Shown: piece after piece, positions 1 to 64,000 of the stretch | Layout of the letters: the number at the start of each line of letters is the position of its first letter | Numbering within the stretch: the stretch's first letter is position 1 | Assembly (NCBI GenBank): GCA_000722615.1 | Contig: JOKI01000012.1 | Location: 62,001 to 126,000 of the forward strand | Origin: Pseudorhizobium pelagicum | Lineage (GTDB): Bacteria; Pseudomonadota; Alphaproteobacteria; Rhizobiales; Rhizobiaceae | Length of the DNA stretch: 64,000 nucleotides | Reading direction: 5' to 3' | The notes under the pieces: model-generated | Told to the model about the DNA's origin: nothing | What the model saw: the letters and a program-made list of their open reading frames with translations, nothing else | Databases searched by the model: none | Made by a program: the position numbers and the translations under genes

Positions 1-405
1 CGCCGCGCTCCTGCAACCGGTCCCAGGGGCCGATATTGGATTCATGGTCAGCCACGGTGACGATGATCTCGTCGCCGGGTGAGAACTGGCTGTGCATGGC
101 GCGCGCTAGGTTCTGCAGCAGCGCCGTCGTCGAATTGCCGAAGACGATCTCTTCCGGGCGGCGGGCGTTGACCAGGTGCATCGCGGCGGTGCGGGCTTCG
201 TATAGCGCGCTGGCAGCCGCCTGGGAGACCTCATAGGAGCCGCCGATCTGGACGTTCTTTTCGATCAGGAAGGTGTTGATGCGGTCGAGCGCACCCTGGA
301 GGATCTGCGATCCGCCAGCATTGTCGAAGAGGGTCCAGCCGCGGTTAAGGCCGGGAAACTGGCTGCGGACGAAGTCGAGGTTGAGCGGCGAATTGGTGGC
401 CATCC
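1..405 (-). CDS. Class-V aminotransferase / cysteine-desulfurase-like protein (5' part only)
   Basis: The minus-strand frame opens with ATG at 403-405 and runs off the left window edge, so only about 135 N-terminal residues are seen. The visible part has the fold-type I PLP-enzyme pattern of class-V aminotransferases: FPGLNRGWTLFDNAGGSQ near residue 15-32, a conserved GNSTT turn, and ADHESNIGPW, which resembles the start of the SufS/CsdA-type H-x-SN segment. The active-site lysine lies outside the window. It sits just upstream of a minus-strand ABC transporter operon, so it may act on a transported amino compound. That role is inference; the family call is fairly firm. Confidence 0.75.
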
Positions 406-432
406 TTGTGTCCTCCGGTGTGTTTTTCTTGT

Positions 433-1182
433 TCAATGATTGAGGACGGCGCGCAGGAAGCCGCGCGTCCGTTCTTCCCTGGGGGTGTCGAAGATCTCCG
501 CCGGCGTCCCGATTTCCACAAGGCGGCCGCCGTCCATGAAGATCACCCGGTCGGCGACCTGGCGCGCAAAGCCCATTTCATGGGTGACGATCACCATGGT
601 GACGCCGGTCCCGGCAAGCTTGCGCATGACGTCGAGAACCTCACCGACCATCTCCGGATCGAGCGCCGATGTCGGCTCGTCGAAGAGCAGCACCCGCGGC
701 TCCATCGCCAGTGCGCGGGCAATCGCCACGCGCTGCTGCTGGCCCCCGGAGAGCTGTCCGGGAAATTTCTCCGCCTGTTCGGAAATGCCGACGCGGGCGA
801 GCAGCTCGCGCGCCTTGCGCTCGGCCTCTGGAACCGTGCTCTTGCGCACCCGCATGGGCGCCAGCATGACGTTCTTCAGCACGCTCATGTGCGGGAAGAG
901 ATTGAAGGACTGGAAGACCATGCCGACTTCGGCGCGAACCTTTGCTAGCGCCGGTCCCGGTTGCACGCGGATGCCGTCGACGGTGATCCGGCTCTCCTCG
1001 GCAAAGGCTTCGAGATGGTTGATGCAACGGATCAGCGTCGATTTGCCCGAGCCGGACGGCCCGATGACGCAGACGACCTCGCCTTCGGCAATGTCGAGGT
1101 CGATCCCGTGCAGGACGGTGAAATTGCCATAGGCCTTGGTCAGCCCGCGGACAGAAATGAGGGAACTGGCTTGCGTTTCCAT
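433..1182 (-). CDS. Polar amino acid ABC transporter, ATP-binding subunit
   Basis: 249 residues, the usual length for GlnQ/HisP-type ATPases. All motifs are visible: Walker [10 protein letters not shown] at 41-49, Q-loop VFQSFNLF near 90, signature LSGGQQQ at 144-150, Walker B LLFDEP at 165-170 and switch histidine H201 in VTHE. The start is ATG at 1182, which overlaps the permease stop as ATGA and implies translational coupling. A longer frame continues upstream but only reads through the permease gene. The subunit would energise import of a polar amino acid or related solute with the next two genes. Confidence 0.93.
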
Positions 1183-1853
1183 CAGCGGCTCCCTCGGCTG
1201 AAGTGCTTTTCGAGGCGGGCGACGACGGCGACCATCGGCCAGAGCAGCGCGATGTAGATCAGCGCCGCCCCGATCAGCGGCGTCGGATTGGCGGAAAGCG
1301 CCTGCGCCTGCGTCGCCTGCTTCAAGAGGTCCGGCATGGCGACCACGGAGGCAAGTGCGGTATCCTTCATCACGTTGATGCAGTTGTTGGTGAGCGGCGG
1401 AATGACGATGCGGATCGCCTGCGGCAGGATCACGTCGATCATCGTGTGCCGGTTGGAGAGGCCGAGCGCCGCAGACGCCTCGAACTGCCCGTGCGGAATG
1501 GCCTCGATCCCGGCGCGAAAGATCTCCGCCGTATAGGCGGCCGATACGAGCGACAGCGCGGTCACCGCCGACATGAAGGGCGACAGGCGGATGCCGACGA
1601 AGGGCAGCGCATAATAGACGACGATCAGCAGCACCAGCAGCGGGATCGAGCGGAAGATGTCGACATAGCCGCGGATCAGCAGCCTTGCGAAGGCGGGTGC
1701 ATAGAGCCGGCTGACGGCGAGAAACAGCCCGCCGGCAAGGCCGACGAGAATGCTGGTCACGCCGATCTGCAGCGTCACCACCAGCCCCCAGAGAAGCTGC
1801 GGCAGGCTGTCGACGAGCACCGGCACGTTGAAGAATGTATTGATCAGGTTCAT
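1182..1853 (-). CDS. Polar amino acid ABC transporter, permease
   Basis: 223 residues from ATG at 1853, with several hydrophobic segments typical of the HisM/GlnP family (inner membrane). The EAA loop that docks on the ATPase is visible as [19 protein letters not shown] near residues 125-145, followed by PQAIR. Only one permease is present, so a homodimer is likely. Its stop overlaps the ATPase start. A further upstream in-frame start exists at 1889, but the N-terminus MNLINTFFN fits the family better. Confidence 0.92.
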
Positions 1854-1917
1854 GCCGTTTGAGGCTCCCTTGGCAGCCCGGCGGAGCATGCTTGCCCCGC
1901 CGGATGCAGTTCAAGCC

Positions 1918-2715
1918 TTACTTGCCCTTCGGCATGTCGAGAACGGTGACGGTCGAGGTCGTATCCTCGGCCTTGGCGCCGAACCAGGTCTCATGCAGCT
2001 CTGCGATGAAGCCTTCTTCCTTCAGCGTCGTGATCACCGCATTGACCTCTTCGGCCAGCGGGTCGCCCTTGTTGAACATGATCGAGTATTTTTCGCCGGT
2101 CGGGATGCGCTCGACCACCTTCAGCTCCGGCTTGTCCTTGACGTAGTAGAGGAGCGCCGGGATATCGGAGATGTACCCGTCGACACGACCGGCAACGAGA
2201 TCGAGCATGGCAGGCTGCAGGCCTTCGTAGCGGCGGATCTCGCCGAAGCTGTGCTCGGCGGTATGCGCTTCCGCCCACATGTCGCCGGTGGAGCCGGTGT
2301 CGACGCCGACGACCTTGCCGTTCATGCCCGAGAGGCCGGTGATTCCCGAGCTTGCGGTGACCGTCAGCGACTGGTCGCTGTCGTAATAGGGCTGTGCGAA
2401 GGACACCGATTCCAGGCGCTTCTCGGTGATGGTGATCGAGGAGATCGCCATGTTGATGCGGCCCGACTGGACGGCCGAGAACAGGCCGTTGAACGGCGTG
2501 TTGACGAATTCGACGGTCTTGCCGAGACGCTCGGCGATCTCGTTGACGAGTTCAACCTCGAAGCCGGTGATCTTGCCGCTGGCGTCCTGGAATTCCCAGG
2601 GCACGTTGCCGATGTTGGCGCCGACGGTCAGGTCGGCGGCCTGGAGGGTGGTGGTTCCCAGCAGGCCGACGAGGCCTGCGATGAAGGCTGTCTTGAGGGT
2701 GGATGCACGTGTCAT
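1918..2715 (-). CDS. ABC transporter periplasmic substrate-binding protein (SBP_bac_3)
   Basis: 265 residues. A Sec signal peptide covers about residues 1-26 (positively charged start, hydrophobic core, LQAADL cleavage area). The mature part has family-3 binding-protein marks: PWEFQD, GFEVELVNEIAERLG, the MAISSITIT strand and VGVDTGSTGD. It would bind a polar amino acid or similar zwitterion in the periplasm. It is the first gene of the minus-strand transporter operon and is divergent from a GntR-type regulator. The substrate cannot be read from the sequence; the linked hydantoinase suggests a carbamoyl or hydantoin-derived amino acid. Confidence 0.92.
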   Translation of the reverse strand: MTRASTLKTAFIAGLVGLLGTTTLQAADLTVGANIGNVPWEFQDASGKITGFEVELVNEIAERLGKTVEFVNTPFNGLFSAVQSGRINMAISSITITEKRLESVSFAQPYYDSDQSLTVTASSGITGLSGMNGKVVGVDTGSTGDMWAEAHTAEHSFGEIRRYEGLQPAMLDLVAGRVDGYISDIPALLYYVKDKPELKVVERIPTGEKYSIMFNKGDPLAEEVNAVITTLKEEGFIAELHETWFGAKAEDTTSTVTVLDMPKGK

Positions 2716-2762
2716 GAGGTTCCCCTTGTTTTTTGAACGTAACTCACTCTACATTTGGTCAG

Positions 2763-2777
2763 ACTGGTCAGACCAGT
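2763..2777. promoter_or_regulatory. Probable FadR/GntR-family operator
   Basis: A perfect inverted repeat ACTGGT-CAG-ACCAGT lies between the divergent transporter and regulator genes. Its core TGGTCAGACCA fits the TNGTNNNACNA consensus known for FadR-subfamily GntR proteins. An additional TGGTCAGAC half copy sits immediately left (2756-2764). It most likely autoregulates the GntR gene and controls the transporter operon. Confidence 0.7.
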
Positions 2778-2870
2778 AAGGCCAGACAATCATGCCGGTT
2801 TCTGCTTTGCAAGATGGCATTTGAAAAAATAGGGTACGTCGCCCGACGGGGGCATCTGAGGCGGAATGCT

Positions 2871-3563
2871 ATGTTGAACAAGACGCTCCTTCCACAATCG
2901 GTGGCGCGGGAGATCCAGACGATGATCCAGACCGGCGCCTTGAAGGCCGGCGAGAAGATCCCGTCGCAGCGGGAGTTCTCCCAGAAGTTCGGGATCAGCC
3001 GGGCCTCGCTGCGCGAAGCGCTGCTGACGCTCGAGACGCTCGGGCTTCTGAAGACGGAAGCCGGACGGGGCACCTACGTCGCGGCGGCGGGAAGCCGGAG
3101 CGAGAGCGGCCACATGGCGCCCTGGCGCTACTCCGACAGCTACCCCGCCTTCGACGTGTTCCAGACCCGGATCCTGCTGGAAGGGGAAATCGCGCGGCTC
3201 TCGGCCGGCCGGCTGACCCAGCTGCAGCTGGATGCCATGGAGACGGCGACAAGAACGATGGAGGAGGCCTGGGCGAAACAGGACCTCGTCAGCAATGTCG
3301 AAGCCGACCTGCTGTTCCACGGCACCATCGTCTCGGCCTGCTCGAACGCTATGCTGAAGGCGCTCTATCAGACGGTGCGGGACCAGGTGACGGAGACGCA
3401 GCGCCAGCCGATCCCGATCACCGACCCGGAGCGCATGGGCCAGTCGATTGCCGAACACCGCCGCATCATCACTGCGCTCAGGGCCAACGACGGCCCCGCC
3501 GCCCGCCACGAGATGGAAAATCACATCCGCAATACGGCGCGCTGCGCAGGGCTGACGCCCTGA
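2871..3563 (+). CDS. FadR/GntR-family transcriptional regulator (FCD domain)
   Basis: 230 residues. The N-terminal winged helix spans about 5-70 (SVAREIQTMI, KIPSQREFSQKFGISRAS, LREALLTLE) and the all-helical FCD effector domain follows to the end. The start is ATG 2871 preceded by GAGGCGG; an upstream frame extension to 2733 has no good ribosome site and would cover the operator. It is divergent from the ABC transporter and upstream of the hydantoinase, so it probably controls both in response to a substrate or intermediate. The effector is unknown. Confidence 0.88.
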   Translation: MLNKTLLPQSVAREIQTMIQTGALKAGEKIPSQREFSQKFGISRASLREALLTLETLGLLKTEAGRGTYVAAAGSRSESGHMAPWRYSDSYPAFDVFQTRILLEGEIARLSAGRLTQLQLDAMETATRTMEEAWAKQDLVSNVEADLLFHGTIVSACSNAMLKALYQTVRDQVTETQRQPIPITDPERMGQSIAEHRRIITALRANDGPAARHEMENHIRNTARCAGLTP

Positions 3564-3612
3564 TCCGGCTCAAGGCCCCATCTTCAATCGCCAGCACAAA
3601 GGACCCCCGCCC

Positions 3613-5016
3613 ATGACCCTGGATCTCGCCATTCGCGGCGGCACGATCGTGACCGCCACCGACATCTACAAGGCGGACATCGGCATTTCCGGCGATAAGA
3701 TCGCCGTGATCGCCGACCGGGTCGGCGCCGCCACCCGCGAGATCGATGCGACCGGCCTCTATGTCATGCCGGGCGGCATCGACAGCCACGTCCATGTCGC
3801 CCAGCCGCAGGGACCGGGCATCACGCTGGCCGACGATTTTGCCTCCGCGACCGCATCGGCCGCCGCCGGCGGCAATACCTGCATCATGCCCTTTGCGCTG
3901 CAGCAGCGGGGCACCTCGCTGCGCCAGTCCGTCGAGGACTACCGGCGCACGGCGGAAGGCGAGTGCCATATCGACACCTCCTTCCACCTGATCATTTCCG
4001 ACCCGACGTCCGCCGTCCTCGGTCAGGAGCTGCCGGCGCTGGTGAAGGACGGCTATACCTCCTTCAAGGTCTTCATGACCTATGACGACCTGGTGCTGAA
4101 CGACCGGCAATTGCTGGAGGTCTTCGAGGTGGCGCGCAACGAGCGGGCGCTGGTGATGGTCCATTGCGAGGGCTACGACACCATCAAGTTCATGACCGAA
4201 CGGCTGGAGCGGGCCGGCAAGACGGAACCCTATTACCACGCCGTGTCCCGTCCCGAGGTCATCGAGCGGGAAGCGACCCATCGCGCCATCAGCCATGCCG
4301 AACTGATCGACGTGCCGATGATGGTCGTGCATGTGTCCGGCCGCGAGGCCATGGAGCAGATCCGCTGGGCGCAGCAGCGCGGCCTGAAGGTCTTCGGCGA
4401 GACCTGCCCGCAGTACATCACGCTGACCGCCGAGGACCTGAAGGGTCTCAACATGGAGGGTGCCAAATACGTCTGCTCGCCGCCGCCGCGCGATACGGCA
4501 AGCCAGGCGGCCATCTGGGAAGGCATCACCCAGGGCGTGTTCCAGACCTTTTCCTCAGACCATTGCCCCTTCCGCTATGATGCGACCGACGGCAAGCTCA
4601 ACGAGAAGGGCAGGACCTCCTTCCGCTGGGTGCCGAACGGCATTCCGGGCGTCGAGACGCGCCTGCCGATCCTCTTTTCCGAAGGCGTCTCCAAGGGCCG
4701 CATCACGCCGCAGAAGTTCGTCGAACTGTCGTCCACCAACCACGCCAAGATGTACGGATTGTACCCCCGCAAGGGCTCGATCGGCATCGGCTTCGACGCC
4801 GACATCGCGCTCTGGGATCCGAACCGCCAGGAAACCATCCGCCAGGAGATCCTCCACCACGGCTCCGACTACACGCCCTGGGAAGGTTTTCAGGTGACCG
4901 GCTGGCCGGTGATGACGATTGCCCGCGGCACGGTGGTGATGGAGGATGGCGAGATCGTCGGGGCGAAGGGGCACGGGCAGGTGTTGTCGCGGCAGGAAAG
5001 TGATTATGTGCGGTGA
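3613..5016 (+). CDS. hydA: D-hydantoinase / dihydropyrimidinase
   Basis: 467 residues, the normal length. It is a cyclic-amidohydrolase TIM barrel that hydrolyses dihydropyrimidines or 5-substituted hydantoins to N-carbamoyl amino acids. Metal-site residues are in place: HVH (H59, H61), carboxylated lysine K152 in TSFKVFMTYD, H184 in VHCEG, H240 in VVHVSG and D316 in FSSDHCPF. It starts at ATG 3613 about 50 bp after the regulator and is probably co-transcribed. With the transporter it forms a ureide or amino-acid catabolic locus. No carbamoylase is visible, though the partial aminotransferase could act downstream. Confidence 0.9.
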   Translation: MTLDLAIRGGTIVTATDIYKADIGISGDKIAVIADRVGAATREIDATGLYVMPGGIDSHVHVAQPQGPGITLADDFASATASAAAGGNTCIMPFALQQRGTSLRQSVEDYRRTAEGECHIDTSFHLIISDPTSAVLGQELPALVKDGYTSFKVFMTYDDLVLNDRQLLEVFEVARNERALVMVHCEGYDTIKFMTERLERAGKTEPYYHAVSRPEVIEREATHRAISHAELIDVPMMVVHVSGREAMEQIRWAQQRGLKVFGETCPQYITLTAEDLKGLNMEGAKYVCSPPPRDTASQAAIWEGITQGVFQTFSSDHCPFRYDATDGKLNEKGRTSFRWVPNGIPGVETRLPILFSEGVSKGRITPQKFVELSSTNHAKMYGLYPRKGSIGIGFDADIALWDPNRQETIRQEILHHGSDYTPWEGFQVTGWPVMTIARGTVVMEDGEIVGAKGHGQVLSRQESDYVR

Positions 5017-5131
5017 GGGGCATCAGGTCTCAGTAGGGACGCACTCTGTGTTGCCCCGCTCAGCCTATTTACCGTGGGTCGTTCCTGTTAGTTAGCAGCC
5101 AAGAGCGGCGGTGGCCGAGCGCGGAGGAACT

Positions 5132-5548
5132 ATGATTGTAACAATCTTGTCGCATCTATGGGGGTCGGCGGGTAGGGACGAACACGACAAGCTATCGGAT
5201 GACGTCTTCAACGAGGCAAAGAAGCTGTCCGACTTCCTTGGAATGATCGTCAGGATGATATTTGTTCAGGCGGCCGGCACTCTCCTCATCCTGAAATCCC
5301 GGGAGGCGGGCGGGCTCGAAGGGCTTCTTTTGGCCGTTGCTGCCGTTACGGCTGTCGGGCTTGCCGGCGTCTTCACATGGAGAATTTTCGGGATTGTCCT
5401 GCTCTACTTCACCAAAGACGTAGTAATAATAGGCAATACACTGGTCCGCCGAGGTCTGGTTTTATTTTTTCTGCTGGATTCGGTAGCGATGGGTTACGCA
5501 ATCATCGTAGTGGTCATCAATGGCGTGAATGTTATCAGAGGCGGCTGA
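5132..5548 (+). CDS. Small membrane protein, unknown
   Basis: 138 residues from ATG 5132, chosen because GGAGGAAC lies just upstream. Hydrophobic stretches near residues 40-55, 70-95 and 110-132 suggest three membrane segments after a soluble N-terminus rich in charged residues (DEHDKLSDDVFNEAKK). I do not recognise the family. It lies outside the prophage repeat but next to accessory DNA with AT-richer codon use than the flanking metabolic genes, so it may be cargo of an older insertion. Confidence 0.6.
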   Translation: MIVTILSHLWGSAGRDEHDKLSDDVFNEAKKLSDFLGMIVRMIFVQAAGTLLILKSREAGGLEGLLLAVAAVTAVGLAGVFTWRIFGIVLLYFTKDVVIIGNTLVRRGLVLFFLLDSVAMGYAIIVVVINGVNVIRGG

Positions 5549-5666
5549 GATGAACGCCGTGTTCAATATTGCCATGTTGCCCGTCAATTTTTTACGGCTC
5601 TCTCTTTGCCATAACCACATTATCAGCGCTAAGTTCAGCGTGAGCCCCCATTGAGGATGTCGGACC

Positions 5667-6416
5667 TTGACCAGCTGGCAGTGCCCATATTGCAACCATT
5701 TCACCATCGTTTCTCATAAAAACCGTACGATGCAGACTATTCGTCTCAATGAGAAATCAAAACAGGGACCGGCTGGCCTTGAAGTAACCTCAACCGCCTG
5801 CGCAAACCCGGAGTGCATCGAGCTCACTGTCGATTTGGCGTTCGGACAAGTGGAGGTCATCCCACGTACCCATTCCGCTCCATTGCTCAGGCTTTTGCCG
5901 ATGCCCAGAGTACTCCGACGCCGCCTGCTTCCCGAAGCCAAGGTAATATCACTTCCTGATGAGGTTCCCGATGAGATTAAGATTACCTATTCGGAGGCTG
6001 TTCTTATCGCAGACCTAAGCGGCAGGGCCTCTGCCGCAATGGCGCGTCGCTGCCTCCAGGGCATCGTTCGAGATTTTTTCCAGGTACCCCAAGAGAAGCG
6101 GGGCAACCTGGGTGCCGAACTTAGCTTGGTCAAAGAACAAATATCCCCGGACCTTTGGTCAGATATTGTGGCCCTCAGAAGCGTGGGGGATATTGGGGCT
6201 CATATGGATAAAAACGTCAATGAAATCATTGATGTGTCGCCTGATGAAGCCAAGATACTTATTCAATTAATCGAGACTCTATTCACTGAGTGGTACATCG
6301 CGAGAGCTAAGCGCCGCCAACGCAGCGAGTCGTTGGCGACAATGTTGTCATCTAAGCGCGATGCTCAGAAACTTGCCAAGGCCTCTGCACGAGTGGGGGA
6401 CGAACCGGAATCGTGA
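5667..6416 (+). CDS. DUF4145-domain protein
   Basis: 249 residues from a TTG start preceded by GAGGA. An N-terminal zinc-ribbon-like CPYC plus CANPEC (about residues 6-50) is followed by the DUF4145 core: SGRASAAMARRCLQGIVRDF near 120 and DIGAHMDKN near 170, matching the family's (A)RR-L and IGxxGxH-type pattern. The C-terminus is charged. DUF4145 proteins are often found with mobile or defence genes. Function is unknown. It stands alone between the hydantoinase locus and attL. Confidence 0.72.
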   Translation: MTSWQCPYCNHFTIVSHKNRTMQTIRLNEKSKQGPAGLEVTSTACANPECIELTVDLAFGQVEVIPRTHSAPLLRLLPMPRVLRRRLLPEAKVISLPDEVPDEIKITYSEAVLIADLSGRASAAMARRCLQGIVRDFFQVPQEKRGNLGAELSLVKEQISPDLWSDIVALRSVGDIGAHMDKNVNEIIDVSPDEAKILIQLIETLFTEWYIARAKRRQRSESLATMLSSKRDAQKLAKASARVGDEPES

Positions 6417-6560
6417 CTTTAGGGGATGCCCCAAGCTATAGTGCAAGGGGTCATGGTTTGGATTGGGGCATAGCCGCCGTCCATCAAATCCTTCAGCCGA
6501 CCATTTGCTTGGTTGCTCTTATATCTTCCCAGCGGTGCAGTCAGCACTGAACGTTTCTGG

Positions 6561-6705
6561 CGATCAAGAACATCCGAGTAAACAAGCTCCGCGATTTTGC
6601 ACGCAAATGCAGGTTTTCGCGCTTCTTTTGCTCGTTTATACCGCTGCTTACCTAGCGCCGGAGCGGCTGTAACCGGACAATGAGAAGCAAAATCAAATAG
6701 GAAAA
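6561..6705. other. Degenerate copy of a phage right-end (attP arm) sequence
   Basis: This 145-bp stretch lies outside attL yet resembles, in the same orientation, the phage right end at 58228-58373. Shared blocks include CGATCAAGAAC, ATTTTGCACGCAA(A/C)TGCA and GCGCCG(G/A)AGCGGCTG(T/C)AAC, in the same order and near the same spacing. The simplest reading is that it is the right end of an earlier related element left in the same tRNA site. The rest of 6417-6705 shows no convincing gene. Confidence 0.6.
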
Positions 6706-6753
6706 ATGGTGCTGCTAGAGAGATTTGAACTCTCGGCCTCTCCCTTACCAAGG
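6706..6753. repeat. attL: 48-bp direct repeat, tRNA-Thr 3'-half fragment
   Basis: Identical over 48 bp to 58374-58421, with mismatches immediately outside at both ends (6705 a/g, 6754 a/g). The repeat runs from the CCA end of tRNA-Thr, read on the minus strand, through the T arm into the anticodon stem-loop. Here the 5' half of the tRNA is missing, so this copy is non-functional as a tRNA and marks the left junction. Confidence 0.93.
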
Positions 6754-6816
6754 AAGCGGCCCACGTTGCGTAAACAGCCATAATCATTGCAGACATTGTA
6801 GCAGTGCAGTATTCAC

Positions 6817-6832
6817 TGCACGGATTGTGCAC
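6817..6832. promoter_or_regulatory. Putative integrase arm-type site (left)
   Basis: TGCACGGATTGTGCAC is matched at 15 of 16 positions by 58254-58269 near the right end. It overlaps a short palindrome GTGCAGT/ACTGCAC (6804-6820). A shared short repeat outside the att core, on both phage arms, is what arm-type integrase or excisionase sites look like. This is inference. Confidence 0.5.
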
Positions 6833-6882
6833 AGCTTAATATCACTGGTCCAGTTTCAATCAGCGTGATCTTCTGAAACACT

Positions 6883-6917
6883 CGCAAGGTTGCTCCGTCC
6901 CCTGGAGCAACCTTGCG
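6883..6917. terminator. Strong hairpin upstream of tcmP
   Basis: A perfect 14-bp stem (CGCAAGGTTGCTCC pairing with its complement) encloses a 7-nt loop. No clear T-run follows on either strand, so it may be an insulating or Rho-assisted terminator between attL and tcmP, or an attenuator. It lies directly before the ribosome site of the gene at 6938. Confidence 0.55.
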
Positions 6918-6937
6918 GTTGTGTGGAGAGATCGCTT

Positions 6938-7762
6938 ATGGGCGAACTAGTTCCTGGTGACGATGGCTTGCCGGCCGAGGAGGTAGGCAGCTGGGCGACA
7001 GAGAAACACGACTATCTCTGTCGATACATCGACATCTCTCGCGGCGTTAGGCGCATGTTCGTCGCCCCTGGCAAGGCGGGAGCAACTTATGTCGATCTCT
7101 TTTGCGGCCCTGGCAGAGCGAAGATAAAAGATGGGGGCTTCATCGACGGTGGTTGCGTTGCGGCCTGGCGGAAAAGCGTTGCCGGTGGTGCGCCTTTCTC
7201 GAAGGTCTATATAGCAGATCTCGATGAGGTAAGGCTGAATGCCGCTACCGACCGCCTTAAGGCTGCCGGTGCACCGGTGGAGGCTTTCTTGGGCCCGGCT
7301 CAGGTCACAGCCAGCGAGATTGTCTCTAAGCTAGACATCTATGGTCTTCATTTTGCCTTCCTGGACCCGTTCAGCTTAGGCGTTCTGGAATTCGATATTT
7401 TCAAGACTCTCGCAAAGCGGAAGAGGATGGATATCCTCGTCCACCTTAACAAGATGGACCTGCAGCGGAACTTGGGTCGAAACATCAAGGCGGACGCTTC
7501 GGCGTTGGACGCTTTCGCTCCCGGCTGGAGGGCTGTAGTAGATGTGGCGCAGGGTCAGAGAGCGATAAGGGGCGAACTTGTTGATCACTGGCGTTCACTG
7601 GTCGAGCAGGCCGGGTTCGATCCCTCGGCCGAGATGAAGCTGATCAAAGGTGGCCAGGAACAGCACCTGTACTGGCTGCTGCTGGTTGCTGCGCACGAGC
7701 AGGCTCACAAATTCTGGAAAATTGCGGCAAACAAGGAAAAGCAGGGTAGCTTCGAATTCTAA
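6938..7762 (+). CDS. tcmP: Three-Cys-motif partner protein TcmP
   Basis: 274 residues from ATG 6938, with GGAGAG seven bases upstream; an earlier start would read through the hairpin. The N-terminus has EKHDYLCRYIDI and then the methyltransferase-like YVDLFCGPGR at about 51-60, followed by FLDPFSLGVLEFD near 140. These are hallmarks of the TcmP family, which is known to occur beside Gp37/Gp68 three-Cys proteins, exactly as here, where the partner is convergent with a 4-bp overlap. The biochemical role is not established; a SAM-binding Rossmann fold is inferred from the motif. It sits beside attL, a usual place for accessory cargo. Confidence 0.85.
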   Translation: MGELVPGDDGLPAEEVGSWATEKHDYLCRYIDISRGVRRMFVAPGKAGATYVDLFCGPGRAKIKDGGFIDGGCVAAWRKSVAGGAPFSKVYIADLDEVRLNAATDRLKAAGAPVEAFLGPAQVTASEIVSKLDIYGLHFAFLDPFSLGVLEFDIFKTLAKRKRMDILVHLNKMDLQRNLGRNIKADASALDAFAPGWRAVVDVAQGQRAIRGELVDHWRSLVEQAGFDPSAEMKLIKGGQEQHLYWLLLVAAHEQAHKFWKIAANKEKQGSFEF

Positions 7763-8508
7763 GCCGCAGCAACCGGCATTTCGTCCCATACCCTGCCACG
7801 ATAGCTGCGGCCTGTAGCTTTCTTGTTCTTCCCGCCCCACTGCTTGAAAAAGAATGCTGCGCCAGCGTCGGTGCACAGATCAAAGATCTCGTCGATCCAC
7901 TCCGGATCCATCGGCCTAGCATTCGGGCCGCTCTCCCCCCCGACAATAGCCCAGTGAATACCGTCAAGCCTGCCGTCGGCAACCGAGCCGATCAGAGGTT
8001 CAAAGGAAACGAAACGAATCGCGGCTGGCACCTGGCGGAGCTCATCGAGGCGGTGGATGACACGATCGTCTTCAACGCTTGCACCGAGCCAGACATTAGG
8101 CAACACGTCAAAGCCTGAGGAAAGCACCTCAGCCATCCGGTCCGGCCGTTTCGTCAGGATTTGATAGGTGTGGCGTGGTGTTCTCTTCATCACCTCCCAG
8201 ACGCGCCCGATGAAGTCGCTAGGCACGTCAGGGTGGAAGAGGTCAGACATCGAGTTAACGAACACGTTGCGAGGCCTCGACCACTTCTCCGGTACCGAAA
8301 GAGCCGCCTCGTCCAGCCTCAGGACCCCGGTCCATTTCGCCCGACCGCCGCTCTTCCGCGTCAACCCCCGGTACTTGTCGACGCCCATCGCTTCCAGCCT
8401 CGCGGCCATCCGCATGGCATAGCAGTTGGTGCAGCCGGCACTCATGATCGTGCACCCGGCAACAGGGTTCCACGTCGCGTCCGTCCACTCTATCGATGTA
8501 TCGGCCAT
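7759..8508 (-). CDS. Phage Gp37/Gp68 family (DUF5131) three-Cys-motif protein
   Basis: 249 residues. The N-terminus IEWTDATWNPVAGC starts the family signature and the three cysteines C19, C26 and C29 (C-x6-C-x2-C) are present, followed by NCYA. Later family marks are NVFVNSMSDLFHPD, YQILTKRPDRM and VGGESGPNARPM. The Cys spacing is reminiscent of iron-sulfur proteins related to radical SAM enzymes, but no activity is proven. It is convergent with tcmP and separate from the integrase at 8536, so the two genes form a small cassette at the left end of the prophage. Confidence 0.88.
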   Translation of the reverse strand: MADTSIEWTDATWNPVAGCTIMSAGCTNCYAMRMAARLEAMGVDKYRGLTRKSGGRAKWTGVLRLDEAALSVPEKWSRPRNVFVNSMSDLFHPDVPSDFIGRVWEVMKRTPRHTYQILTKRPDRMAEVLSSGFDVLPNVWLGASVEDDRVIHRLDELRQVPAAIRFVSFEPLIGSVADGRLDGIHWAIVGGESGPNARPMDPEWIDEIFDLCTDAGAAFFFKQWGGKNKKATGRSYRGRVWDEMPVAAA

Positions 8509-8535
8509 GGTTCTCTTCCTACAGGTGGGATTAGC

Positions 8536-9690
8536 TTATGCTTCCTGGCGTTCGCGGGCCTGACGTCCTGCTTTCCTCAACAGGCAGCGGGACCAGTAGA
8601 CCGGATCCTGCCACCATCCCATCATCCGCCACGCTGGCGGTACCGGAAGCGTGTTGATCGCCTCAATGAGAGGTTGCTGCGGCACATGTGTATAGTAGCG
8701 GCTCATATCGTCAGCAGCATGGCCAAGGATCTGGTCTTTGATGTGCGGGTGCACACCGTTGATCACCAGCTGCGTAGAGACAGTGTGCCTCGCGGTATAG
8801 GGCGATATTTCATTGATGACGATGCCCTTCTTCGCCAGGCGCTTTCTGGCGCCGGTCACAGCATTTGCTATCTGCCCACCAAATTCCTCTGTCGGCGGGT
8901 AGGGCTCTCCCTTGTGGGAGCGGAACAGGATGCCGCCGCGGGTTATCAGTGAGGTATAGAGCGGCACGAGAAATTCATGGATCGGTACGCCGCGGGGCTC
9001 ACCAGTCTTCGTCTTGTCGATCGTGATCCACCGGGCGTCGAGGTTGATGTCTTTCGCCTCGAGCGTGAAGAGCTCAATCGGGCGCATGCCGCTATAGAAG
9101 AGGGCGGTCATGATCTGCGCCGTGGCCGGTGTCATGGAGGAGACGAACTGCGCGGCACGGTCGTAGCTTACGGGTTTGGTGCCTGCGCGCTCGCGCTTCA
9201 GGATGGTGACGTTGGTGCCCTTCGGTTTCCTCGGCCGTCTCCACTGACGCGTCTCTGCCCATTGGTTGACGACAGCGTTGTTCCAGACGGCGATGAAGGG
9301 CGTGTAGCACTGCCGGTTCCGCGTCTCGGCCGATGCTTTGGGGAACAGGACGCGGGCGGCCATATCAAGATCGGCCTGGCTAAGATCCTTCAGCAACTTT
9401 CCCCTGAAATGCGCAGCGATGCCAGAGACCTTCCCCGCCGGCGAAACCTTGATCAGGAAGCGGGCCGATCCTCCGGATGCGATATAGGCGTCAGCCGCTT
9501 CTTCGAAGGTGACGAGGGCTTTCTTTCCGTGGACGCTTTCGGCGAGGAGGCGGCTTTCGATCTTGACGCGGATTTCGTCCGCGACTTTGCGGTCGCATGT
9601 GCCAGTAGATTCGAAAACGCTTTGTCCGCGGACGGTGCCCCGGACGTACCAGTTGTCGGAGCCTTTTCGCTGGATGAGTTTGAGGGGCAT
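8536..9690 (-). CDS. int: Phage integrase (tyrosine recombinase)
   Basis: 384 residues from ATG 9690 (a TTG start at 9705 is possible). It has an N-terminal arm-binding and core-binding part, then the catalytic domain with Arg in SGMRPIEL, Lys in DKTKTGEPR, Arg in YTARHTV, LGH, and the nucleophile Tyr in RYYTHV. The usual first His of the H-x-x-R box is Tyr here. Its position beside attL and its strand fit the main integrase acting on tRNA-Thr(GGT). It is the distal gene of the leftward early operon and overlaps the HTH gene at 9453-9860. Confidence 0.93.
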   Translation of the reverse strand: MPLKLIQRKGSDNWYVRGTVRGQSVFESTGTCDRKVADEIRVKIESRLLAESVHGKKALVTFEEAADAYIASGGSARFLIKVSPAGKVSGIAAHFRGKLLKDLSQADLDMAARVLFPKASAETRNRQCYTPFIAVWNNAVVNQWAETRQWRRPRKPKGTNVTILKRERAGTKPVSYDRAAQFVSSMTPATAQIMTALFYSGMRPIELFTLEAKDINLDARWITIDKTKTGEPRGVPIHEFLVPLYTSLITRGGILFRSHKGEPYPPTEEFGGQIANAVTGARKRLAKKGIVINEISPYTARHTVSTQLVINGVHPHIKDQILGHAADDMSRYYTHVPQQPLIEAINTLPVPPAWRMMGWWQDPVYWSRCLLRKAGRQARERQEA

Positions 9691-9860
9691 CGAAGCAGTT
9701 CCCAAATGGTGCGGAGGTCTTCATCGCTGAAGAGGTAGTCGCGGCCAGACACAGTGCACAGGCCGTGCGCTTTCGCAATCTTTGCAACGCGGCGCTTATT
9801 GATCCGTAAATGCGCCGCGGCTTCGTCCAAGGTATGGACGTTTCCTATCGGTCCGCTCAT
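9453..9860 (-). CDS. Excisionase-like helix-turn-helix protein overlapping int
   Basis: 135 residues from ATG 9860. Residues 8-60 look like an HTH_17/excisionase MerR-type domain (TLDEAAAHLRINKRRVAKIAKAHGL, then YLFSDEDLRTIWELL). The remainder is Ser/Lys/Pro-rich and overlaps the integrase frame for 238 bp, so it may be an unstructured tail or the natural consequence of overlap. It probably directs excision together with Int. The start overlaps the preceding small gene as ATGA. Confidence 0.65.
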   Translation of the reverse strand: MSGPIGNVHTLDEAAAHLRINKRRVAKIAKAHGLCTVSGRDYLFSDEDLRTIWELLRCPSNSSSEKAPTTGTSGAPSADKAFSNLLAHATAKSRTKSASRSKAASSPKASTERKPSSPSKKRLTPISHPEDRPAS

Positions 9861-10036
9861 CGTGAAGCCTCCGGATTTTTCTTCAAGGCGTTGCCGCTGG
9901 TGACCATGGTATAGCCGTCTGCGAAGCGGACGAGACGGCTGTTCATGACCTTGGTTCGGATCATGACCTCGCATGGCTGGCCTTTTCGCCCCTGTCGGTT
10001 CCAGCGGAAAATGTAGGGAAGAGATCGATCAGCCAT
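9857..10036 (-). CDS. 59-residue phage protein, unknown
   Basis: ATG at 10034-10036 and TGA at 9857-9859. It overlaps the ASCH gene upstream and the HTH gene downstream, so it is a coupled member of the operon. The peptide begins MADRSLPYIFRWNR and contains KGQPCEVMIRTKVMNSRLVRF, basic and with one cysteine. Both ends fall precisely in overlapping stop/start motifs, which supports it as a real gene. Function unknown. Confidence 0.7.
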   Translation of the reverse strand: MADRSLPYIFRWNRQGRKGQPCEVMIRTKVMNSRLVRFADGYTMVTSGNALKKNPEASR

Positions 10037-10538
10037 CGAACAAGCTCCGCTGCGCTTCGGCGGGCTTCAGGCGCGGTCGTTCGATTTGATCCTGGTGGAC
10101 CTCCTCCATCGTCGCCGGCATGCGCTTTCGCCACTCAAAGAACCCAAGGGCACCTTTCAAAGGGATCGGCTTTTCCAGCGGCGTCTGCTCGGCAAGGACA
10201 ATGCCGTAACGCCCGAAGAACCACGGGCTGTCATGGTTCTCCACCACATCGACGATCGTAGCTGTGCCGATGATCGCGCCGAAGTCTGGCGTCTGCGTCA
10301 ACGACATCTCCAGAGGCGGCACGCTCACCGGGTGAACATAGCCATGCAGGACGTTGAGATAGTCCTCGCGGTCTTCCTCATAGTTGCGCTTGTTATAGGC
10401 GCTGGCATGGATGCAGATCGGGCCGCGCAGCTTCGTGGTCCACTTGCGGTTCTCAATGTCTTTCCAGCCGTGGACGATCGCGTGGGCCCATGGCTGGCGA
10501 ATCGACAGGGCAAGGCTGGGGAGCATGATGTCAGTCAT
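10029..10538 (-). CDS. ASCH-domain protein
   Basis: 169 residues from ATG 10538, overlapping the stop of the Lar-like gene. The N-terminus ALSIRQPWAHAIVHGWKDIENR is the typical ASCH start, followed by the GPICIHAS strand, TATIVDVVEN and GALGFFEW. ASCH domains are RNA- or nucleic-acid-related beta-barrels similar to PUA/YTH and are frequent in phages. The substrate is unknown. It belongs to the leftward early operon. Confidence 0.85.
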   Translation of the reverse strand: MTDIMLPSLALSIRQPWAHAIVHGWKDIENRKWTTKLRGPICIHASAYNKRNYEEDREDYLNVLHGYVHPVSVPPLEMSLTQTPDFGAIIGTATIVDVVENHDSPWFFGRYGIVLAEQTPLEKPIPLKGALGFFEWRKRMPATMEEVHQDQIERPRLKPAEAQRSLFDG

Positions 10539-11418
10539 CGGACCCCACCTCCCTCGGCTGCGGTGATGGGAGAGTGGCCTCCGTATCTGCCCATGGCTCA
10601 AGACGGCAGAACGTTGGATCGACCGCTTGATAAAGAAGGTGGTACGCCTCAGAAACATCGTTCGCGATCAGAGCGTCACGTATCGCGATTACTGTCTCGG
10701 CTGGCAGGGTGACTACCGCATGCGGAACGGGAGCGGGCGTCACAGCAAGGGTGCGAATGGCGTCAGCGATGGCAACGCCGGCTTCGGATCTCTTAGGGAA
10801 GATGCCGGTCTTGATGTCGTGAGCTATCCAGTTCTTGTCGCGGAATGCCTCCGCTGCGGTCGCGGCTTCTGCCAGCGCCTCACGGCGCGCATAGTCCTTC
10901 GCCTTGGCGATCTCGTCACGCATCCGTTTCATGCTGTAGCGCGGGCCGTCGTCACCGATCACATTCGGTTGGGGCGATGGGTTGGCGGCCCGTAGCATCG
11001 CCTTGAAAGCAGATGCCATGGCGGTGCACCCGTCCTCGTCCCGAGGTGCGGAATGGTAAGCCTCTTCCCCTGCAAGGAGCATATCCTCAGTCGGCTCGTA
11101 GTTATCCAGCGCGACATCGCCGACAATGGCAGCGAGATCGTCGGCTGGCTCCATGAAGACATGATCGCTCTCGACGGTGCGACCAGCATAAAGCTCAGTG
11201 ATCGTATAGGTGCCGACAGCTATGGTCGGCTTCCCCCGCACATTCGGCTGGGGCGCGGGTGCGCGGCGGTTCCACCAATCGGTGGCGATCTGAGGGGTGA
11301 TCTCACCGTCGGCCGGAAGAGGGCCTAGCGCCTGGCACTGCTGGCACTGGATCTCCTTGCCGAAATGTTTGAGGCGATCGCCGCCACAGAACGGGCATGG
11401 CAGAAGCTTGTCGGTCAC
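10531..11418 (-). CDS. Lar-like zinc-ribbon (restriction alleviation) modular protein
   Basis: 295 residues from GTG 11418, overlapping the methylase stop. Residues 5-45 are a Lar-type zinc ribbon: LPCPFCGGDRL, IQCQQCQALGP and WWNRRAP. The rest is a chain of short, apparently unrelated modules separated by proline-rich linkers (PAPQPNV, PSPQPNV, PSPQPREV). Lar proteins relieve host type I restriction, which would suit its place beside a DNA adenine methylase; only the ribbon supports that here. Confidence 0.72.
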   Translation of the reverse strand: MTDKLLPCPFCGGDRLKHFGKEIQCQQCQALGPLPADGEITPQIATDWWNRRAPAPQPNVRGKPTIAVGTYTITELYAGRTVESDHVFMEPADDLAAIVGDVALDNYEPTEDMLLAGEEAYHSAPRDEDGCTAMASAFKAMLRAANPSPQPNVIGDDGPRYSMKRMRDEIAKAKDYARREALAEAATAAEAFRDKNWIAHDIKTGIFPKRSEAGVAIADAIRTLAVTPAPVPHAVVTLPAETVIAIRDALIANDVSEAYHLLYQAVDPTFCRLEPWADTEATLPSPQPREVGSDD

Positions 11419-12290
11419 GCGGCGTCTCCCGTGAGATTGGAGAAAAGCGGGGATCGCTCGGCATGGAGGCGCGAAGCGCAGTGCGGGTTGATCCACAGAA
11501 CCTCAGTTCGATCTAAGGCGCCGTCGGCATGCGCAGCCACTTCGACCCGCTCCCAGCCGGTAAGATGTTGATCGTAAGTCTCGGAGGGGTAGCCCGACAG
11601 AACCACGGCTGCACGGCAGCTCACGATGCGGTCGAGCAACTGGATGTGCTGCTCGTCGGTCAGCTCGTGCTTGTACGCATGATATTGCGCGCCGCTGCGC
11701 CGCTTCTGCGATCGGGTGTCAGGGACGTACGGCGGGTCGAGGTAGATCAGAGCCTCGGCTTCGTCATACCGATCGATGATTTGAAAGGCTGGCCGGTTCT
11801 CGATCAGAACCCCTTGCATGCGATCTGTGACCGCCTGCAGCGCGCCTGGTAGTGTCGGCCATTCGCCGGCCGGCAACGCACCACCCCGGTTGACCATGCT
11901 GGCCCGAAAGCCTGTGCTCTTCTGGCTTATCGCCGAGCTTGAGCCGTGTCCCATGTAGGAGCGCACGACGAGGCGGCGAGCGCGCTCGATCGGTTCTTCG
12001 GTCGGATCGAACGCGGCATCATACTCTTCGCGCGAAAATGGGGTCAGGTCTATCAAGCGGCGCAACTCGCTGGCGCTTGAGGTGTCTCGAAGCACCCTGA
12101 AAAGGTTGACCACCTCGCCGTCGAGGTCGTTGTAGCATTCACCCATAGAGCGCGGTTTGCGAAGCAGAACGGATGCGGCTCCACCGAACGGCTCGACATA
12201 GAGACGATGCGCGGGGAAGTGGCTGATGATCCAAGGGGCGAGGCGCCACTTGCCGCCGAGGTAGCGGAGAACGGGACGGGTTGGCGTCAT
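11415..12290 (-). CDS. D12-class DNA adenine N6-methyltransferase
   Basis: 291 residues, a normal length for Dam-type enzymes. Visible motifs are RYLGGKWRLAPWI near 9 (motif X), EPFGGAASVLLRK near 33 (SAM-binding motif I), YNDLDGEVVNLFRVLRD, and the catalytic IYLDPPYVPDT near 183. It would methylate adenine in a short target and protect phage DNA from restriction. It is coupled to its neighbours by overlapping start and stop codons. The target sequence cannot be read off. Confidence 0.9.
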   Translation of the reverse strand: MTPTRPVLRYLGGKWRLAPWIISHFPAHRLYVEPFGGAASVLLRKPRSMGECYNDLDGEVVNLFRVLRDTSSASELRRLIDLTPFSREEYDAAFDPTEEPIERARRLVVRSYMGHGSSSAISQKSTGFRASMVNRGGALPAGEWPTLPGALQAVTDRMQGVLIENRPAFQIIDRYDEAEALIYLDPPYVPDTRSQKRRSGAQYHAYKHELTDEQHIQLLDRIVSCRAAVVLSGYPSETYDQHLTGWERVEVAAHADGALDRTEVLWINPHCASRLHAERSPLFSNLTGDAA

Positions 12291-13396
12291 TCTGCCGAGC
12301 CCTCCGTGGTGGAGAGGACCGACAGGATGCGGCGCTCGTAGTCAGCTTGGGCTGCGACTTTGGCGTCGTCGGCGGTCGGGAAGTCTCCGATCTCGGTGGC
12401 CTCACTGTAGACTGCCGTCCAGCCTTCGCCGTCGATCTCGCTGTAGTGCTGGGCGTAGAACTCACCGAAGGGGGTGGTCGCCTCGAAAGACTTCCCCAGC
12501 GGCTTCCACTCAAGCGGCTTCACCCGCACATTCGACTGGGGTGCGGGGTCGTCTTCGATCACTTCCAAGGCCTTCGCCCGATAGTAGGCAGCGATCAACG
12601 GAACGCCGAACCTGTCGGCGCAATGCCTGATCTTGCCTTGCTGTTCGGGCGATAAGGCGTTGAACTCTGTTTCCCAATTTCGCTCATCTGGGCTAGGCGC
12701 GTTGGCGGCGACCATTTCAGCCGAATTAAGGTATTCGAACTGATGTGTCGCGTCGGCGCGTAGTGGCGGGTCACCCTCTGCGCGTGTCTGCAGTGTTGCG
12801 TTGGCGTGTGCTTTGCCTCTCTCGTACCCTTTCTGGAACGAGGCTTGGGCGGCATCCCATGCCAGCGCCTTATCAACGTGATCTCCCCCGTCCAAATGCG
12901 CGGTGGACGATATGGCACCGAGAAGCTTCCGGAGCTCGGCTGCCAAGATTGGGACCTGGTCGAGGCGATCATTCGCGAAACCAAGATTTCTCCAGATGAT
13001 GAGGGCGGTTTTTTCTAGGTCATCTGCCACCAAATGTGACTCGGGTGAGGGGGTGGCGGAGCGACGGTAGGAGATGAGTTCCCGGGCTAGTCGCCCAGCA
13101 TCATCAGCCCGGAGCTTTGCCCACTGCTCAAGCTCTTCGTCCGTTACGTCCGCTCGTGGATGGGCTGAAGCAGGCTGTCCCGTCGACAGGACTGCCGACA
13201 CAGCATCCCGCCACCGATCCTTCACATAGTCGGGCAGCTTATCCCAATCCGTGACGAGCGCGAGCTCGCCCTGAAAGCGGCCCTCATAGCAAGCCCGGGC
13301 GGCGCGATCGAAAGGTCGCGGCATGTTCTCATGTACACCTGGCGTCGGCTGACGGTTTGACATCACCTGATCTCCAATAGGGGTTTGCTCACGCAT
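12287..13396 (-). CDS. Modular phage protein, unknown
   Basis: 369 residues from ATG 13396, preceded by AGGGAG; GTG 13411 and ATG 13363 are alternatives. I do not recognise the whole protein. It consists of several short modules (LPDYVKDRWRDAVSAVL; DEELEQWAKLRADDAGRLARELI; a C-terminal KPLEWKPLGKSFEATTPFGEF segment) with a PAPQSNV linker like those in the Lar-like neighbour. The shared linker suggests reassembly of cassettes. Cytoplasmic; no membrane segment. Confidence 0.6.
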   Translation of the reverse strand: MREQTPIGDQVMSNRQPTPGVHENMPRPFDRAARACYEGRFQGELALVTDWDKLPDYVKDRWRDAVSAVLSTGQPASAHPRADVTDEELEQWAKLRADDAGRLARELISYRRSATPSPESHLVADDLEKTALIIWRNLGFANDRLDQVPILAAELRKLLGAISSTAHLDGGDHVDKALAWDAAQASFQKGYERGKAHANATLQTRAEGDPPLRADATHQFEYLNSAEMVAANAPSPDERNWETEFNALSPEQQGKIRHCADRFGVPLIAAYYRAKALEVIEDDPAPQSNVRVKPLEWKPLGKSFEATTPFGEFYAQHYSEIDGEGWTAVYSEATEIGDFPTADDAKVAAQADYERRILSVLSTTEGSAE

Positions 13397-13407
13397 CCTC
13401 GTCTCCC

Positions 13408-14517
13408 TCACACGCGCATCGGCATCAGGACGATGACGTTCTCGACATGGTCGCCGTCGGCGCGCAGCACGGCCGGTGAGCCGGTCTCACCGAGGTGCAT
13501 GCGGATCGTGCTGTCGGAGAGGTTGGCGAGAGCGTCGTTGACGTATTTGGCGTTGAAGCCTGTCTCCAGATCGGCGTCGCCTTCATAGGCAACCTCGTCC
13601 TCGGCATTGCCGGCGTCCGGATTGCTGACCTGCAGCTTCAGGGACCCGCCGGCGAAGGTCATCTTTACCGCCCGACCGTTGCCCGTGGAGACGGTCGACA
13701 CTCGGTCAATCGCTGCGGCGAGCTGCTTGCCCTCGATCTCGATGAACGCTTCGTTGTTCGGGATGACACGCTGGTAGTCCGGAAACGTGCCGTCGATCAG
13801 TTTCGACAACAGCACCATGTCGCCGATGAGCAACCGGATCTTCGCGTCCGACACCTGGAGAGTGATCGAACCTTCCTTCGGCAGATGCTTGGCGATCGCC
13901 TCCACTGTCTTCTTCGGAATGATGATCCCGGGCATGTCCTGCGGCACGTCATCGAGCGGGATGAACCGCTTCGACAGTCGGTGACCGTCCGTCGCCACCA
14001 GCTTCAGGCCGGTCGGCGCGGGATGAAAGAAGATGCCGTTCAGGTAGTAGCGGGTCTCTTCCGTTGAGATCGCGAAGCGGACGGACGTGATGGCACGCTC
14101 GAGCGCCGCGGCAGGGATCTCCACCGAGAACGGTAGCTCTGCACCTTCCAGCGACGGGAAATCATGCGGAGATAAAACAGACAGCCGGAACCGGGAGCAG
14201 CCCGACTTGATGGTCACGGACGACAGGTCCGCATCGGTAGCCTCTACCCGCACATCAGCGCCGTCCGGCAGCTTCTTGACGATATCCATCAGCATGTGGG
14301 CCGGAATGGTGAACCCGCGAAAATCCGTGTCGACGGTCGCGGCGAAGGGCACTGTCGCCTCGACGTCGAGATCGCTCACCCTCGCGGTCAGCTTGCCGCT
14401 GTTTCCCCAGAGGTCAATCAGGACATTCTGCAGAATCGGGATCGTGTTGCGGCGCTCTACGATCTGACTGACCAGCCTTAGGGCGTCCAGGATCGATGAC
14501 TTGCTTGCGGTGAACAT
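13408..14517 (-). CDS. dnaN: DNA polymerase III beta subunit (sliding clamp)
   Basis: 369 residues, about the length of chromosomal clamps. The three-domain clamp is evident: VERRNTIPILQNVLI at the start, SKRFIPLDD in the middle, KTVEAIAKHLP, LIDGTFPDYQRVIP, and the C-terminal VIVLMPMRV, which matches the clamp's usual MPMR(L/V) ending. It gives the phage its own processivity factor, presumably recruiting the host polymerase. It lies with SSB and DUF2303 in the leftward operon. Confidence 0.93.
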   Translation of the reverse strand: MFTASKSSILDALRLVSQIVERRNTIPILQNVLIDLWGNSGKLTARVSDLDVEATVPFAATVDTDFRGFTIPAHMLMDIVKKLPDGADVRVEATDADLSSVTIKSGCSRFRLSVLSPHDFPSLEGAELPFSVEIPAAALERAITSVRFAISTEETRYYLNGIFFHPAPTGLKLVATDGHRLSKRFIPLDDVPQDMPGIIIPKKTVEAIAKHLPKEGSITLQVSDAKIRLLIGDMVLLSKLIDGTFPDYQRVIPNNEAFIEIEGKQLAAAIDRVSTVSTGNGRAVKMTFAGGSLKLQVSNPDAGNAEDEVAYEGDADLETGFNAKYVNDALANLSDSTIRMHLGETGSPAVLRADGDHVENVIVLMPMRV

Positions 14518-14541
14518 GGGAAGCCTCTCGCGAGAGTAAGG

Positions 14542-14564
14542 GGGCGGCGCAGGACGCGCCGCCC
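14542..14564. terminator. GC-rich hairpin between DUF2303 gene and dnaN
   Basis: Stem GGGCGGCGC / GCGCCGCCC with a 5-nt loop, plus a palindrome CTCTCGCGAGAG at 14525-14536. There is no T-run, so it is more likely a partial attenuator or mRNA-processing element within the operon than a full terminator. Confidence 0.4.
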
Positions 14565-14570
14565 TGGGGA

Positions 14571-15485
14571 TCAGGCCTTCATTTCCGCGGTGCCCTGGAA
14601 GGCGGGCAGTTCGGTTGCGGCTGCGGCGCGTTCCAGCGAGAGCTCGACTTCCTCGGTGATGTAAACATCAGGCCGGTAGAGCTGGTAGAACCAGATGAGG
14701 GAGCCGGACTGCAACCGGTATCGGAGCCGCACAGGCACCCGCACCGGCTCGCCGCGGAAGAATGGCGGCAGCTTGATGATGAAGAGGCTCGGCACGTTCA
14801 GCTTCTGGCCGTTCTGGTCCCTGTGCTCTTCCTCGAAGGTGATCTGCGCCTCACCAGACGCCAGCGTCACGTGATTGGCCACCTTGGTCTCGGCGTTCAC
14901 CTTCAGGCCGCGTGAGAGCATCACGATCTCATTCGGGTAGGCGACCTTGCCGCCGAGCTTCTCCTGCCAGTCGGAGACCTCTTCTTCATGCGGCGTGGCG
15001 AGCTCGGCGATCCGGTCTTCGATGAACTCGGCAAACTCCGCCTGCTTCATTGGCTGCGCGTTGCTGCCCACCCATGCCTTCCACTCCTCGGAAAGCGGGA
15101 AGGGGTAGTGAATGCGGTGCTTGCCGTTGTCGGCCGGGCCGGCGGCGCCCTTCTCGTGGTAGTCGATGATCGCGGTCAGCGACGGCTTTTTCCAGTCAAT
15201 GTCGGCGAAGATGACGCTGCTTTCCGTCTTGTGCCTGTCCACCAGGTCGATGAAGCTTTCCAACGTGTCTACCGTCGCTGTGCCTCGCTTGCGGTCCGGC
15301 GTTACCCGCCACTCTTCGACGAGGTGCTTGACGCTAAGGGCGCAACCGGTCTTGGCGTCGATCAGAACGGGAACCGATGAGGGCAGGCCGGGCGAGACCG
15401 GCGGCGAGATGTTATGAAGCGTGACGCCTCCCTCGCGGGTGAGTTCGGCAATGGCATTCACGGCAGTTTCGGATAGCTGATCCAT
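14571..15485 (-). CDS. DUF2303 family phage protein
   Basis: 304 residues. Family-type segments are visible: TVDTLESFIDLVDRHK, SSVIFADIDW, AIIDYHEKG with HRIHYPFPLSEEWKAW, QAEFAEFIEDRI near 165, and LASGEAQITFEEE. DUF2303 proteins are common phage and plasmid early proteins next to SSB and recombination genes, as here; biochemical function is unknown. It lies upstream of dnaN in the same operon. Confidence 0.88.
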   Translation of the reverse strand: MDQLSETAVNAIAELTREGGVTLHNISPPVSPGLPSSVPVLIDAKTGCALSVKHLVEEWRVTPDRKRGTATVDTLESFIDLVDRHKTESSVIFADIDWKKPSLTAIIDYHEKGAAGPADNGKHRIHYPFPLSEEWKAWVGSNAQPMKQAEFAEFIEDRIAELATPHEEEVSDWQEKLGGKVAYPNEIVMLSRGLKVNAETKVANHVTLASGEAQITFEEEHRDQNGQKLNVPSLFIIKLPPFFRGEPVRVPVRLRYRLQSGSLIWFYQLYRPDVYITEEVELSLERAAAATELPAFQGTAEMKA

Positions 15486-15510
15486 GTCCTGTTTCCTTCA
15501 GGGTTAGATT

Positions 15511-15870
15511 TCAGGCGTCTGTGAGCTGAGGGCGGCTGCGGTCGATCTCCCGCGGTCCGCCGAACATGTCGTTCTGCTGCGGGTGCTCGGTCGAGAGCCT
15601 GCCGCCGTCGACGAGGAAGTAGACCGTCGAACGGCGCGGCATCTTCGGCAGCTTGGGCGGAGGGATCTCGGCATTGATCTCGACCATGCCGTTCTTCACC
15701 TCGAGCTTCAGCTTGAGGGATATCTCACCCTTGAAGGTGACCTTCGGCTGGTCGGACGAAAGCTCGTCGAGCTTCTCCAGCACCTTCGTGAAGGCGTCGG
15801 TGAACTCGCGATTGAGTTCGCCGCTTTCCAACATGCCCATGAGGGCCTGCGCATCGCGTATGATCTTCAT
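15511..15870 (-). CDS. Phage early protein, unknown
   Basis: 119 residues from ATG 15870. The N-terminal half is helical and acidic (MLESGELNREFTDAFTKVLEKLDEL), followed by a beta-rich stretch (KVTFKGEISLKLKLEVKNG) and a C-terminus MFGGPREIDRSR. This layout is often seen in small proteins paired with DUF2303 in phages. No catalytic motif. It sits between SSB and DUF2303, so a replication or recombination accessory role is possible. Confidence 0.65.
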   Translation of the reverse strand: MKIIRDAQALMGMLESGELNREFTDAFTKVLEKLDELSSDQPKVTFKGEISLKLKLEVKNGMVEINAEIPPPKLPKMPRRSTVYFLVDGGRLSTEHPQQNDMFGGPREIDRSRPQLTDA

Positions 15871-15882
15871 CTGATCTCTCCG

Positions 15883-16386
15883 TCAAAAAGGGATGTCGTC
15901 GTCGAGATCACGCGAGAAGTTGCCTCCGCCCGCGGTCTGCGAATTTGAGGATTGGCTGGAAGCGCCGGTGGCGCGGTCTTCGTCGAGGCCATAGTCGCCC
16001 GGTCCACTGCCGCCGGCCTGGTAGCCAGAGCCCTGCCGTTTATCGAGCATCTCGAGCTTTGCGTTGAAGCCCTGCAGCACGACCTCGGTCGAGTAGCGAT
16101 CGTTGCCCTGGGTGTCCTGCCACTTGCGCGTCTGGAGCTGGCCCTCGACATAAATCTTGGCGCCCTTCTTCACGTACTGCTCGACGATCTTCGCCAGAGC
16201 CTCGTTGAAGATGACGACCGTATGCCATTCGACCTTTTCGCGGCGCTCGCCGCTGGTGCGGTCGCGCCAGCTTTCGGATGTGGCGAGGCGGATGTTGGCG
16301 ATTGCTCGACCATCCTGGGTGCGGCGGATTTCAGGATCCGCGCCACAGTTGCCGATCAGGATGACCTTGTTGACGGAGCCGGACAT
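15883..16386 (-). CDS. ssb: Single-stranded DNA-binding protein
   Basis: 167 residues. The OB fold covers about 1-110 (MSGSVNKVILIGNCGADPEIR, WHTVVIFNEALAKIVEQYVKKG, YVEGQLQTRKW), then a Gly/Ser/Gln-rich linker and the acidic tip DDDIPF that recruits partner proteins. It is the standard bacterial SSB layout. It protects single strands during phage replication and is encoded directly upstream of the DUF2303 pair. Confidence 0.95.
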   Translation of the reverse strand: MSGSVNKVILIGNCGADPEIRRTQDGRAIANIRLATSESWRDRTSGERREKVEWHTVVIFNEALAKIVEQYVKKGAKIYVEGQLQTRKWQDTQGNDRYSTEVVLQGFNAKLEMLDKRQGSGYQAGGSGPGDYGLDEDRATGASSQSSNSQTAGGGNFSRDLDDDIPF

Positions 16387-16742
16387 CAGGCGTCTCCCAT
16401 GGCAGCGGCCGCTGGTTCTGGCGGGCTAGCGACAGGCCATGACAGCATCACGGCCATAACAGCCGCCGCGAGCATCATGACGACACCAGGCGCGGTCGAA
16501 GCTCGAACATCGCCCTCGATGATGCGCTCGCAATAATCGAGCACGGCCGCGAAGTCGGCCGGTGGCACGAGGCAGCTGCCGTCGGCTTCTGCCAGCGTAA
16601 AAGCACCGCCGGAAAACCGCTGTTCAAGCGGCGAGCCGTCCTTGTGGCAGCCGGCGGTCAACTGCCCGGCTTCGTCGGTCAGGCAGAGCGCCCTGCCGGT
16701 CAGCGGGAAAGACTTGATGGGAGACACCAGGACCTTGGTCAT
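16386..16742 (-). CDS. Phage protein with C-terminal hydrophobic segment, unknown
   Basis: 118 residues, starting at ATG 16742 inside an ATGA overlap with the small gene upstream; its own stop touches the ssb start. The first 80 residues are soluble (VSPIKSFPLTGRALCLTDE, PPADFAAVLDYCERIIEGD). A run of Ala, Met, Val and Leu near residues 84-104 looks like a membrane segment. Not recognised. Confidence 0.6.
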   Translation of the reverse strand: MTKVLVSPIKSFPLTGRALCLTDEAGQLTAGCHKDGSPLEQRFSGGAFTLAEADGSCLVPPADFAAVLDYCERIIEGDVRASTAPGVVMMLAAAVMAVMLSWPVASPPEPAAAAMGDA

Positions 16743-16894
16743 GCTGCCTCGCTTTCGCGCACCACTTTGACTTTGCGGACGATGCCGTCGTAGGTCGTCT
16801 TTGCCTTCACCGATGCCTCCTGGGCCGTCTCGGCGTCTACGTCGAGCTTATGGCCGTCCTCAAAGTGGACTCGGAACGGGACGTGCTTGGCCAT
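16739..16894 (-). CDS. 51-residue phage protein, unknown
   Basis: ATG at 16892-16894 and TGA at 16739-16741. It is linked by stop/start overlaps to both neighbours. The peptide MAKHVPFRVHFEDGHKLD followed by VDAETAQEASVKAKTTYDG resembles small one-sheet, one-helix proteins. The perfect fit of both ends between neighbours supports it as real. Function unknown. Confidence 0.68.
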   Translation of the reverse strand: MAKHVPFRVHFEDGHKLDVDAETAQEASVKAKTTYDGIVRKVKVVRESEAA

Positions 16895-17151
16895 CAGGAT
16901 GTCCTTTCTGCCGCAACCTTGCCGGCAGCGAACATGCCGCCAGCGCTGGCGTTGATGATGTTGAGGACGAGCTCGGTAAGGATCTCGATGTCGCTGTCCG
17001 GCCGCTCGTTGTTGACATCGAGCGTGAGGACGTCGCGACCCGACGCATCGACGATGGTGGCGATGCAGTCGTTGCTTCTCTCAAGTGGCAGCTTGACGTC
17101 ATGGGCGTCGAAGGCGAGGCCGATGCTGAGTTGGAGGGTGCTATCGATCAT
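16894..17151 (-). CDS. 85-residue phage protein, unknown
   Basis: Begins at ATG 17151, which overlaps the end of the HD-domain gene, and ends overlapping the start of the 51-residue gene. Sequence features: STLQLSIGLAFDAHDVKLPL, VLTLDVNNERPDSDIE, and a helical C-terminus. A longer frame upstream exists but runs antisense-like through the HD gene and was not used. Function unknown. Confidence 0.6.
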   Translation of the reverse strand: MIDSTLQLSIGLAFDAHDVKLPLERSNDCIATIVDASGRDVLTLDVNNERPDSDIEILTELVLNIINASAGGMFAAGKVAAERTS

Positions 17152-17840
17152 CGTGTGGCGCCCCTTCTCGTTTTGACAGAGAGCGCAGCCTGCCGTGCGA
17201 TAATCTCGGGGCCGATGAAGGTGTGGCAGTATTCCGCGAACTTCTCTTCCGCACGGGCTGTGCCCCAGATGCAGATCGTTCCGGTGGTCTTCGGGGGATG
17301 GTTGTCTGAGAACTGGCTGGCGGCCTGTGGTCCGAAGTGAGTGATCGCCTCGGCGCGGCACATCCGCTCGTCCATGGACTTGACAAGGTTCTTCTGCCGC
17401 GTAGTCCAGAATTCGGGAAGAGGAAGATTGGCGGCAGCATAGATCGCCGCGTCCCAGCCCGCTTTCATCTGTCCGATTGCGGCCTTGACGGCGAGCGATG
17501 GCAGGAGCGAGCCCAGCAACTGCTGTTGGGGCTGTGTCCAGTCGCCTAGCAGCCACTCGTGCCCGTCGTGAAGCAGGAAAAGAGCGGCCTCCAGTTGCGT
17601 GCCGCCTTCATTCAGGATCGCCTGCGCACCCATCACACAGTGCTGGGCAATCGAAATGCCTCGACCCTCGAAGCGGCGTGTGCCCGCTAGGGCCGCGCCC
17701 ATTTCGACAAAGCAGACGGACGCCACGCCTGGTGCTGCCAGATCGATCACGAAGCCATCGTTGCGGATCGACCAGACCGGCTTTTCGGCCAGTCTCGGGA
17801 AGGTGAGGGGCTGAGGTTGGTGAGCACGCATGTTCATCAT
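17148..17840 (-). CDS. HD-domain phosphohydrolase-like phage protein
   Basis: 230 residues. The central part has the HD metal-site pattern: ISIAQHCVMGA (His), FLLHDGHEWLLGD (His-Asp, with a downstream Asp) near residues 65-100. This is the layout of small YfbR-type nucleotide phosphohydrolases common in Rhizobiales phages. A nucleotide-pool role would fit the surrounding replication genes. The C-terminal third has no recognised domain. Confidence 0.72.
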   Translation of the reverse strand: MMNMRAHQPQPLTFPRLAEKPVWSIRNDGFVIDLAAPGVASVCFVEMGAALAGTRRFEGRGISIAQHCVMGAQAILNEGGTQLEAALFLLHDGHEWLLGDWTQPQQQLLGSLLPSLAVKAAIGQMKAGWDAAIYAAANLPLPEFWTTRQKNLVKSMDERMCRAEAITHFGPQAASQFSDNHPPKTTGTICIWGTARAEEKFAEYCHTFIGPEIIARQAALSVKTRRGATR

Positions 17841-18038
17841 CGCCGCCTCCGCTCAGAAACCAACGGTCGCGGCGAGAAAGCCGAGACCGAACACGACGAA
17901 AGCCGACAGGAGATAGGAGAGGGCGCGATTGAAGATGGCCGTACGCTCGACGAGGATGTCGAACAGTTTCGGGTCGCACTTGCCTTCAGAGCGATTTCGG
18001 CGAGACTGGAGAAAAGGGTTTATGTCAGGGAGGAACTC

Positions 18039-18383
18039 ATGAAGGCGTTTATCGCTGCTGCAGCGGCTATTCTGCTCGCCCCTTTGGCTGTCGTGGCAGA
18101 GGAAAGAGCGGCGAAGATTGCCGGTGAAGTCCTGGCATACGGCAGCGCCTGCCCGACCCTCGAAGTAGACTTCGCCATTCTGGAGCGGTGGGCCATGCTT
18201 AACGAAGTTGATATGATCGGGGTGAAAGGAGGGTACGGACGAGATTACGACGCTGTCCGACAAGGAAACACCAAAGCCGCTTCGAGCCTTCGGATGAGGA
18301 CTGTGAGCGAAACCTGCGACGAGGCTCTTCGACTGTTTGGTCCCAAGGGGACCGTGATTGCGGGCGTGATGAGCCAGAAGTGA
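18039..18383 (+). CDS. Small exported protein, unknown (possible moron)
   Basis: 114 residues from ATG 18039, with a strong AGGGAGGAAC ribosome site. The N-terminus (MKAF, then an Ala/Leu-rich core, cut after VVAEE) is a clear Sec signal peptide. The mature part is about 93 residues with two cysteines (YGSACPTLEVD and VSETCDEALRLFG) that could form a disulfide. It is the only plus-strand gene inside the leftward operon, so it is likely expressed independently, for example from the lysogen. Not recognised. Confidence 0.7.
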   Translation: MKAFIAAAAAILLAPLAVVAEERAAKIAGEVLAYGSACPTLEVDFAILERWAMLNEVDMIGVKGGYGRDYDAVRQGNTKAASSLRMRTVSETCDEALRLFGPKGTVIAGVMSQK

Positions 18384-18388
18384 CATGG

Positions 18389-18622
18389 TCATCCCCTCGC
18401 GATCTGCCGGACGGACTGCCGCCTAGCAATTGCGATCGCGGTAGGTCCAAGGCGGATCACAGTGGCCCGGCTCCAACCGCGATCGACGAGAGACTGCACA
18501 TCGCCTTGGCCGGAAAAGCCGGCTTCGCGCAGGTCTTCCGCCATTCGCTCAGTTAGCGAGCGGGCGCAGCGCGTGGCAGGGGAGGTCTGATAATGTTTCG
18601 GGTTCTCGGCATAGCGGATCAT
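18389..18622 (-). CDS. First gene of the leftward early operon, unknown
   Basis: 77 residues from ATG 18622, with GGAGATG upstream. The sequence MIRYAENPKHYQTS is followed by ERMAEDLREAGFSGQGDVQ and LVDRGWSRATVIRLG, a helix-turn-helix-like alternation that could bind DNA. It is directly downstream of the leftward promoter-operator at 18652-18681. Function unknown. Confidence 0.6.
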   Translation of the reverse strand: MIRYAENPKHYQTSPATRCARSLTERMAEDLREAGFSGQGDVQSLVDRGWSRATVIRLGPTAIAIARRQSVRQIARG

Positions 18623-18651
18623 GGCTGCATCTCCGTGTGGCAATGCGTCCA

Positions 18652-18681
18652 TAATTGCGATAATCGCTATTTCACGTCAAG
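18652..18681 (-). promoter_or_regulatory. Leftward early promoter with CI operator in the spacer
   Basis: Read on the minus strand: CTTGACG (-35), then a 17-bp spacer holding the dyad GCGATTATCGC, then CAATTA (-10). It is almost identical (29 of 30 positions) to the rightward module at 19855-19884. The 19-bp operator is 18654-18672. Repressor bound here would cover the promoter of the leftward operon. Confidence 0.78.
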
Positions 18682-18688
18682 CTCAATA

Positions 18689-18707
18689 ATTGCGAAAAGC
18701 GATATTT
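18689..18707. promoter_or_regulatory. Second CI operator (left module)
   Basis: ATTGCGAAAAGCGATATTT matches the operator at 18654-18672 at 16 of 19 positions. It is 35 bp upstream of it, that is, just upstream of the leftward -35 box. The paired spacing mirrors the right-hand module. Confidence 0.68.
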
Positions 18708-18819
18708 TACGCCAGGCCTTTGCGTGCACTGATTCTTTTCGCAGCCAATATTCAGACTCGACTCTCTCGGGGGAAGATGCTTTTTAAGAGAACGAAAAGA
18801 GAACGAAACGGAGAGAGAA

Positions 18820-19089
18820 ATGTCACGCGGTGCTCCCTTCGATCACCCTGATGCGATGCGACTAGTCGTTGAGTTGTCGAGCCTATACGTCGCTTGCGAC
18901 GATTGTGGGCATTCGAGAATTATGAGGCTCCCTTCGCTCAGCAAGGCTTCCACCCTTGGGGTGCATAATTTCATGCAGCTCTGTAGGAAGATCCGCTGTA
19001 GCGAATGCCCTAGGCGGCCTCCAAACGAACGAAACCTGACGATCAGGCCTTCATGGCTTGCGGAAGAAGTAGCTCAAACGGTTGCGTGA
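18820..19089 (+). CDS. Small zinc-finger-like protein, unknown
   Basis: 89 residues from ATG 18820 preceded by GGAGAG. Two pairs of cysteines (ACDDCGH near 24-28 and IRCSECP near 59-63) suggest one zinc site. It is convergent with the repressor gene and overlaps its end by 16 bp. Lying in the switch region, it could be a regulator; the residues alone do not show DNA binding. Confidence 0.62.
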   Translation: MSRGAPFDHPDAMRLVVELSSLYVACDDCGHSRIMRLPSLSKASTLGVHNFMQLCRKIRCSECPRRPPNERNLTIRPSWLAEEVAQTVA

Positions 19090-19799
19090 AACACGATCTT
19101 ATGGACCGAGAAGACTTGGCTGGTGGGAAACTGCAGATCGTTGGTTTCGCCTTCATCAGGGTGGTGTTGCCAAAGGCGCGTGACCTTGGACGACTGTGAC
19201 TTAAATTCCTTGATGTAGCTCTCGCGCTGGTTTTCTTCATCTGTCAGAATTTGAACGATGACATCATCGCCGGCGCGTACGGGCTCATTCGGGTTGATCC
19301 AAACTGTCTCCCCGGCCTTAAATCTCGGCTCCATTGATGTGCCGTAGACCCTTACCGCATACGCACCTTCCACGCCCTCAAGCATAGGGGGTACGAACAA
19401 CCTAGCCACCTCTGCTCCGTTCAATATGAAGCGGCCGTTAGGGCCCGCGACCGACTGCCCGAGCAGCGGGACGTACCCATCAGATTTGAACTGTTGGTAC
19501 CGCGGTGGGAAGCTCGCATTGGATTTCGGGAGATAGGCTGGCGGGGTGGTGTCCGCATCGGCGAGCCAAGACGTCATCTGCTCGAATCCAGGCGGCAGTT
19601 CGTTAAAGAAGCGGGCAATGCGCTCAATTTCGTCGGGCCGGATCTGCCGTCTCTCTTTCGGGTTATCGCTATCCACATTCTTCATCCTGGTCACGGCCAC
19701 GGGCTGAACGCCCAGTGCTGCCGCCAGCTGTGCGGATGTCCCTCGGGGCTCCAGCTTATTGCTAAGCCATTGCTTTAACTTCAATTGTGGATCGCTCAT
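19074..19799 (-). CDS. CI-type repressor with S24 (LexA-like) peptidase domain
   Basis: 241 residues from ATG 19799. An HTH lies at about 5-40 (KLEPRGTSAQLAAALGVQPV) and a LexA/CI-type C-terminal domain starts near 110. The likely self-cleavage site is A118-G119 (VAGPNG), catalytic Ser S155 (GTSMEPRF) and catalytic Lys K197 (YIKEFK). It would hold the prophage silent by binding the GCGAT-type operators on either side of the gene and would be cut after RecA activation. It is divergent from the cro-like gene. Confidence 0.92.
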   Translation of the reverse strand: MSDPQLKLKQWLSNKLEPRGTSAQLAAALGVQPVAVTRMKNVDSDNPKERRQIRPDEIERIARFFNELPPGFEQMTSWLADADTTPPAYLPKSNASFPPRYQQFKSDGYVPLLGQSVAGPNGRFILNGAEVARLFVPPMLEGVEGAYAVRVYGTSMEPRFKAGETVWINPNEPVRAGDDVIVQILTDEENQRESYIKEFKSQSSKVTRLWQHHPDEGETNDLQFPTSQVFSVHKIVFHATV

Positions 19800-19830
19800 G
19801 GCGGGATATTCGCGCTTTCCGCAAGAAATA

Positions 19831-19849
19831 AAATCACGATGATCGTAAT
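19831..19849. promoter_or_regulatory. CI operator upstream of the repressor gene (right module)
   Basis: AAATCACGATGATCGTAAT holds the perfect dyad ACGAT-G-ATCGT and matches the 19864-19882 operator at 15 of 19 positions. It lies between the repressor start and the rightward promoter, in the place where it could both tune repressor synthesis and strengthen repression. Confidence 0.66.
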
Positions 19850-19854
19850 TTGCG

Positions 19855-19884
19855 CTTGACGTTAAATAGCGATTATCGCAATTA
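19855..19884 (+). promoter_or_regulatory. Rightward early promoter with CI operator in the spacer
   Basis: CTTGACG (-35), 17-bp spacer with the dyad GCGATTATCGC, then CAATTA (-10). The near-identical module on the other strand at 18652-18681 strengthens the call. The operator is 19864-19882. It drives the cro-like gene at 19891, whose start lies only a few bases downstream, so the transcript would be leaderless or nearly so. Confidence 0.78.
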
Positions 19885-19890
19885 ATAAGC

Positions 19891-20163
19891 ATGGCACACC
19901 ATCAAGAAGAACCTGCTGCGTCGATTATCCGCCTCTTTGGAGGCGCGTCTGCTGTTGCGGCGATTGTTGGAAAGCATCCATCTCGGGTTTACCGGTGGAC
20001 TGCGCCTATCTCTGCGCGCGAGGGTACCGGTGGAATTATCCCCGCACGGGAGGCTCATGTTCTTCTCGATTATGCTCGTGCCCAGAACATCGACCTGCGC
20101 CCGGAGGACTTCTTTTCGGCCGATCGTATCAAGGGCGCTGAAGTACAGGAGGCTGCTGAATGA
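19891..20163 (+). CDS. Cro-like regulator (small HTH protein)
   Basis: 90 residues from ATG 19891. The central ASAVAAIVGKHPSRVYRWT looks like a YdaS/Cro-type HTH, followed by GGIIPAREAHVLLDYA, the pattern of small alphaproteobacterial prophage Cro proteins. Its position, divergent from CI and first under the rightward promoter, supports the role. The start codon is close to the -10, so translation may be leaderless. Confidence 0.72.
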   Translation: MAHHQEEPAASIIRLFGGASAVAAIVGKHPSRVYRWTAPISAREGTGGIIPAREAHVLLDYARAQNIDLRPEDFFSADRIKGAEVQEAAE

Positions 20164-20286
20164 AGTGGTCTCGTTTTCCATGTGGTCCCCCGTGATCTGA
20201 TGGGCTGACCCTACCGGCGCCACCCGCGCCTTTCACTGAAATCAATGTCTCAAATATTTCCTTGATTTTTCGGGGGGAGAGAACTT

Positions 20287-20748
20287 TTGCGCACTATTTC
20301 CGACAGGCAGGGGATGACCCTGAAAGCAGCGATCCGCCGGGCGATCGAGATCGCTGGCGGCGCACGGTCCTTTGCCGCCGTCACCCGTATCAAGGAGGGC
20401 AATCTCTCCAAGTACGGTTCGCCGAACGAAGAACATGCTGAGACCTTCATGCCAATCGACGTTGCTGTCGAGGCGGACCTTGAGGCCGGCAGCCCGATCA
20501 TCGTTTCCGCCATGGCTGAAATGCTCGGCTTCAAGCTCGTGCCGATCAATGGCGTGGACGAAGACGCGACGGTCGTCACAGCTGCCGATGCGCTCAATAT
20601 CGCCAACGAAACGGGCGACGTCATCCGCTCGATCACCTCCGCTCTCGCCGACGGCAAGATCTGTGCTGCCGACCGCAAAGACATCACCCGCGAGGTCGAT
20701 GAGGCCGTCAAGGCACTGAAGATCGTGCTCAAGAAGGTGGGGGCGTAG
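20287..20748 (+). CDS. CII-like phage regulator (tentative)
   Basis: 153 residues from TTG 20287, with GGGGAGAG upstream; ATG 20314 is an alternative. Residues 10-70 (LKAAIRRAIEIAGGARSFAA, NLSKYGSPNEEHAETFMPID) resemble HTH-containing phage regulators where an LSKYG-type turn is followed by PEHAxxFMPxD. The C-terminal part is helical. Position after cro fits a CII/lysogeny regulator. The family assignment is only by pattern. Confidence 0.55.
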   Translation: MRTISDRQGMTLKAAIRRAIEIAGGARSFAAVTRIKEGNLSKYGSPNEEHAETFMPIDVAVEADLEAGSPIIVSAMAEMLGFKLVPINGVDEDATVVTAADALNIANETGDVIRSITSALADGKICAADRKDITREVDEAVKALKIVLKKVGA

Positions 20749-20750
20749 CC

Positions 20751-21179
20751 ATGCAGTACGACCGGCTCCCCTGTGACGATCGCTGGAAATCCATTGCTGA
20801 CGCCATGATGCGAGCAGGGCAGGTGGAGGGAATGATCCCCGCAGACCGCGAGCCGCTGACCGGCGGCGAAGAAATGTTCCTTGCCCGTCAAGCTACACAC
20901 GACGGTTTCCTCAATGCCGGTATCGCCGTCTTTTATCCTCCAGAGAACTACCAAGGTCTCTGGCTCGACATTCTCTATGTCTCGCCGGAGTTTCGCAGGC
21001 GCGGCATTGCCCGCACCCTGGTTGCTCTGGTGCGGCAGGAAGCCGTCGACGGGGGGCATGAGCAATTCGGCTTTGGCACCATCCTGCACAACAAGCCGAT
21101 GCTCTCGCTTGCTGCATCCCTCGGTCTTTCAGGCGGGGCTGTCTATTTTGACCAGCCCCTTTCGGGAGCTGGATCATGA
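20751..21179 (+). CDS. GNAT-family acetyltransferase
   Basis: 142 residues. The GNAT core is visible: LWLDILYVSPEFRRRGIARTL near 75-95 (motif A, R-R-R-G-I-A acetyl-CoA loop) and HNKPMLSLAASLGL, the usual late N-x-x-A segment. The substrate is unknown; phage GNATs can modify host proteins. It starts two bases after the CII-like gene and overlaps the gcrA gene by 4 bp, so it is part of the early operon. Confidence 0.85.
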   Translation: MQYDRLPCDDRWKSIADAMMRAGQVEGMIPADREPLTGGEEMFLARQATHDGFLNAGIAVFYPPENYQGLWLDILYVSPEFRRRGIARTLVALVRQEAVDGGHEQFGFGTILHNKPMLSLAASLGLSGGAVYFDQPLSGAGS

Positions 21180-21724
21180 ACTGGTCAGACGCCGATATCG
21201 CCAGCGCAGCAAAGCTCTGGACCGAGGGACATTCCGCCACCGTCATCGGCAAGCGTTTTAAAGCCACCCGTAACGCAATCCTTGGCCTCGCGCACCGCAA
21301 CCGGGCGCTTTTCCCAGAGCGAACGAAGCGCTCACTCACCACCGTCACGGCGCAGGTGCAGCGCAGCGTGCCTCGTCCGGCAGGACAGCAGCGCCTGAAG
21401 TCCGTCAATGTCCCGGCGCTGCGGAAGGCGCGGGCTGCGTCTGTTGAGGCGCGGCCGAGTGTTCCTATGGTGCCACCAGTCACGCCAGAATCTCCACGTT
21501 GGGCAGAAGGGAGCGAGACCGGGGCGAGATCAGACCTGTCCCGCTTCCGCCTGGCGGATGTCGAGCCAAGGCCGTTCTTGTCGCTCGGCCGTGACCAGTG
21601 CCGCTTCCCGCTCGTTGCCTTCGAGGCTGCGTCCGGCCCCGACATGCCCTGCTGCGGCGCCGCGACAGATCTGCTCAAGAGTTACTGCGCAGCCCATCGT
21701 GACGTCATGGCGGGGAGGGTCTGA
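21176..21724 (+). CDS. gcrA: GcrA-family cell-cycle regulator (phage-borne)
   Basis: 182 residues. The N-terminus NWSDADIASAAKLWTEGHSA, followed by VIGKRFKATRNAILGLAHR, is the GcrA DNA-binding domain. A variable linker follows, then the C-terminal sigma-70-interacting region CRFPLVAF with CCGAATDLLKSYCAAH. GcrA is a master regulator of the alphaproteobacterial cell cycle that responds to CcrM methylation (GANTC). A phage copy next to a DNA methyltransferase could redirect host cell-cycle transcription. The family call is clear; the role in infection is inference. Confidence 0.88.
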   Translation: MNWSDADIASAAKLWTEGHSATVIGKRFKATRNAILGLAHRNRALFPERTKRSLTTVTAQVQRSVPRPAGQQRLKSVNVPALRKARAASVEARPSVPMVPPVTPESPRWAEGSETGARSDLSRFRLADVEPRPFLSLGRDQCRFPLVAFEAASGPDMPCCGAATDLLKSYCAAHRDVMAGRV

Positions 21725-22482
21725 TGGAATTGGCTCGCTCATGGTCCATCGAACAAACCGACTGCATTAAGGCCATGGCTGCGATGGATGCGGATTCGGT
21801 CGATTTGACGTTGACCGACCCTCCCTATGAGGAGGTGATGCACGCGGCCAAATCAGTCCCCGCCGCGCGGCGGCTGAGGGTAGACAGTGGGCCTGAACTG
21901 AAGCCTCTGGACTTCGGCGCCATCGGACCAATCAGGCTGGAAACCGCGCGCGAGATCGTTCGTATCACCCGCGGATGGGCTTTGGTCTTCTGCACCCCAG
22001 AGGGGATTGCCGCCTGGCGAGATGCCTTTGAGCTGGCAGGAGCCAAGTACAAACGAGCCTGCTTCTGGATCAAGCCAGACAGCGCACCGCAGATGAACGG
22101 ACAAGGTCCGGCCTTCGCCGTCGAGCCTTTTGTGGCCGTCTGGTGTGGCTCTGGCTATTCCAGATGGAACGGCGGCGGGCGTAGGAACTGGTGGAAGTGC
22201 CCCACCAACGGCCCGTGGCGCGACGGACGCCATCCAACTGAAAAGCCATCGGCATTGATGGCCGATCTGTGCCTGCACTTCTCAAATCGCGGTTCTCTTG
22301 TCTTCGATCCGTTCGCGGGCTCTGGCTCGACTGGTGTAGGAGCGTTGAAATCGAGGCGCTGCTTTGTCGGGCATGAGATTGATCCGCAATGGGTCGCAGT
22401 TGCGCATGAGAGACTGGCCGCCACTGATGCGTCCCTGCATGCCTCGCCGATGCTCGACTTCGGGAGCGTGGCGCATGGCTGA
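21724..22482 (+). CDS. Site-specific DNA methyltransferase (DPPY, beta-type order)
   Basis: 252 residues. The catalytic motif LTLTDPPYEEV is at 28-38 and the SAM-binding FDPFAGSGSTG near 195-205, so the order is catalytic first, as in beta-class N4/N6 amino-methyltransferases such as CcrM. RHPTEKPSALMADL is the usual P-x-K-P segment before motif I. It overlaps the gcrA stop by one base. Whether it recognises GANTC cannot be told; it is shorter than CcrM (about 360) and lacks a clear C-terminal extension. Confidence 0.87.
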   Translation: MELARSWSIEQTDCIKAMAAMDADSVDLTLTDPPYEEVMHAAKSVPAARRLRVDSGPELKPLDFGAIGPIRLETAREIVRITRGWALVFCTPEGIAAWRDAFELAGAKYKRACFWIKPDSAPQMNGQGPAFAVEPFVAVWCGSGYSRWNGGGRRNWWKCPTNGPWRDGRHPTEKPSALMADLCLHFSNRGSLVFDPFAGSGSTGVGALKSRRCFVGHEIDPQWVAVAHERLAATDASLHASPMLDFGSVAHG

Positions 22483-22933
22483 CATCCTCCTGATCATCGT
22501 CACCGACAATCCTAAGCGCGCCTCGCTGGCGCTGCTGGGCTGTGCCGTTGAACGGCTCCCGTCATGGATCCGCGTCATGTCCGGCCCTGAGATTTCAGAA
22601 CTGCAGGCGGGGGCGCCGGTACTCTCCATCTGGTTCTCTGACCGATCCTATGCCGAAACCCTGCTTCGCGAGCGACGGGTCGAGGTCGCGCTCGACAATG
22701 ACTTTGGCAAGCACCACGGCCGGATCCTCGACTGGATTGCCAGGCGTGACGCAGCCGAGAAAGAGATCTGCGACGCATACTGCGCCGAGGTGGCCTCCCA
22801 GGCCGAGGCGCAGGCGGGGGCGGGGACTGGAGCGGCTGATCAGCACCCGGCTACGACCTCTCCGCCCTCCGATCTCCCTTTCACGGAACATCCTCCCGAA
22901 CCTTCCCGGCAACGCCAATCGAGGTGGACCTGA
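22475..22933 (+). CDS. Phage early protein, unknown
   Basis: 152 residues from ATG 22475, overlapping the methyltransferase end. The sequence ADILLIIVTDNPKRASLALLG at the start, WIRVMSGPEISELQAG, and a Pro/Ala/Gln-rich tail. No recognised motif. It sits between DNA methyltransferase and winged-helix genes in a tightly packed operon. Confidence 0.55.
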   Translation: MADILLIIVTDNPKRASLALLGCAVERLPSWIRVMSGPEISELQAGAPVLSIWFSDRSYAETLLRERRVEVALDNDFGKHHGRILDWIARRDAAEKEICDAYCAEVASQAEAQAGAGTGAADQHPATTSPPSDLPFTEHPPEPSRQRQSRWT

Positions 22934-22935
22934 TC

Positions 22936-23442
22936 ATGGCCTTCAACGTCTTCGGCGAAAAGTTCTCAATGACCCCGCAGCGCTTCGACGCGCTTTTGCC
23001 GCATGAGAAGTCGGAATTCGCTCGGCTTGTCCAGGAGCGCCTCGACGAGGAAGGCAAGGGGAGAATGCTCGGTGAGCATATTGGCGAGCATGCCCGCCTC
23101 TCGCATGCCTATGCCATTCCGACCCCGGACATTGCCCCACCGATCGTCACCGAAGGGATCACAGAGCGGCTGACGGGGGAGGCTTCGTCGCATGGCAGCT
23201 ACCCGAAGTTGGCGGCCTCCATCATCCGCGCCGTCTACGAGACTGAGCACGGAGTGCTCGAGGCGACGAAGGACGAGATCGCCGCGCGCTTCAAGGCGAC
23301 ACGTACCGGCGTCGAGCGGGCGATGAACAACCTCATTGCGGACGAGCTGATCCGTCGCGTGGGCAGGGCGCAGAAGTGGTCGCTAACGGCAAAGGCCCGT
23401 AAGCGGCTCGACGGCATTTTCTCCGCGGGAGATGCAACATGA
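22936..23442 (+). CDS. Winged-helix-like phage protein
   Basis: 168 residues from ATG 22936 (GTG 22924 possible). The N-terminal part MAFNVFGEKFSMTPQRFDAL is unknown. The C-terminal 75 residues look like a winged helix: TKDEIAARFKATRTGVERAMNNL, then EELIRR-type ADELIRRVGRAQKWSLTAKA. A DNA-binding regulatory or replication-accessory role is plausible. The stop overlaps the next start. Confidence 0.6.
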   Translation: MAFNVFGEKFSMTPQRFDALLPHEKSEFARLVQERLDEEGKGRMLGEHIGEHARLSHAYAIPTPDIAPPIVTEGITERLTGEASSHGSYPKLAASIIRAVYETEHGVLEATKDEIAARFKATRTGVERAMNNLIADELIRRVGRAQKWSLTAKARKRLDGIFSAGDAT

Positions 23443-23765
23443 AAGAGCAGCAACGCCTTCTCCTCGTCGTGGCGCCGAACAAGATGGAATGCCATCGCAC
23501 GGCGACCGACTTCAACCTCGACTTTCTCAAGGTGGAGCGGATGCGCTTCATATCGGACCCCTACCACCTGCGCGGCTGGTCGCGCGGGACGCCCTTCATT
23601 GCCCTACATCGCGACCGATGGCCGGAGCCGCTCGACCAGGCGCTCCACGCACTCACGGTGATGGGTCAGCTGCGCATCGCCAATGATCAAGATCTCGCGG
23701 AGCTCCGTGACGATTTCGTACCGCCGCGGGCGTCGGTGTCCCTGTCGGGGAGGGCGGCACTTTGA
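23439..23765 (+). CDS. Phage early protein, unknown
   Basis: 108 residues, ATG 23439 overlapping the previous stop. An N-terminal beta-strand and loop LLLVVAPNKMECHRTATDF is followed by MRFISDPYHLRGWSRGTPFIAL and a helical C-terminus. Such proteins with a nucleotide-fold-like start are common in phage early operons. It is not recognised. Confidence 0.58.
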   Translation: MKEQQRLLLVVAPNKMECHRTATDFNLDFLKVERMRFISDPYHLRGWSRGTPFIALHRDRWPEPLDQALHALTVMGQLRIANDQDLAELRDDFVPPRASVSLSGRAAL

Positions 23766-25663
23766 ACATGCATCAAGCGACCCTGTTTGCGGCCACGTCA
23801 GCACTCGCTCTTCTGCCGCTCGCCGGTGGCAGGCCTCTGATTATCGACAGCTTTGCCGGGGGCGGAGGAGCTTCCACAGGAATCGAGCAGGCGCTAGGCC
23901 GGTCTCCGGACTATGCCATCAATCACAACGCCGCGGCCCTGGCGCTGCATGCGGTCAATCATCCCGGCACGATCCACCTTTCGGAGAATGTCTACAAGAT
24001 CGACCCACTGGATCACCTCAGCGGCAAGCATATCGGGCTCGCCTGGTTCAGCCCGGATTGCAAGCACTTCTCGAAAGCCAAGGGCGGCAAGCCGGTTTCG
24101 CGCAACATCCGCGACCTTTGCTGGATCATCCCGGGCTGGATCGAACGCATCCAGAAGAGCGGCGGTAAGGTCGACGTCGTAATTATGGAGAACGTCGAGG
24201 AGTTTAAGGACTACGGGCCACTGATGCTGACGGCCAAGGGCGAGATGCCCGACCCGGAGCGCAAGGGCGAGACGTTCCAGAAGTGGTGCAAGAAGCTGCG
24301 CGGTTTGGGCGCGAAGATCGAGATGCGCCAGCTGCGCGGACGCGACTATGGTGCACCGACGATCCGCAAGCGGCTCTTCATCATCATGCGCTTCGACGGT
24401 CAGCCAATCTCATGGCCGGGGCCCTCGCACGGCAGTCCGGATGATGCCGACGTGATCGCGGGACGCAAGCTGCCCTGGCCGATTGTCGCCGACTGCATCG
24501 ACTGGAACCTGCCATGCCCATCAATATTCGACACGTCGGAGGAGATCTGGGAAAAGCATGGCCTGCGCGCCGTCCGCCCTCTTGCTGACGCCTCCCACGC
24601 TCGAATTGCCCGCGGCTTCGATCGCTATGTGCTGCGCGCCAAGCGGCCCTTCCTCGTCCAGACGGGCTATGGAGAGCGACCAGGTCAGGCGCCACGCTGC
24701 ATGGGCGTCGATCAGCCCCTGGGTAGCGTGGTGGCCGGCGGCGTGAAGCATGCCGTCGTTGCACCGCACCTGAGCGCCTACTATGGCAAGGGCACCGGAG
24801 GTGTCGACCGATCGGCGCCTGTGGATGAGGCGATCCGCGTCATTCCCTGCGAGAACCGCCACGCGTTGATTGCGCCGGTGCTGACCTATGCCCAGCAGGG
24901 AGGCGCAAGTCGGCCGGTCGACGGACAGGCGCAGACGATCACGGCCAGTGGCAAGGATCAGAACGCGGTCATGTGCGCCTACATGGCGCAGGCGAACAAC
25001 GACAGCCGGCGGATCGGAGGGGTAAACCCCGGTCGCCCCGTGACCGAGGCCGCCTCGACCATCACACAGACCGGCAGTCATCAGCAGCTCGTGTCGGCCT
25101 ATATCGCTCGAGACTTCGGCACATCGACCGGTCACCCTGTTGACGTTCCCGCTGCGACGATCATGCCGGAGGGGCAGGGCAAGAGCCGCCTGATAATGCC
25201 TTACCTGCAGTCCTATTACGCCACGGGCGAAGGGTCGCGCGAGGATGAAGCGATGCGCACCGCCACCGTGAAGCCGCGTCACGCCCACATCGAAGCTATC
25301 GTCGACGTGCCGCCCTTCACTGAGGATCAGGCCGATCGGGCCCGACAGGTCGCGGCTTTTCTCCGGTCTCACGGGTTCTGGGATGAACGCGAGTTCGTCA
25401 CCATCGAGGTAGATGGGCTGACCTTCATCGTGGTCGACATCGGTATGCGCATGCTGACGCCGCGCGAACTCTACAACGCCCAGGGATTTCCGTCCGACTA
25501 CAAGATCGACGGCCACCACGATGCGTCTGGCAAATGGGTTCCCTTCTCGAAAGAGGTGCAGGTGTCCTGCGTCGGCAACAGCGTATGCCCGCCGGTGGCG
25601 AGGGCGCTGGTAGCAGTTAACTGCAGCCAGCTGGCGGTCGAGGAAGTGCAGGTGGCCGCATGA
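23762..25663 (+). CDS. DNA cytosine C5-methyltransferase
   Basis: 633 residues, longer than simple C5 methyltransferases because of a large variable target region with Gly/Thr-rich repeats (residues about 290-490). Motif I IIDSFAGGGGASTGIEQAL near 27-45; catalytic Cys C100 in WFSPDCKHFSKA, where the usual PCQ is PDCK; ENV motif at 143-145; QLRGRDYGAPTIRKRLF near 190; and the motif IX-X block QVSCVGNSVCPPVARAL at the end. It would modify phage DNA cytosines to resist restriction. It is coupled to both neighbours by overlaps. Confidence 0.92.
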   Translation: MNMHQATLFAATSALALLPLAGGRPLIIDSFAGGGGASTGIEQALGRSPDYAINHNAAALALHAVNHPGTIHLSENVYKIDPLDHLSGKHIGLAWFSPDCKHFSKAKGGKPVSRNIRDLCWIIPGWIERIQKSGGKVDVVIMENVEEFKDYGPLMLTAKGEMPDPERKGETFQKWCKKLRGLGAKIEMRQLRGRDYGAPTIRKRLFIIMRFDGQPISWPGPSHGSPDDADVIAGRKLPWPIVADCIDWNLPCPSIFDTSEEIWEKHGLRAVRPLADASHARIARGFDRYVLRAKRPFLVQTGYGERPGQAPRCMGVDQPLGSVVAGGVKHAVVAPHLSAYYGKGTGGVDRSAPVDEAIRVIPCENRHALIAPVLTYAQQGGASRPVDGQAQTITASGKDQNAVMCAYMAQANNDSRRIGGVNPGRPVTEAASTITQTGSHQQLVSAYIARDFGTSTGHPVDVPAATIMPEGQGKSRLIMPYLQSYYATGEGSREDEAMRTATVKPRHAHIEAIVDVPPFTEDQADRARQVAAFLRSHGFWDEREFVTIEVDGLTFIVVDIGMRMLTPRELYNAQGFPSDYKIDGHHDASGKWVPFSKEVQVSCVGNSVCPPVARALVAVNCSQLAVEEVQVAA

Positions 25664-25797
25664 TCCTAACCTGCCATTCCTGCCCAAGACAGATCTGTTT
25701 CTGCGGCTCAAACAGGAACCTGTTTGCTCGCCTGTTCGGATGGGTGATCCGGGAGAAGCGATACTACTGCTCCTCCTGCGGAGGTGACAGGTCATGA
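25660..25797 (+). CDS. 45-residue cysteine-rich zinc-ribbon microprotein
   Basis: ATG 25660-25662 overlaps the methyltransferase stop, and TGA 25795-25797 overlaps the primase ATG, so the gene fills the gap exactly. Six cysteines: TCHSCP, ICFCG and YYCSSCGG, enough for one zinc ribbon. The middle is basic and hydrophobic (NLFARLFGWVIREKRY). Function unknown; a nucleic-acid-binding accessory of the adjacent primase is a guess. Confidence 0.66.
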   Translation: MILTCHSCPRQICFCGSNRNLFARLFGWVIREKRYYCSSCGGDRS

Positions 25798-27056
25798 GCG
25801 ACGTCATCTCCGACTTCATCAGGAAGGCTCAGGCACAATCCGTTGAGAAGGCTGTCCGCGTTCTCGACCTGAAACTGCCGCGCAAGGATGACCAGGGTGG
25901 TCCGTGCCCGCGCTGCGGTGGCAAGGATCGCTTTGCCGTCAGTCTGGCCAAAGGCAAGTGGAATTGCCGGCATTGCGGTACGGGGGGCGGCAACGGGCTT
26001 GGCCTGGTCGGACATGTTCGGGGTTACGACCTCCACGCCCGTCCGGATCTGTTTGAAGCGTGCGCCCTTCTGCTCGGCGAAACCATCCCCGAAGAGGGCA
26101 AGGGCGAGAGCGATGAAGAGAGGCAGGCCCGTGAGCGCCGCCTGAAGGCGGATCTGGAGCAGGCCGAGCGGGACGCCGCTGAGCGCGCGGAGAAGAACCG
26201 GAGCTTTCGAGAGCGGGAAATCACACGCTCCCGCGGCATATATCTCCACGCCTTGGCGGCCCCGCACCCGGAGGACAGCCCGCTACGGGAGTATCTGCGG
26301 CTGCGCACGGGCTATGCGGCGCCCGACGCTATCTTCGAGGATATCCGCTTCATCCCACGCTGCACCTACTGGCATGGCCAGGACGAGCGCGGCAATCCCA
26401 TCTCCCATCACGTGGGCTTTGCGATGATTGCGCCATTCGTCAACCTCGGGGGCCAGATCACCGGCTGCCACCAGACATGGATCGACCTTTCCACTCCGCC
26501 GAAATTCCGCCCCTTCCTGGGCGTCGACGACAAGGGCTCGCCCCTACCGACGAAGAAGATGCGTGGCACGAAGAAGGGCTCCATCATCCCCGTCTGCGGC
26601 GACCCCGGCTCCAGCCGATGGCTCGGTGGTGAGGGAATCGAGACGACGATCGCCGTGGCGGGGTTGGAGGGTTTTCGGGCCGACACTTTCTATTTCGCGA
26701 CCGGTGAACTGGGGAACATGGCCGGGCCGGCCGATCCGAAGTCGGCGTTCAATCATCCAACGCTCACGACGATGGACAGCCGCGGACGGTCACGACCGGT
26801 GCGCGTGGCAGGGCCGGTACCGAAACCGGATCAGTCTCCCTCGGATGCCTATCAGCTGCCGGATCATGTCGACGAAGTGGTGCATCTCGCCGACGGCGAC
26901 AGCGAGATCGTCTTCACCGCCGCGGCGCTGGAGCGGGCCTCGATCCGCCTGGCGCGGCCGGGGCGGGTGATCAGGCCATGGTGGCCGCCGGAGGACATGG
27001 ATTTTGCTGAGGCGCTTTGCGGCGCAAGACTTGTGAATGGCGGGGACAAGACGTGA
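25794..27056 (+). CDS. Toprim / zinc-ribbon DNA primase-like protein
   Basis: 420 residues. The N-terminal CHC2-type zinc ribbon has C38, C41, C58 and C61 (CPRCGGKDRF then WNCRHCG). A charged helix (about 100-145) follows. Then the toprim-like catalytic core: LGGEGIETTIAVAGL near 280, with the acidic HLADGDSE near 363. This is the layout of phage and plasmid primases (P4-alpha and DUF7146 types). It would lay primers for phage replication with the helicase encoded next, whose start overlaps its stop. Confidence 0.87.
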   Translation: MSDVISDFIRKAQAQSVEKAVRVLDLKLPRKDDQGGPCPRCGGKDRFAVSLAKGKWNCRHCGTGGGNGLGLVGHVRGYDLHARPDLFEACALLLGETIPEEGKGESDEERQARERRLKADLEQAERDAAERAEKNRSFREREITRSRGIYLHALAAPHPEDSPLREYLRLRTGYAAPDAIFEDIRFIPRCTYWHGQDERGNPISHHVGFAMIAPFVNLGGQITGCHQTWIDLSTPPKFRPFLGVDDKGSPLPTKKMRGTKKGSIIPVCGDPGSSRWLGGEGIETTIAVAGLEGFRADTFYFATGELGNMAGPADPKSAFNHPTLTTMDSRGRSRPVRVAGPVPKPDQSPSDAYQLPDHVDEVVHLADGDSEIVFTAAALERASIRLARPGRVIRPWWPPEDMDFAEALCGARLVNGGDKT

Positions 27057-29074
27057 CTGACAAGAAAAGCCCTTCAGGCATGCCGGAGGAGATGGTGCGC
27101 GCGCTGGCGGAAGCCGAGAAACAGCGTGCTCTGTATCGCAAAAACCCGGACCCTCTGCCCACGGAAGAGCCAAGGGAAGAACCTCCGGCCCTCACGCTGT
27201 CGCCGGATGAGATACTTGAGGAATGCTCGCGAGAGCCAGAGACCGATATCGGCAATGGACGCCGCCTGCTGAACTGGCATGGTGACAAGATCCTGCATAT
27301 CACCAACGTTGGTTGGCACGGCTACGACAGGCTCCGCTGGGTGGAGGATGCATCGGGTTCCATCGTGCGGTCTCTCGCGCACCAGACAGCTGAAGCTATC
27401 GATGACGAGGCCATCTGCCTCGACTGCTCGCCTGATGAGCAAGCGAAGATCGCAGCCGGTAAGGCGGCGCTGGCGAAGCTGAAGGACATGGGGAAGCCGC
27501 CGACCGTCTCGAGTGATGTCGACGATGACCGGGTGGCCGAGCTCGACCGACACATCGAGGCGATGAAGGAAGCCGAGATCGCCAAGGTCAAGATGGGAAC
27601 GCCGGCCAAGTCGTGGGACGACGACAAGCACGCCGAGCACCAGAAGCTGAAAGAGGTCATCAAGGTCGGCAAGCAGGCCGAGCGCGAACGGCGCAAGATG
27701 ATCGATGCCACCTCGTCCTGGACGCAGGCGCAGTATGACGAGTACGCAAAGCTGGAGGATGATGTCTCTGCCATGGACGTGGTCCAGTCGGCCAGGGCCG
27801 GCCGCATGTCCTCTCGCCACAACCACGCCAAGAGCTCGGCCGGGACCAGCCGGATTAACAACATGCTGACCGAGGCTGTTCCTTATGTGAGCAAGGACGT
27901 CTCGGACCTCAACAAGGATCTTTTCGCGGTCAACTGCCGAACCGCTACCTTGCGGTTCTTCTGCTCCGAGGTCGATGGCTTGGCAAAATGGAGGGTGCGC
28001 CGAGACCGGCACACGGCGTCGGACTTCATCTCAAAGCTTGCAGAGTCGGAGTTTGATCCTGCAGCATCCTCTCCGCTCTTCGACCAGTTTATGCAGCGCA
28101 TCATGCCGAACGTCGACTATCGTGCGTTCCTGCAGCGATACATGGGGTACTGCCTGCTGGGCTCAACCGCCGAGCAATGCCTCTTGTTCTTCTACGGTGC
28201 GGGACGGAACGGCAAATCCACCTTCATGGATCTGATGGTCGACATCCTCGGAGACTACGCTGTTTCCATGTCCATCGACAGCTTTGCCGGTGACAGCAAG
28301 CGGGCGGGAGCGGAGGCAACACCGGACCTTGCCCGACTGCCCGGGGCTCGCCTGGTGGCCGCGTCCGAGCCGGAGATGGGCGTTCACCTGAAGGACGCGT
28401 TGATCAAGACGCTGACCGGCGGCGAGCCGATCGCGGTGCGGCGATTGCATCAGGACTTCTTCGAGCTGATCCCGCAATTCAAGATCATCCTGTCAGGTAA
28501 CCACAAGCCCATCATCCGAGACGATTCGGACGGCATCTGGCGCCGCGTGCACCTCGTGCCGTGGGAGATACAGATACCTGAGAGTGAGGTGGACCGGGAT
28601 CTTCCTCGAAAGCTGCGGGCAGAGAGATCCGGCATCTTCCTCTGGATGGTGCGCGGTGCGCTCGACTACCTCCAGCGAGGCTTGCAGGTCCCTGCCGGCG
28701 TCACGGCCGCAACAGCAGAGTACCGGGAGGAGAGCGACCCGATAGGGGCTTTCATCCGTAATGCCTGCCACGTGACAGGCAACGACGTGGACCGCGAGAC
28801 ACCGGAAGAACTGTTCAACGCCTACATGCGCTACGCCAAGCGAGAGGGGCTTGCCGAGTTCAAGCAGGCCACATTCTCGAAACGATTGCCTGACCGAACG
28901 CGGCAGAGCTGGAAAGGGCCTGACGGGCTTATGCACCAGTTCCGCAAGGGCAAGAGCGGCACGACATTCTACTACGGCATCGGCATCCGGGACGAGTTCA
29001 AGGGCGGCCAGATGGACGGTCCGCCGTCTGGTCGCTTCGCCTCCGACGAGCCTTTCCCGGAGGATTATCCGTGA
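27053..29074 (+). CDS. Phage D5-type helicase/primase C-terminal protein
   Basis: 673 residues from GTG 27053, overlapping the primase stop. Residues about 330-600 are the D5_N and SF3 helicase region: CLLFFYGAGRNGKSTFMDLM (Walker A) near 380, LVAASEPEMG (Walker B region), KIILSGNHKPIIRD (sensor), and DGIWRRVHLVPWE. A C-terminal winged helix follows. It is the replicative helicase of many prophages; the repeat-rich tract just downstream is a probable origin. Confidence 0.92.
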   Translation: MTDKKSPSGMPEEMVRALAEAEKQRALYRKNPDPLPTEEPREEPPALTLSPDEILEECSREPETDIGNGRRLLNWHGDKILHITNVGWHGYDRLRWVEDASGSIVRSLAHQTAEAIDDEAICLDCSPDEQAKIAAGKAALAKLKDMGKPPTVSSDVDDDRVAELDRHIEAMKEAEIAKVKMGTPAKSWDDDKHAEHQKLKEVIKVGKQAERERRKMIDATSSWTQAQYDEYAKLEDDVSAMDVVQSARAGRMSSRHNHAKSSAGTSRINNMLTEAVPYVSKDVSDLNKDLFAVNCRTATLRFFCSEVDGLAKWRVRRDRHTASDFISKLAESEFDPAASSPLFDQFMQRIMPNVDYRAFLQRYMGYCLLGSTAEQCLLFFYGAGRNGKSTFMDLMVDILGDYAVSMSIDSFAGDSKRAGAEATPDLARLPGARLVAASEPEMGVHLKDALIKTLTGGEPIAVRRLHQDFFELIPQFKIILSGNHKPIIRDDSDGIWRRVHLVPWEIQIPESEVDRDLPRKLRAERSGIFLWMVRGALDYLQRGLQVPAGVTAATAEYREESDPIGAFIRNACHVTGNDVDRETPEELFNAYMRYAKREGLAEFKQATFSKRLPDRTRQSWKGPDGLMHQFRKGKSGTTFYYGIGIRDEFKGGQMDGPPSGRFASDEPFPEDYP

Positions 29075-29155
29075 TCCCGCGCCAAAACCCGGACCCTTTG
29101 TCTTTTCGGTTGTGCCCGATGTCGGCCTTGCAACCCCGAAACAGGGCAGAAAATC

Positions 29156-29460
29156 GGGACGGTAGGGACGGTAGGTGGCGACGGTTTCAGTTTCCGTCCC
29201 AGTCAAAAGGTCAGGAGTTTCAAAGGCTTTGGACGCTAGGGACGGTAGGGACGGAAATTCAAACCTTAATATGATGTGCGAGAGGAAATCGGTCTGTGAA
29301 AAAGAGACTTAAAAAAAATGTAGTTGAACATCATGCGCATCACGTAAGGCGTTATTTTGCGTCCCTACTCTCCCTACCGTCCAAAGTCTTTGAAATCATT
29401 AGGGTTGCACAGAATTCTATCGTCCCAAACAGGGACGGTAGCTTGTTTCTTGGGACGGAA
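29156..29460. repeat. Repeat-rich non-coding region; putative replication origin
   Basis: Iteron-like GGGACGGTA or GGGACGGAA copies lie at 29156, 29165, 29239, 29248, 29432 and 29452, with inverted ccgtccc copies at 29194 and in the right arm. A large imperfect inverted repeat pairs 29218-29254 with 29359-29393 (both read TTTCAAAGnCTTTGGACG outward). The centre (29260-29340) is AT-rich. No protein-coding frame is convincing. The place, directly after the helicase, fits a phage origin. Confidence 0.6.
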
Positions 29461-29471
29461 AGGGTCGGACA

Positions 29472-30269
29472 GTGAGAAAAATCGGAATTCAGGAGCTGCT
29501 GGCCTGGGCTTTCACTCAGGAGTTGCCGAAGATCGGCGCGGCGGAGGCAATCGGTCCGGGCTACAGCCAGGCGTGGTCGATGATGAGCGAGGTCGCGACG
29601 CTCGGCACTCTGGTGGATCGGAGCCCGAACGCATTCGGCGTGATCCCGGATTTCATCTACGGCGGCGATCCTCATCCGGACGCGGTCATGGTCGGGGAGG
29701 CGGTGCATCGCCTGGCTGACCGCGGCGGATACGACATCCCTGAGGGCTGGAACCCCTTCCCGGAGTGGCAGGACGAGCACGGGCTGATCGCAGCTGAGGT
29801 GAGGAATGTGGTTGAACACATCCGGGCCAGACCCGAGCAGGTGAGCGGCCGGCATGTGGCGCAGCTGGTGACCACCGCTGCGGTACTCGGTCGTGGACCG
29901 GACTGGGCGGCGGCTGAGCCTATGGTGCAGATGGTCAGCGTGAAGGGTAAGCCGCTCTGGTTCGTGCAGGCTAAGGCGCGGGACAGCCTGAACAGGGTCT
30001 ATTGGTTCGAGGACAATGGGATGGATCGGAAGACCCATCGGCCAAAGCCCGGCGCATACCGCAAGTATCAGCTAGGCGCACCGTTGCGTGGAGCCATCAT
30101 CGATCGTCTTGACTGGCAGCTATGGCAGGACGCGCTTGTGTCGCTGCAGAATGAGCTTTGCGGACGCCTCTCCGCCGCTGATTTGCTGCCGTTCCACCCT
30201 GTTAGGCGTCCTTGGGCGAGGCAGATGAATTCTGCAGTTTTCCCGCAAGCTGTTGATGCTGCTGAATAA
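29472..30269 (+). CDS. Phage protein, unknown
   Basis: 265 residues from GTG 29472, 12 bp after the last iteron. The first part, IQELLAWAFTQELPKIG with GYSQAWSMMSEVATLG, is helical; the middle has HGLIAAEVRNVVEHIRARPEQ; the C-terminus has PRRPWARQM. No motif is recognised. The position at the end of the early operon, between the origin and late genes, suggests a regulatory or switching role, which is inference. Confidence 0.6.
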   Translation: MRKIGIQELLAWAFTQELPKIGAAEAIGPGYSQAWSMMSEVATLGTLVDRSPNAFGVIPDFIYGGDPHPDAVMVGEAVHRLADRGGYDIPEGWNPFPEWQDEHGLIAAEVRNVVEHIRARPEQVSGRHVAQLVTTAAVLGRGPDWAAAEPMVQMVSVKGKPLWFVQAKARDSLNRVYWFEDNGMDRKTHRPKPGAYRKYQLGAPLRGAIIDRLDWQLWQDALVSLQNELCGRLSAADLLPFHPVRRPWARQMNSAVFPQAVDAAE

Positions 30270-30340
30270 GTTTTTCAGAAAAGGGGATTGAGGCGAAGCA
30301 GCAAGTTGACATAGATTAAGCACACTGAAAAAGATTAGAT

Positions 30341-30370
30341 AACCCGCTGGCGGAAACGCTCGGCGGGTTT
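30341..30370. terminator. Probable Rho-independent terminator of the early operon
   Basis: AACCCGC...GCGGGTTT stem around a short GC-rich loop, followed by T-rich sequence (GGGTTTCGCATTT). It lies between the last early gene and the first late gene. A possible TTGACA (30306-30311) is present upstream but no good -10 was seen. Confidence 0.6.
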
Positions 30371-30440
30371 CGCATTTCCAGCCGATGGAGGCTGTCATGC
30401 TCTCGCCGCTGTAATGGCGGCCACCCTTGGATGAACGCCT

Positions 30441-30977
30441 GTGACAACCGAAGTTCGTTTCGATGCCTCCGAACTGGAAGCGCTCGGGCGTGCGATCGCG
30501 GGGCTGCCTGGTTCGATCAAGACGAAGGCGATGGCACGTGCCATGCGGAGGATGCGCGACATGGCGCGGACCCGCGTGGTCAAGCGCACGGCCGAACGCG
30601 TTGACCTTCCCCAGTCACAGGTGCGGAAGATCACAACGGCTCACTTCAACGCCGGCGGTAACACAATCGAGATCATCGAGAAGTCTGGCTGGATCAGGCT
30701 GCATGACCTTGGCGCCACTCAAACGAAAAAAGGGGTGCGGGTCCGTGGCCGTGGCTCGTATCGCTCAGCCTTCATAGCGCAGATGAAAAGCGGCCACCGT
30801 GGCGTCATGAAGCGGACCGGTGCAGGAAGGCTGCCGATCCGCGAACTGTTCGGGCCGAACCCGGCGCATGATGTGACCAACAATCCTGAGGTCTACATCA
30901 AGGTGTTGGCCGAGCTGATCGAAAGCCAGCTGGCACCTCGGGTGCTCCACGAACTCGACCGGTTGCTGCCTCGATAG
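30441..30977 (+). CDS. Prophage minor tail protein Z-like (tail completion)
   Basis: 178 residues from GTG 30441. The pattern fits the GpZ/HK97-gp10 group: ELEALGRAIAGLPGSIKTKAMARAMRRM at the start, a basic middle, IEIIEKSGWIRLHDLGA, and NNPEVYIKVLAELIESQLAPRV at the end. In lambda gpZ completes the tail tip for head joining. Here the gene lies upstream of terminase, away from the tail genes. Assignment is by pattern. Confidence 0.72.
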   Translation: MTTEVRFDASELEALGRAIAGLPGSIKTKAMARAMRRMRDMARTRVVKRTAERVDLPQSQVRKITTAHFNAGGNTIEIIEKSGWIRLHDLGATQTKKGVRVRGRGSYRSAFIAQMKSGHRGVMKRTGAGRLPIRELFGPNPAHDVTNNPEVYIKVLAELIESQLAPRVLHELDRLLPR

Positions 30978-31007
30978 GGGTGGGCGAGGGGTCGAGGGGG
31001 GTGGGGG

Positions 31008-31042
<35 letters not shown>

Positions 31043-31123
31043 CAAGGGACCGTACAGGCGGTTTTTGCCCCCGGCGGGCCGGGGCGACCCCCGAATCCCG
31101 TCAGATTTTTGTGCGAAAACTTT

Positions 31124-31180
31124 GGGTTAACGGGGTTGATGGGTTAACGCGCCCGGTTGACGGAAGGAAACGAGTTAACG
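31124..31180. repeat. GGTTAACG-type repeats upstream of terS (candidate pac/cos or TerS site)
   Basis: Five short repeats with a common (G)GTTnAnGG core: GGGTTAACG 31124, GGGGTTGATGG 31133, GGGTTAACG 31141, CGGTTGACG 31154 and GAGTTAACG 31172. Regular short direct repeats immediately before the small terminase gene are typical of TerS-binding and packaging-initiation sites. The function is inference. Confidence 0.5.
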
Positions 31181-31189
31181 GGAAGTCCA

Positions 31190-31786
31190 ATGGCAGATGA
31201 TACGCACGTCATGTGGAGCATCGGCCAGATCGCAACGCGAGACAGCGTCTCGAAGGCAGCGGTCTCCAAGGCAGTTAAGAAGCTGGCCGAGGATCGACCG
31301 GACACTCCCATCGAGCGCGGCCTGCAGGGTCAAGTTCTCAAGGTTTCCCTGGCTCACTACGACCACTATCGGCAACGGCACGTCAATCCGGCGAAGGCAA
31401 CGGCGCCGATACGCAGCGTCGGCAGCAGTTCCGGCCCGTCGATCGACCCGACCGACACCTTCGAAGAAGCTCGCCGTCAGGCAGAATGGCTGAAGGTTGG
31501 GCGCGAGAGGATCCGGCATCAGGAGGATATCGGCCAGCTGCTGCGCCGCGATCGTGTCGAAGAAGCGCAGCGCACCATCGGCAGGGACATCCAAAACATC
31601 ATCCGCCGTCTGCAGAACAAGGCGGACGAGATTGCTCTGGCGGTATCCAAGGAAGGGGTTCACGGCGCCCGCGTCGAGTTGCGGCGCATCGCCTTCGAAC
31701 TGGGCAATGAGATTGCAGATCGCCTGGCCATCGTCGCCGATGAGGCTGCCGAAGCCGATGAGCTTGTCGAGGGTGAAGATTCGTGA
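31190..31786 (+). CDS. terS: Terminase small subunit (TerS / Nu1-like)
   Basis: 198 residues from ATG 31190. An N-terminal HTH-like region (MWSIGQIATRDSVSKAAVSKAVKKL) fits DNA recognition, a helical middle (DIGQLLRRDRVEEAQRTIGRDI) follows and the end is acidic. It lies directly before the GpA-family large subunit, whose start overlaps its stop. It would bind the packaging site and load TerL. Confidence 0.82.
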   Translation: MADDTHVMWSIGQIATRDSVSKAAVSKAVKKLAEDRPDTPIERGLQGQVLKVSLAHYDHYRQRHVNPAKATAPIRSVGSSSGPSIDPTDTFEEARRQAEWLKVGRERIRHQEDIGQLLRRDRVEEAQRTIGRDIQNIIRRLQNKADEIALAVSKEGVHGARVELRRIAFELGNEIADRLAIVADEAAEADELVEGEDS

Positions 31787-33753
31787 ATGCCCATCCCGGC
31801 GCGCTGCGCATCGTCTCCAGAGTTCTGGCGGATTCCATTCGTCCGGTACCGCCGCAGCCTTTCCCTCAGTGGATCGGCAAGAACATCGTGCTCGTCGACG
31901 GAGCTCGCAAGGGCGAGTTTTGGACCCCTGAGGACGCTCCCTATCTCACCGAGATAGCCGAGTGCCTTAGCCAGGAGCACTCCTGCAACCTTGTGACGGT
32001 GCGCAAGTCGCAACAGACCGGCGTCTCAATTCTCGCCATGGCGTGGATGCTTTACATCGCCGAGATGTGTCCGGACAACGCGCTCTATGTGGCCCCGGGT
32101 ATCGATCTTCTGCAGGACCTGAACAGCGGCAAGCTGCAGCCGCTGATCGATACGTGGCAGGAGAAGACCGGCAAGCGTATCGTCGATGCCTCAGGCTCGA
32201 CGACCTATACCAAGAAGATCGGCCAGGACACATTCATCTACCTGGGCAACGCCAACACGAAGAAGGACCTGTCAGGCAAGACCGTCCGCTACGGCGTTAA
32301 GGATGAGGTGTCGAAGTGGGAATTCTTCACTGACGGCTCCGATCCAGAGACGCTCTTCTTCGGTCGCTTTACCGCATTCCGGCGTCAGAAAAACTACAAG
32401 ATTCTTGAGCTTTCCACGCCGGAGCTCGACAGCGGTGACCCTCTTGGGGAGGGCCCGGGACATTGCCGCATCGACCGGTCATTTCGTCGTTCGGATCAGC
32501 GGTTCTGGCATATCCAGTGCGCCGAGTGCGGCACGCAACAGGTGCAGGTAAATAACAACCTGATCATTGATCGGGCCCATCCGCACAAGACGACCATGGC
32601 CTGCGTGAAGTGTGGCCACCACATCTCCGAAATGGAGCGCGTGGTTGCGGTACGGCAGGGCCGATACATTCCGACCCTGGCCGGTCCAGATCGCCACCCC
32701 GGCTTTCACGTCGACGCTTTCATGTCGTTGATGATGTCCTACGAAGCGATCGCAGAGGATCGTCTCTCGTCTGAGGGCAAGGGCGAGAGCGGCGCCAAGG
32801 ACTACCACAACCTGGTGCTCGCGCTGCCCTACCAGATGAAGGGCAACGCGCCGGATCATGTTCGGCTTATGGAGCGCCGCGAGGCCTACGAGCCGGAAAC
32901 CATTCCCGCCGGCGGCCTGCTGTTTGTCGGCGGAGCGGACGTCCAGAGCCACGGAATATATCTCGAGCTGGTGGCATTCGGGCAAGACCGTCAAAGCTGG
33001 GATGTGTCTGCCGAATACTTTCCGGGTGCGACGGACAATCCGACCACCGGGGCGTGGAAGCTGCTGGATGAGTTTGCCGCCAGAGAATTCCCGGATGCTT
33101 ACGGGGTTCTCAGAAAACTGGATGCTCTTGCTGTCGACGCCGGTTATCGCACGAACCAGGTGCTTGAGTGGTGTCGCCGCCGACCGAACACATACGCGAT
33201 CAAGGGCGAACCCGGCCGAGGTAGACCGGCTATCAGTCAGCCGCAACGCAAGTCTGTCACCAAGGGTGGAAAGCGGAAGCGCTACGGCTCGACGATGTCC
33301 TGGCCGGTCGGAACGTGGTCTTTGAAGGCTGAGTTCTACGGCAACTTGCACAAGCCAGGGCTGGCAGCCGGGGAACCCTGCGACCCACCTGGCTATTGCC
33401 ACTTCCACAAGGAGCTGGGCGAGGAGTTCTTCCAGCAGATCACGGCGGAATACTTCGAGCAGAAGCTGATCCGCGGGAAGCTCTATGAGGAGTGGAAGCC
33501 ACGAAGGGTCGACAACCACTGGCTCGACTGCCGAATCTACGCCATGGCGATGGCCGAGCATCTCGGGCTTTCGCGAATGACGGCCTCAGATTGGGCTCGC
33601 CTCCGCTCGTTCTATGAACCAGCGGCCACCCCCGATCTTCTATCGTCCCCCCCGGAGCGAGCGCAGGCAGAACTGCCGCCCGCAGACGCGCCGGTGGTTC
33701 CACCGAAAGACAAGCCGCGGCGCACAGTCAAGTGGGCCGCCTACCGCAAGTAA
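31783..33753 (+). CDS. terL: Terminase large subunit, GpA family
   Basis: 656 residues from GTG 31783. The ATPase part has VTVRKSQQTGVSILAMAWML near 70-90 (the family's modified P-loop) and VRYGVKDEVSKW. A zinc-finger-like insertion has CAECGTQ and CVKCGHH, as in GpA proteins. The nuclease end has GGADVQSHGIYLE and AVDAGYRTNQV. It drives DNA into lambda-type procapsids. It is in the standard place after terS. Confidence 0.93.
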   Translation: MNAHPGALRIVSRVLADSIRPVPPQPFPQWIGKNIVLVDGARKGEFWTPEDAPYLTEIAECLSQEHSCNLVTVRKSQQTGVSILAMAWMLYIAEMCPDNALYVAPGIDLLQDLNSGKLQPLIDTWQEKTGKRIVDASGSTTYTKKIGQDTFIYLGNANTKKDLSGKTVRYGVKDEVSKWEFFTDGSDPETLFFGRFTAFRRQKNYKILELSTPELDSGDPLGEGPGHCRIDRSFRRSDQRFWHIQCAECGTQQVQVNNNLIIDRAHPHKTTMACVKCGHHISEMERVVAVRQGRYIPTLAGPDRHPGFHVDAFMSLMMSYEAIAEDRLSSEGKGESGAKDYHNLVLALPYQMKGNAPDHVRLMERREAYEPETIPAGGLLFVGGADVQSHGIYLELVAFGQDRQSWDVSAEYFPGATDNPTTGAWKLLDEFAAREFPDAYGVLRKLDALAVDAGYRTNQVLEWCRRRPNTYAIKGEPGRGRPAISQPQRKSVTKGGKRKRYGSTMSWPVGTWSLKAEFYGNLHKPGLAAGEPCDPPGYCHFHKELGEEFFQQITAEYFEQKLIRGKLYEEWKPRRVDNHWLDCRIYAMAMAEHLGLSRMTASDWARLRSFYEPAATPDLLSSPPERAQAELPPADAPVVPPKDKPRRTVKWAAYRK

Positions 33754-33764
33754 GCGAGATCACT

Positions 33765-35411
33765 TTGGATAAGCCTCGATATCGGGTGCGGGCCGGATCG
33801 TCGTCGGCTGCGAAGTCAGGCGGGACCGCGCCACAGCACAGCATGCGTTACCTCAACCGCGATCGCACCGGAGTGCTCTCCATGCGCCGGGCGGTTAGGC
33901 GCGATGGTGGGGCCGACGTGCGCGAAGCGGCGCTTCGTGCTTCGGCCCTTGCCTTCGACTTCATGCAGAATTCTGGCTGGATCGCCGGCGCCTGCGACCA
34001 GATGATCGTCGACACGATCGGCACAGAGCTGAAGCTCAACGCTCGGCCGGACCTGTCGCGTCTTGGGTATAACGACGAGGAGCGGTCTGCCTGGTGCAAG
34101 ATCGTTGAGGCCGAGTGGCGGCGCTGGGCGTGGAACCCCAAAGAGTGTGACCTTGCTGGCAAGGCAACCATCGCCGAGATGTGCGACGGTCTCATGCGGT
34201 ACTACATCGGTGCGGGCGAAGGCTTCGGGATCATCTCTTTCTTCGGAGAAGCGCAGCGTCGAGCCTACGGCGTGCAGACAGGGACGAAGATCAGCCTGGT
34301 GGCGCCGCACCGCGTGCCGCATGTCACCCGCGAGTTCGAGGGCCTTGATGGCGGTATTTTCCATGATGCCAACGGTCGGCCCACCCACTGCCGGTTTAAG
34401 CGTCGCGAGACCGGTTTCGACGTCGATCACGACCTGCCGTTCCTGCTGCCGAATGGTCTGACACAGGTCATTCACGTTCTCGACCGCGGCGACAATCCGG
34501 ATAGCCCTCGCGGCATCTCGATCATGGCTCCAATCTTGAAGGTGATTGCGCAGAGCGACCAACTCGCCGACGCCACTCTGGCCACGGCCCTATTACAGAC
34601 GATCTTCGCGGCGGTCATAAAGAGCCCCGAACCCAGCGAGGAAGCTTTCCAGGCGATCCAGACGCTGACGGACACCGGGGCTGGCGGCATCAAGGCGGAG
34701 GGAGTCGAGCAACTCGTGCAGGATTTCGTCGATGTCTGGGGCGCTCGCTTCGAGGCTCTGAAGTCAGGCGGGATCAACTTGTCCGATACCGCACGTATCG
34801 GTCACCTTGGTCCGGGCGAAGAGCTGGAATTCAAGACGGCCGCCACCCCGGGCTCGCAGTACCTACCGTTCAACCAGAACCTCCAGCGGGAGATGGCACG
34901 ACGGCTTGGTGTCACCATGGAGAGTTTCTCCATGGATTTCTCGAATGCGACCTATTCCTCGGTTCGGGTTGCGACAGCCACTGTGCATCCAATTGCGCAG
35001 CGGCGGCGCGAGCGGATAGCCGCTCCTTTCTGCCAATCCTCTTATGAGGCATGGCTCGACGAAAAGATCGCAACAGGTGCCATTCCCTTCAAAGGTGGCT
35101 ACCGCGCATTTGCTGCCAATCGCGACAAGGCCTGCTGGACCGAGTGGCAAGGTCCCGCGAAGCCGTCGGCGGATGACTACAAAAGCGCCAACGCTGCCAA
35201 GCTCCGCCTGGAGACGGGTGTGTCTTCACTGTCCGATGAGTGCGCCGAGTATGGGCGGGACTGGGAGGAGGTCGCAGCTCAACGTGAGCGCGAGGTTAAG
35301 GTTTTGACAGACAAGGGCCTGCCGAACCCTTTCGAGAGGATCCGTGGTGGCGGTGGAGAGAGCCTGCCAGACGATGAGTCGGCGGCGAAGAGAAATCAGG
35401 TGGCAGCATGA
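33765..35411 (+). CDS. Phage portal protein, lambda gpB family
   Basis: 548 residues if it starts at TTG 33765; GTG 33732 gives 559 and overlaps terL. Family marks: REAALRASALAFDFMQNSGWIAGAC near 60, DTIGTELKLNAR, AEWRRWAWNPKECDLAGK, VIHVLDRGDNPDSPRGIS near 240, QYLPFNQNLQREMARRLGVTMESFSMDFSNATYSS. It forms the dodecameric DNA channel at the capsid vertex. Confidence 0.92.
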   Translation: MDKPRYRVRAGSSSAAKSGGTAPQHSMRYLNRDRTGVLSMRRAVRRDGGADVREAALRASALAFDFMQNSGWIAGACDQMIVDTIGTELKLNARPDLSRLGYNDEERSAWCKIVEAEWRRWAWNPKECDLAGKATIAEMCDGLMRYYIGAGEGFGIISFFGEAQRRAYGVQTGTKISLVAPHRVPHVTREFEGLDGGIFHDANGRPTHCRFKRRETGFDVDHDLPFLLPNGLTQVIHVLDRGDNPDSPRGISIMAPILKVIAQSDQLADATLATALLQTIFAAVIKSPEPSEEAFQAIQTLTDTGAGGIKAEGVEQLVQDFVDVWGARFEALKSGGINLSDTARIGHLGPGEELEFKTAATPGSQYLPFNQNLQREMARRLGVTMESFSMDFSNATYSSVRVATATVHPIAQRRRERIAAPFCQSSYEAWLDEKIATGAIPFKGGYRAFAANRDKACWTEWQGPAKPSADDYKSANAAKLRLETGVSSLSDECAEYGRDWEEVAAQREREVKVLTDKGLPNPFERIRGGGGESLPDDESAAKRNQVAA

Positions 35412-35713
35412 GCGTGGCAGATGACGGCCCACTGATCATCAATGTCGGCGGACAACAGGTCGACGTCAACGACCCTTGCGCGCTCTACCGTGCGCTGAAG
35501 GCCTACCGGATCAAGCTCGCTGCGGGGGAGCGGGTAGAAGAGGTGGAAATCCGTTCGCCGGTCACCACCCGTCGCACGCGATTTTCGTCCGGATCGAAGC
35601 CGGAGGATCTCGACCGGATGTTGTCGGACGCGAAGGCGGCTTGTGAGCTTACCCTGGGCGAGCGCCCGAAGCGGACACGATACGCGATTGGCGGACGGTT
35701 CCGCCCTTACTGA
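35408..35713 (+). CDS. gpW-like head-tail joining protein
   Basis: 101 residues, start overlapping the portal stop. Residues 18-80 have the gpW layout: a helix ALYRALKAYRIKLAAGERV, a beta-hairpin EEVEIRSPVTTRRTRFS, then a helix KPEDLDRMLSDAKAACELT. In lambda the gene lies just before the portal; here it follows it. It would stabilise packaged DNA and provide the tail attachment site. Confidence 0.75.
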   Translation: MSVADDGPLIINVGGQQVDVNDPCALYRALKAYRIKLAAGERVEEVEIRSPVTTRRTRFSSGSKPEDLDRMLSDAKAACELTLGERPKRTRYAIGGRFRPY

Positions 35714-35723
35714 GGACCATGTC

Positions 35724-36773
35724 ATGACTGCGATACTTGAAGACGGAAAGCTGCGGCTTTCCGGCTACGTCGGCGACTATTACTTCGAGGACGGGTTCAC
35801 TTCGTCTGATGTCGTTCTGGCGCTGGCGCAGATCGACGACGACGAGGATCTCGCCGTCCACATCAACTCCGGAGGCGGTGTTGCTTCGGAGGGAGCAGCC
35901 ATCCATGCGCTTCTGTCGGCGCGCTCCGGCACCACCAACATCGTGGTGGAGGGGATCGCAGCATCTGCTGCATCGCTGATAGCGATGGCTGGCGAGACGG
36001 TCACCATGTCGGCCGGCTCCGTGATGATGATCCACGATCCGAGCGGCCTCACTTTCGGAACATCCGAAGATCACAGCAAGACGATCGAGGGTCTTGAAGC
36101 TCTCGCGACAGCCTATGCGCGCGTCTATGCCGCCAAGAGTGGCAAGACTCCCGAGCAGTGCCGGGAGGTGATGAAGGCGGAGCGTTGGCTCTCCCCGCAA
36201 CAGGCGGTCGATGAAGGTTTCGCTGATGAAACCACGGAAGTGACAGCCGATGCCGTCGCTGCCTTCGATTACCGGATCTACGCCCATGCACCGAAGCGGC
36301 TCACGGCGCTGGCGAGCAAAAAGAATTGGCGTCTCGATGGCGCTGATAAGCATGCGGCACCCGCCGCTCACCGTCCCACAAAGGAGCACACCATGTCGGA
36401 CAAGACCAACGGCGGGGACAAGTCCGCCGACATCGAGAAGGAAAAGGCTGCGGCTGGAAAAGCAGCCGTCGCAGCATACCAGGCTCGTCGAAAGGCGGTG
36501 ATGTCGATGGAGGAAGCCAAGGGCTGTGAAGCTCAGGCTGAAGCATTGATCGACACCGATCTCTCCGAAGAGGCAATCAAGACTGTTCTGGCAGCGGCAC
36601 CCAAGGCGCCTGCCGCCGGAAACGACGATGATCAGCAGCCTGACCCGAAGGCCTACGAGGCCTCCCGCGCCGCCGGTGCCGGCGTCGGCGGAAAGGGTAC
36701 TCTGAAACCGACCGCAAAGGCGCCTGACCTGGTCGCGAACATGCGCAAACTTCTCGGCAAGGAGGCCGTCTGA
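35724..36773 (+). CDS. Head maturation protease (ClpP/S49-type) with C-terminal scaffold domain
   Basis: 349 residues from ATG 35724 with GAGGA upstream. The ClpP-like domain (1-200) has HINSGGGVASEGAAIH, the serine S81 in GIAASAASLIAMAG, and H104 in MMIHDPSG. After about residue 215 the sequence is charged, Lys/Ala/Glu-rich and coiled-coil-like, as in lambda gpC, where the tail equals the scaffold Nu3. A strong internal ribosome site exists for the tail (see 36393). Confidence 0.88.
   Translation: MTAILEDGKLRLSGYVGDYYFEDGFTSSDVVLALAQIDDDEDLAVHINSGGGVASEGAAIHALLSARSGTTNIVVEGIAASAASLIAMAGETVTMSAGSVMMIHDPSGLTFGTSEDHSKTIEGLEALATAYARVYAAKSGKTPEQCREVMKAERWLSPQQAVDEGFADETTEVTADAVAAFDYRIYAHAPKRLTALASKKNWRLDGADKHAAPAAHRPTKEHTMSDKTNGGDKSADIEKEKAAAGKAAVAAYQARRKAVMSMEEAKGCEAQAEALIDTDLSEEAIKTVLAAAPKAPAAGNDDDQQPDPKAYEASRAAGAGVGGKGTLKPTAKAPDLVANMRKLLGKEAV
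36393..36773 (+). CDS. Nested scaffold protein (Nu3-like internal start)
   Basis: In frame within the protease gene, AAGGAG lies at 36381-36386, seven bases before ATG 36393, residue 224 of the protease. Translation here would give a 126-residue, highly charged protein (KEKAAAGKAAVAAYQARRK, DLSEEAIKTVLAAAPK) with the same C-terminus as the protease. This reproduces the lambda C/Nu3 arrangement. It is inferred from the ribosome site and position. Confidence 0.72.
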   Translation: MSDKTNGGDKSADIEKEKAAAGKAAVAAYQARRKAVMSMEEAKGCEAQAEALIDTDLSEEAIKTVLAAAPKAPAAGNDDDQQPDPKAYEASRAAGAGVGGKGTLKPTAKAPDLVANMRKLLGKEAV

Positions 36774-37162
36774 TGCCTGATATTCTCGAAGGTCGTTACG
36801 CCAGCGATTGGCTGAAGGCAGAAAGCCACAACTCGGGGTACTCCCGCGAGGAGGTGATCGTCATTTCCGGTGCGGGTGTCGTGCAGAGCGGTACGGTGCT
36901 CGGCAAGATTACCGCATCCGGCAAATACAAGCCGGTCACTGTGGCGGCCGTTGACGGAAGTCAGAACGCCGCAGCCATCCTCCTGGATCCTGTCGACGCT
37001 ACATCTGCTGATGCAGCTGCTGTCGTGATTGCACGCGAAGCGATCGTCGTTCAGCAGGGACTGCTGTACGGCGCCGACGTGGATACTGCAGCCGAAAGGC
37101 TTGCAGTTCACAACGCACTGCGCGCCCTCAACCCTCCCATCCTCGTGCGCGAAGGAGCGTAA
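36773..37162 (+). CDS. Head decoration protein (gpD-like)
   Basis: 129 residues, ATG overlapping the protease stop. Features: SREEVIVISGAGVVQSGTVLGKIT (the HDPD domain's beta entrance), KYKPV, AAAILLDPVDA, and VVIAREAIVVQQGLLYGAD. It fits the head decoration family that cements lambda-type capsids. Next gene is the major capsid protein. Confidence 0.87.
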   Translation: MPDILEGRYASDWLKAESHNSGYSREEVIVISGAGVVQSGTVLGKITASGKYKPVTVAAVDGSQNAAAILLDPVDATSADAAAVVIAREAIVVQQGLLYGADVDTAAERLAVHNALRALNPPILVREGA

Positions 37163-37165
37163 TCG

Positions 37166-38203
37166 ATGCTCACCATCCTCGATATTTTCGGCAACGCCGC
37201 GTTCAGCTCGACTTCCCTGACGCAGGCAATCAACATCGTGCCAAACGATTACGGCCGGATCCGCGAGCTCGGGCTGTTTGAGCCTGAGCCGATCGCAACA
37301 ACAACGGTTGCCGTTCACTACGAGAACGGCACCCTCAATCTCCTGCCGACGCGTGAGCGTGGAGCTCCTTCTTCGCTTGGTATGCCTGAAAAGCGTGGCG
37401 CGAAGCCGTTTAGCTGCTTCCATATCCCGCATGACGACTTCGTCCGGGCAGACGACGTGCAGAACATCCTGGCTCGATTCGGTGAGGATGGTGCCCTCGA
37501 CAACGTTGCATCGCTTGTCAATCGCAAACAGATCACCATGCGCCGCAAGCACTCCATCACGCTGGAGCACATGCGGATGGGCGCGCTGCGCGGCGAGATC
37601 CTGGACAGCGACGGCTCGTCGCTGCTCAACCTTTTCACCTCCTTCGACGTGACGCAGAAGTCGATCGACTTCGTGCTTGGAACGGCTGGCACGAATGTTG
37701 GCGGCAAGATCGACGAGCTGCTTTCCTACCTTGAGGACAACCTCAAGGGCGAAGTCATGACAGGCGTTCACGTTCTCGCCTCGCCCGAATGGTTCGCCAA
37801 GCTTGTCGACCATGAAAAGGTCAAGGAGGCCTGGAAGTACTACGATGGCCTCTACAACGTCATGCGGGACGATGTCCGAAAGAAGTTCGTGCATCGCGGC
37901 GTGACGTTCGAGGAGTACCGGGGCTCTGCCCAGTATCTCCAGGAGGACGGCACTTACGGGACGCGGCGGTTCATCCCCGCCAATGAGGCAATCGCGTTCC
38001 CGCTCGGCACGACCGATACGTTCCGGACCTACTTTGGCCCGGCGGATTTCATCGATACCGTCAACACTATGGGAGAAGAGATCTACGTCCGCACGGCCGT
38101 CGATCCCGAATTCCAGCGGTGGGTGAAGATCCACAGCCAGTCGAATCCGCTGCCGATGGTCAAGCGCCCGGCGCTCTTGGTCAAGCTCACCACCAGCAAC
38201 TGA
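37166..38203 (+). CDS. Major capsid protein, gpE family
   Basis: 345 residues, lambda gpE length. Family marks: LTQAINIVPNDYGRIRELGLF near 15, ERGAPSSLGMPEKRG, FSCFHIPHDDFVRADDVQNI, then HSITLEHMRMGALRGEILDSDG near 135 and PANEAIAFPLGT near 270. It forms the HK97-fold shell. The place after gpD and before FI/FII is exactly the lambda order. Confidence 0.93.
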   Translation: MLTILDIFGNAAFSSTSLTQAINIVPNDYGRIRELGLFEPEPIATTTVAVHYENGTLNLLPTRERGAPSSLGMPEKRGAKPFSCFHIPHDDFVRADDVQNILARFGEDGALDNVASLVNRKQITMRRKHSITLEHMRMGALRGEILDSDGSSLLNLFTSFDVTQKSIDFVLGTAGTNVGGKIDELLSYLEDNLKGEVMTGVHVLASPEWFAKLVDHEKVKEAWKYYDGLYNVMRDDVRKKFVHRGVTFEEYRGSAQYLQEDGTYGTRRFIPANEAIAFPLGTTDTFRTYFGPADFIDTVNTMGEEIYVRTAVDPEFQRWVKIHSQSNPLPMVKRPALLVKLTTSN

Positions 38204-38213
38204 GGACGATGAA

Positions 38214-38378
38214 ATGCACGTTCGCAACAAGAAGACGGCCGAAGTCGAGACAATGCGTCACGGCCCGGCGACAGAGGCTGTCACCGCCGGTACCCATGAA
38301 TTCGTTAATCTCAACGAAAAGGATGAGCCTGTCGAAGAGGCGGCCAAGGCCGGCAAGAAAGAAACCAAGGCATCCTGA
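38214..38378 (+). CDS. 54-residue acidic phage protein (FI-position)
   Basis: ATG 38214-38216, TGA 38376-38378; the next ATG overlaps the stop. The peptide MHVRNKKTAEVETMRHG then VTAGTHEFVNLNEKDEPVEEA and a Lys-rich end. It occupies the slot of lambda gpFI, which is a similarly short, charged DNA-packaging factor, but shows no clear identity. Coupled by overlap, so a real gene is likely. Confidence 0.65.
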   Translation: MHVRNKKTAEVETMRHGPATEAVTAGTHEFVNLNEKDEPVEEAAKAGKKETKAS

Positions 38379-38761
38379 TGTCCTGGTCCGATCATCTCGC
38401 GGCGGCAGACATTGCCGTCGCGAGCTACTTCGACGAAACACCTTGCCGACTTCAGCCGCGGACCAAGGGTCTGTCGGTCAACTACGCTGATGTGGATGAT
38501 CCTGACAGGACGGCATTCGATTTCCTCGGGACAATAGATCTTGAGCCGCCTGCCGACAGGCTGACGCGTCACATGTCGGCTGATCCCGGTGTTCGCAACG
38601 GCACTGTCTCCTACGATGCCGTTCTCACGGCATTGACGACCCTTTGGCCATACGAACCAAAGCGGGGCGATCATTTGATCTCTGGCGGCGTGACCTGGAA
38701 GATCGCCGCAAGTGAAAAAGACGGGTCAGACAGACCCGCCTGGTACCTCAACAAGGCCTGA
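38378..38761 (+). CDS. Head-tail joining protein (FII-like)
   Basis: 127 residues. Pattern of Phage_attach/FII-like proteins: FDETPCRLQPRTKG, beta-rich middle, then YEPKRGDHLISGGVTWKI with WYLNKA at the end. In lambda gpFII completes the head for tail joining. The slot between the FI-like and tail genes fits. Confidence 0.7.
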   Translation: MSWSDHLAAADIAVASYFDETPCRLQPRTKGLSVNYADVDDPDRTAFDFLGTIDLEPPADRLTRHMSADPGVRNGTVSYDAVLTALTTLWPYEPKRGDHLISGGVTWKIAASEKDGSDRPAWYLNKA

Positions 38762-38765
38762 CATC

Positions 38766-39488
38766 ATGCTTTCCGCTGAAGCCGTACGCCTAGCAGCGAT
38801 TGAGATCCTGTGCCCGTTTTCTGCGGTCATGGCGGGAGACGGCTTCCCCACGTTGGCGGGTCCGCGAATCTACGACAGCCGTGCGGCGTCTCTTGAAGAG
38901 ATCGATCGGACGGAGAGCTACACGCCGGTGGTGGCACTATATACCCACCAGTCCGGCGTCTCATTGATGGGATCGGCTACAGACGCAACAGACACGCAGG
39001 CCAACTGTGTCCTGGACGTTGTTGCGGAGCTCGCCGTGGCGGCAAGAGACGATGCTGGTGAGTTCGCCGATGCCATGGATGCCATGGCCGATACCGATCC
39101 CAGCGCCCGCCTGGTACTTGCCGCCCTCTGCTCACAGGTTCGCATGCTGCTCACCAGGTCAGTTCAAGGTGGGCCGTGGCGGCGCCTGGTCAAGCACGTC
39201 ATCGACATCGACGAGCAGACCTTTGCCATGCCGGAATTCGGATTGCGGCACCATCGCGTGACTATGCGGTTTCGTCTGGAGATCGCCGACGACCAGTTCG
39301 ACATGGAGAACGGTGGTTTGCCAGAGCCTATCAAGTCCGTTTACGAGGCTCTGCCGGCGGGAAGTTATGCCGCAACCAAGCTCGCTGAACTAGCGGCTGC
39401 CTTTGCCGGCAACCTGAGACAGCCGCTCGCTGCTGTCGCCATTACCACCGGGCCGGTGCAAAGCGGCCCCGCAAACCTGTCCGTTTGA
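38766..39488 (+). CDS. Phage head-tail region protein (tail terminator candidate)
   Basis: 240 residues from ATG 38766. Features: SAEAVRLAAIEILCPFSAV, RTESYTPVVALYTHQSGVS, CVLDVVAELAVAARD. No family recognised, but the location between FII-like and the sheath, in Mu-like phages the slot of gp37/tail terminator, suggests it caps the tail. The middle is Asp/Ala-rich, otherwise soluble. Confidence 0.6.
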   Translation: MLSAEAVRLAAIEILCPFSAVMAGDGFPTLAGPRIYDSRAASLEEIDRTESYTPVVALYTHQSGVSLMGSATDATDTQANCVLDVVAELAVAARDDAGEFADAMDAMADTDPSARLVLAALCSQVRMLLTRSVQGGPWRRLVKHVIDIDEQTFAMPEFGLRHHRVTMRFRLEIADDQFDMENGGLPEPIKSVYEALPAGSYAATKLAELAAAFAGNLRQPLAAVAITTGPVQSGPANLSV

Positions 39489-39510
39489 CCAACATCCTCG
39501 GAGATCCACG

Positions 39511-39708
39511 ATGCAAAAGCTCTACAGGCCCAAGCAGGGCCTTCGCATTCCGCTGCCCGGCGGGGCTGGGGAATGGCCAAAGGATGGTCGGCCTCTGAAC
39601 CCTGCCAGTTCCTACGAGCGCCGCCTCGAGCAGGATGGCGATCTCGTCCTCATTGAAAACCAAGCCGAGCCGGAATCGACCGGCGGCAAGTCCGGAGGCC
39701 AGAAGTAA
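39511..39708 (+). CDS. DUF2635 protein (Mu gp38-like)
   Basis: 65 residues. QKLYRPKQGLRIPLPGGAGEW and SSYERRLEQDGDL are the typical DUF2635 layout; such small proteins precede the sheath gene in Mu-type tails, as here. Soluble; no catalytic motif. The stop is one base before the sheath start. Confidence 0.8.
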   Translation: MQKLYRPKQGLRIPLPGGAGEWPKDGRPLNPASSYERRLEQDGDLVLIENQAEPESTGGKSGGQK

Positions 39709-41190
39709 ATGGTCAGCAACATCCCAGCCAATGTCACTGCGCCACTTCTCGCCTTCGATGTCACCTCGGGCGGCGCTTTCGAAAACGAGAACCGGCTGAT
39801 CCTGCTCGGGCATGGCCTGGCGGCCGGCGCCCTGGGCAATGGCCAGATCGCCATCTGCAACAGCATCCTCGATGCGCGCGTCCTGGCTGGTGCCGGATCC
39901 ATGCTGGAAGGCATGTTTCACATCTCGCGCCTCAATGCGCCGGCTCAGGAAATCTGGATCGGTCGTGTTGAGGATACCGGAACAGCAGAGATCCGGACCG
40001 TTACCGTCGGTGCTGTCCCCGCCTCAGGCGGTCTAGGCGTCGTTGAAATTGCCGGAGAGCCGGTCGTCGTCGAAATCGCTTCCGGTGCGACGGCCAATCA
40101 GGTCGCAACAGCACTCGCCGCGGCAATCAACGCCTACTACAACCCTATCAGCAAGATCTCGCTGCCCTTCACCGCGACCGTCGCCACCAACGTGGTGACC
40201 ATCACGGCTCGTCATAAGGGCGTTTATGCCACCGGGATCGACATCCACGTGCCGGTTCTGGAAAGCGCAAATGCCTTTGCGGGTCTCTTCACCTTTGCCA
40301 CGACGACGCCAGGTGCCGGTAATCCGTCGGTTGCTGCAGTTCTTGCGGCCATGAACGACGATCCATTCGAGATGATCGTTTCCGCCTTCGGCGATGCGAC
40401 CAATCTCGGGCTGTTCAAGGATTTCCTTTCGATTGTCTCCGGGCGCTGGAGCTATGCCAAGCAGCTCTACGGCCACGTCTACTATCCGAAGACGGACACG
40501 AGCGGGAACCTCACGACCGCCGCGCTGGCGCAGGACGACTGGCATCTCTCGATGATCCCGAGGTTTGCCTCCGGTGGTTTTGCCGAGCCTGACTACCTGT
40601 GGGTGGCCGGTATCGTCGCCCGCACCGCGCCCTGGGCAGGCGGTGGCGCCAATGGCGATGTTTCCCGCAATCAGACCGGCCTTGTAGTCGAAGGCCTCTC
40701 TCCGCCACGCGACCGTGCCTACTGGATGGACTATCCGACCCGTGACGCCTTCCTGAAGAACGGCATCTCCACGTGGCAGGTCAACCGCAACGGTGACGTG
40801 ACAATCGACAAGATCGTGACGCATCACCAAACGACGGCCGGAGCGCCGGACACGACCTTCCGGGATATCCAAAAGGTCAACCAGATCACCTATGCGCTGA
40901 AGCGTTTCCGGGCGGATCTGGCGTTCCAGCATTCCAACAAGGCTATCGCGGATGACAATCCGGACAATCTGTCGGCGCTGACGACGGCCGCCGACATCAA
41001 GGCGACGCTGTTCCACAGCTACCGGGCGATGTCGGGCGTCCTCGAAAACTCGGAAACGGCGCTGTTGCAGATGACTGTGACCCGCGATCCCGACAACGCC
41101 AACCGCGTCAACATCGGGCTGCCGCTCGATTTTGTGAACCCGCTGGACATCTTCGCCGGCATTGCCCGCGCGTACAGCCAGTTCCGCTAA
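39709..41190 (+). CDS. Contractile tail sheath protein (Mu gpL-like)
   Basis: 493 residues. Features: ENENRLILLGHGL and the C-terminal domain of sheath proteins, DLAFQHSNKAIADDN, SYRAMSGVLEN and the ending LPLDFVNPLDIFAGIARAYSQFR-like segment. It forms the contractile sheath, so the virion is a myovirus. Ribosome site GGAGG upstream. Next gene is the tube. Confidence 0.92.
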   Translation: MVSNIPANVTAPLLAFDVTSGGAFENENRLILLGHGLAAGALGNGQIAICNSILDARVLAGAGSMLEGMFHISRLNAPAQEIWIGRVEDTGTAEIRTVTVGAVPASGGLGVVEIAGEPVVVEIASGATANQVATALAAAINAYYNPISKISLPFTATVATNVVTITARHKGVYATGIDIHVPVLESANAFAGLFTFATTTPGAGNPSVAAVLAAMNDDPFEMIVSAFGDATNLGLFKDFLSIVSGRWSYAKQLYGHVYYPKTDTSGNLTTAALAQDDWHLSMIPRFASGGFAEPDYLWVAGIVARTAPWAGGGANGDVSRNQTGLVVEGLSPPRDRAYWMDYPTRDAFLKNGISTWQVNRNGDVTIDKIVTHHQTTAGAPDTTFRDIQKVNQITYALKRFRADLAFQHSNKAIADDNPDNLSALTTAADIKATLFHSYRAMSGVLENSETALLQMTVTRDPDNANRVNIGLPLDFVNPLDIFAGIARAYSQFR

Positions 41191-41221
41191 CGCCGACCAG
41201 ATCGAACAGGAGCTTACGAGC

Positions 41222-41599
41222 ATGGCCAATGGCAAGGATTTCGGCGGCAGGATGAGCCTGCGGCTTTCCACAGGAGAACTCATCTCCATCCGCGGTACTT
41301 TCAGCGTCTCGCCGACATCGGCGGAAATCGCGTCTGTCGCCAATCAGGACAACACCGTCGATCGGATCTCAACGCCGGTGGCACGCCGGATCGAGATTGT
41401 CGCGGCCGACGGCGGCTGGGACTACGAAAAGCTGATGAACGGGCCGCGTTTCGACACGACCATCGTCGAGAGCTTCACCGGTGTCACTCATTATATGACC
41501 GGTGGCTTCTTCTCCGGGCGGCCGGTGGTCAACCGGCTCAACGGCGAGCTCTCCGGTCTGGCCATTGAAGGCGGCGCTTACAACCGGAGCGGCAGCTGA
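41222..41599 (+). CDS. Tail tube protein (Mu gpM-like)
   Basis: 125 residues from ATG 41222. GRMSLRLSTGELISIRGTFS at the start and FTGVTHYMTGGFFSGRPVVN with SGLAIEG at the end match the tube family. It forms the inner tube inside the sheath. The stop overlaps the chaperone start. Confidence 0.9.
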   Translation: MANGKDFGGRMSLRLSTGELISIRGTFSVSPTSAEIASVANQDNTVDRISTPVARRIEIVAADGGWDYEKLMNGPRFDTTIVESFTGVTHYMTGGFFSGRPVVNRLNGELSGLAIEGGAYNRSGS

Positions 41600-41955
41600 T
41601 GCCTGACGTGGAACTGTCGAAGACCTACTCTGTCGGCGGCAAGAGCTTCAGCAAGATCACCCTTCGCGAGCCGACCTACCAGGACGTCTACATGGACGGA
41701 CTTGGACAGCCGCGCGAATGGCAACCGGTTCCTGGCGGTTCCGCTCTTCTCACCTATCCGGAGAAGATCGACGCCTATGCGCAGAAACTGATCGTCGAGC
41801 CGGGGTATGAGTACATTGCCGGTCTTTCGGCTCTCGATGCACGGCGCCTCGAGGAGGGGATCTGCGATTTTTTTACGGAGCAGAAAGCCTCGCCGAAGTC
41901 GCAGACGCCCTCGTCTTCAAGCTCAGATGGACCGCAACCGATGTCCAGCGAATGA
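41599..41955 (+). CDS. Tail assembly chaperone, zero-frame product (Mu gp41-like)
   Basis: 118 residues. Core: YSVGGKSFSKITLREPTYQD near 10-30, the usual opening of the phage tail assembly chaperone gp41 family. After residue 90 (ICDFF) the zero frame turns into a Ser-rich tail of weak quality. A second, well-formed frame continues at -1. The shorter product would act with the fusion to chaperone the tape measure. Confidence 0.85.
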   Translation: MPDVELSKTYSVGGKSFSKITLREPTYQDVYMDGLGQPREWQPVPGGSALLTYPEKIDAYAQKLIVEPGYEYIAGLSALDARRLEEGICDFFTEQKASPKSQTPSSSSSDGPQPMSSE

Positions 41956-42017
41956 CGCTTTCTCAGATCGCCTGGTGGGCTGGGCGGTTCGTGGAATTCC
42001 ACAAGGGTAACACTTAG
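41599..42017 (+). CDS. Tail assembly chaperone, predicted -1 frameshift fusion
   Basis: At the heptamer T_TTT_TTT (41868-41874) a -1 slip would join the first 92 residues to 47 more, ending at TAG 42015-42017. The extension (FYGAESLAEVADALVFKLRW, then DVQRMTLSQIAWWAGRFV) looks protein-like, with Trp-rich and amphipathic features typical of the GT/E'-type extension. It fills the gap before the tape measure gene. Total length 139 residues. Confidence 0.8.
41868..41874 (+). promoter_or_regulatory. Programmed -1 frameshift slippery site
   Basis: TTTTTTT in the correct phase (GA T_TTT_TTT ACG), so both P- and A-site TTT codons can re-pair after a -1 slip. Conserved architecture with tail assembly chaperones of lambda (G/GT), P2 (E/E') and Mu-like phages. 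Confidence 0.8.
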
Positions 42018-42019
42018 CC

Positions 42020-43906
42020 ATGACGCGCGAAATTGAAGCCCGGCTGAAGATCTCTGCCGTCGATCGCACCGGGGCCGCGCTCAAAAGCGTGTCCGGGAAG
42101 CTCGACCAGGTCAACCGCCGGGCTGCTGCGCTCAATCGCCAGCAGGGCGTTCTCGCCCGGACATCACAGGCGAGCTTTGCGGCCATGGCCCGGTTCGCGG
42201 CACCCGCCGTCCTCGCCTATGGAGCGAAGCAGGCGGTCACGGAATTCGCCGCCGTCGAGCGGCAGATGACCCGCATCGGCATCACAGCCGATGCCTCGGC
42301 GAAGGACGTCGAGGCGGCGTTCTCGACCCTGCAGGCTGAGACCAAGAAGCTTGCTCTCCCGGTTGAGCAGGGCATCGCGGCGCTCGACACCATGGTTGCC
42401 TCGGGCATGAGCCTGCAGGAAGCGATGGCCTTCCTGCCTTCGGTGCTCGCCACGGCGCAGGCAACGGGAGCCGCCACGGAAGATATCGCCAACACTGGCC
42501 TGAAGGCTGCTTCGGCCTTGAAGATCGAAGCGCGGGAGATGCAGCGGGCCTTCGACATCATGGTGACCGGTGGTAAGGCCGGCCAGTTCGAACTGAAGGA
42601 CATGGCGCAGTACATTCCGGGTCTTGCGAACAGCTTCGCGACCCTCGGTTATGAGGGCGAGGATGGGCTGAAGCGTCTGGTCGCCATACTGCAGACCATT
42701 CGTGAGGATACCGGCGACGCTTCGTCGGCGGCGACGCAAGCGCAGAACATCTTCGGCAAGATCTATTCCGAGGAGACCGGCAACAAGTTCAAGAAAATGG
42801 GCGTGGATCTCAGGTCCGAGCTGGCGCAAGCCCGCAAGGCCGGTGAAGACACGCTGACTGCCTTCGTGAGGATCTCGAAAGAGGCAATTGACGGTGACTT
42901 GAGCAAGCTACCGCTGCTGTTTTCGGATCAGGAGTTCCGCCTCGGCATGCAGTCGCTGATCACCAGCGAGGAAAGCCTCCGAAAGTTCCTGGAGACGATG
43001 AACTCTGCTGAGGTGGACGGCACCGTCTTCCGTGACGTCAATAAGATCATGACGGACACGCAGTCGACCATTGATCGTCTGTCGGGAAGTTGGAACAAAC
43101 TGACCAACAGCATCGGGCGCGGCATTGCTACTTCCGGCGGTGTCGAAGCTATGGATGCCATATCCAACACGATCGACTACCACTCGGCCGTCAATGCTGG
43201 CCTGGAGAAGCGGGGAATTAAGGGCTTTTGGGAAAGAACGCGCTGGGGCGTAACCAGCTCGCAGGAGGAAAAGGACCAGGCGGCAGTCGAGGGCGGGTAC
43301 TCTGACCCGGAGTTTCTCAAGAACCGTCGCGGCCAGCAGTACATTGACGAAAAGACGAAGCCGTCTGTCGGTCGACAGGGTCGCAAGGTCGTCATCTCGG
43401 AATTTCCGGGCAGCAGCGGGAAGGGTATCCCTGTTCCGTCGGCTCGTCCCTCCGCGTTTCCCGACATGCCTCGACAGCTGGATGGTGTCCCGGCCGCGCT
43501 TCGACCTGCTCCCACTGTTGCCAGCATGGGGCAGGTCCCATCCGACATGAAAGGCTTCTTCAGTGTTCCGTCAAAGGCCGAGTTTCAGGAAGCCCTGAGG
43601 ATCGACGCCACGGGACTGAGGCAGTCGGGTGACGAGGCCGGCCAGAAGGTGGCTGAAGGCGGCAGGCAAGCCGGGCAGGAGATCGAAAGCAGCGCCGCGT
43701 TCCTCAAGGTCGCCGGCGTGGACGTCGGCGCCGCGATCGTCTCGGCCGCAGAAAAGCTTCATGCCGCCGCAACGAGGTTGGGAAACATGCAGCTGGCCGT
43801 CGGCGCGGCGACGGCAGGAAGCAAGCCTTCGGGCGTCAACGCTGACACCGGCAAGACCATGCCGCCGTCCGCCGGCAAGCCGGCAGGCTCCGCTGGGGGC
43901 TGGTAG
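42020..43906 (+). CDS. Tail tape measure protein
   Basis: 628 residues, long and helical. The first 100 residues are coiled-coil-rich (LKSVSGKLDQVNRRAAALNRQ), followed by a TP901-type core (RQMTRIGITADASAKDVEAAF, AIDT-type VASGMSLQEAMAFLPSVLATA). It sets tail length (short to medium here) and is moved into the host during injection. It follows the chaperone by two bases. Confidence 0.9.
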   Translation: MTREIEARLKISAVDRTGAALKSVSGKLDQVNRRAAALNRQQGVLARTSQASFAAMARFAAPAVLAYGAKQAVTEFAAVERQMTRIGITADASAKDVEAAFSTLQAETKKLALPVEQGIAALDTMVASGMSLQEAMAFLPSVLATAQATGAATEDIANTGLKAASALKIEAREMQRAFDIMVTGGKAGQFELKDMAQYIPGLANSFATLGYEGEDGLKRLVAILQTIREDTGDASSAATQAQNIFGKIYSEETGNKFKKMGVDLRSELAQARKAGEDTLTAFVRISKEAIDGDLSKLPLLFSDQEFRLGMQSLITSEESLRKFLETMNSAEVDGTVFRDVNKIMTDTQSTIDRLSGSWNKLTNSIGRGIATSGGVEAMDAISNTIDYHSAVNAGLEKRGIKGFWERTRWGVTSSQEEKDQAAVEGGYSDPEFLKNRRGQQYIDEKTKPSVGRQGRKVVISEFPGSSGKGIPVPSARPSAFPDMPRQLDGVPAALRPAPTVASMGQVPSDMKGFFSVPSKAEFQEALRIDATGLRQSGDEAGQKVAEGGRQAGQEIESSAAFLKVAGVDVGAAIVSAAEKLHAAATRLGNMQLAVGAATAGSKPSGVNADTGKTMPPSAGKPAGSAGGW

Positions 43907-43915
43907 GGAGAGACC

Positions 43916-44377
43916 ATGCGAGACTGGGCGAAGACACTGCGCCGCGGCCGCTACCGCGGCGTTCCGTTCTGGGTCGACTACAACGATGACAATGGCGGAA
44001 AACGCCTGGCCATCCACGAGTATGCTGGCGGCAGCAGAAGCATCATCGAGGAGATGGGGCTCAAAACTCCGGCATTCGATGTTACCGCCTACCTGGCTGG
44101 CGATACGGCAGACATTCAGGCAGCAGCTCTGAAGGCTGCTTTTCTGGCAGATGGTCCGGGGCTCCTGGTGCTTCCGACGATGGCCGGCACCATGGCTCAT
44201 GTCGAAGATTTCCGGCGGCTCTTCGCGAAAGACCAGCTTGGCTACATTGCCATGGGCTTCAGGGCGATTCCTGTTTCCGAACAGGCTGGATCGCTCCCGG
44301 GTGTGGGTGACGTCCTTTCGGCTGTCACCAACAATGCTTTTGCGGCTGTTTCCGAACTTTCGAGGTTTTTTCGATGA
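43916..44377 (+). CDS. DNA circularization protein N-terminal part (Mu gpN-like)
   Basis: 153 residues. RDWAKTLRRGRYRGVPFWVDY at the start, GGKRLAIHEYAGGSRSIIEEMG and FDVTAYLAGDTADIQAAALKAAFL are the N-terminal half of the DNA_circ_N/Mu gpN family. In Mu, gpN is a single protein. Here the C-terminal half is encoded by the next, overlapping gene. Confidence 0.85.
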   Translation: MRDWAKTLRRGRYRGVPFWVDYNDDNGGKRLAIHEYAGGSRSIIEEMGLKTPAFDVTAYLAGDTADIQAAALKAAFLADGPGLLVLPTMAGTMAHVEDFRRLFAKDQLGYIAMGFRAIPVSEQAGSLPGVGDVLSAVTNNAFAAVSELSRFFR

Positions 44378-44997
44378 CTGCCGATCGTTCTTTCATTGTT
44401 GGCTGGCTGTCGGATCTCGTGGCCGAGCTCGTTCACGACGAGCTTGACCGTCGCGACGGTGAGAAGCGGCTTGCAGCTGCAGCAGTTCTGGCCGCGGAAG
44501 AATTCGCAGGCGAGGTGCTATCATTGATCCGGATCATCGCGGAGAGCGTTGATGCGCCAGCCGCTTTCGATCGGATGTCTGCTCCGCAAGCTGATGAGGT
44601 CGAAACTGGTGATGCAGTTGCCGTCCTATTGGCGGTCGGGCTTGCCGTTGCTGGCGTGAAAGTGGCTTGGCCATCAAGGCCGATGGCAAGGGCTGCTCGC
44701 ACTCGGATTGCCGCTGCTGGCGAGGCCGGGCTCGCCGCTGTCTCCGGAATGGGAGGCGAGGGCGCGGATCTTTACGCGTGGCTGTCGAACCTCGTTTCGG
44801 TGTCGGTCCGTGTCGTGTCTGAAATCGCCGCCAATGCCGTGCCCGTGGTTCGTGTAGCGACGAAGCTGTCTCTGCCGTCCTCTGTCCTGGCGTATCAGCT
44901 CTATGGAGATGCGAGCCGGGCCCAGGGCCTTGTGGAGATTGCCGGGAGTGCAACGCCGCTGCTGATGCCTGCCTCCTTCGAGGCTCTGGCCAGCTGA
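44374..44997 (+). CDS. DNA circularization protein C-terminal part (split Mu gpN)
   Basis: 207 residues from ATG 44374, overlapping the previous stop as ATGA. The end, RVATKLSLPSSVLAYQLYGDASRAQGL, resembles the C-terminus of gpN proteins (PxLVLAYxLYGDAxRA). The start is well formed, so the family's domains are separately translated rather than interrupted by decay. Confidence 0.75.
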   Translation: MTADRSFIVGWLSDLVAELVHDELDRRDGEKRLAAAAVLAAEEFAGEVLSLIRIIAESVDAPAAFDRMSAPQADEVETGDAVAVLLAVGLAVAGVKVAWPSRPMARAARTRIAAAGEAGLAAVSGMGGEGADLYAWLSNLVSVSVRVVSEIAANAVPVVRVATKLSLPSSVLAYQLYGDASRAQGLVEIAGSATPLLMPASFEALAS

Positions 44998-44998
44998 T

Positions 44999-46063
44999 AT
45001 GCCATTCGAGAAAATTACGGCGGATGGACTGCCGCTGATCAAGGGCGTCGACATCAGCGTCTCGGCCGAGGAGGCTGTCCGGACGGCGCAGCTAGAATGC
45101 GTCATCACTGGATCCGGGATCCCGGTGGCCATTGGCCAACGTACGACATTGAAGGCTTCAGGAGAGGTGGTGTTGACCGGCTATGTGCGGGACATCAACA
45201 CCGGCTACGCCGCGAACATGCGGTCTCTCTCCATTGGGCTTGTCTCGGCGACCGTCGACTACGTGGAGTGCAGCGCCGAGCATGCGACCGGCGAGTGGCT
45301 GGATCTCAGCATCGACGACATCGCTCGGGAACTTGACACACTCGGGATAGGAATCGAGACAGATGGCTCCTCGTTTCCGAAGGAGCCTCGCCACAAACTG
45401 GTCCAGGGGGAAAGCCCGTTCGCTTCGATCGAAAGGCGAGCGAGGGGACGCGGCATCCTGATCAGCGACACCGAGAAGGGTCGCCTCAAGCTTTCGACGA
45501 AGCCGGAAGGTCGCCACAGGGGAACGCTCCAGCGCGGCGTCCACATCCTGCCGGGAGCCTCGGCGAGTTTCACCGAGCGCGGCCGGCATAGCGACATCAG
45601 GGTCCGGGGTCAGTCGACCGAGGGCACGGACAAGCCGCAGTTACGGGCCGAGACCATCGCCAGAGACAAAGGCGTGCTGCGCCGCCGGCCGCTGATCCTT
45701 CTCCACGAAGGCGAGGCGACCGTCGATCGGATGAAAACCCGGGCGGAATGGCAAGCGAAGCGTGCCGCCGGGGCCTCCGTCACGGCAAGCCTGCCTGTCA
45801 CCGGTTGGCGTGACGAGGCCGGAACGCTCTGGCAGCGGAACTGGCTTGTGGATGTTGACGACGACTGGCTCGGCATCCGGGGCACCATGATCATCAAGAG
45901 CGTGGCTTTCTCCCAGCGCGGAGAGGGAGGCGAGGGCAGCGGTACGGTAGCAACTTTGTCGCTTGCGGATCCTAGGGCACTCGGAGGTGAGAACCCTCGG
46001 GGCAAGACAGCTGACGGCTATGCAGCGCCAGGCTCGATCGAGGCGGAGTATCAGGACGAATGA
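44999..46063 (+). CDS. Baseplate hub protein (Mu gpP / gp44-like)
   Basis: 354 residues. Features: hub-type beta domain at the start (VDISVSAEEAVRTAQLECVI), a LysM-like or T4-gp27-like middle with RHKLVQGESPFASIERRARGRGILI, and the C-terminal LWQRNWLVDVDDDWLGIRGTMII. It forms the central hub joining tube and spike. The start is two bases after the split gpN gene. Confidence 0.87.
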   Translation: MPFEKITADGLPLIKGVDISVSAEEAVRTAQLECVITGSGIPVAIGQRTTLKASGEVVLTGYVRDINTGYAANMRSLSIGLVSATVDYVECSAEHATGEWLDLSIDDIARELDTLGIGIETDGSSFPKEPRHKLVQGESPFASIERRARGRGILISDTEKGRLKLSTKPEGRHRGTLQRGVHILPGASASFTERGRHSDIRVRGQSTEGTDKPQLRAETIARDKGVLRRRPLILLHEGEATVDRMKTRAEWQAKRAAGASVTASLPVTGWRDEAGTLWQRNWLVDVDDDWLGIRGTMIIKSVAFSQRGEGGEGSGTVATLSLADPRALGGENPRGKTADGYAAPGSIEAEYQDE

Positions 46064-46494
46064 GCGGCAAGCGCTTCGAATTCGACGGCTCGATCGTAGA
46101 GCGCGGCGGCCAGCAGTTCGTTTCCGGTCGAGGTGTCTATGGCGACGGCTATACTCGCATCCACCGTATCGAGCCCCATGGCTTCATGTCGAACCCGATA
46201 CAGGGCGCGAAGGGCCTGCTGATCGCGCCTAACGGCAATCCTGATGAGGCCTACGTCCTGGGTGGTGAACATCCGGGGAAACGTCCTGCAGGCATGCCTG
46301 GGGGTGCGACGGCAATCTATGATGCCAACGGGAACATAATCAGCCTGGTCGGCAACAAAATCCGGCTGGTCGCCCCGGTGTTCGAGTTCGTGGGAAACCT
46401 CACAATTGAGGGCGATCTGGATGTGACGGGCAGCATCCATGCCACGGGCACCATCATCGACGAAGCCGGCAACACCAACCATCACACCCATTGA
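46060..46494 (+). CDS. Baseplate spike protein (Mu gp45 / gpV-like)
   Basis: 144 residues. N-terminal OB-type part; a beta-helix NIISLVGNKIRLVAPVFEF and NLTIEGDLDVTGSIHATGTI; and a C-terminal HHTH, a typical iron-binding tip of puncturing spikes. It would pierce the outer membrane when the tail contracts. The start overlaps the hub stop. Confidence 0.9.
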   Translation: MSGKRFEFDGSIVERGGQQFVSGRGVYGDGYTRIHRIEPHGFMSNPIQGAKGLLIAPNGNPDEAYVLGGEHPGKRPAGMPGGATAIYDANGNIISLVGNKIRLVAPVFEFVGNLTIEGDLDVTGSIHATGTIIDEAGNTNHHTH

Positions 46495-46500
46495 GGCGTC

Positions 46501-47037
46501 ATGCTGAAGATCACGCCAATCGATGGCGAGCGGGAACCCTACCGCTCGCCCGATATCGTTTGGGACGGGATCGCCGGAGATTTGGCGATCAATCCGCTCA
46601 CGCATCCCGAAGCGCCCGGCGATCTCAGGGCGGAGCAGGGTCTGGCAACGCAAGTCCTGATTTGCCTGATGACGGATCGGCGGGTGGAGCCAAGCGAACT
46701 CGACGATGGCGCGGCAAACCGCGGCTGGATCGGCGACAGCTTTGACCACGAGTCCGGTGAAGGGCCTTTGGGCTCGCGCCTGTGGCTCCTGCGGAGGTCG
46801 GCCATCTTCGACGGGATCGAAGTTGCGGTCGAAGACTACGTGCGCGAGGCGCTTCAGCCTCTTCTCGACCAGGGCGCGGCCGTCTCTCTCGATGTCGAGG
46901 TGGTGGTCAACCGTGCGGGCAATCGGATCGACTATCTCGTGACGCTTTACGGGCGTGGCGGCGGTCAGGTCTATGAACAGAAATTCGAACTCCTCTGGAG
47001 GCAGATCAATGCCGTGGCAAATCCGCTCGCTCGCTGA
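46501..47037 (+). CDS. Baseplate protein gp46-like (W-like)
   Basis: 178 residues. LGSRLWLLRRSAIFDGIEVAVEDYVREALQPLLDQG is the signature of the GP46 family (wedge protein with gpW fold). Next to gp47- and gp48-like genes, as in Mu. Its end overlaps the next start by 29 bp. Confidence 0.9.
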   Translation: MLKITPIDGEREPYRSPDIVWDGIAGDLAINPLTHPEAPGDLRAEQGLATQVLICLMTDRRVEPSELDDGAANRGWIGDSFDHESGEGPLGSRLWLLRRSAIFDGIEVAVEDYVREALQPLLDQGAAVSLDVEVVVNRAGNRIDYLVTLYGRGGGQVYEQKFELLWRQINAVANPLAR

Positions 47038-48091
47038 GGCGTCACAGCGCGTTCGCGGCGCTTTCCGGCAGTACATGCCTGGTACCGATGCCTCGCTGAA
47101 GAACAACTTCGTGACAGTGACAGCGAAGGTGCTTGCCGCTCTCTCGCATGAATTCGAGCTGAGGATGGCCTATCTGGCCAGGCAGCTGTTTGCTTCTACC
47201 GCCACCGGCGAATTCCTTGCCCGTCACGGCTCGGATGTCGGAATATTCAGGAAGCCGTCCTCGGCGGCTTCGGGATTGATTCATGGCATTGCGCCGGCAG
47301 GGGTCACCTATCCAGCCGGCATCCGTTTCTTGTCGGGCAACGTCGTCTATCTTTCTACTGCGTCCGCTTCTGCTGACCTCTCTGGGAATCTAGAACTGGC
47401 TGTCGCGGCTCAGTCCAATGGCTCTGTGACCAACCGGGATGTAGACGGGATCCTCGCGCTTGCCGACCCGGTCTTGTGGCCGGACCTCGGCGCCGAGTGG
47501 ACGGTAGGCTCTGACGGGCTAGGTGGTGGGGCAGACCGCGAGGACGAGGACAGCCTGCGCGCGCGCATTCTGTTCCGGAAGCGCAATCCGCCCGGGGGTG
47601 GGAAGCTGAGTGACTATGAGAGCATCGCGCTCTCGGTTCCCGGGGTCTTAAAGGCGTGGGCGTTTAGAGCTCCACTGGCTCCCGGCTTTCTCGTGATCCA
47701 CTTCCTGTTCGAGGGAAGGGTGGACTTCATCCCGCAACCTGGCGACGTGGCGGCGGTCCAGGCAGCGATCGATGCTCAGCGACTGGTGAGGGTAGACGAC
47801 AGCGTCGCAACCGCTCCAGTGGCCAGGCCAGTCAATGTGGAAATTGAAGGGCTGGCCTTTGACACGCCTGAGATCCGAGCCGGTATCGAGAGAGCCATCA
47901 GGGCGATGTTCCTGAACCGGTGCAGACCAGGCATCGCCGGTGACACGTTCACGGTTTCGCGGTCGTGGTTCTCGGAAGCCATTTCCGGGGTGACGGGAGA
48001 AGATCGGCACGAGCTGATCGAGCCGGCCACCGATATCGTGCTGACCAATGGCCAGTTTCCGACGCTCGGGACAGTCACTTATGGCGCGTGA
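47009..48091 (+). CDS. Baseplate J-like wedge protein (Mu gp47)
   Basis: 360 residues from ATG 47009 with CTGGAGGC upstream. Features: RVRGAFRQYMPGTDAS, LARHGSDVGIFRKPSSAASG near 70, DREDEDSLRARILFRKRNPPGGGKLSDYESIALSVPGV near 190-230. It connects hub and fibres in contractile baseplates. Confidence 0.92.
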   Translation: MPWQIRSLAEASQRVRGAFRQYMPGTDASLKNNFVTVTAKVLAALSHEFELRMAYLARQLFASTATGEFLARHGSDVGIFRKPSSAASGLIHGIAPAGVTYPAGIRFLSGNVVYLSTASASADLSGNLELAVAAQSNGSVTNRDVDGILALADPVLWPDLGAEWTVGSDGLGGGADREDEDSLRARILFRKRNPPGGGKLSDYESIALSVPGVLKAWAFRAPLAPGFLVIHFLFEGRVDFIPQPGDVAAVQAAIDAQRLVRVDDSVATAPVARPVNVEIEGLAFDTPEIRAGIERAIRAMFLNRCRPGIAGDTFTVSRSWFSEAISGVTGEDRHELIEPATDIVLTNGQFPTLGTVTYGA

Positions 48092-48857
48092 CCCTGCACT
48101 CAATACTGTGACCACGGCTGCGACCGTTCTGGCTGGCCGCGTTCCGGTACCGGCCCCCTACGACCTTCTGGCCGATCCGTCGAACGATAACCTCATCTCG
48201 TCTGCGCTGACCCTCTGGCCGCAGGGAGCGGCGTGGGGTTCGCCCGATGGCGAGGCTATTTCGCTCGGCTCCGCTCTGGCTCGGTTCACTCGAGTGATCC
48301 TCGACACGTTCGTTCTGCTTTATCAGCGGGCATGGCGCCTGTGCAGGCAGGCCACCGTGCAGGGCGTGGACGAGCTGCTGGCGGACTGGGAATTCGAGTT
48401 CGGCTTGCCCGATGGGTGCTCGCCGGGTGCGACGACCATCGCCGAGCGCCTGCGGGCGCTGGAGGCAAAAGTGCTCGCCCAAGCGGCGATCACGCCCGGA
48501 GACTTCATCCTGGTTGCTCAAGGGTATGGCTTTGGGATCACGATCGAAGAGCCCGCGATGTTCGAATGCGGTTTCTCCGAGTGCGGCGGGGAACACACTC
48601 TCGGAGATGTCAGGCAGGAGATCTATTGGATCGTCCATGTGACTGACCTCGCCGTCGACTACTTTCGGGTCGGGGAGAGCGAGGTGGGTTACGACCCGCT
48701 CTTCAGTTTCGGCGAGGCGGAGCGTTTGCTTTGCATCCTGCGCAAGCTGGCGCCCGGGTGGAGTCTCCCTGTGCTGTCGCCGTTCCCGGATGCGTCACTC
48801 GATTTCACCTTGGTCGGGAACAGCCAATATACACCGCTCATTCTGGAGATGATCTGA
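48081..48857 (+). CDS. Baseplate/tail protein Mu gp48-like (DUF2313)
   Basis: 258 residues from ATG 48081, overlapping gp47. LWPQGAAWGSPDGEAISLGSAL near 45 and the helix LLADWEFEFGLPDGCSPG match the YmfQ/gp48 family; C-terminus LRKLAPGWSLPVLSPF. It finishes the baseplate in Mu-type tails. Confidence 0.9.
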   Translation: MARDPALNTVTTAATVLAGRVPVPAPYDLLADPSNDNLISSALTLWPQGAAWGSPDGEAISLGSALARFTRVILDTFVLLYQRAWRLCRQATVQGVDELLADWEFEFGLPDGCSPGATTIAERLRALEAKVLAQAAITPGDFILVAQGYGFGITIEEPAMFECGFSECGGEHTLGDVRQEIYWIVHVTDLAVDYFRVGESEVGYDPLFSFGEAERLLCILRKLAPGWSLPVLSPFPDASLDFTLVGNSQYTPLILEMI

Positions 48858-48858
48858 C

Positions 48859-49188
48859 ATGGCAGAGATCCTAGTCCGCGATGCCAACGGCATTACGCAG
48901 GCCATTCAAACGAACGAAGATCCGGCCACAGGAACTCAGCTCGCCGCGCTGATCGCTGCCTTGCTCGACATTGCTCCGGTTTCCGAGCACGTGGCCGTGA
49001 CCCCGAATGACGACGCGGACCTGACCGGCGTGCGCGGCCTCAAGTTTGGATCGGCCGGGACCGTCGCAGTGCGCCTCAATGGCGTTGCCCAAACCTATAC
49101 CGTCAATGAAGGGGATTACCTTCCCCTGAAGGCGGAGCGCGTGCTGGCCACCGGCACGAGCGTCACGGACATCAAGGCTTGGAAGTAG
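48859..49188 (+). CDS. Tail/spike base-like protein, unknown
   Basis: 109 residues. The middle VAVTPNDDADLTGVRGLKFGSAGTVAVRLNG and the end LPLKAERVLATGTSVTDIKAW resemble the spike-base (rcc01079-like) proteins of alphaproteobacterial phages and gene-transfer agents, a small beta-barrel. It is located between baseplate and fibre genes, so structural. Confidence 0.65.
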   Translation: MAEILVRDANGITQAIQTNEDPATGTQLAALIAALLDIAPVSEHVAVTPNDDADLTGVRGLKFGSAGTVAVRLNGVAQTYTVNEGDYLPLKAERVLATGTSVTDIKAWK

Positions 49189-49197
49189 GGAAACCCG

Positions 49198-49449
49198 ATG
49201 ACAACTATTCAGACAGCTCCGGTCGGCTCATGGCTGAGGGTCGCGGACGACCTGCAGAACGTCTTGATCTCGCATGACTGGGTCTATCCCGTGCATGTAT
49301 TTGTCGGCGCCAGTGCGCCCGATCCCAACAGCGCCTATCACGTCTGTAGATCGGACCGGCCGTTCTCGCTGTCGGGGATCACCGGTCAGGACGTCTACAT
49401 CCGCTCGGGCACGGATCGGCCGCTCGATGTCGTCGTGACGGCGGTGTGA
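49198..49449 (+). CDS. Small tail-region protein, unknown
   Basis: 83 residues. Beta-rich (TIQTAPVGSWLRVADDLQNVLI, PDPNSAYHVCRSDRPFSLSG, SGTDRPLDVVVTAV), likely a small structural protein in the fibre-attachment zone. Not recognised. It is two bases from the next ATG. Confidence 0.6.
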   Translation: MTTIQTAPVGSWLRVADDLQNVLISHDWVYPVHVFVGASAPDPNSAYHVCRSDRPFSLSGITGQDVYIRSGTDRPLDVVVTAV

Positions 49450-49451
49450 CC

Positions 49452-49580
49452 ATGAGCGGCTTGCATCTGGGCCCCGGCCTTCACCTGTCGCTTTCGCCGA
49501 CCAGCCTCGCCCTGGGCAAGGGCGTGCTTATCCCACAGGGCTCAGCTGCGGCCTATCTCCTTCTCCTTCTCACGAGGTAA
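49452..49580 (+). CDS. 42-residue hydrophobic phage protein, unknown
   Basis: ATG 49452-49454, TAA 49578-49580. Begins MSGLHLGPGLHLSLSPTSLA and ends YLLLLLTR, so it has a hydrophobic C-terminus. It fills the space between two packed genes, which supports it, but it is too short for a firm call. Confidence 0.5.
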   Translation: MSGLHLGPGLHLSLSPTSLALGKGVLIPQGSAAAYLLLLLTR

Positions 49581-49586
49581 CCGGCC

Positions 49587-50732
49587 ATGCCAGATACAGC
49601 ACAGTTCGCAGGTGGACGCCTTCAAAGCGACATCCTGCTCGGCATGAAGCGCGTCGGAGACGTTCTTTTCAGCCAGTCGATGCCAGCGCAGGCATCCGCC
49701 AACATCCAAGACATCTTTCAGCTGGAAGGTGAGCCTCTCGTCCAGTCCCAGACCAGGTGGCTCGTGGCGGATGCCGCTGCAATCAGCTTCGCTGGCGCCG
49801 GCTACGAGCTTGCTAACCGGCCTCTGTCTGCTTCTCCGGTGAAGGCTTACCTGCTCAAGAGCGTGACGGTCACGGCCAACAAGGACTGCGAATTCAACAT
49901 CCAGATTGGCGTTAACTCGTCTGCTGTGGTGTCCGGAGGCGGCAACGCCGTCACTCAAGTTCTTTCGCTTTACTGCCTGAAAGGGGTGCCGGTGACGGTG
50001 GATCTCGGCGGGCTTGTCCTTCGAGGAGGCTCTACACAGGCCGATGTGCGGGCATGGCTCCGATCTGTCGATAGCACGGAGAAGACAAACTGCGTCTTCA
50101 CCATCTCGCTCAACGGTCGACAAATCACTGATGATCTCAACTTCTCGGCCACCAAAACCATACTAGCCGTGTCGGACAGTATCTGGGCAGGAACCGGGCA
50201 GACGACGAAACTGGCGAACCTGCCGTGGAGCATCCGGAAGTTTTACGCTGACCAGGGCATCGACTGCCGTCTGCTCAACAAGTCCATCAGCGGCTCCAAC
50301 TCTTCGGGCCATGATAGCTGGCGGGACAACGGAAGGTATGATGGCATCTCAAACGTTGCGCTGATCGCCTACTGCCTCGGCGTGAACGCTGCAGCAGACG
50401 CTGCAACAGAAGTTGCCAACCTCAATCGTTGGATTGCCTGGAAGCAGGCGAACCACCCAGACGCCAAGATGATCGTTTTTGGCCCGACACCGGTTTACGA
50501 CAACACGGCCGAGACCGCGCTTGCTACGGTGCGCACTGCGCTCTCCGGAGCGGTGACAGCCGCGGCCGATCCAAACATCCTCTATCGGTCATTGGCGGCC
50601 ACGTTCACGCGAACAGTGACGGGCAACTACGCCGATACTGGCGCGCCATATGTCCATCCCAACAATGCGAGCAGCCTACTGGTCGCCGCGGATGTCGTTG
50701 GTTGGCTGGGCACCGCTCTGCCGGCGATCTAA
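49587..50732 (+). CDS. Tail fibre-like SGNH hydrolase
   Basis: 381 residues. The first 190 are beta-rich and probably attach to the tail. From about 194 an SGNH/GDSL esterase domain: VSDSIWAGTG (block I with Ser), SISGSNSSGHDSW (block II Gly), LGVNAAAD (block III Asn), and the terminal Asp-His in GAPYVHPNN. It could remove acetyl groups from surface polysaccharide during adsorption. It is in the fibre position. Confidence 0.78.
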   Translation: MPDTAQFAGGRLQSDILLGMKRVGDVLFSQSMPAQASANIQDIFQLEGEPLVQSQTRWLVADAAAISFAGAGYELANRPLSASPVKAYLLKSVTVTANKDCEFNIQIGVNSSAVVSGGGNAVTQVLSLYCLKGVPVTVDLGGLVLRGGSTQADVRAWLRSVDSTEKTNCVFTISLNGRQITDDLNFSATKTILAVSDSIWAGTGQTTKLANLPWSIRKFYADQGIDCRLLNKSISGSNSSGHDSWRDNGRYDGISNVALIAYCLGVNAAADAATEVANLNRWIAWKQANHPDAKMIVFGPTPVYDNTAETALATVRTALSGAVTAAADPNILYRSLAATFTRTVTGNYADTGAPYVHPNNASSLLVAADVVGWLGTALPAI

Positions 50733-50788
50733 CCCACACGCCCTAATCTCAAGTGTGGGGGGGCGCCGGACATAAAAACCGGCCGCCC
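50733..50788. terminator. Tandem hairpins ending the fibre transcript
   Basis: First hairpin CCCACAC/GTGTGGG (50733-50739 with 50753-50759); second GGGCGCCGG...CCGGCCGCCC (50761-50769 with 50779-50788). No long T-run. Between convergent genes (fibre and recombinase), so probably a bidirectional stop. Confidence 0.55.
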
Positions 50789-50792
50789 AGGC

Positions 50793-51704
50793 TCAAAGCT
50801 CGTTGTTGTATTGATAGAGGTTGAACCTGTCGGCCACGACGCGGCCTGAGTTCCTCGGGTTCACATAGGTGCCGAGGAAGACGGTCGGGCTCTTCCAGTC
50901 GCCGGCCACCATGGTGGACTTGATGTCGAGGCCGAGATCCATTGCATTGTTGGCGAAGGCATGCCGACCGCAGGTGTGGCTCGGCTTGTAGCTGATCCCT
51001 GCGCGGAGGCAGACGGCTTTGATCCTCTCGTTTACCGAGAAGCGGGAGGTATAGCGGAACACTCGATCATCTGACGATGCTTCGCCCTTCATATGATGGA
51101 GGCGGTCGACCAGTTGATCTGTCAGGAAACGGACTGAGTTGGTTCCGGTCTTCGTCTTTCGCAGGATCGCCTTCCTCATGGTGAGGTCCAGATCCGACCA
51201 GGTGACGGCGATCGCTTCAGATACGCGAGCCGCTGTCTGGCTCATGAACAACACCAGCGCGGCGAGGTGAGGCAGGCAGTCCTTCTCGCATTGACGGGTG
51301 AAGGCGTGAAGCCATGCCGGTGTCGCAGCCTTCTTGCGCAGCGGCGCTTCAGCCTTGAGATTGCGTAGTCGCACCAGCGGCGCCCAGCCGCGATCGTAGG
51401 CATGGTGCATGACGGCTCGAACAGGCGTGATGACTTGGCGGTTGCGGGTTGCGTTGCCGGCATCCGGATATAGTAGTTCGGCAAGCTGGCGGATATCGAA
51501 AGGAACGATGCTGCCAAGCGGTCGGTCGCCGATGAAGGGCAGGATCTTATCAAGGTAGCGCTGTTCACCGCCGTAGGTGGTGTAGCTCAGGGCTGCATCC
51601 CGAAACGTTCTCGATGATCCGGGGATGATCGTGCCGGACATCGCTTCTGATGCCTGCGGTAACTTGTTGTAGGAAAATTGCTCGCATAGTGTCGCGTTAG
51701 CCAT
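50793..51704 (-). CDS. Second tyrosine recombinase within the fibre region
   Basis: 303 residues from ATG 51704, with GGAGGT four bases upstream (ATG 51716 is the alternative). The catalytic set is intact: Arg in TAARVSEAI, Lys in KTKTGTNS, His and Arg in HTCGRHAF, Trp in GDWKSP, and Tyr in FLGTYVN. It is shorter than the main integrase, lacks an arm-binding domain, and is on the strand opposite to all tail genes. A role in fibre variation or a nested integrated unit is inference. Confidence 0.85.
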   Translation of the reverse strand: MANATLCEQFSYNKLPQASEAMSGTIIPGSSRTFRDAALSYTTYGGEQRYLDKILPFIGDRPLGSIVPFDIRQLAELLYPDAGNATRNRQVITPVRAVMHHAYDRGWAPLVRLRNLKAEAPLRKKAATPAWLHAFTRQCEKDCLPHLAALVLFMSQTAARVSEAIAVTWSDLDLTMRKAILRKTKTGTNSVRFLTDQLVDRLHHMKGEASSDDRVFRYTSRFSVNERIKAVCLRAGISYKPSHTCGRHAFANNAMDLGLDIKSTMVAGDWKSPTVFLGTYVNPRNSGRVVADRFNLYQYNNEL

Positions 51705-51737
51705 TCTGACCTCCATTCAAGGTTGGGCTGGTTAGAG

Positions 51738-51767
51738 CGCGTCGACCGGTTCCAGCCAGTCGGCGCG
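51738..51767. repeat. Inverted repeat with recombinase-core geometry
   Basis: CGCGTCGACCGG and CCAGTCGGCGCG (10 of 12 complementary) flank a 6-bp spacer TTCCAG. Arms of 11-13 bp around a 6-8-bp spacer are the geometry of tyrosine-recombinase core sites. It lies about 30 bp upstream of the second recombinase. A second copy was not found by eye; 51717-51901 otherwise shows no gene. Confidence 0.35.
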
Positions 51768-51901
51768 TTCGCATTTGTAACACCTGGTGAATCTCTGCCT
51801 GAAGCGGCAATGCGATCAGTGGTTAACGTCCTCGGCCGATGCGCAGCGCGGTCGAGGCTCAAATTTAACTTCCAGCCATATCCCAACCTTCAGAGGTTCT
51901 C

Positions 51902-52810
51902 ATGAGATACCATGCTCCATACGGATCAAGCGATCCAGATGCACCTTACGTTGACCGGGACACTCCCGGCGCGGTCCGGGGCTCTGTTCCTCCCGCCAAG
52001 GCTATTGAAGTCCCTCAGCGCGAGATCGTCGATGTGATTGCCAGCGCGGGCCTCAACCCGGCAGATATTCTGCAGCTTGCAGCCGCTATCCAGTCCCAAC
52101 GTCTGAACTACGGCGGTGCGGGAGGCACCGCAAATGCACTGACTGTAGCGCTGACACCTGTCCTTCTGGCCTATACTGCCGGTCTTCCGGTCAGAGTGAG
52201 AGCGACTGCGGACAACACCGGCGCGGCGACCCTCAACATCAATGGCCTTGGCGCAAAAGCAGTCGTCACGCCGACGAACACCGCTCTTCTTGCCGGAGAC
52301 ATTAAGAACGGGATGATCCTGAACCTGTTCTTTGACCCGGTTCTCGACAAGTTCGTCTTCCCCGCTGCGGCTTCGGCAGTCCGCCAGGTGACGCCGAGCT
52401 ACATGACGTTCTCCTCTGGCTCGATCACGCTCTCTGACTCCGTTCTCACGAACATCAACCTGGCCGCAGCGGTCCAGAAGTTCTCTGGCGGAACGACGAT
52501 CAGCACCACGAGCATGACTATCGGCACTGCCGATGCTGGCTTGTGGCAACTGGGTGTCTCAGCGTTCATCAACGATGCCAGTGCAGGCGGCTCTGTGGCG
52601 TCGTTTGTTCGCAGGAATGGTTCAGACATCGCGTCTGCAACCACTCTGCGAGATTCGGCCAGCGCTATGAACAAAGCGGCCAATGCGTCGGTCGTTTATC
52701 CTCTGGCCGCTGGCGACGTCATCACATTCGTCGTCGGGCAGTCGAATATGGGCGCAACCCGCACCATGCAGCGCGTCGATGCTTCGGCAGCCCGTCTCGG
52801 CAACTCGTAA
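51902..52810 (+). CDS. Tail fibre protein with C1q/TNF-like C-terminal domain
   Basis: 302 residues from ATG 51902 with AGAGG upstream. N-terminal 60 residues are attachment-like (APYVDRDTPGAVRGSVPPAKA). The middle resembles collar-domain or Mu-tail-fibre repeats (VRATADNTGAATLNINGLGAKAVV). The C-terminal 130 have the C1q-like beta-sandwich pattern: GTADAGLWQLGVSAFINDAS, ending SAARLGNS. It would trimerise for host binding. Followed by a DUF4376 gene. Confidence 0.75.
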   Translation: MRYHAPYGSSDPDAPYVDRDTPGAVRGSVPPAKAIEVPQREIVDVIASAGLNPADILQLAAAIQSQRLNYGGAGGTANALTVALTPVLLAYTAGLPVRVRATADNTGAATLNINGLGAKAVVTPTNTALLAGDIKNGMILNLFFDPVLDKFVFPAAASAVRQVTPSYMTFSSGSITLSDSVLTNINLAAAVQKFSGGTTISTTSMTIGTADAGLWQLGVSAFINDASAGGSVASFVRRNGSDIASATTLRDSASAMNKAANASVVYPLAAGDVITFVVGQSNMGATRTMQRVDASAARLGNS

Positions 52811-52821
52811 AGGCAGGACCC

Positions 52822-53343
52822 ATGAAGACCTTCAAAATGACAGAAAAGCAGATGGCTTCGTTCTCTGCTCAGTTCCAGGGTGACCGCTCCGGGATGCTCT
52901 ACGATAACGGCGTCTTGCACGTTCCTGATGAACTGGAAGGTGACGTCGCCGCCATCGATACCAGCCGTCCAGCCAATGACGTTGTCACATCTGCGATGGT
53001 AAACGCCGAACGCGACCGGCGAATATCCACCGGCTTCAAATTCAACGGCAAATCCTATGCATTCGACGCTGAGAGCAAGCAGAGGGTTGCCGGTGCCGCT
53101 TCTCTGGCTGGGTTCGCGATCGCGAACGGTGCGGAGGAAGGCGACGAGGAATGGAACGGACCGGATCCCTTCGCCTGGATCGCAGATGACAACAGCCTGA
53201 CACCGATGGACGCTCAGACCTGTTTCGCCTTCGGCCAAGCTGCGGTTCGCCATGAAACGGCCCACATCTTCGCTGCCCGCGCCTTGAAGGAGATGTCGCC
53301 CATCCCAGCTGATTTTGCGCAGGATAAGCACTGGCCGGGATGA
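52822..53343 (+). CDS. DUF4376 tail fibre assembly-like protein
   Basis: 173 residues from ATG 52822. The second half has RDRRISTGFKFNGKSYAFDAESK, ASLAGFAIANGAEE with DPFAWIADDNSLTPMDAQTC, and ARALKEMSP, the DUF4376 signature. Such proteins follow fibre genes and may help fibre folding or form its tip. Confidence 0.82.
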   Translation: MKTFKMTEKQMASFSAQFQGDRSGMLYDNGVLHVPDELEGDVAAIDTSRPANDVVTSAMVNAERDRRISTGFKFNGKSYAFDAESKQRVAGAASLAGFAIANGAEEGDEEWNGPDPFAWIADDNSLTPMDAQTCFAFGQAAVRHETAHIFAARALKEMSPIPADFAQDKHWPG

Positions 53344-53417
53344 TTGTATCGGGGGTGCGCTGGTTGCATCTCCGGGCAAAACTGTAAATATCCCTCGCTT
53401 CTGCCAGAGGAAGCGAG

Positions 53418-54629
53418 ATGGAAAGACGTCAGTTCCTGAAATATTCGGCCGCCGCCGGTCTTACGGTCGCTGCGCCAAAATCTCTTCTCTCCTCTGAAAA
53501 AGGAAAGCCCGTGGCGAAAACCATCTTGGCAATGGGGCAATCTAACGCTGTCGGCATGACGCCCGGCGGCGTGTGGGGCATCCCTTCATCCGTGAAGGCA
53601 TGGAACAACACTACGAACACAGACGCTACCAGCGGTCTCGGGACAGCCTTCGTCTCCCCGGCCAGCGCGTCTGACCTGCCGTTCTTTGGCGGCAATAACA
53701 TGATGGTCCATTGCTGCCGTTACCTCTCTGAGGAGTTCGATGAGGACATCAACCTGATCCTCGTCGCCTTCGAAGGGAAGTCGATCTCTTGGTGGATGAA
53801 CAGCGCGGGCGTGGCGGGATCAATGTACGCCCGAATGGCGAGCATCCTTGCTGCAGCTGGCGTGAGCAAGGTTGACGCCTTCCTCTGGCATCAAGGGGAG
53901 GCCGACAACCTCGCTCCTCATGGTTACGCTTCCGCATGGGCCCATCTTCTCAGCAAGATGACGACAGACGGCTATATTGACGCCGAAACACCCATCGTCC
54001 TTGGGGAGACGATTGTTCAAAACACGCCTATCAATGGCGTCTTACGGAATATCGCTGATGCAGACCCCCGCATCGGGATAGCTGACATCTCAACATTCCC
54101 GCTCGCCTCTGACCTGCATTTCTGCGGTCCTTCATACGTCCGTGCTGGCCTAGAGTATGCCCGCGAGATCATGAAGCTTCCGGGAGTGTTCCACCGGGAG
54201 CCGGAGCCATTCGAGAACATCTATGTCACCGGAGCGGCCCGAACGGGGTTGACCTTGCCGACCAGCTGCTTCGTCAAAGTCAAGATGAAGGCGGAGAACG
54301 GGAAGAAGTCCCTGTTCAATGCTGACGGAGCTTTCGTGGCGGATCGCTTTGGCGTCTGGGAATTCTCGGGTCGCGGTTGCTCCTATGCCCAGCACGCCTC
54401 CCTTTCGCTGCTCGATGAGACGGGCGCATACCTCCAATCTCTCGGGCAAGTTCTGTCGGCCAATGCCAATTTCAAGCCAATCGTCAGCGGTAGCGCCGTG
54501 ATGGCTATGGGGCCGGGCGACAAGGTCTATCTGGGACTGTTCCAGTCAACTGGCGGAACGGTCACCATCCCTGTCGAGGACAGCTCGCTGATGAACAGGC
54601 TGACGGTCAAATTCCTCGGCTCAGAGTGA
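53418..54629 (+). CDS. Exported sialate O-acetylesterase-like (SASA/SGNH) esterase, Tat signal
   Basis: 403 residues. N-terminal MERRQFLKYSAAAGLTVA is a twin-arginine signal. The catalytic Ser S42 lies in LAMGQSNAVGM and the FLWHQGEADN block is at about 155-162, both typical of SASA-family esterases that remove acetyl groups from sugars. The C-terminal third is beta-rich. Export by the host suggests it acts on the host surface polymer rather than as a virion part. Ribosome site AGAGGAAG. Confidence 0.75.
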   Translation: MERRQFLKYSAAAGLTVAAPKSLLSSEKGKPVAKTILAMGQSNAVGMTPGGVWGIPSSVKAWNNTTNTDATSGLGTAFVSPASASDLPFFGGNNMMVHCCRYLSEEFDEDINLILVAFEGKSISWWMNSAGVAGSMYARMASILAAAGVSKVDAFLWHQGEADNLAPHGYASAWAHLLSKMTTDGYIDAETPIVLGETIVQNTPINGVLRNIADADPRIGIADISTFPLASDLHFCGPSYVRAGLEYAREIMKLPGVFHREPEPFENIYVTGAARTGLTLPTSCFVKVKMKAENGKKSLFNADGAFVADRFGVWEFSGRGCSYAQHASLSLLDETGAYLQSLGQVLSANANFKPIVSGSAVMAMGPGDKVYLGLFQSTGGTVTIPVEDSSLMNRLTVKFLGSE

Positions 54630-54641
54630 GAGTCTCGGCTA

Positions 54642-54827
54642 TCACTGAACCCTCTTCCCCTTAGCCGCCAACACTGACTTCAGCACCCGCGAAACGTGGC
54701 CATCGCCGTTGCAGATACTGCAGGGCATGCCGGCAGCACCGCAGCCGCAGGCCTTCGGGCCGTTCCACGGCTTGCTTGGGTGGGTTTCGCAAACCCAGCC
54801 GGTATCTTCGCAGCTCGTGCACCGCAT
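54642..54827 (-). CDS. Small DnaJ-type zinc-motif protein
   Basis: 61 residues from ATG 54827, overlapping the stop of the upstream gene as ATGA. Repeated Cys-x2-Cys elements: CTSCEDTGW, ACGCGAAG and CSICNGDG, as in the DnaJ cysteine-rich region. Likely binds one or two zinc ions. Minus strand among plus-strand late genes; paired with the next. Role unknown. Confidence 0.68.
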   Translation of the reverse strand: MRCTSCEDTGWVCETHPSKPWNGPKACGCGAAGMPCSICNGDGHVSRVLKSVLAAKGKRVQ

Positions 54828-54997
54828 CACTGCGGGAACGGATTTCGCGGGTTGAGCGGGGTTGTCGCTAGGATATCGAGAAAGTCTGATAGCTCCCGAA
54901 GCTTGCGGGCTATCTCACTGAGGGCGGCAACCTGTTGGGAAGTTCTTGCCTCGTCCAGAAGCCACACTTCATCATCTGGCGCATCCAGGTCATCCAT
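54827..54997 (-). CDS. Small acidic helical protein, unknown
   Basis: 56 residues from ATG 54997; a longer version from 55045 is possible. Sequence DDLDAPDDEVWLLDEARTSQQ with VAALSEIARKLRELSDFLDIL is acidic then amphipathic-helical. It is coupled to the zinc-motif gene. The pair may be expressed in the lysogen or early. Not recognised. Confidence 0.5.
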   Translation of the reverse strand: MDDLDAPDDEVWLLDEARTSQQVAALSEIARKLRELSDFLDILATTPLNPRNPFPQ

Positions 54998-55139
54998 CAG
55001 CTTGTACCCGCTCCGTCTCAAACAGCGGCTTACGTAGAACATCATTAACCATCGGCAAGAGCTGAAAAGCCTCTGCCGGGTTCGCACTCCATCGGCTGAG
55101 CATAGCCGAAGACTGACCATCCGAAATCAGGAGAAGACC

Positions 55140-55859
55140 ATGTCCGTGCAGGATCTGCAGCGGCGCTTAACTGCGCTTGGCTATCAGGCCGGCCCCGCCG
55201 ATGGCGTCCGGGGTCCAAAGACTATCGCAGCCGTGAAGGCGTTCCAGGAGGCCGTTGGCCTCGTCGTTGACGGAATTGCTGGGCCACAGACGATGGCGGC
55301 GCTGAAGCAGGCGGAGACCCCGGCCAAGCCACGGCGGCCGGAGCCGGACAAGAGTGCGATGGCGCAACCGGTCCCTTCACAGGAGACCTATGGACGCGCT
55401 ACTCCACCGCCGAACGTCTCTTCACTGCGCCTGCTCGACACTGCCAGGCCGATCAATGAGATCATCTGGCACTGCACGGCCACACCAGAGGGCAGGGACT
55501 TCACCGTCAACGACATCCGCGCCTGGCATAAGCAACGCGGCTGGAGCGATATCGGATACCACTATATCGTCTACCGCGACGGTCGGATCATGCCCGGGCG
55601 CCCGGTCGGCCAGGTGGGCGCCCACGTCTCCGGCCACAACACCGGCACGATCGGCTGCAGTTACGTCGGCGGCGTCTCTGCGGATGGCAAGACGGCCAAG
55701 GATACCCGCACCGGCCCGCAGCGTGCCTCGATGCTCTGGCTGACGGCGCAGCTGGCAAAGAAATTCCAGATCGCGAAGATCAGCGGCCACAACGAATATG
55801 CCGCGAAAGCATGCCCGTCGTTCGACGTGCGCAAGGATGAGCTTTCCCGGCTGCTCTGA
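55140..55859 (+). CDS. Endolysin: N-acetylmuramoyl-L-alanine amidase with peptidoglycan-binding domain
   Basis: 239 residues. A PG_binding_1 domain at 3-57 (LQRRLTALGYQAGPADGVRG, FQEAVGLVVDGIAG) is followed by a Pro-rich linker and an Amidase_2 domain at 105-235. The zinc ligands H111 (IIWHCTAT), H217 and C225 (SGHNEYAAKACPSFDV) and the accessory K223 match T7 lysozyme. It cuts the cell wall at the end of infection. No signal peptide, so it needs a holin. Confidence 0.93.
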   Translation: MSVQDLQRRLTALGYQAGPADGVRGPKTIAAVKAFQEAVGLVVDGIAGPQTMAALKQAETPAKPRRPEPDKSAMAQPVPSQETYGRATPPPNVSSLRLLDTARPINEIIWHCTATPEGRDFTVNDIRAWHKQRGWSDIGYHYIVYRDGRIMPGRPVGQVGAHVSGHNTGTIGCSYVGGVSADGKTAKDTRTGPQRASMLWLTAQLAKKFQIAKISGHNEYAAKACPSFDVRKDELSRLL

Positions 55860-55903
55860 TCGCCGACTCTCTCTCTCCACCTCCACCACAAGGAACCGAA
55901 CCT

Positions 55904-56221
55904 ATGAAACGCACTGCCATCCTGGCCGCGGCGGCCGTCGCGCTGTCCGCCTGCACCTCACTGGAAGGGGCGCTCGATAACAGCGTCCCAGCCACCTGCC
56001 GCGTGGCCGACACCACCTATGCGGCCTTCGTCATCGCCTCGACGGCCGGCGAGTGGCCAGAGCGCACCGTCACAAGGGTCGAAGCGGCCTACGCCTCGCT
56101 GTCTGCCATCTGCGACAGCCCCGAGGGGATTAAGGCAGAAGATCTGCCGCTGATCGTCGCCAACGCCTACGCAAATTTCATCAAGGCCACGAGGGATGCT
56201 CGGGCCGTTGCAAAGGACTGA
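55904..56221 (+). CDS. Small lipoprotein (possible outer-membrane spanin)
   Basis: 105 residues. Signal peptide with lipobox ALSAC (C17) shows a lipoprotein. The mature part is soluble and helical with two cysteines. It follows the endolysin gene, so an Rz1-like outer-membrane lysis role is possible; however it lacks the proline-rich pattern typical of o-spanins. Confidence in lipoprotein is high; in spanin function it is low. Confidence 0.72.
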   Translation: MKRTAILAAAAVALSACTSLEGALDNSVPATCRVADTTYAAFVIASTAGEWPERTVTRVEAAYASLSAICDSPEGIKAEDLPLIVANAYANFIKATRDARAVAKD

Positions 56222-56225
56222 TCCC

Positions 56226-56729
56226 ATGCGCCATACATTCAGCTGGGTGGCTTTTGCCATCATTGCCTCCGCGCTTGCCTTCATCGCACTGCCAGCCCTC
56301 GGTCAGGTGGCGGATGCAGAACCCATGATCGCCACGTCTTCCATCTGGTATGACGTCTGGACCATCCTACAGCCGGTCGTCGTGCTACTTGTTTCCACAG
56401 TCGGACCGGTATTGGTCACCTGGCTGGCCGCACGACTACTGGCACTGATGAAGATCAGCGATGAGAAACAGCGGCTGGCGATCGAGGCGCAGCTGCGAGA
56501 GGCTCTGCATCAGTCGGCTGCCAATGCCCTGAAGTATGCGCTCACGAAGGTGGGTATGCCTGCCGGCGGGGCGATCGGAGGCGCAGTGCTGGCTGAAGCG
56601 GTGCGCTACGTAGAGGAGAAGAACCCGGATGCGCTGGCGCGGCTCGATGTCCATACGGACGCGCTGCGGGACATCATCCTGAGCAAGGCTCCGGATATTG
56701 CCATGAGGCACATGAACAGCGGAGGCTGA
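56226..56729 (+). CDS. Holin-like membrane protein (LLH-type)
   Basis: 167 residues from ATG 56226. A hydrophobic signal-like segment (about 5-27), a second at 45-72 (WTILQPVVVLLVSTVGPVLV), then a long amphipathic helix (KQRLAIEAQLREALHQSAANAL). This layout matches LLH-family holins. It would open the inner membrane for the amidase. It lies in the lysis cluster. Confidence 0.72.
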   Translation: MRHTFSWVAFAIIASALAFIALPALGQVADAEPMIATSSIWYDVWTILQPVVVLLVSTVGPVLVTWLAARLLALMKISDEKQRLAIEAQLREALHQSAANALKYALTKVGMPAGGAIGGAVLAEAVRYVEEKNPDALARLDVHTDALRDIILSKAPDIAMRHMNSGG

Positions 56730-56733
56730 ACCT

Positions 56734-57186
56734 ATGTCCGACGGATACACCGGGCCGGGGATATGGATTCGGATCACCCATCGTTTCGGCCCCCGCATGA
56801 TGGAGTGGTTCTATGCCGGCCATATGATCCTCGTCGGTTATGTCCTGCTGTTGCCATCACAGACCTTCAATCAGCCCGCTTTCATGGCCTTCCGGGATCT
56901 AGTTCCCTCTGAGGACATGATGGGCTGGTTGATGCTTGTGATCGGCTGCCTCAGGATTATCGGATTGGTGGTCAATGGCGCTCGAAGGAACGTAACCCCC
57001 CAAATCCGTCAGTTTTCGGCAGGTATCGGCTGCCTTATCTGGTCCGGAATTTCATATGGCTTCGCATCCTCTGATGTCGTGAGCACGTGGCTCGCCATCT
57101 ATCCGCTCTTTGCGGTTGGCGAGCTCGTCAACATCCACCGCGCCGCGCACGATCAGGGGGAAATTAGGAATGGAACAACTGGCTAA
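56734..57186 (+). CDS. Multi-pass membrane protein in lysis cluster, unknown
   Basis: 150 residues. Four hydrophobic segments (about 24-45, 62-82, 92-112, 117-134) with short loops. Two genes after the amidase. It could be a second holin or antiholin, but the number of segments is higher than for most holins. Not recognised. Its end overlaps the next start by 17 bp. Confidence 0.6.
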   Translation: MSDGYTGPGIWIRITHRFGPRMMEWFYAGHMILVGYVLLLPSQTFNQPAFMAFRDLVPSEDMMGWLMLVIGCLRIIGLVVNGARRNVTPQIRQFSAGIGCLIWSGISYGFASSDVVSTWLAIYPLFAVGELVNIHRAAHDQGEIRNGTTG

Positions 57187-57496
57187 CCTGCCGTTGCCGG
57201 CGCTCATGACATTCGGGGCGGTGCTGGGCATCATTTTCGGCGTGCGACACCTCGGCCTCCTGCAAGGGCAGAAGTCGGCTCCAGCGACCACCAGTGCCGC
57301 CCAGGTCGCTGCGGTCATTGTTGATCCGACCGCACTCAACAAGGCGACGACGGCGCTCGACGGGCACACCGAGGCTACCCGCGCGCTGACAAAGGCTTGC
57401 GAGCAAATGTCGGAGCATGTTCGGTATCTGACGGCGGAGATGGATCGGGTTCGGGAAGAATTGCGGATCCAGCGCGAGATTAGGCGAGACCGCTAG
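57170..57496 (+). CDS. Membrane-anchored coiled-coil protein (i-spanin candidate)
   Basis: 108 residues from ATG 57170. One N-terminal membrane segment (LPALMTFGAVLGIIFGV), then a coiled coil (EQMSEHVRYLTAEMDRVREELRIQREI) to the end. This is the layout of Rz-type inner-membrane spanins. With the lipoprotein at 55904 it could make a spanin complex, though the two genes are not adjacent. Inference. Confidence 0.6.
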   Translation: MEQLANLPLPALMTFGAVLGIIFGVRHLGLLQGQKSAPATTSAAQVAAVIVDPTALNKATTALDGHTEATRALTKACEQMSEHVRYLTAEMDRVREELRIQREIRRDR

Positions 57497-57909
57497 CGAC
57501 CGCACCACCTATTGCCCTTGTTCGGCCATGGCTGGGCAAGCCCTTCCTCGATCAGTATCTGTCCGGCGTCCCTCCCGTCGGGCAGAATCACCCGCACAAG
57601 CGCACGGCGATCGGAAGTCCGATCCTTTCCACCGCTGTCCGCGATCCGGTAACCGTCTGCCATAAGCCGTTGCAGGCGCCGGGTAGCCTCGTTCCCAATC
57701 TCGATCTCCTGCCGACACTCCGGCCGGGAAATTTCCGGAGCGTCGATGTCCAGCAGGCGCCACTTCACGCCGCGCTCCCAGCCGGTGTCAGCGTCAACCA
57801 GACACGTCACGCCCCGTGCTGCCCGGTTCCCGCCGGAGCAGATCTCGATCGCCTCCGCCGGTCCTGCCAGTGCAGCAACCACCGCGATCATCATCCCCAC
57901 CTTCTTCAA
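57493..57909 (-). CDS. Secreted SNase-like thermonuclease
   Basis: 138 residues. N-terminal signal peptide (MKKVGMM, hydrophobic, AGPAEA cleavage). SNase fold features: VDADTGWERGVKWRLLDIDAPEIS with the Arg and Asp-x-Asp-x-x-Glu of the active site, and RRALVRVILPDGRDAGQILIEEGLAQPW. It degrades DNA or RNA outside the cell. Minus-strand and near attR, so accessory cargo, probably active in the lysogen. Confidence 0.83.
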   Translation of the reverse strand: MKKVGMMIAVVAALAGPAEAIEICSGGNRAARGVTCLVDADTGWERGVKWRLLDIDAPEISRPECRQEIEIGNEATRRLQRLMADGYRIADSGGKDRTSDRRALVRVILPDGRDAGQILIEEGLAQPWPNKGNRWCGR

Positions 57910-57913
57910 CGAT

Positions 57914-58198
57914 CTATCCTCTCAGCCGCGCATTCTGTTTGTCCCAGCATTCCTCCACCATCTTGGCGGCTTCAGATGCTGTCTGTTCCCAGCCGCTGTT
58001 CGGCTGCCAGGGCTTGCCGCCCTTCGGATATTGAATTGCCCAGTGCCATTGCGTGGCCTTCAAGGTCTGCTGGTCGAGGTATATACGGCCGATCTGTACA
58101 TCCCCATCCCATCCGACATAATCCTCGTGAGGCTTCCCGTCTAATCCGGTCTCGTCTCCCCATGTGCGGGTCCAGCGGTATTTCTTCTGCCAGTTCAT
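57914..58198 (-). CDS. Small phage protein, unknown
   Basis: 94 residues from ATG 58198. Trp-rich: NWQKKYRWTRTWGDETGLDG, YVGWDGDVQIGRIYLDQQTLKATQWHWAIQ and WEQTASEAAKMVEECW. It has the compact beta-alpha look of a small single-domain protein. It lies upstream of the nuclease with 4 bases between, likely co-transcribed. Not recognised. Confidence 0.65.
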   Translation of the reverse strand: MNWQKKYRWTRTWGDETGLDGKPHEDYVGWDGDVQIGRIYLDQQTLKATQWHWAIQYPKGGKPWQPNSGWEQTASEAAKMVEECWDKQNARLRG

Positions 58199-58253
58199 TG
58201 GCGATCAGTTAAGCCTACGGCCGGCGTCGATCAAGAACGCTTCAAGAACATGT

Positions 58254-58269
58254 TGCACGGATTTTGCAC
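58254..58269. promoter_or_regulatory. Putative integrase arm-type site (right)
   Basis: TGCACGGATTTTGCAC, 15 of 16 identical to 6817-6832 near attL. The segment 58199-58373 has no convincing gene and probably is the right attP arm. Confidence 0.5.
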
Positions 58270-58373
58270 GCAACTGCACGTCAATTCGCACTTTGTTCTG
58301 TTTCTTCATGCGGTGTCGCGCATGAGCGCCGAAGCGGCTGCAACAGCGAAAGGCCTGCAAAATAAGGGAAGTG

Positions 58374-58421
58374 ATGGTGCTGCTAGAGAGATTTGAACTC
58401 TCGGCCTCTCCCTTACCAAGG
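58374..58421. repeat. attR: 48-bp direct repeat within tRNA-Thr
   Basis: Identical to 6706-6753. This copy joins to the host-derived 5' half of the tRNA (58422-58449), so phage DNA restores the 3' half and keeps the gene functional. Confidence 0.93.
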
Positions 58422-58449
58422 GAGTGCTCTACCCCTGAGCTATAGCAGC
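58375..58449 (-). tRNA. tRNA-Thr (anticodon GGT)
   Basis: Read on the minus strand: acceptor GCTGCTA pairs with TAGCAGC, discriminator A, encoded CCA (58377-58375). Anticodon stem CTCCC/GGGAG with loop TTGGTAA gives anticodon GGT, reading ACC threonine codons. T arm AGAG-TTCAAAT-CTCT. The 3' half is the attR repeat. Confidence 0.95.
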
Positions 58450-58597
58450 TTAGGCCCGTGTCGGTTTGGTCGTCCGTGGGCGAGGGGCCTATTGCCATAG
58501 GTTCACAATGAGCGCAAGGCGCAATTTCAAGTTCCGTCGTCTCCCGGCCGCAAGTGGCGCTCTTTTTTCCCGGCTGCTTTTCGGCTAAGCGGGAGCC

Positions 58598-58810
58598 ATG
58601 ACCAAGGACGATGCGGAAATACCGGCGGAAGAGCGCAGGGCGGCGGGCAAGCGGCAGGCGGAGGCCCGTGCCGAGGAGCGCAAGGCGCGCGCCGCCGCCA
58701 AGCTTCGCGAGAACCTCATGCGCCGCAAGGGACAGGCGCGGGCGCGTCGTTCAGGGGCCGCCGACGAGGCCTTCGGCCTGCCTGCCGCAAAAAAAGACGA
58801 ATCGGACTGA
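58598..58810 (+). CDS. Small basic protein, DUF6481-like
   Basis: 70 residues. Very rich in Ala, Arg, Glu and Lys with a helix (EERRAAGKRQAEARAEERKA) followed by KLRENLMRRKGQARAR. Such small proteins lie upstream of murA in Rhizobiaceae. The fold is probably a single coiled helix. Chromosomal, not phage. Confidence 0.7.
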   Translation: MTKDDAEIPAEERRAAGKRQAEARAEERKARAAAKLRENLMRRKGQARARRSGAADEAFGLPAAKKDESD

Positions 58811-58930
58811 CAGGATGTTCATGGGAACACTCGGTTCCAAATCATTTGAAGCGACTTGGCTTTTCCGCTAAGCACGCCGCTTCGCGCCTGCACTCGCAAC
58901 AAAAGGACGGGTTCAACCCCGCTTGACCTC

Positions 58931-60223
58931 ATGGATCGCATCAGAATTCGCGGTGGCAACAAGCTGAACGGCATCATCCCGATCTCCGGGGCGAAGAACG
59001 CCGCCCTGCCGCTGATGATCGCCTCGCTCTTGACCAGCGATACGCTGACGCTCGAAAACGTGCCGCATCTGGCCGACGTGGAGCAGCTCTTGCGCATCCT
59101 CGGCAATCATGGCGTCGACGTCTCCGTCAACGGCCGGCGCGAAAGCCAGGGCGAGAGCTATTCCCGCACGATCCATTTCACCTGCCGGACGATCGTCGAT
59201 ACCACCGCGCCCTATGACCTCGTGTCGAAGATGCGCGCCAGCTTCTGGGTCATCGGCCCGCTTCTTGCCCGCGAGGGCAGGGCGCGCGTCTCGCTGCCTG
59301 GCGGCTGCGCCATCGGCACACGCCCGGTCGATCTGTTTCTCGAAGGCCTGCAGGCGCTCGGCGCGATCATGGAGATCGACGCCGGCTATGTGAACGCCAC
59401 GGCCCCGAAGGGCGGCCTTGTCGGCGGCCATTACACCTTCCCCAAGGTCTCGGTCGGCGCCACCCATGTGATGATGATGGCAGCCTCGCTTGCCAACGGC
59501 ACGACGGTGATCGACAACGCCGCCCGCGAGCCGGAAGTGGTCGATCTGGCCAAATGCCTGAACGCCATGGGCGCCAAGATCTCGGGCGCCGGCACGAGCA
59601 CAATCACCATCGAGGGCGTCACCTCGCTCTCCGGCGCGCGCCACCGCGTGCTGCCCGATCGCATCGAGACCGGCACCTATGCCATGGCGGTCGCCATGAC
59701 CGGCGGTGACGTGACGCTCGAGGGCACCGACGCCTCGCTTCTCGACACCGCGCTCGACGCGCTTCGCATGGCCGGCGCCGAGGTGACGGAAACCGACAGC
59801 GGCCTGCGCGTGGTGCGCAACGGCAACGGCATCCAGCCGGTCGATATCGTCACCGAACCCTTCCCGGGCTTCCCGACCGACCTGCAGGCCCAGTTCATGG
59901 CGCTGATGACCCGCTCTTCCGGCGTCTCGCACATCACCGAGACGATCTTCGAGAACCGCTTCATGCACGTGCAGGAACTGGCGCGGCTCGGTGCGCGCAT
60001 CACTCTGTCGGGACAGATGGCCCGCATCGAGGGTGTCGACCGCCTGAAGGGCGCCCCGGTCATGGCGACCGATCTGCGCGCCTCCGTGTCGCTGGTGATC
60101 GCCGGCCTCGTTGCCGAGGGCGAAACCGTCGTCAACCGCGTCTATCATCTCGACCGTGGCTTCGAACGCCTCGAAGAGAAGCTGACGCGCTGCGGCGCCG
60201 ACGTGGAACGTGTCAGCGACTAA
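58931..60223 (+). CDS. murA: UDP-N-acetylglucosamine 1-carboxyvinyltransferase
   Basis: 430 residues from ATG 58931, the normal length; an upstream in-frame ATG at 58856 is less likely. Start [26 protein letters not shown], and the active-site loop [22 protein letters not shown] with the fosfomycin-target Cys. It transfers enolpyruvate from PEP to UDP-GlcNAc, the first committed peptidoglycan step in the cytoplasm. Confidence 0.97.
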
Positions 60224-60316
60224 GGTTCCGGTGGCGTTGCGCATCGTGCCGGGTCATCCTATCTCCGTGGCAGGATGAACACACGCCGAGCGGCGTCTCG
60301 ACGGGAAATGGAAACC

Positions 60317-60757
60317 ATGGCCGACCTCAAGCTTCTTGCTCTCGACCAGGATGATCTGGCAATCGTCTCCGCCTATATGCAGGACAGCGTCTTTCGCGTC
60401 GCCGACCTGAGCTACGACGCGAAAGGCCGCCAGTTCATGGTGGTCTTCAACCGCTTCGTCTGGGAACAGGCCGACCGGAAGAAAAAGGGTTTCGAACGCC
60501 GCCGCTCGGTCATCTCGTTCAAGCGGGTGGAAGCGGTTCGCACGCTCGGCGTCGACCGCAGCAACCCCGACGCGGTGTGCTCGCTGCTGGCCATGCGCTT
60601 CGACCAGAAGGGCGACGGGCCGGAGGGCACCGTCGAGCTGATCCTGGCCGGAGGTGCTGCCATCAGCCTCGATGTCGAATGCATCGAGGCGCAGATGATG
60701 GATACGGGCGGCGCCTGGGAGACCGAACGGATGCCTCGGCATCCCAAAGGGGACTGA
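60317..60757 (+). CDS. DUF2948 family protein
   Basis: 146 residues from ATG 60317 (60308 possible). Features: ADLKLLALDQDDLAIVSAYMQD, VADLSYDAKGRQFMVVFNRF, and RRRSVISFKRVEAVRT with LDVECIEAQMMDTGGAW near the end. It is conserved in alphaproteobacteria between murA and hisD, as here. Function unknown. Confidence 0.9.
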   Translation: MADLKLLALDQDDLAIVSAYMQDSVFRVADLSYDAKGRQFMVVFNRFVWEQADRKKKGFERRRSVISFKRVEAVRTLGVDRSNPDAVCSLLAMRFDQKGDGPEGTVELILAGGAAISLDVECIEAQMMDTGGAWETERMPRHPKGD

Positions 60758-60799
60758 TTTTCTGGCGCCTTGGCGCGCATGCATTGAGGGGACTGTCGA

Positions 60800-62098
<1,299 letters not shown>

Positions 62099-62100
62099 GG

Positions 62101-62574
62101 ATGACGAAGGGCGATTTCCGGCTCTCCGACGTCGTCCTTGACGAATCCATCGGCCGTTCGACGCCGGACGTCGAACACGAGCGGGCGGTCGCCATCTTCG
62201 ATCTGGTGGAAGAAAACGCCTTCGAGCCGGTCGGCCATCCGGGAGGACCCTATCATCTGAAGCTGTCGCTGGTCGATTCCAAGCTGGTCTTCAGCATCAC
62301 GACGGAAGCAGGCGAGGGTGTCGCCGCGCATATCCTCTCGCTCACCCCCTTCCGAAGGATCATCAAGGACTACTTCATGATCTGCGAGAGCTACTACGAG
62401 GCGATCCGCTCGGCGACGCCGAGCCGCATCGAGTCCATCGACATGGGCCGCCGAGGCATTCACAACGAGGGCTCGCAGACGCTGATGGACCGGCTGGACG
62501 GCAAGGTGCGCATGGACTTCGACACGGCGCGGCGGCTCTTCACCCTCGTCTGTGTCCTCTACTGGCGGGGATGA
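62101..62574 (+). CDS. UPF0262 family protein
   Basis: 157 residues. [29 protein letters not shown] at the start and [21 protein letters not shown] near 80-105 match the family conserved next to hisD in alphaproteobacteria. The stop overlaps the next start. No known biochemical function. Confidence 0.92.
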
Positions 62575-63059
62575 CGGCGATGGGCGACGCGCCGGCCTCC
62601 TGGACGATGACGGAGAAGCCGGGCGCAGTCCTTTTCATGTGCGGATGGAACGCGATCCGCTCGCCGATGGCCGAGGCTATTGCCAAACGGCTGCTGCCAC
62701 ACGATATCTATGTCCAGTCGGCGGGCGTCCGCTCCGGGGAACGCGATCCCTTCGTGGACGCCGTTCTCGACGAGGTCGGGCTGTCGATCGGCAGGCACAG
62801 GCCGCGGACGCTGGACGATCTGGAAGACGACTTCTTCGACCTGATCATCACGCTGACGCCGGAAGCTCACCATTCGGCGCTCGAGTTGACGCGGTCAAGT
62901 CCAGTGAACGTGATCTACTGGCCGACCATGGATCCCACTGTGGAAACCGGTACCCGCGAGCAGCGGCTCGCAGCCTATCGCGAAGTCAGGGACTATCTCT
63001 GGAGGCGCATAGAGGCGCAGTTTTCGGGGTTCAGGAAACCCCCGGCAGCAGCGCTGTGA
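62571..63059 (+). CDS. Low-molecular-weight protein-tyrosine-phosphatase-like protein
   Basis: 162 residues from ATG 62571. The P-loop is [17 protein letters not shown] near 22 (C-x5-R-S), the LMWPc signature, and [19 protein letters not shown] follows. The general acid D is in the MDPTVETGT region. Either a phosphatase or an arsenate-reductase-like protein. Coupled to UPF0262. Confidence 0.88.
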
Positions 63060-63184
63060 GGCACGAATCGAATTGGAATTATGCGAGTTCACAAACAGGA
63101 CACGATTGTGTAGTTTCCGCGCAAATTTGCAGGCAGGCGCTTTCGCCTGGCCGAAAACCCAACTGACAGGAAGAACACCCATAG

Positions 63185-63403
63185 ATGGCTAAAGAAGAAG
63201 TCCTTGAATTCCCGGGCATTGTGACAGAACTCCTGCCGAACGCAACGTTTCGCGTAAAGCTGGAAAACGAACACGAGATCATTGCTCACACGGCCGGCCG
63301 CATGCGCAAGAACCGCATCCGGGTGCTCGCCGGTGACAAGGTGACGGTGGAAATGACGCCTTACGATCTCACCAAGGGCCGCATCACCTACCGGTTCAAG
63401 TGA
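63185..63403 (+). CDS. infA: Translation initiation factor IF-1
   Basis: 72 residues: [20 protein letters not shown], then [46 protein letters not shown], the OB fold of IF-1. Ribosome site AGGAAG upstream. It sits in the 30S A-site region during initiation. Chromosomal housekeeping gene. Confidence 0.97.
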
Positions 63404-63435
63404 CGCGCCTGAAGCGGCAGAACGACTGAAGCATC

Positions 63436-64000
63436 ATGGCGTCTGATCAAAAACTCATCCTCGCCTCCGGCTCGCCGCGGCGTCTGGACCTGCTCAACCA
63501 GGCGGGCATCGAACCTGCGCGCATGATGCCGATGGATATCGACGAGGCGCCGAAGAAGTCGGAACACCCGCGCTCGCTCGCGCGCCGCCTGTCGACCGAA
63601 AAGGCCGAGGCGGCCTTCGCGGCCATAAAGGGCGATCTCGCCTGGCGCCACAGCTACATCCTCTCCGCCGACACGGTTGTGGCCGTCGGCCGCCGGATCC
63701 TGGAAAAGACGGAATACACGGAGGAGGCCTCGGCCGCGCTCCATCTGCTGTCAGGCCGCGGTCATTCGGTCTATACCGGCATCTGCCTGGTGACCCCGGG
63801 CGGCCAGTTCCGCCAGAAGGTCGTCCTGACCAAGGTCCGCTTCAAGCGCCTGTCGGCGACCGAAATCGAAAACTACATCGCCTCGGGCCAGTGGCGCGGC
63901 AAGGCGGGCGCCTACGCCATTCAGGGCATTGCCGGCAGCTTTGTCCAGAAGCTCGTCGGCTCCTACACCAATGTGGTCGGCCTGCCCCTCTACGAGACCC
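63436..64000 (+). CDS. maf: Maf-like nucleotide pyrophosphatase (3' end beyond window)
   Basis: From ATG 63436 to the window end, 188 residues seen of about 200. The start [20 protein letters not shown] is the Maf signature, followed by [29 protein letters not shown] (catalytic region) and [11 protein letters not shown]. Maf enzymes clear non-canonical nucleotides. Order infA-maf is typical of alphaproteobacteria. Confidence 0.93.

Follow-up and report, generated by a model that had tools for sequence, protein, structure and literature searches.

TcmP and DUF5131 are encoded side by side at one end of a prophage in the window (the whole 64,000-nucleotide stretch of Pseudorhizobium pelagicum DNA analysed here). 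We have found that their pairing is near-obligate for TcmP and that, judging by sequence comparison between loci, TcmP is exchanged over a constant DUF5131. The pair very probably forms a two-enzyme module. Tentatively, we read it as a self-contained mobile cassette for the modification of nucleic acid, carried as prophage cargo, with immunity against other phages as its most likely role.

The gene pair and its prophage

The prophage, of ~51.7 kb, lies in a tRNA-Thr gene and spans about 6.7–58.4 kb of the window, its borders being taken from a 48-bp repeat; tcmP and the DUF5131 gene sit between attL and the integrase. The features are:

6706–6753, no strand: attL core, 48 bp, within the 3′ part of tRNA-Thr, with an exact copy at 58374–58421
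6707–6778, minus strand: tRNA-Thr remnant containing the attL core
6883–6917, no strand: inverted repeat with 14-bp arms, both perfect, around a 7-base loop; 20 bases separate it from the tcmP start codon
6938–7762, plus strand: tcmP, open reading frame of 274 residues, TIGR04474, motifs DLFCGPG (53–59) and D143-P144
7759–7762, no strand: 4-bp overlap of the stop codons of the convergent tcmP and DUF5131 genes
7759–8508, minus strand: DUF5131 (phage Gp37/Gp68) gene, open reading frame of 249 residues, PF07505, with C19-x6-C26-x2-C29
8536–9705, minus strand: tyrosine integrase, PF00589, adjoining the pair
58374–58421, no strand: second copy of the 48-bp core, lying within the full tRNA-Thr gene and marking the right end of the element
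58375–58449, minus strand: full tRNA-Thr gene

The first-pass annotation had described two convergent genes with a 4-bp overlap, a SAM-type motif in TcmP, a three-cysteine motif in a Gp37/Gp68-family partner, and a position between a hairpin and the integrase beside attL, and in all of this it was correct. TcmP scores 159.4 bits against TIGR04474 (tcm_partner, curated cut-off 53) and DUF5131 317.7 bits against PF07505 (gathering cut-off 28.9), so that both of the adjacent genes stand above the curated cut-offs of their families, and it is the gene overlapping tcmP that carries the three cysteines. The window TcmP is of a short class, without the C-terminal part of the TcmPs of 340–430 residues. 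Its third-position G + C content of 0.64 is below the values for the DUF5131 gene (0.72) and for the integrase (0.74), a difference consistent with a separate origin.

A viral contig of 52,532 bp in IMG/VR carries a tcmP identical to that of the window. In relatives, tRNA-Thr and the right flank were found and the left flank matched elsewhere or weakly; none showed a joined empty site, and the borders of the element therefore rest on the 48-bp repeat. The two ends (6561–6756 and 58228–58424) are 73% alike for ~150 bp past the att core, indicating either that the phage carries a stretch like that beyond the tRNA or that there was an older insertion there. Directly outside attL, at 5667–6416 on the plus strand, is a gene for a DUF4145 protein that weakly matches the PD-T7-4 defence model (4.8e-10). 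Nearby prophage genes on the minus strand encode an ASCH-like protein (10029–10658, phrog_3193) and a DNA methyltransferase (11415–12290, phrog_56). The inverted repeat, just upstream of the tcmP start codon, is possibly in the tcmP leader. Its pattern, written from the window itself, occurred in 0 of 100 shuffles; the exact arm is unique in the genome, with one further copy at 1 mismatch. It is absent from terminator-like sites, and we rejected it as a terminator; an RNA family search there returned the tRNA remnant only.

The first-pass annotation was right to see a real two-gene cassette on a mobile element, joining a SAM-methyltransferase-like protein to a three-cysteine, radical-SAM-like one whose kin act on nucleic acids, and wrong to suppose that it might be undescribed. 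PADLOC-DB 2.0.0 lists the pair as the phage-defence candidates PDC-M41 and PDC-M30, and the NCBIfam name of TcmP already calls it a “partner” protein. The window DUF5131 matches both B models (PDC-M41B at 1.2e-104, PDC-M30B at 1.4e-95), and the window TcmP matches one PDC-M41A model with a weak fit (8e-9, 33.5 bits); among 20 TcmPs, 14 match one PDC-M30A model and 11 one PDC-M41A model, the two sets overlapping. The pair thus belongs to a catalogued candidate family and is not a new kind. The available text of PMC10855318 gives a PDC-M30 prediction for 32 out of 100 P. aeruginosa strains and phage resistance for 68.8% of those 32, a correlation only, and most such candidates in the core defensome await validation according to the available text of PMC12988326.

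Pairing and exchange of partners

In a sample of 289 genomes of the class, TcmP scored above the cut-off at 18 places in 17 genomes, rising to 23 genomes at E 0.001; the count for DUF5131 was 36 genomes. Judged by coordinates, a DUF5131 lies within 1 kb of all but one of these TcmP places (17 of 18); the sole exception, G281:C75, starts at base 138 of its contig. In a phylum sample of 299 genomes, TcmP was above the cut-off at 21 places in 19 genomes, against 40 genomes at E 0.001. All 19 genomes are paired with DUF5131: 16 new loci (L163–L178) all have it adjacent, and G000, G026 and G110 were paired in the class sample.

Adjacency is found in every orientation class. Among 54 pairs (17 from class genomes including the window, 2 from Limnohabitans, 30 viral, 2 from phages and 3 from plasmids, with unpaired loci and duplicate, DUF5131-centred copies of a place set aside), 23 are convergent, 30 co-directional (DUF5131 first in 18, TcmP first in 12) and 1 divergent; the 3′ ends overlap by 4–89 bp in 22 of the 23 convergent pairs. 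The dependence is not mutual, many genomes carrying DUF5131 without TcmP. Of the best 80 of at least 595 viral loci, 30 have TcmP beside DUF5131 and 50 have no recognised TcmP, contig edges included; these loci were chosen by a DUF5131 query and their shares are not population rates. The commonness of DUF5131 without TcmP counts against the cassette reading.

Partners are exchanged between loci. Across 53 pairs (without L139), identity between loci in DUF5131 shows almost no correlation with identity in TcmP (Spearman 0.10), and in 22 of the 45 locus pairs with DUF5131 identity of at least 70% the TcmPs are less than 25% identical. The loci nearest to the window by TcmP (L127, L061 and L176 at 57, 56 and 55%) have DUF5131s 52, 73 and 74% identical to that of the window, and the nearest by DUF5131 (L164 at 80%, L058 at 78%) have TcmPs only 17 and 16% identical. 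The DUF5131 data from 67 pairs (L163–L178 added; L139, L083 and L004 omitted) reject the TcmP clade of the window, a group of nine rows with short TcmPs, with lnL 318 lower and p-AU = 0.00045. Both trees were quick ones with SH-aLRT support, and the tested group did not include L140, whose one DUF5131 stands with two TcmPs, one long and one short.

The same is seen close to home and in detail. Three genomes of the window's own genus (G590, G566 and G572) have DUF5131s 75–80% identical to that of the window, and the window TcmP has no blastp match in them at E 1e-3; in the regions examined around it, the DUF5131 gene is the one piece of the cassette to match window DNA, and three further matches fall far away in the window. 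Twelve loci with DUF5131s 71–99% identical carry three classes of TcmP, 40–99% identical within classes and 15–21% between them. Similar DUF5131s with unlike TcmPs place the point of exchange at or near the tail-to-tail junction. A single DUF5131 can also stand with two TcmPs, as on plasmids of Burkholderia, Paraburkholderia and Acidovorax, on pSymA of S. meliloti and in G531.

Folds and predicted chemistry

The top match of the TcmP structure model (pLDDT 90.4) is Trm1, a tRNA guanine methyltransferase (E 3.9e-7), followed by the carbamoyl N-methyltransferase Asc-Orf2, WbdD, RlmJ (a 23S rRNA adenine methyltransferase, 5.2e-6) and PH1915; there are 395 matches at E 0.001, and small-molecule methyltransferases rank close behind. 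A TcmP profile searched against the PDB also found RlmJ (E 0.0055), and the matches to TIGR04474 below its cut-off include RlmJ (two tested, others similar by eye). The model comparisons thus put TcmP nearest to RNA methyltransferases, but the window TcmP is a member of neither family, there being no Pfam match at E 0.1 and hence none to RlmJ (PF04378) or Trm1. Class I methyltransferases are mutually alike, so that the fold matches rank the kin of TcmP and name no substrate.

DUF5131 matches the radical SAM family TIGR04471 (radical SAM mobile pair protein A) at 1.5e-19, its 70.4 bits lying below the cut-off of 355. The structure model (pLDDT 93.9) has as its best folds two radical SAM enzymes, spore photoproduct lyase (probability 0.96–0.99) and MiaB (up to 0.91), to which DUF5131 appears weakly nearest; all matches in the fold search fall short of E 1e-3, and next in rank are designed TIM barrels and cellulases. 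The radical SAM cluster motif of the textbooks is Cx3Cx2C. In DUF5131 the motif is Cx6Cx2C, unlike the canonical motif and unlike the cysteine spacing of both fold neighbours: C19, C26 and C29, together with GGESG, are present in 42 of 42 aligned rows, and the motif is found in 66 of 67 DUF5131s of a larger set, the exception being L175, near a contig start and without the N-terminal part. In TcmP, D143 is present in 33 of 33 aligned rows and P144 in 30.

These likenesses, in motif and in model, suggest that both enzymes probably modify nucleic acid. We infer that TcmP, as a SAM-dependent methyltransferase with an RNA-methyltransferase fold, would pick the site, in tRNA or rRNA more likely than in DNA, and methylate an amino group, and that DUF5131, radical-SAM-like with its Cx6Cx2C cluster, would carry out a second, constant chemistry on the substrate of TcmP. 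The mark would alter or protect the nucleic acid in such a way that an incoming phage fares worse. Specificity would come from TcmP, the part that is exchanged, while the radical-SAM part, DUF5131, would stay constant. As to the substrate, the balance tips slightly towards RNA over DNA. The failure of DUF5131 to reach E 1e-3 with any fold, the designed TIM barrels and the cysteine spacing all weigh against this scheme.

A bolder form of the same proposal, which we consider unlikely, is a combinatorial immunity cassette in which a constant radical-SAM enzyme serves interchangeable, mutually unrelated RNA-type methyltransferases that are swapped whole at the tail-to-tail stop-codon junction. Each element would then make the same two-step RNA hypermodification at a different site, which would make the cassette a modification-based counterpart of restriction systems with exchangeable specificity subunits.

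Spore photoproduct lyase reverses a lesion, as described in the available text of PMC3742179, and a fold neighbour of this kind would suit a toxin–antitoxin or addiction pair, in which the harmful mark of one enzyme is reversed or prevented by the other. The tight linkage with overlapping 3′ ends and the mobile, patchy occurrence (17 of 289 and 19 of 299 genomes above the cut-off) also fit such a pair. DUF5131 often stands without a recognised TcmP, however, and the presence of one DUF5131 with two TcmPs, and of close DUF5131s with unrelated TcmPs, is unlike a matched pair; we regard an addiction pair as distinctly unlikely.

Mobile context and role

Relatives of DUF5131 are found in 408 of 72,556 plasmid records and 159 of 50,697 phage records. 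A tblastn search of the same phage records for relatives of the window TcmP found none, which tells against the cassette reading, though two phage records carry other TcmPs beside DUF5131. The TcmP of Ssp-JY39 (L138), a phage recorded from Synechococcus, is sister with support 100 to the TcmP of L164, from a genome (G334) of the window's own family, and the recorded host of this phage may deserve a check. Plasmids of R. leguminosarum, R. phaseoli, S. americanum and A. tumefaciens carry the pair, by annotation, in convergent orientation with ends overlapping by 4 bp. The overlap grows to 12 bp on a plasmid of Pseudochrobactrum, where the next gene encodes a restriction endonuclease; in 2 of 8 plasmid regions (Sphingomonas and Bartonella) DUF5131 has no annotated TcmP beside it.

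Neighbouring genes, picked by a longest-ORF rule, include some of defence type, which are listed here without comparison to a background rate. For 17 chromosomal loci, where 92 of the 99 ORFs chosen were scanned, the matches listed (25 of 82 families) include PtuA of Septu, DarT, DarG, and proteins of PDC-M01 and PDC-M48. Paired viral and Limnohabitans loci have S24 and HTH repressors (5 each) and integrases (3), and further a type III RM system, a type IV restriction enzyme, dCTPase and SNase proteins (88 of 119 chosen ORFs scanned). The top families beside solo viral DUF5131s are C5 DNA methylases (5), DnaB (3) and ParB-like proteins (3) (109 of 185 chosen ORFs scanned). The comparison of defence-type neighbours between paired and solo viral loci is qualitative only, counting families and not distinct ORFs among the best 25 of 45 and 25 of 75. 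Typing of the methylases beside solo DUF5131s by regular expression was discarded, as it gave no C5 enzyme against the 5 found by Pfam.

The replication genes and C5 DNA methylases near solo viral DUF5131 point to DNA and speak against an RNA-directed cassette. They would fit a pair that modifies the bases of its own element so that host nucleases do not cut, an anti-restriction role to which the action of spore photoproduct lyase on DNA would also lend itself. The pair is carried by chromosomes and plasmids too, however, and both the model and the profile of TcmP are nearest to RNA enzymes, so that DNA self-modification seems to us rather unlikely.

Some candidate companions of the pair were rejected. 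A related integrase is present in only 1 of 32 paired loci (L058), ~3.6 kb away and in the opposite relative orientation, and a tRNA lies within 1 kb of the pair in only 4 of 60 loci, counted without a control. In one genome (G462; L223:1133–4702) a pair with a TcmP of the window class is 424 bp from tRNA-Lys, adjoined by a trypsin-like ORF and an unnamed ORF of 312 residues. A SIR2-like effector suspected there from a motif seen by eye (L223:2091–3029) was dropped, PF13289 matching another contig of G462 and phmmer against the PDB finding nothing.

On pSymA of S. meliloti 1021 (L230:7962–13623) a run of genes encodes DUF5131, a long TcmP, a second TcmP in convergent orientation and a helicase of 845 residues. 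The second TcmP is 78 bp from the helicase gene, whose product is identical to a solved helicase and which we take to be hna. The available text of PMC12445080 gives log2 changes of 1.075 for Hna (SMa2245) and 1.041 for TcmP (SMa2243), and reports that hna alone restored the complete phage resistance of S. meliloti. That hna suffices without TcmP argues against an immunity role of the pair, and the window, unlike this locus, has no hna. Nor did a recurrent link between the pair and hna emerge, no Hna-like protein being found in 236 other loci, many of only 3–4 kb and too short for neighbours; Hna-like proteins occur in 6 of 247 genomes of the family.

A benefit to host or phage other than immunity, for example an RNA modification that tunes translation, or repair protecting tRNA against host defence nucleases while the phage itself grows, would suit the kinship of TcmP with RNA methyltransferases and the presence of the pair in phages and hosts alike. 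It would suit as well the lack of a functional study or published phage phenotype for TcmP, DUF5131 or the PDC candidates in open-licence PMC papers and a few preprints. The defence-type neighbours, the PADLOC candidacy and the rapid exchange of one partner resemble conflict genes more than housekeeping, and we give such a benefit a minor probability. The same three observations, together with the pairing, the adjacency in every orientation and the nucleic-acid kin, support the mobile immunity cassette, and a virus-defence role for the pair is a plausible prediction.

DUF5131 and TcmP are widespread on mobile elements, yet we found no function for them in the literature covered. To their catalogue entry we add the near-obligate pairing, the recurrent convergent overlap, the RNA-methyltransferase kinship suggested by the models and the exchange of TcmP over a constant DUF5131. 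With the pairing, the exchange and the kinship, what was an anonymous candidate becomes a testable idea which, if true, would mean a modification-based immunity whose specificity part swaps between elements.
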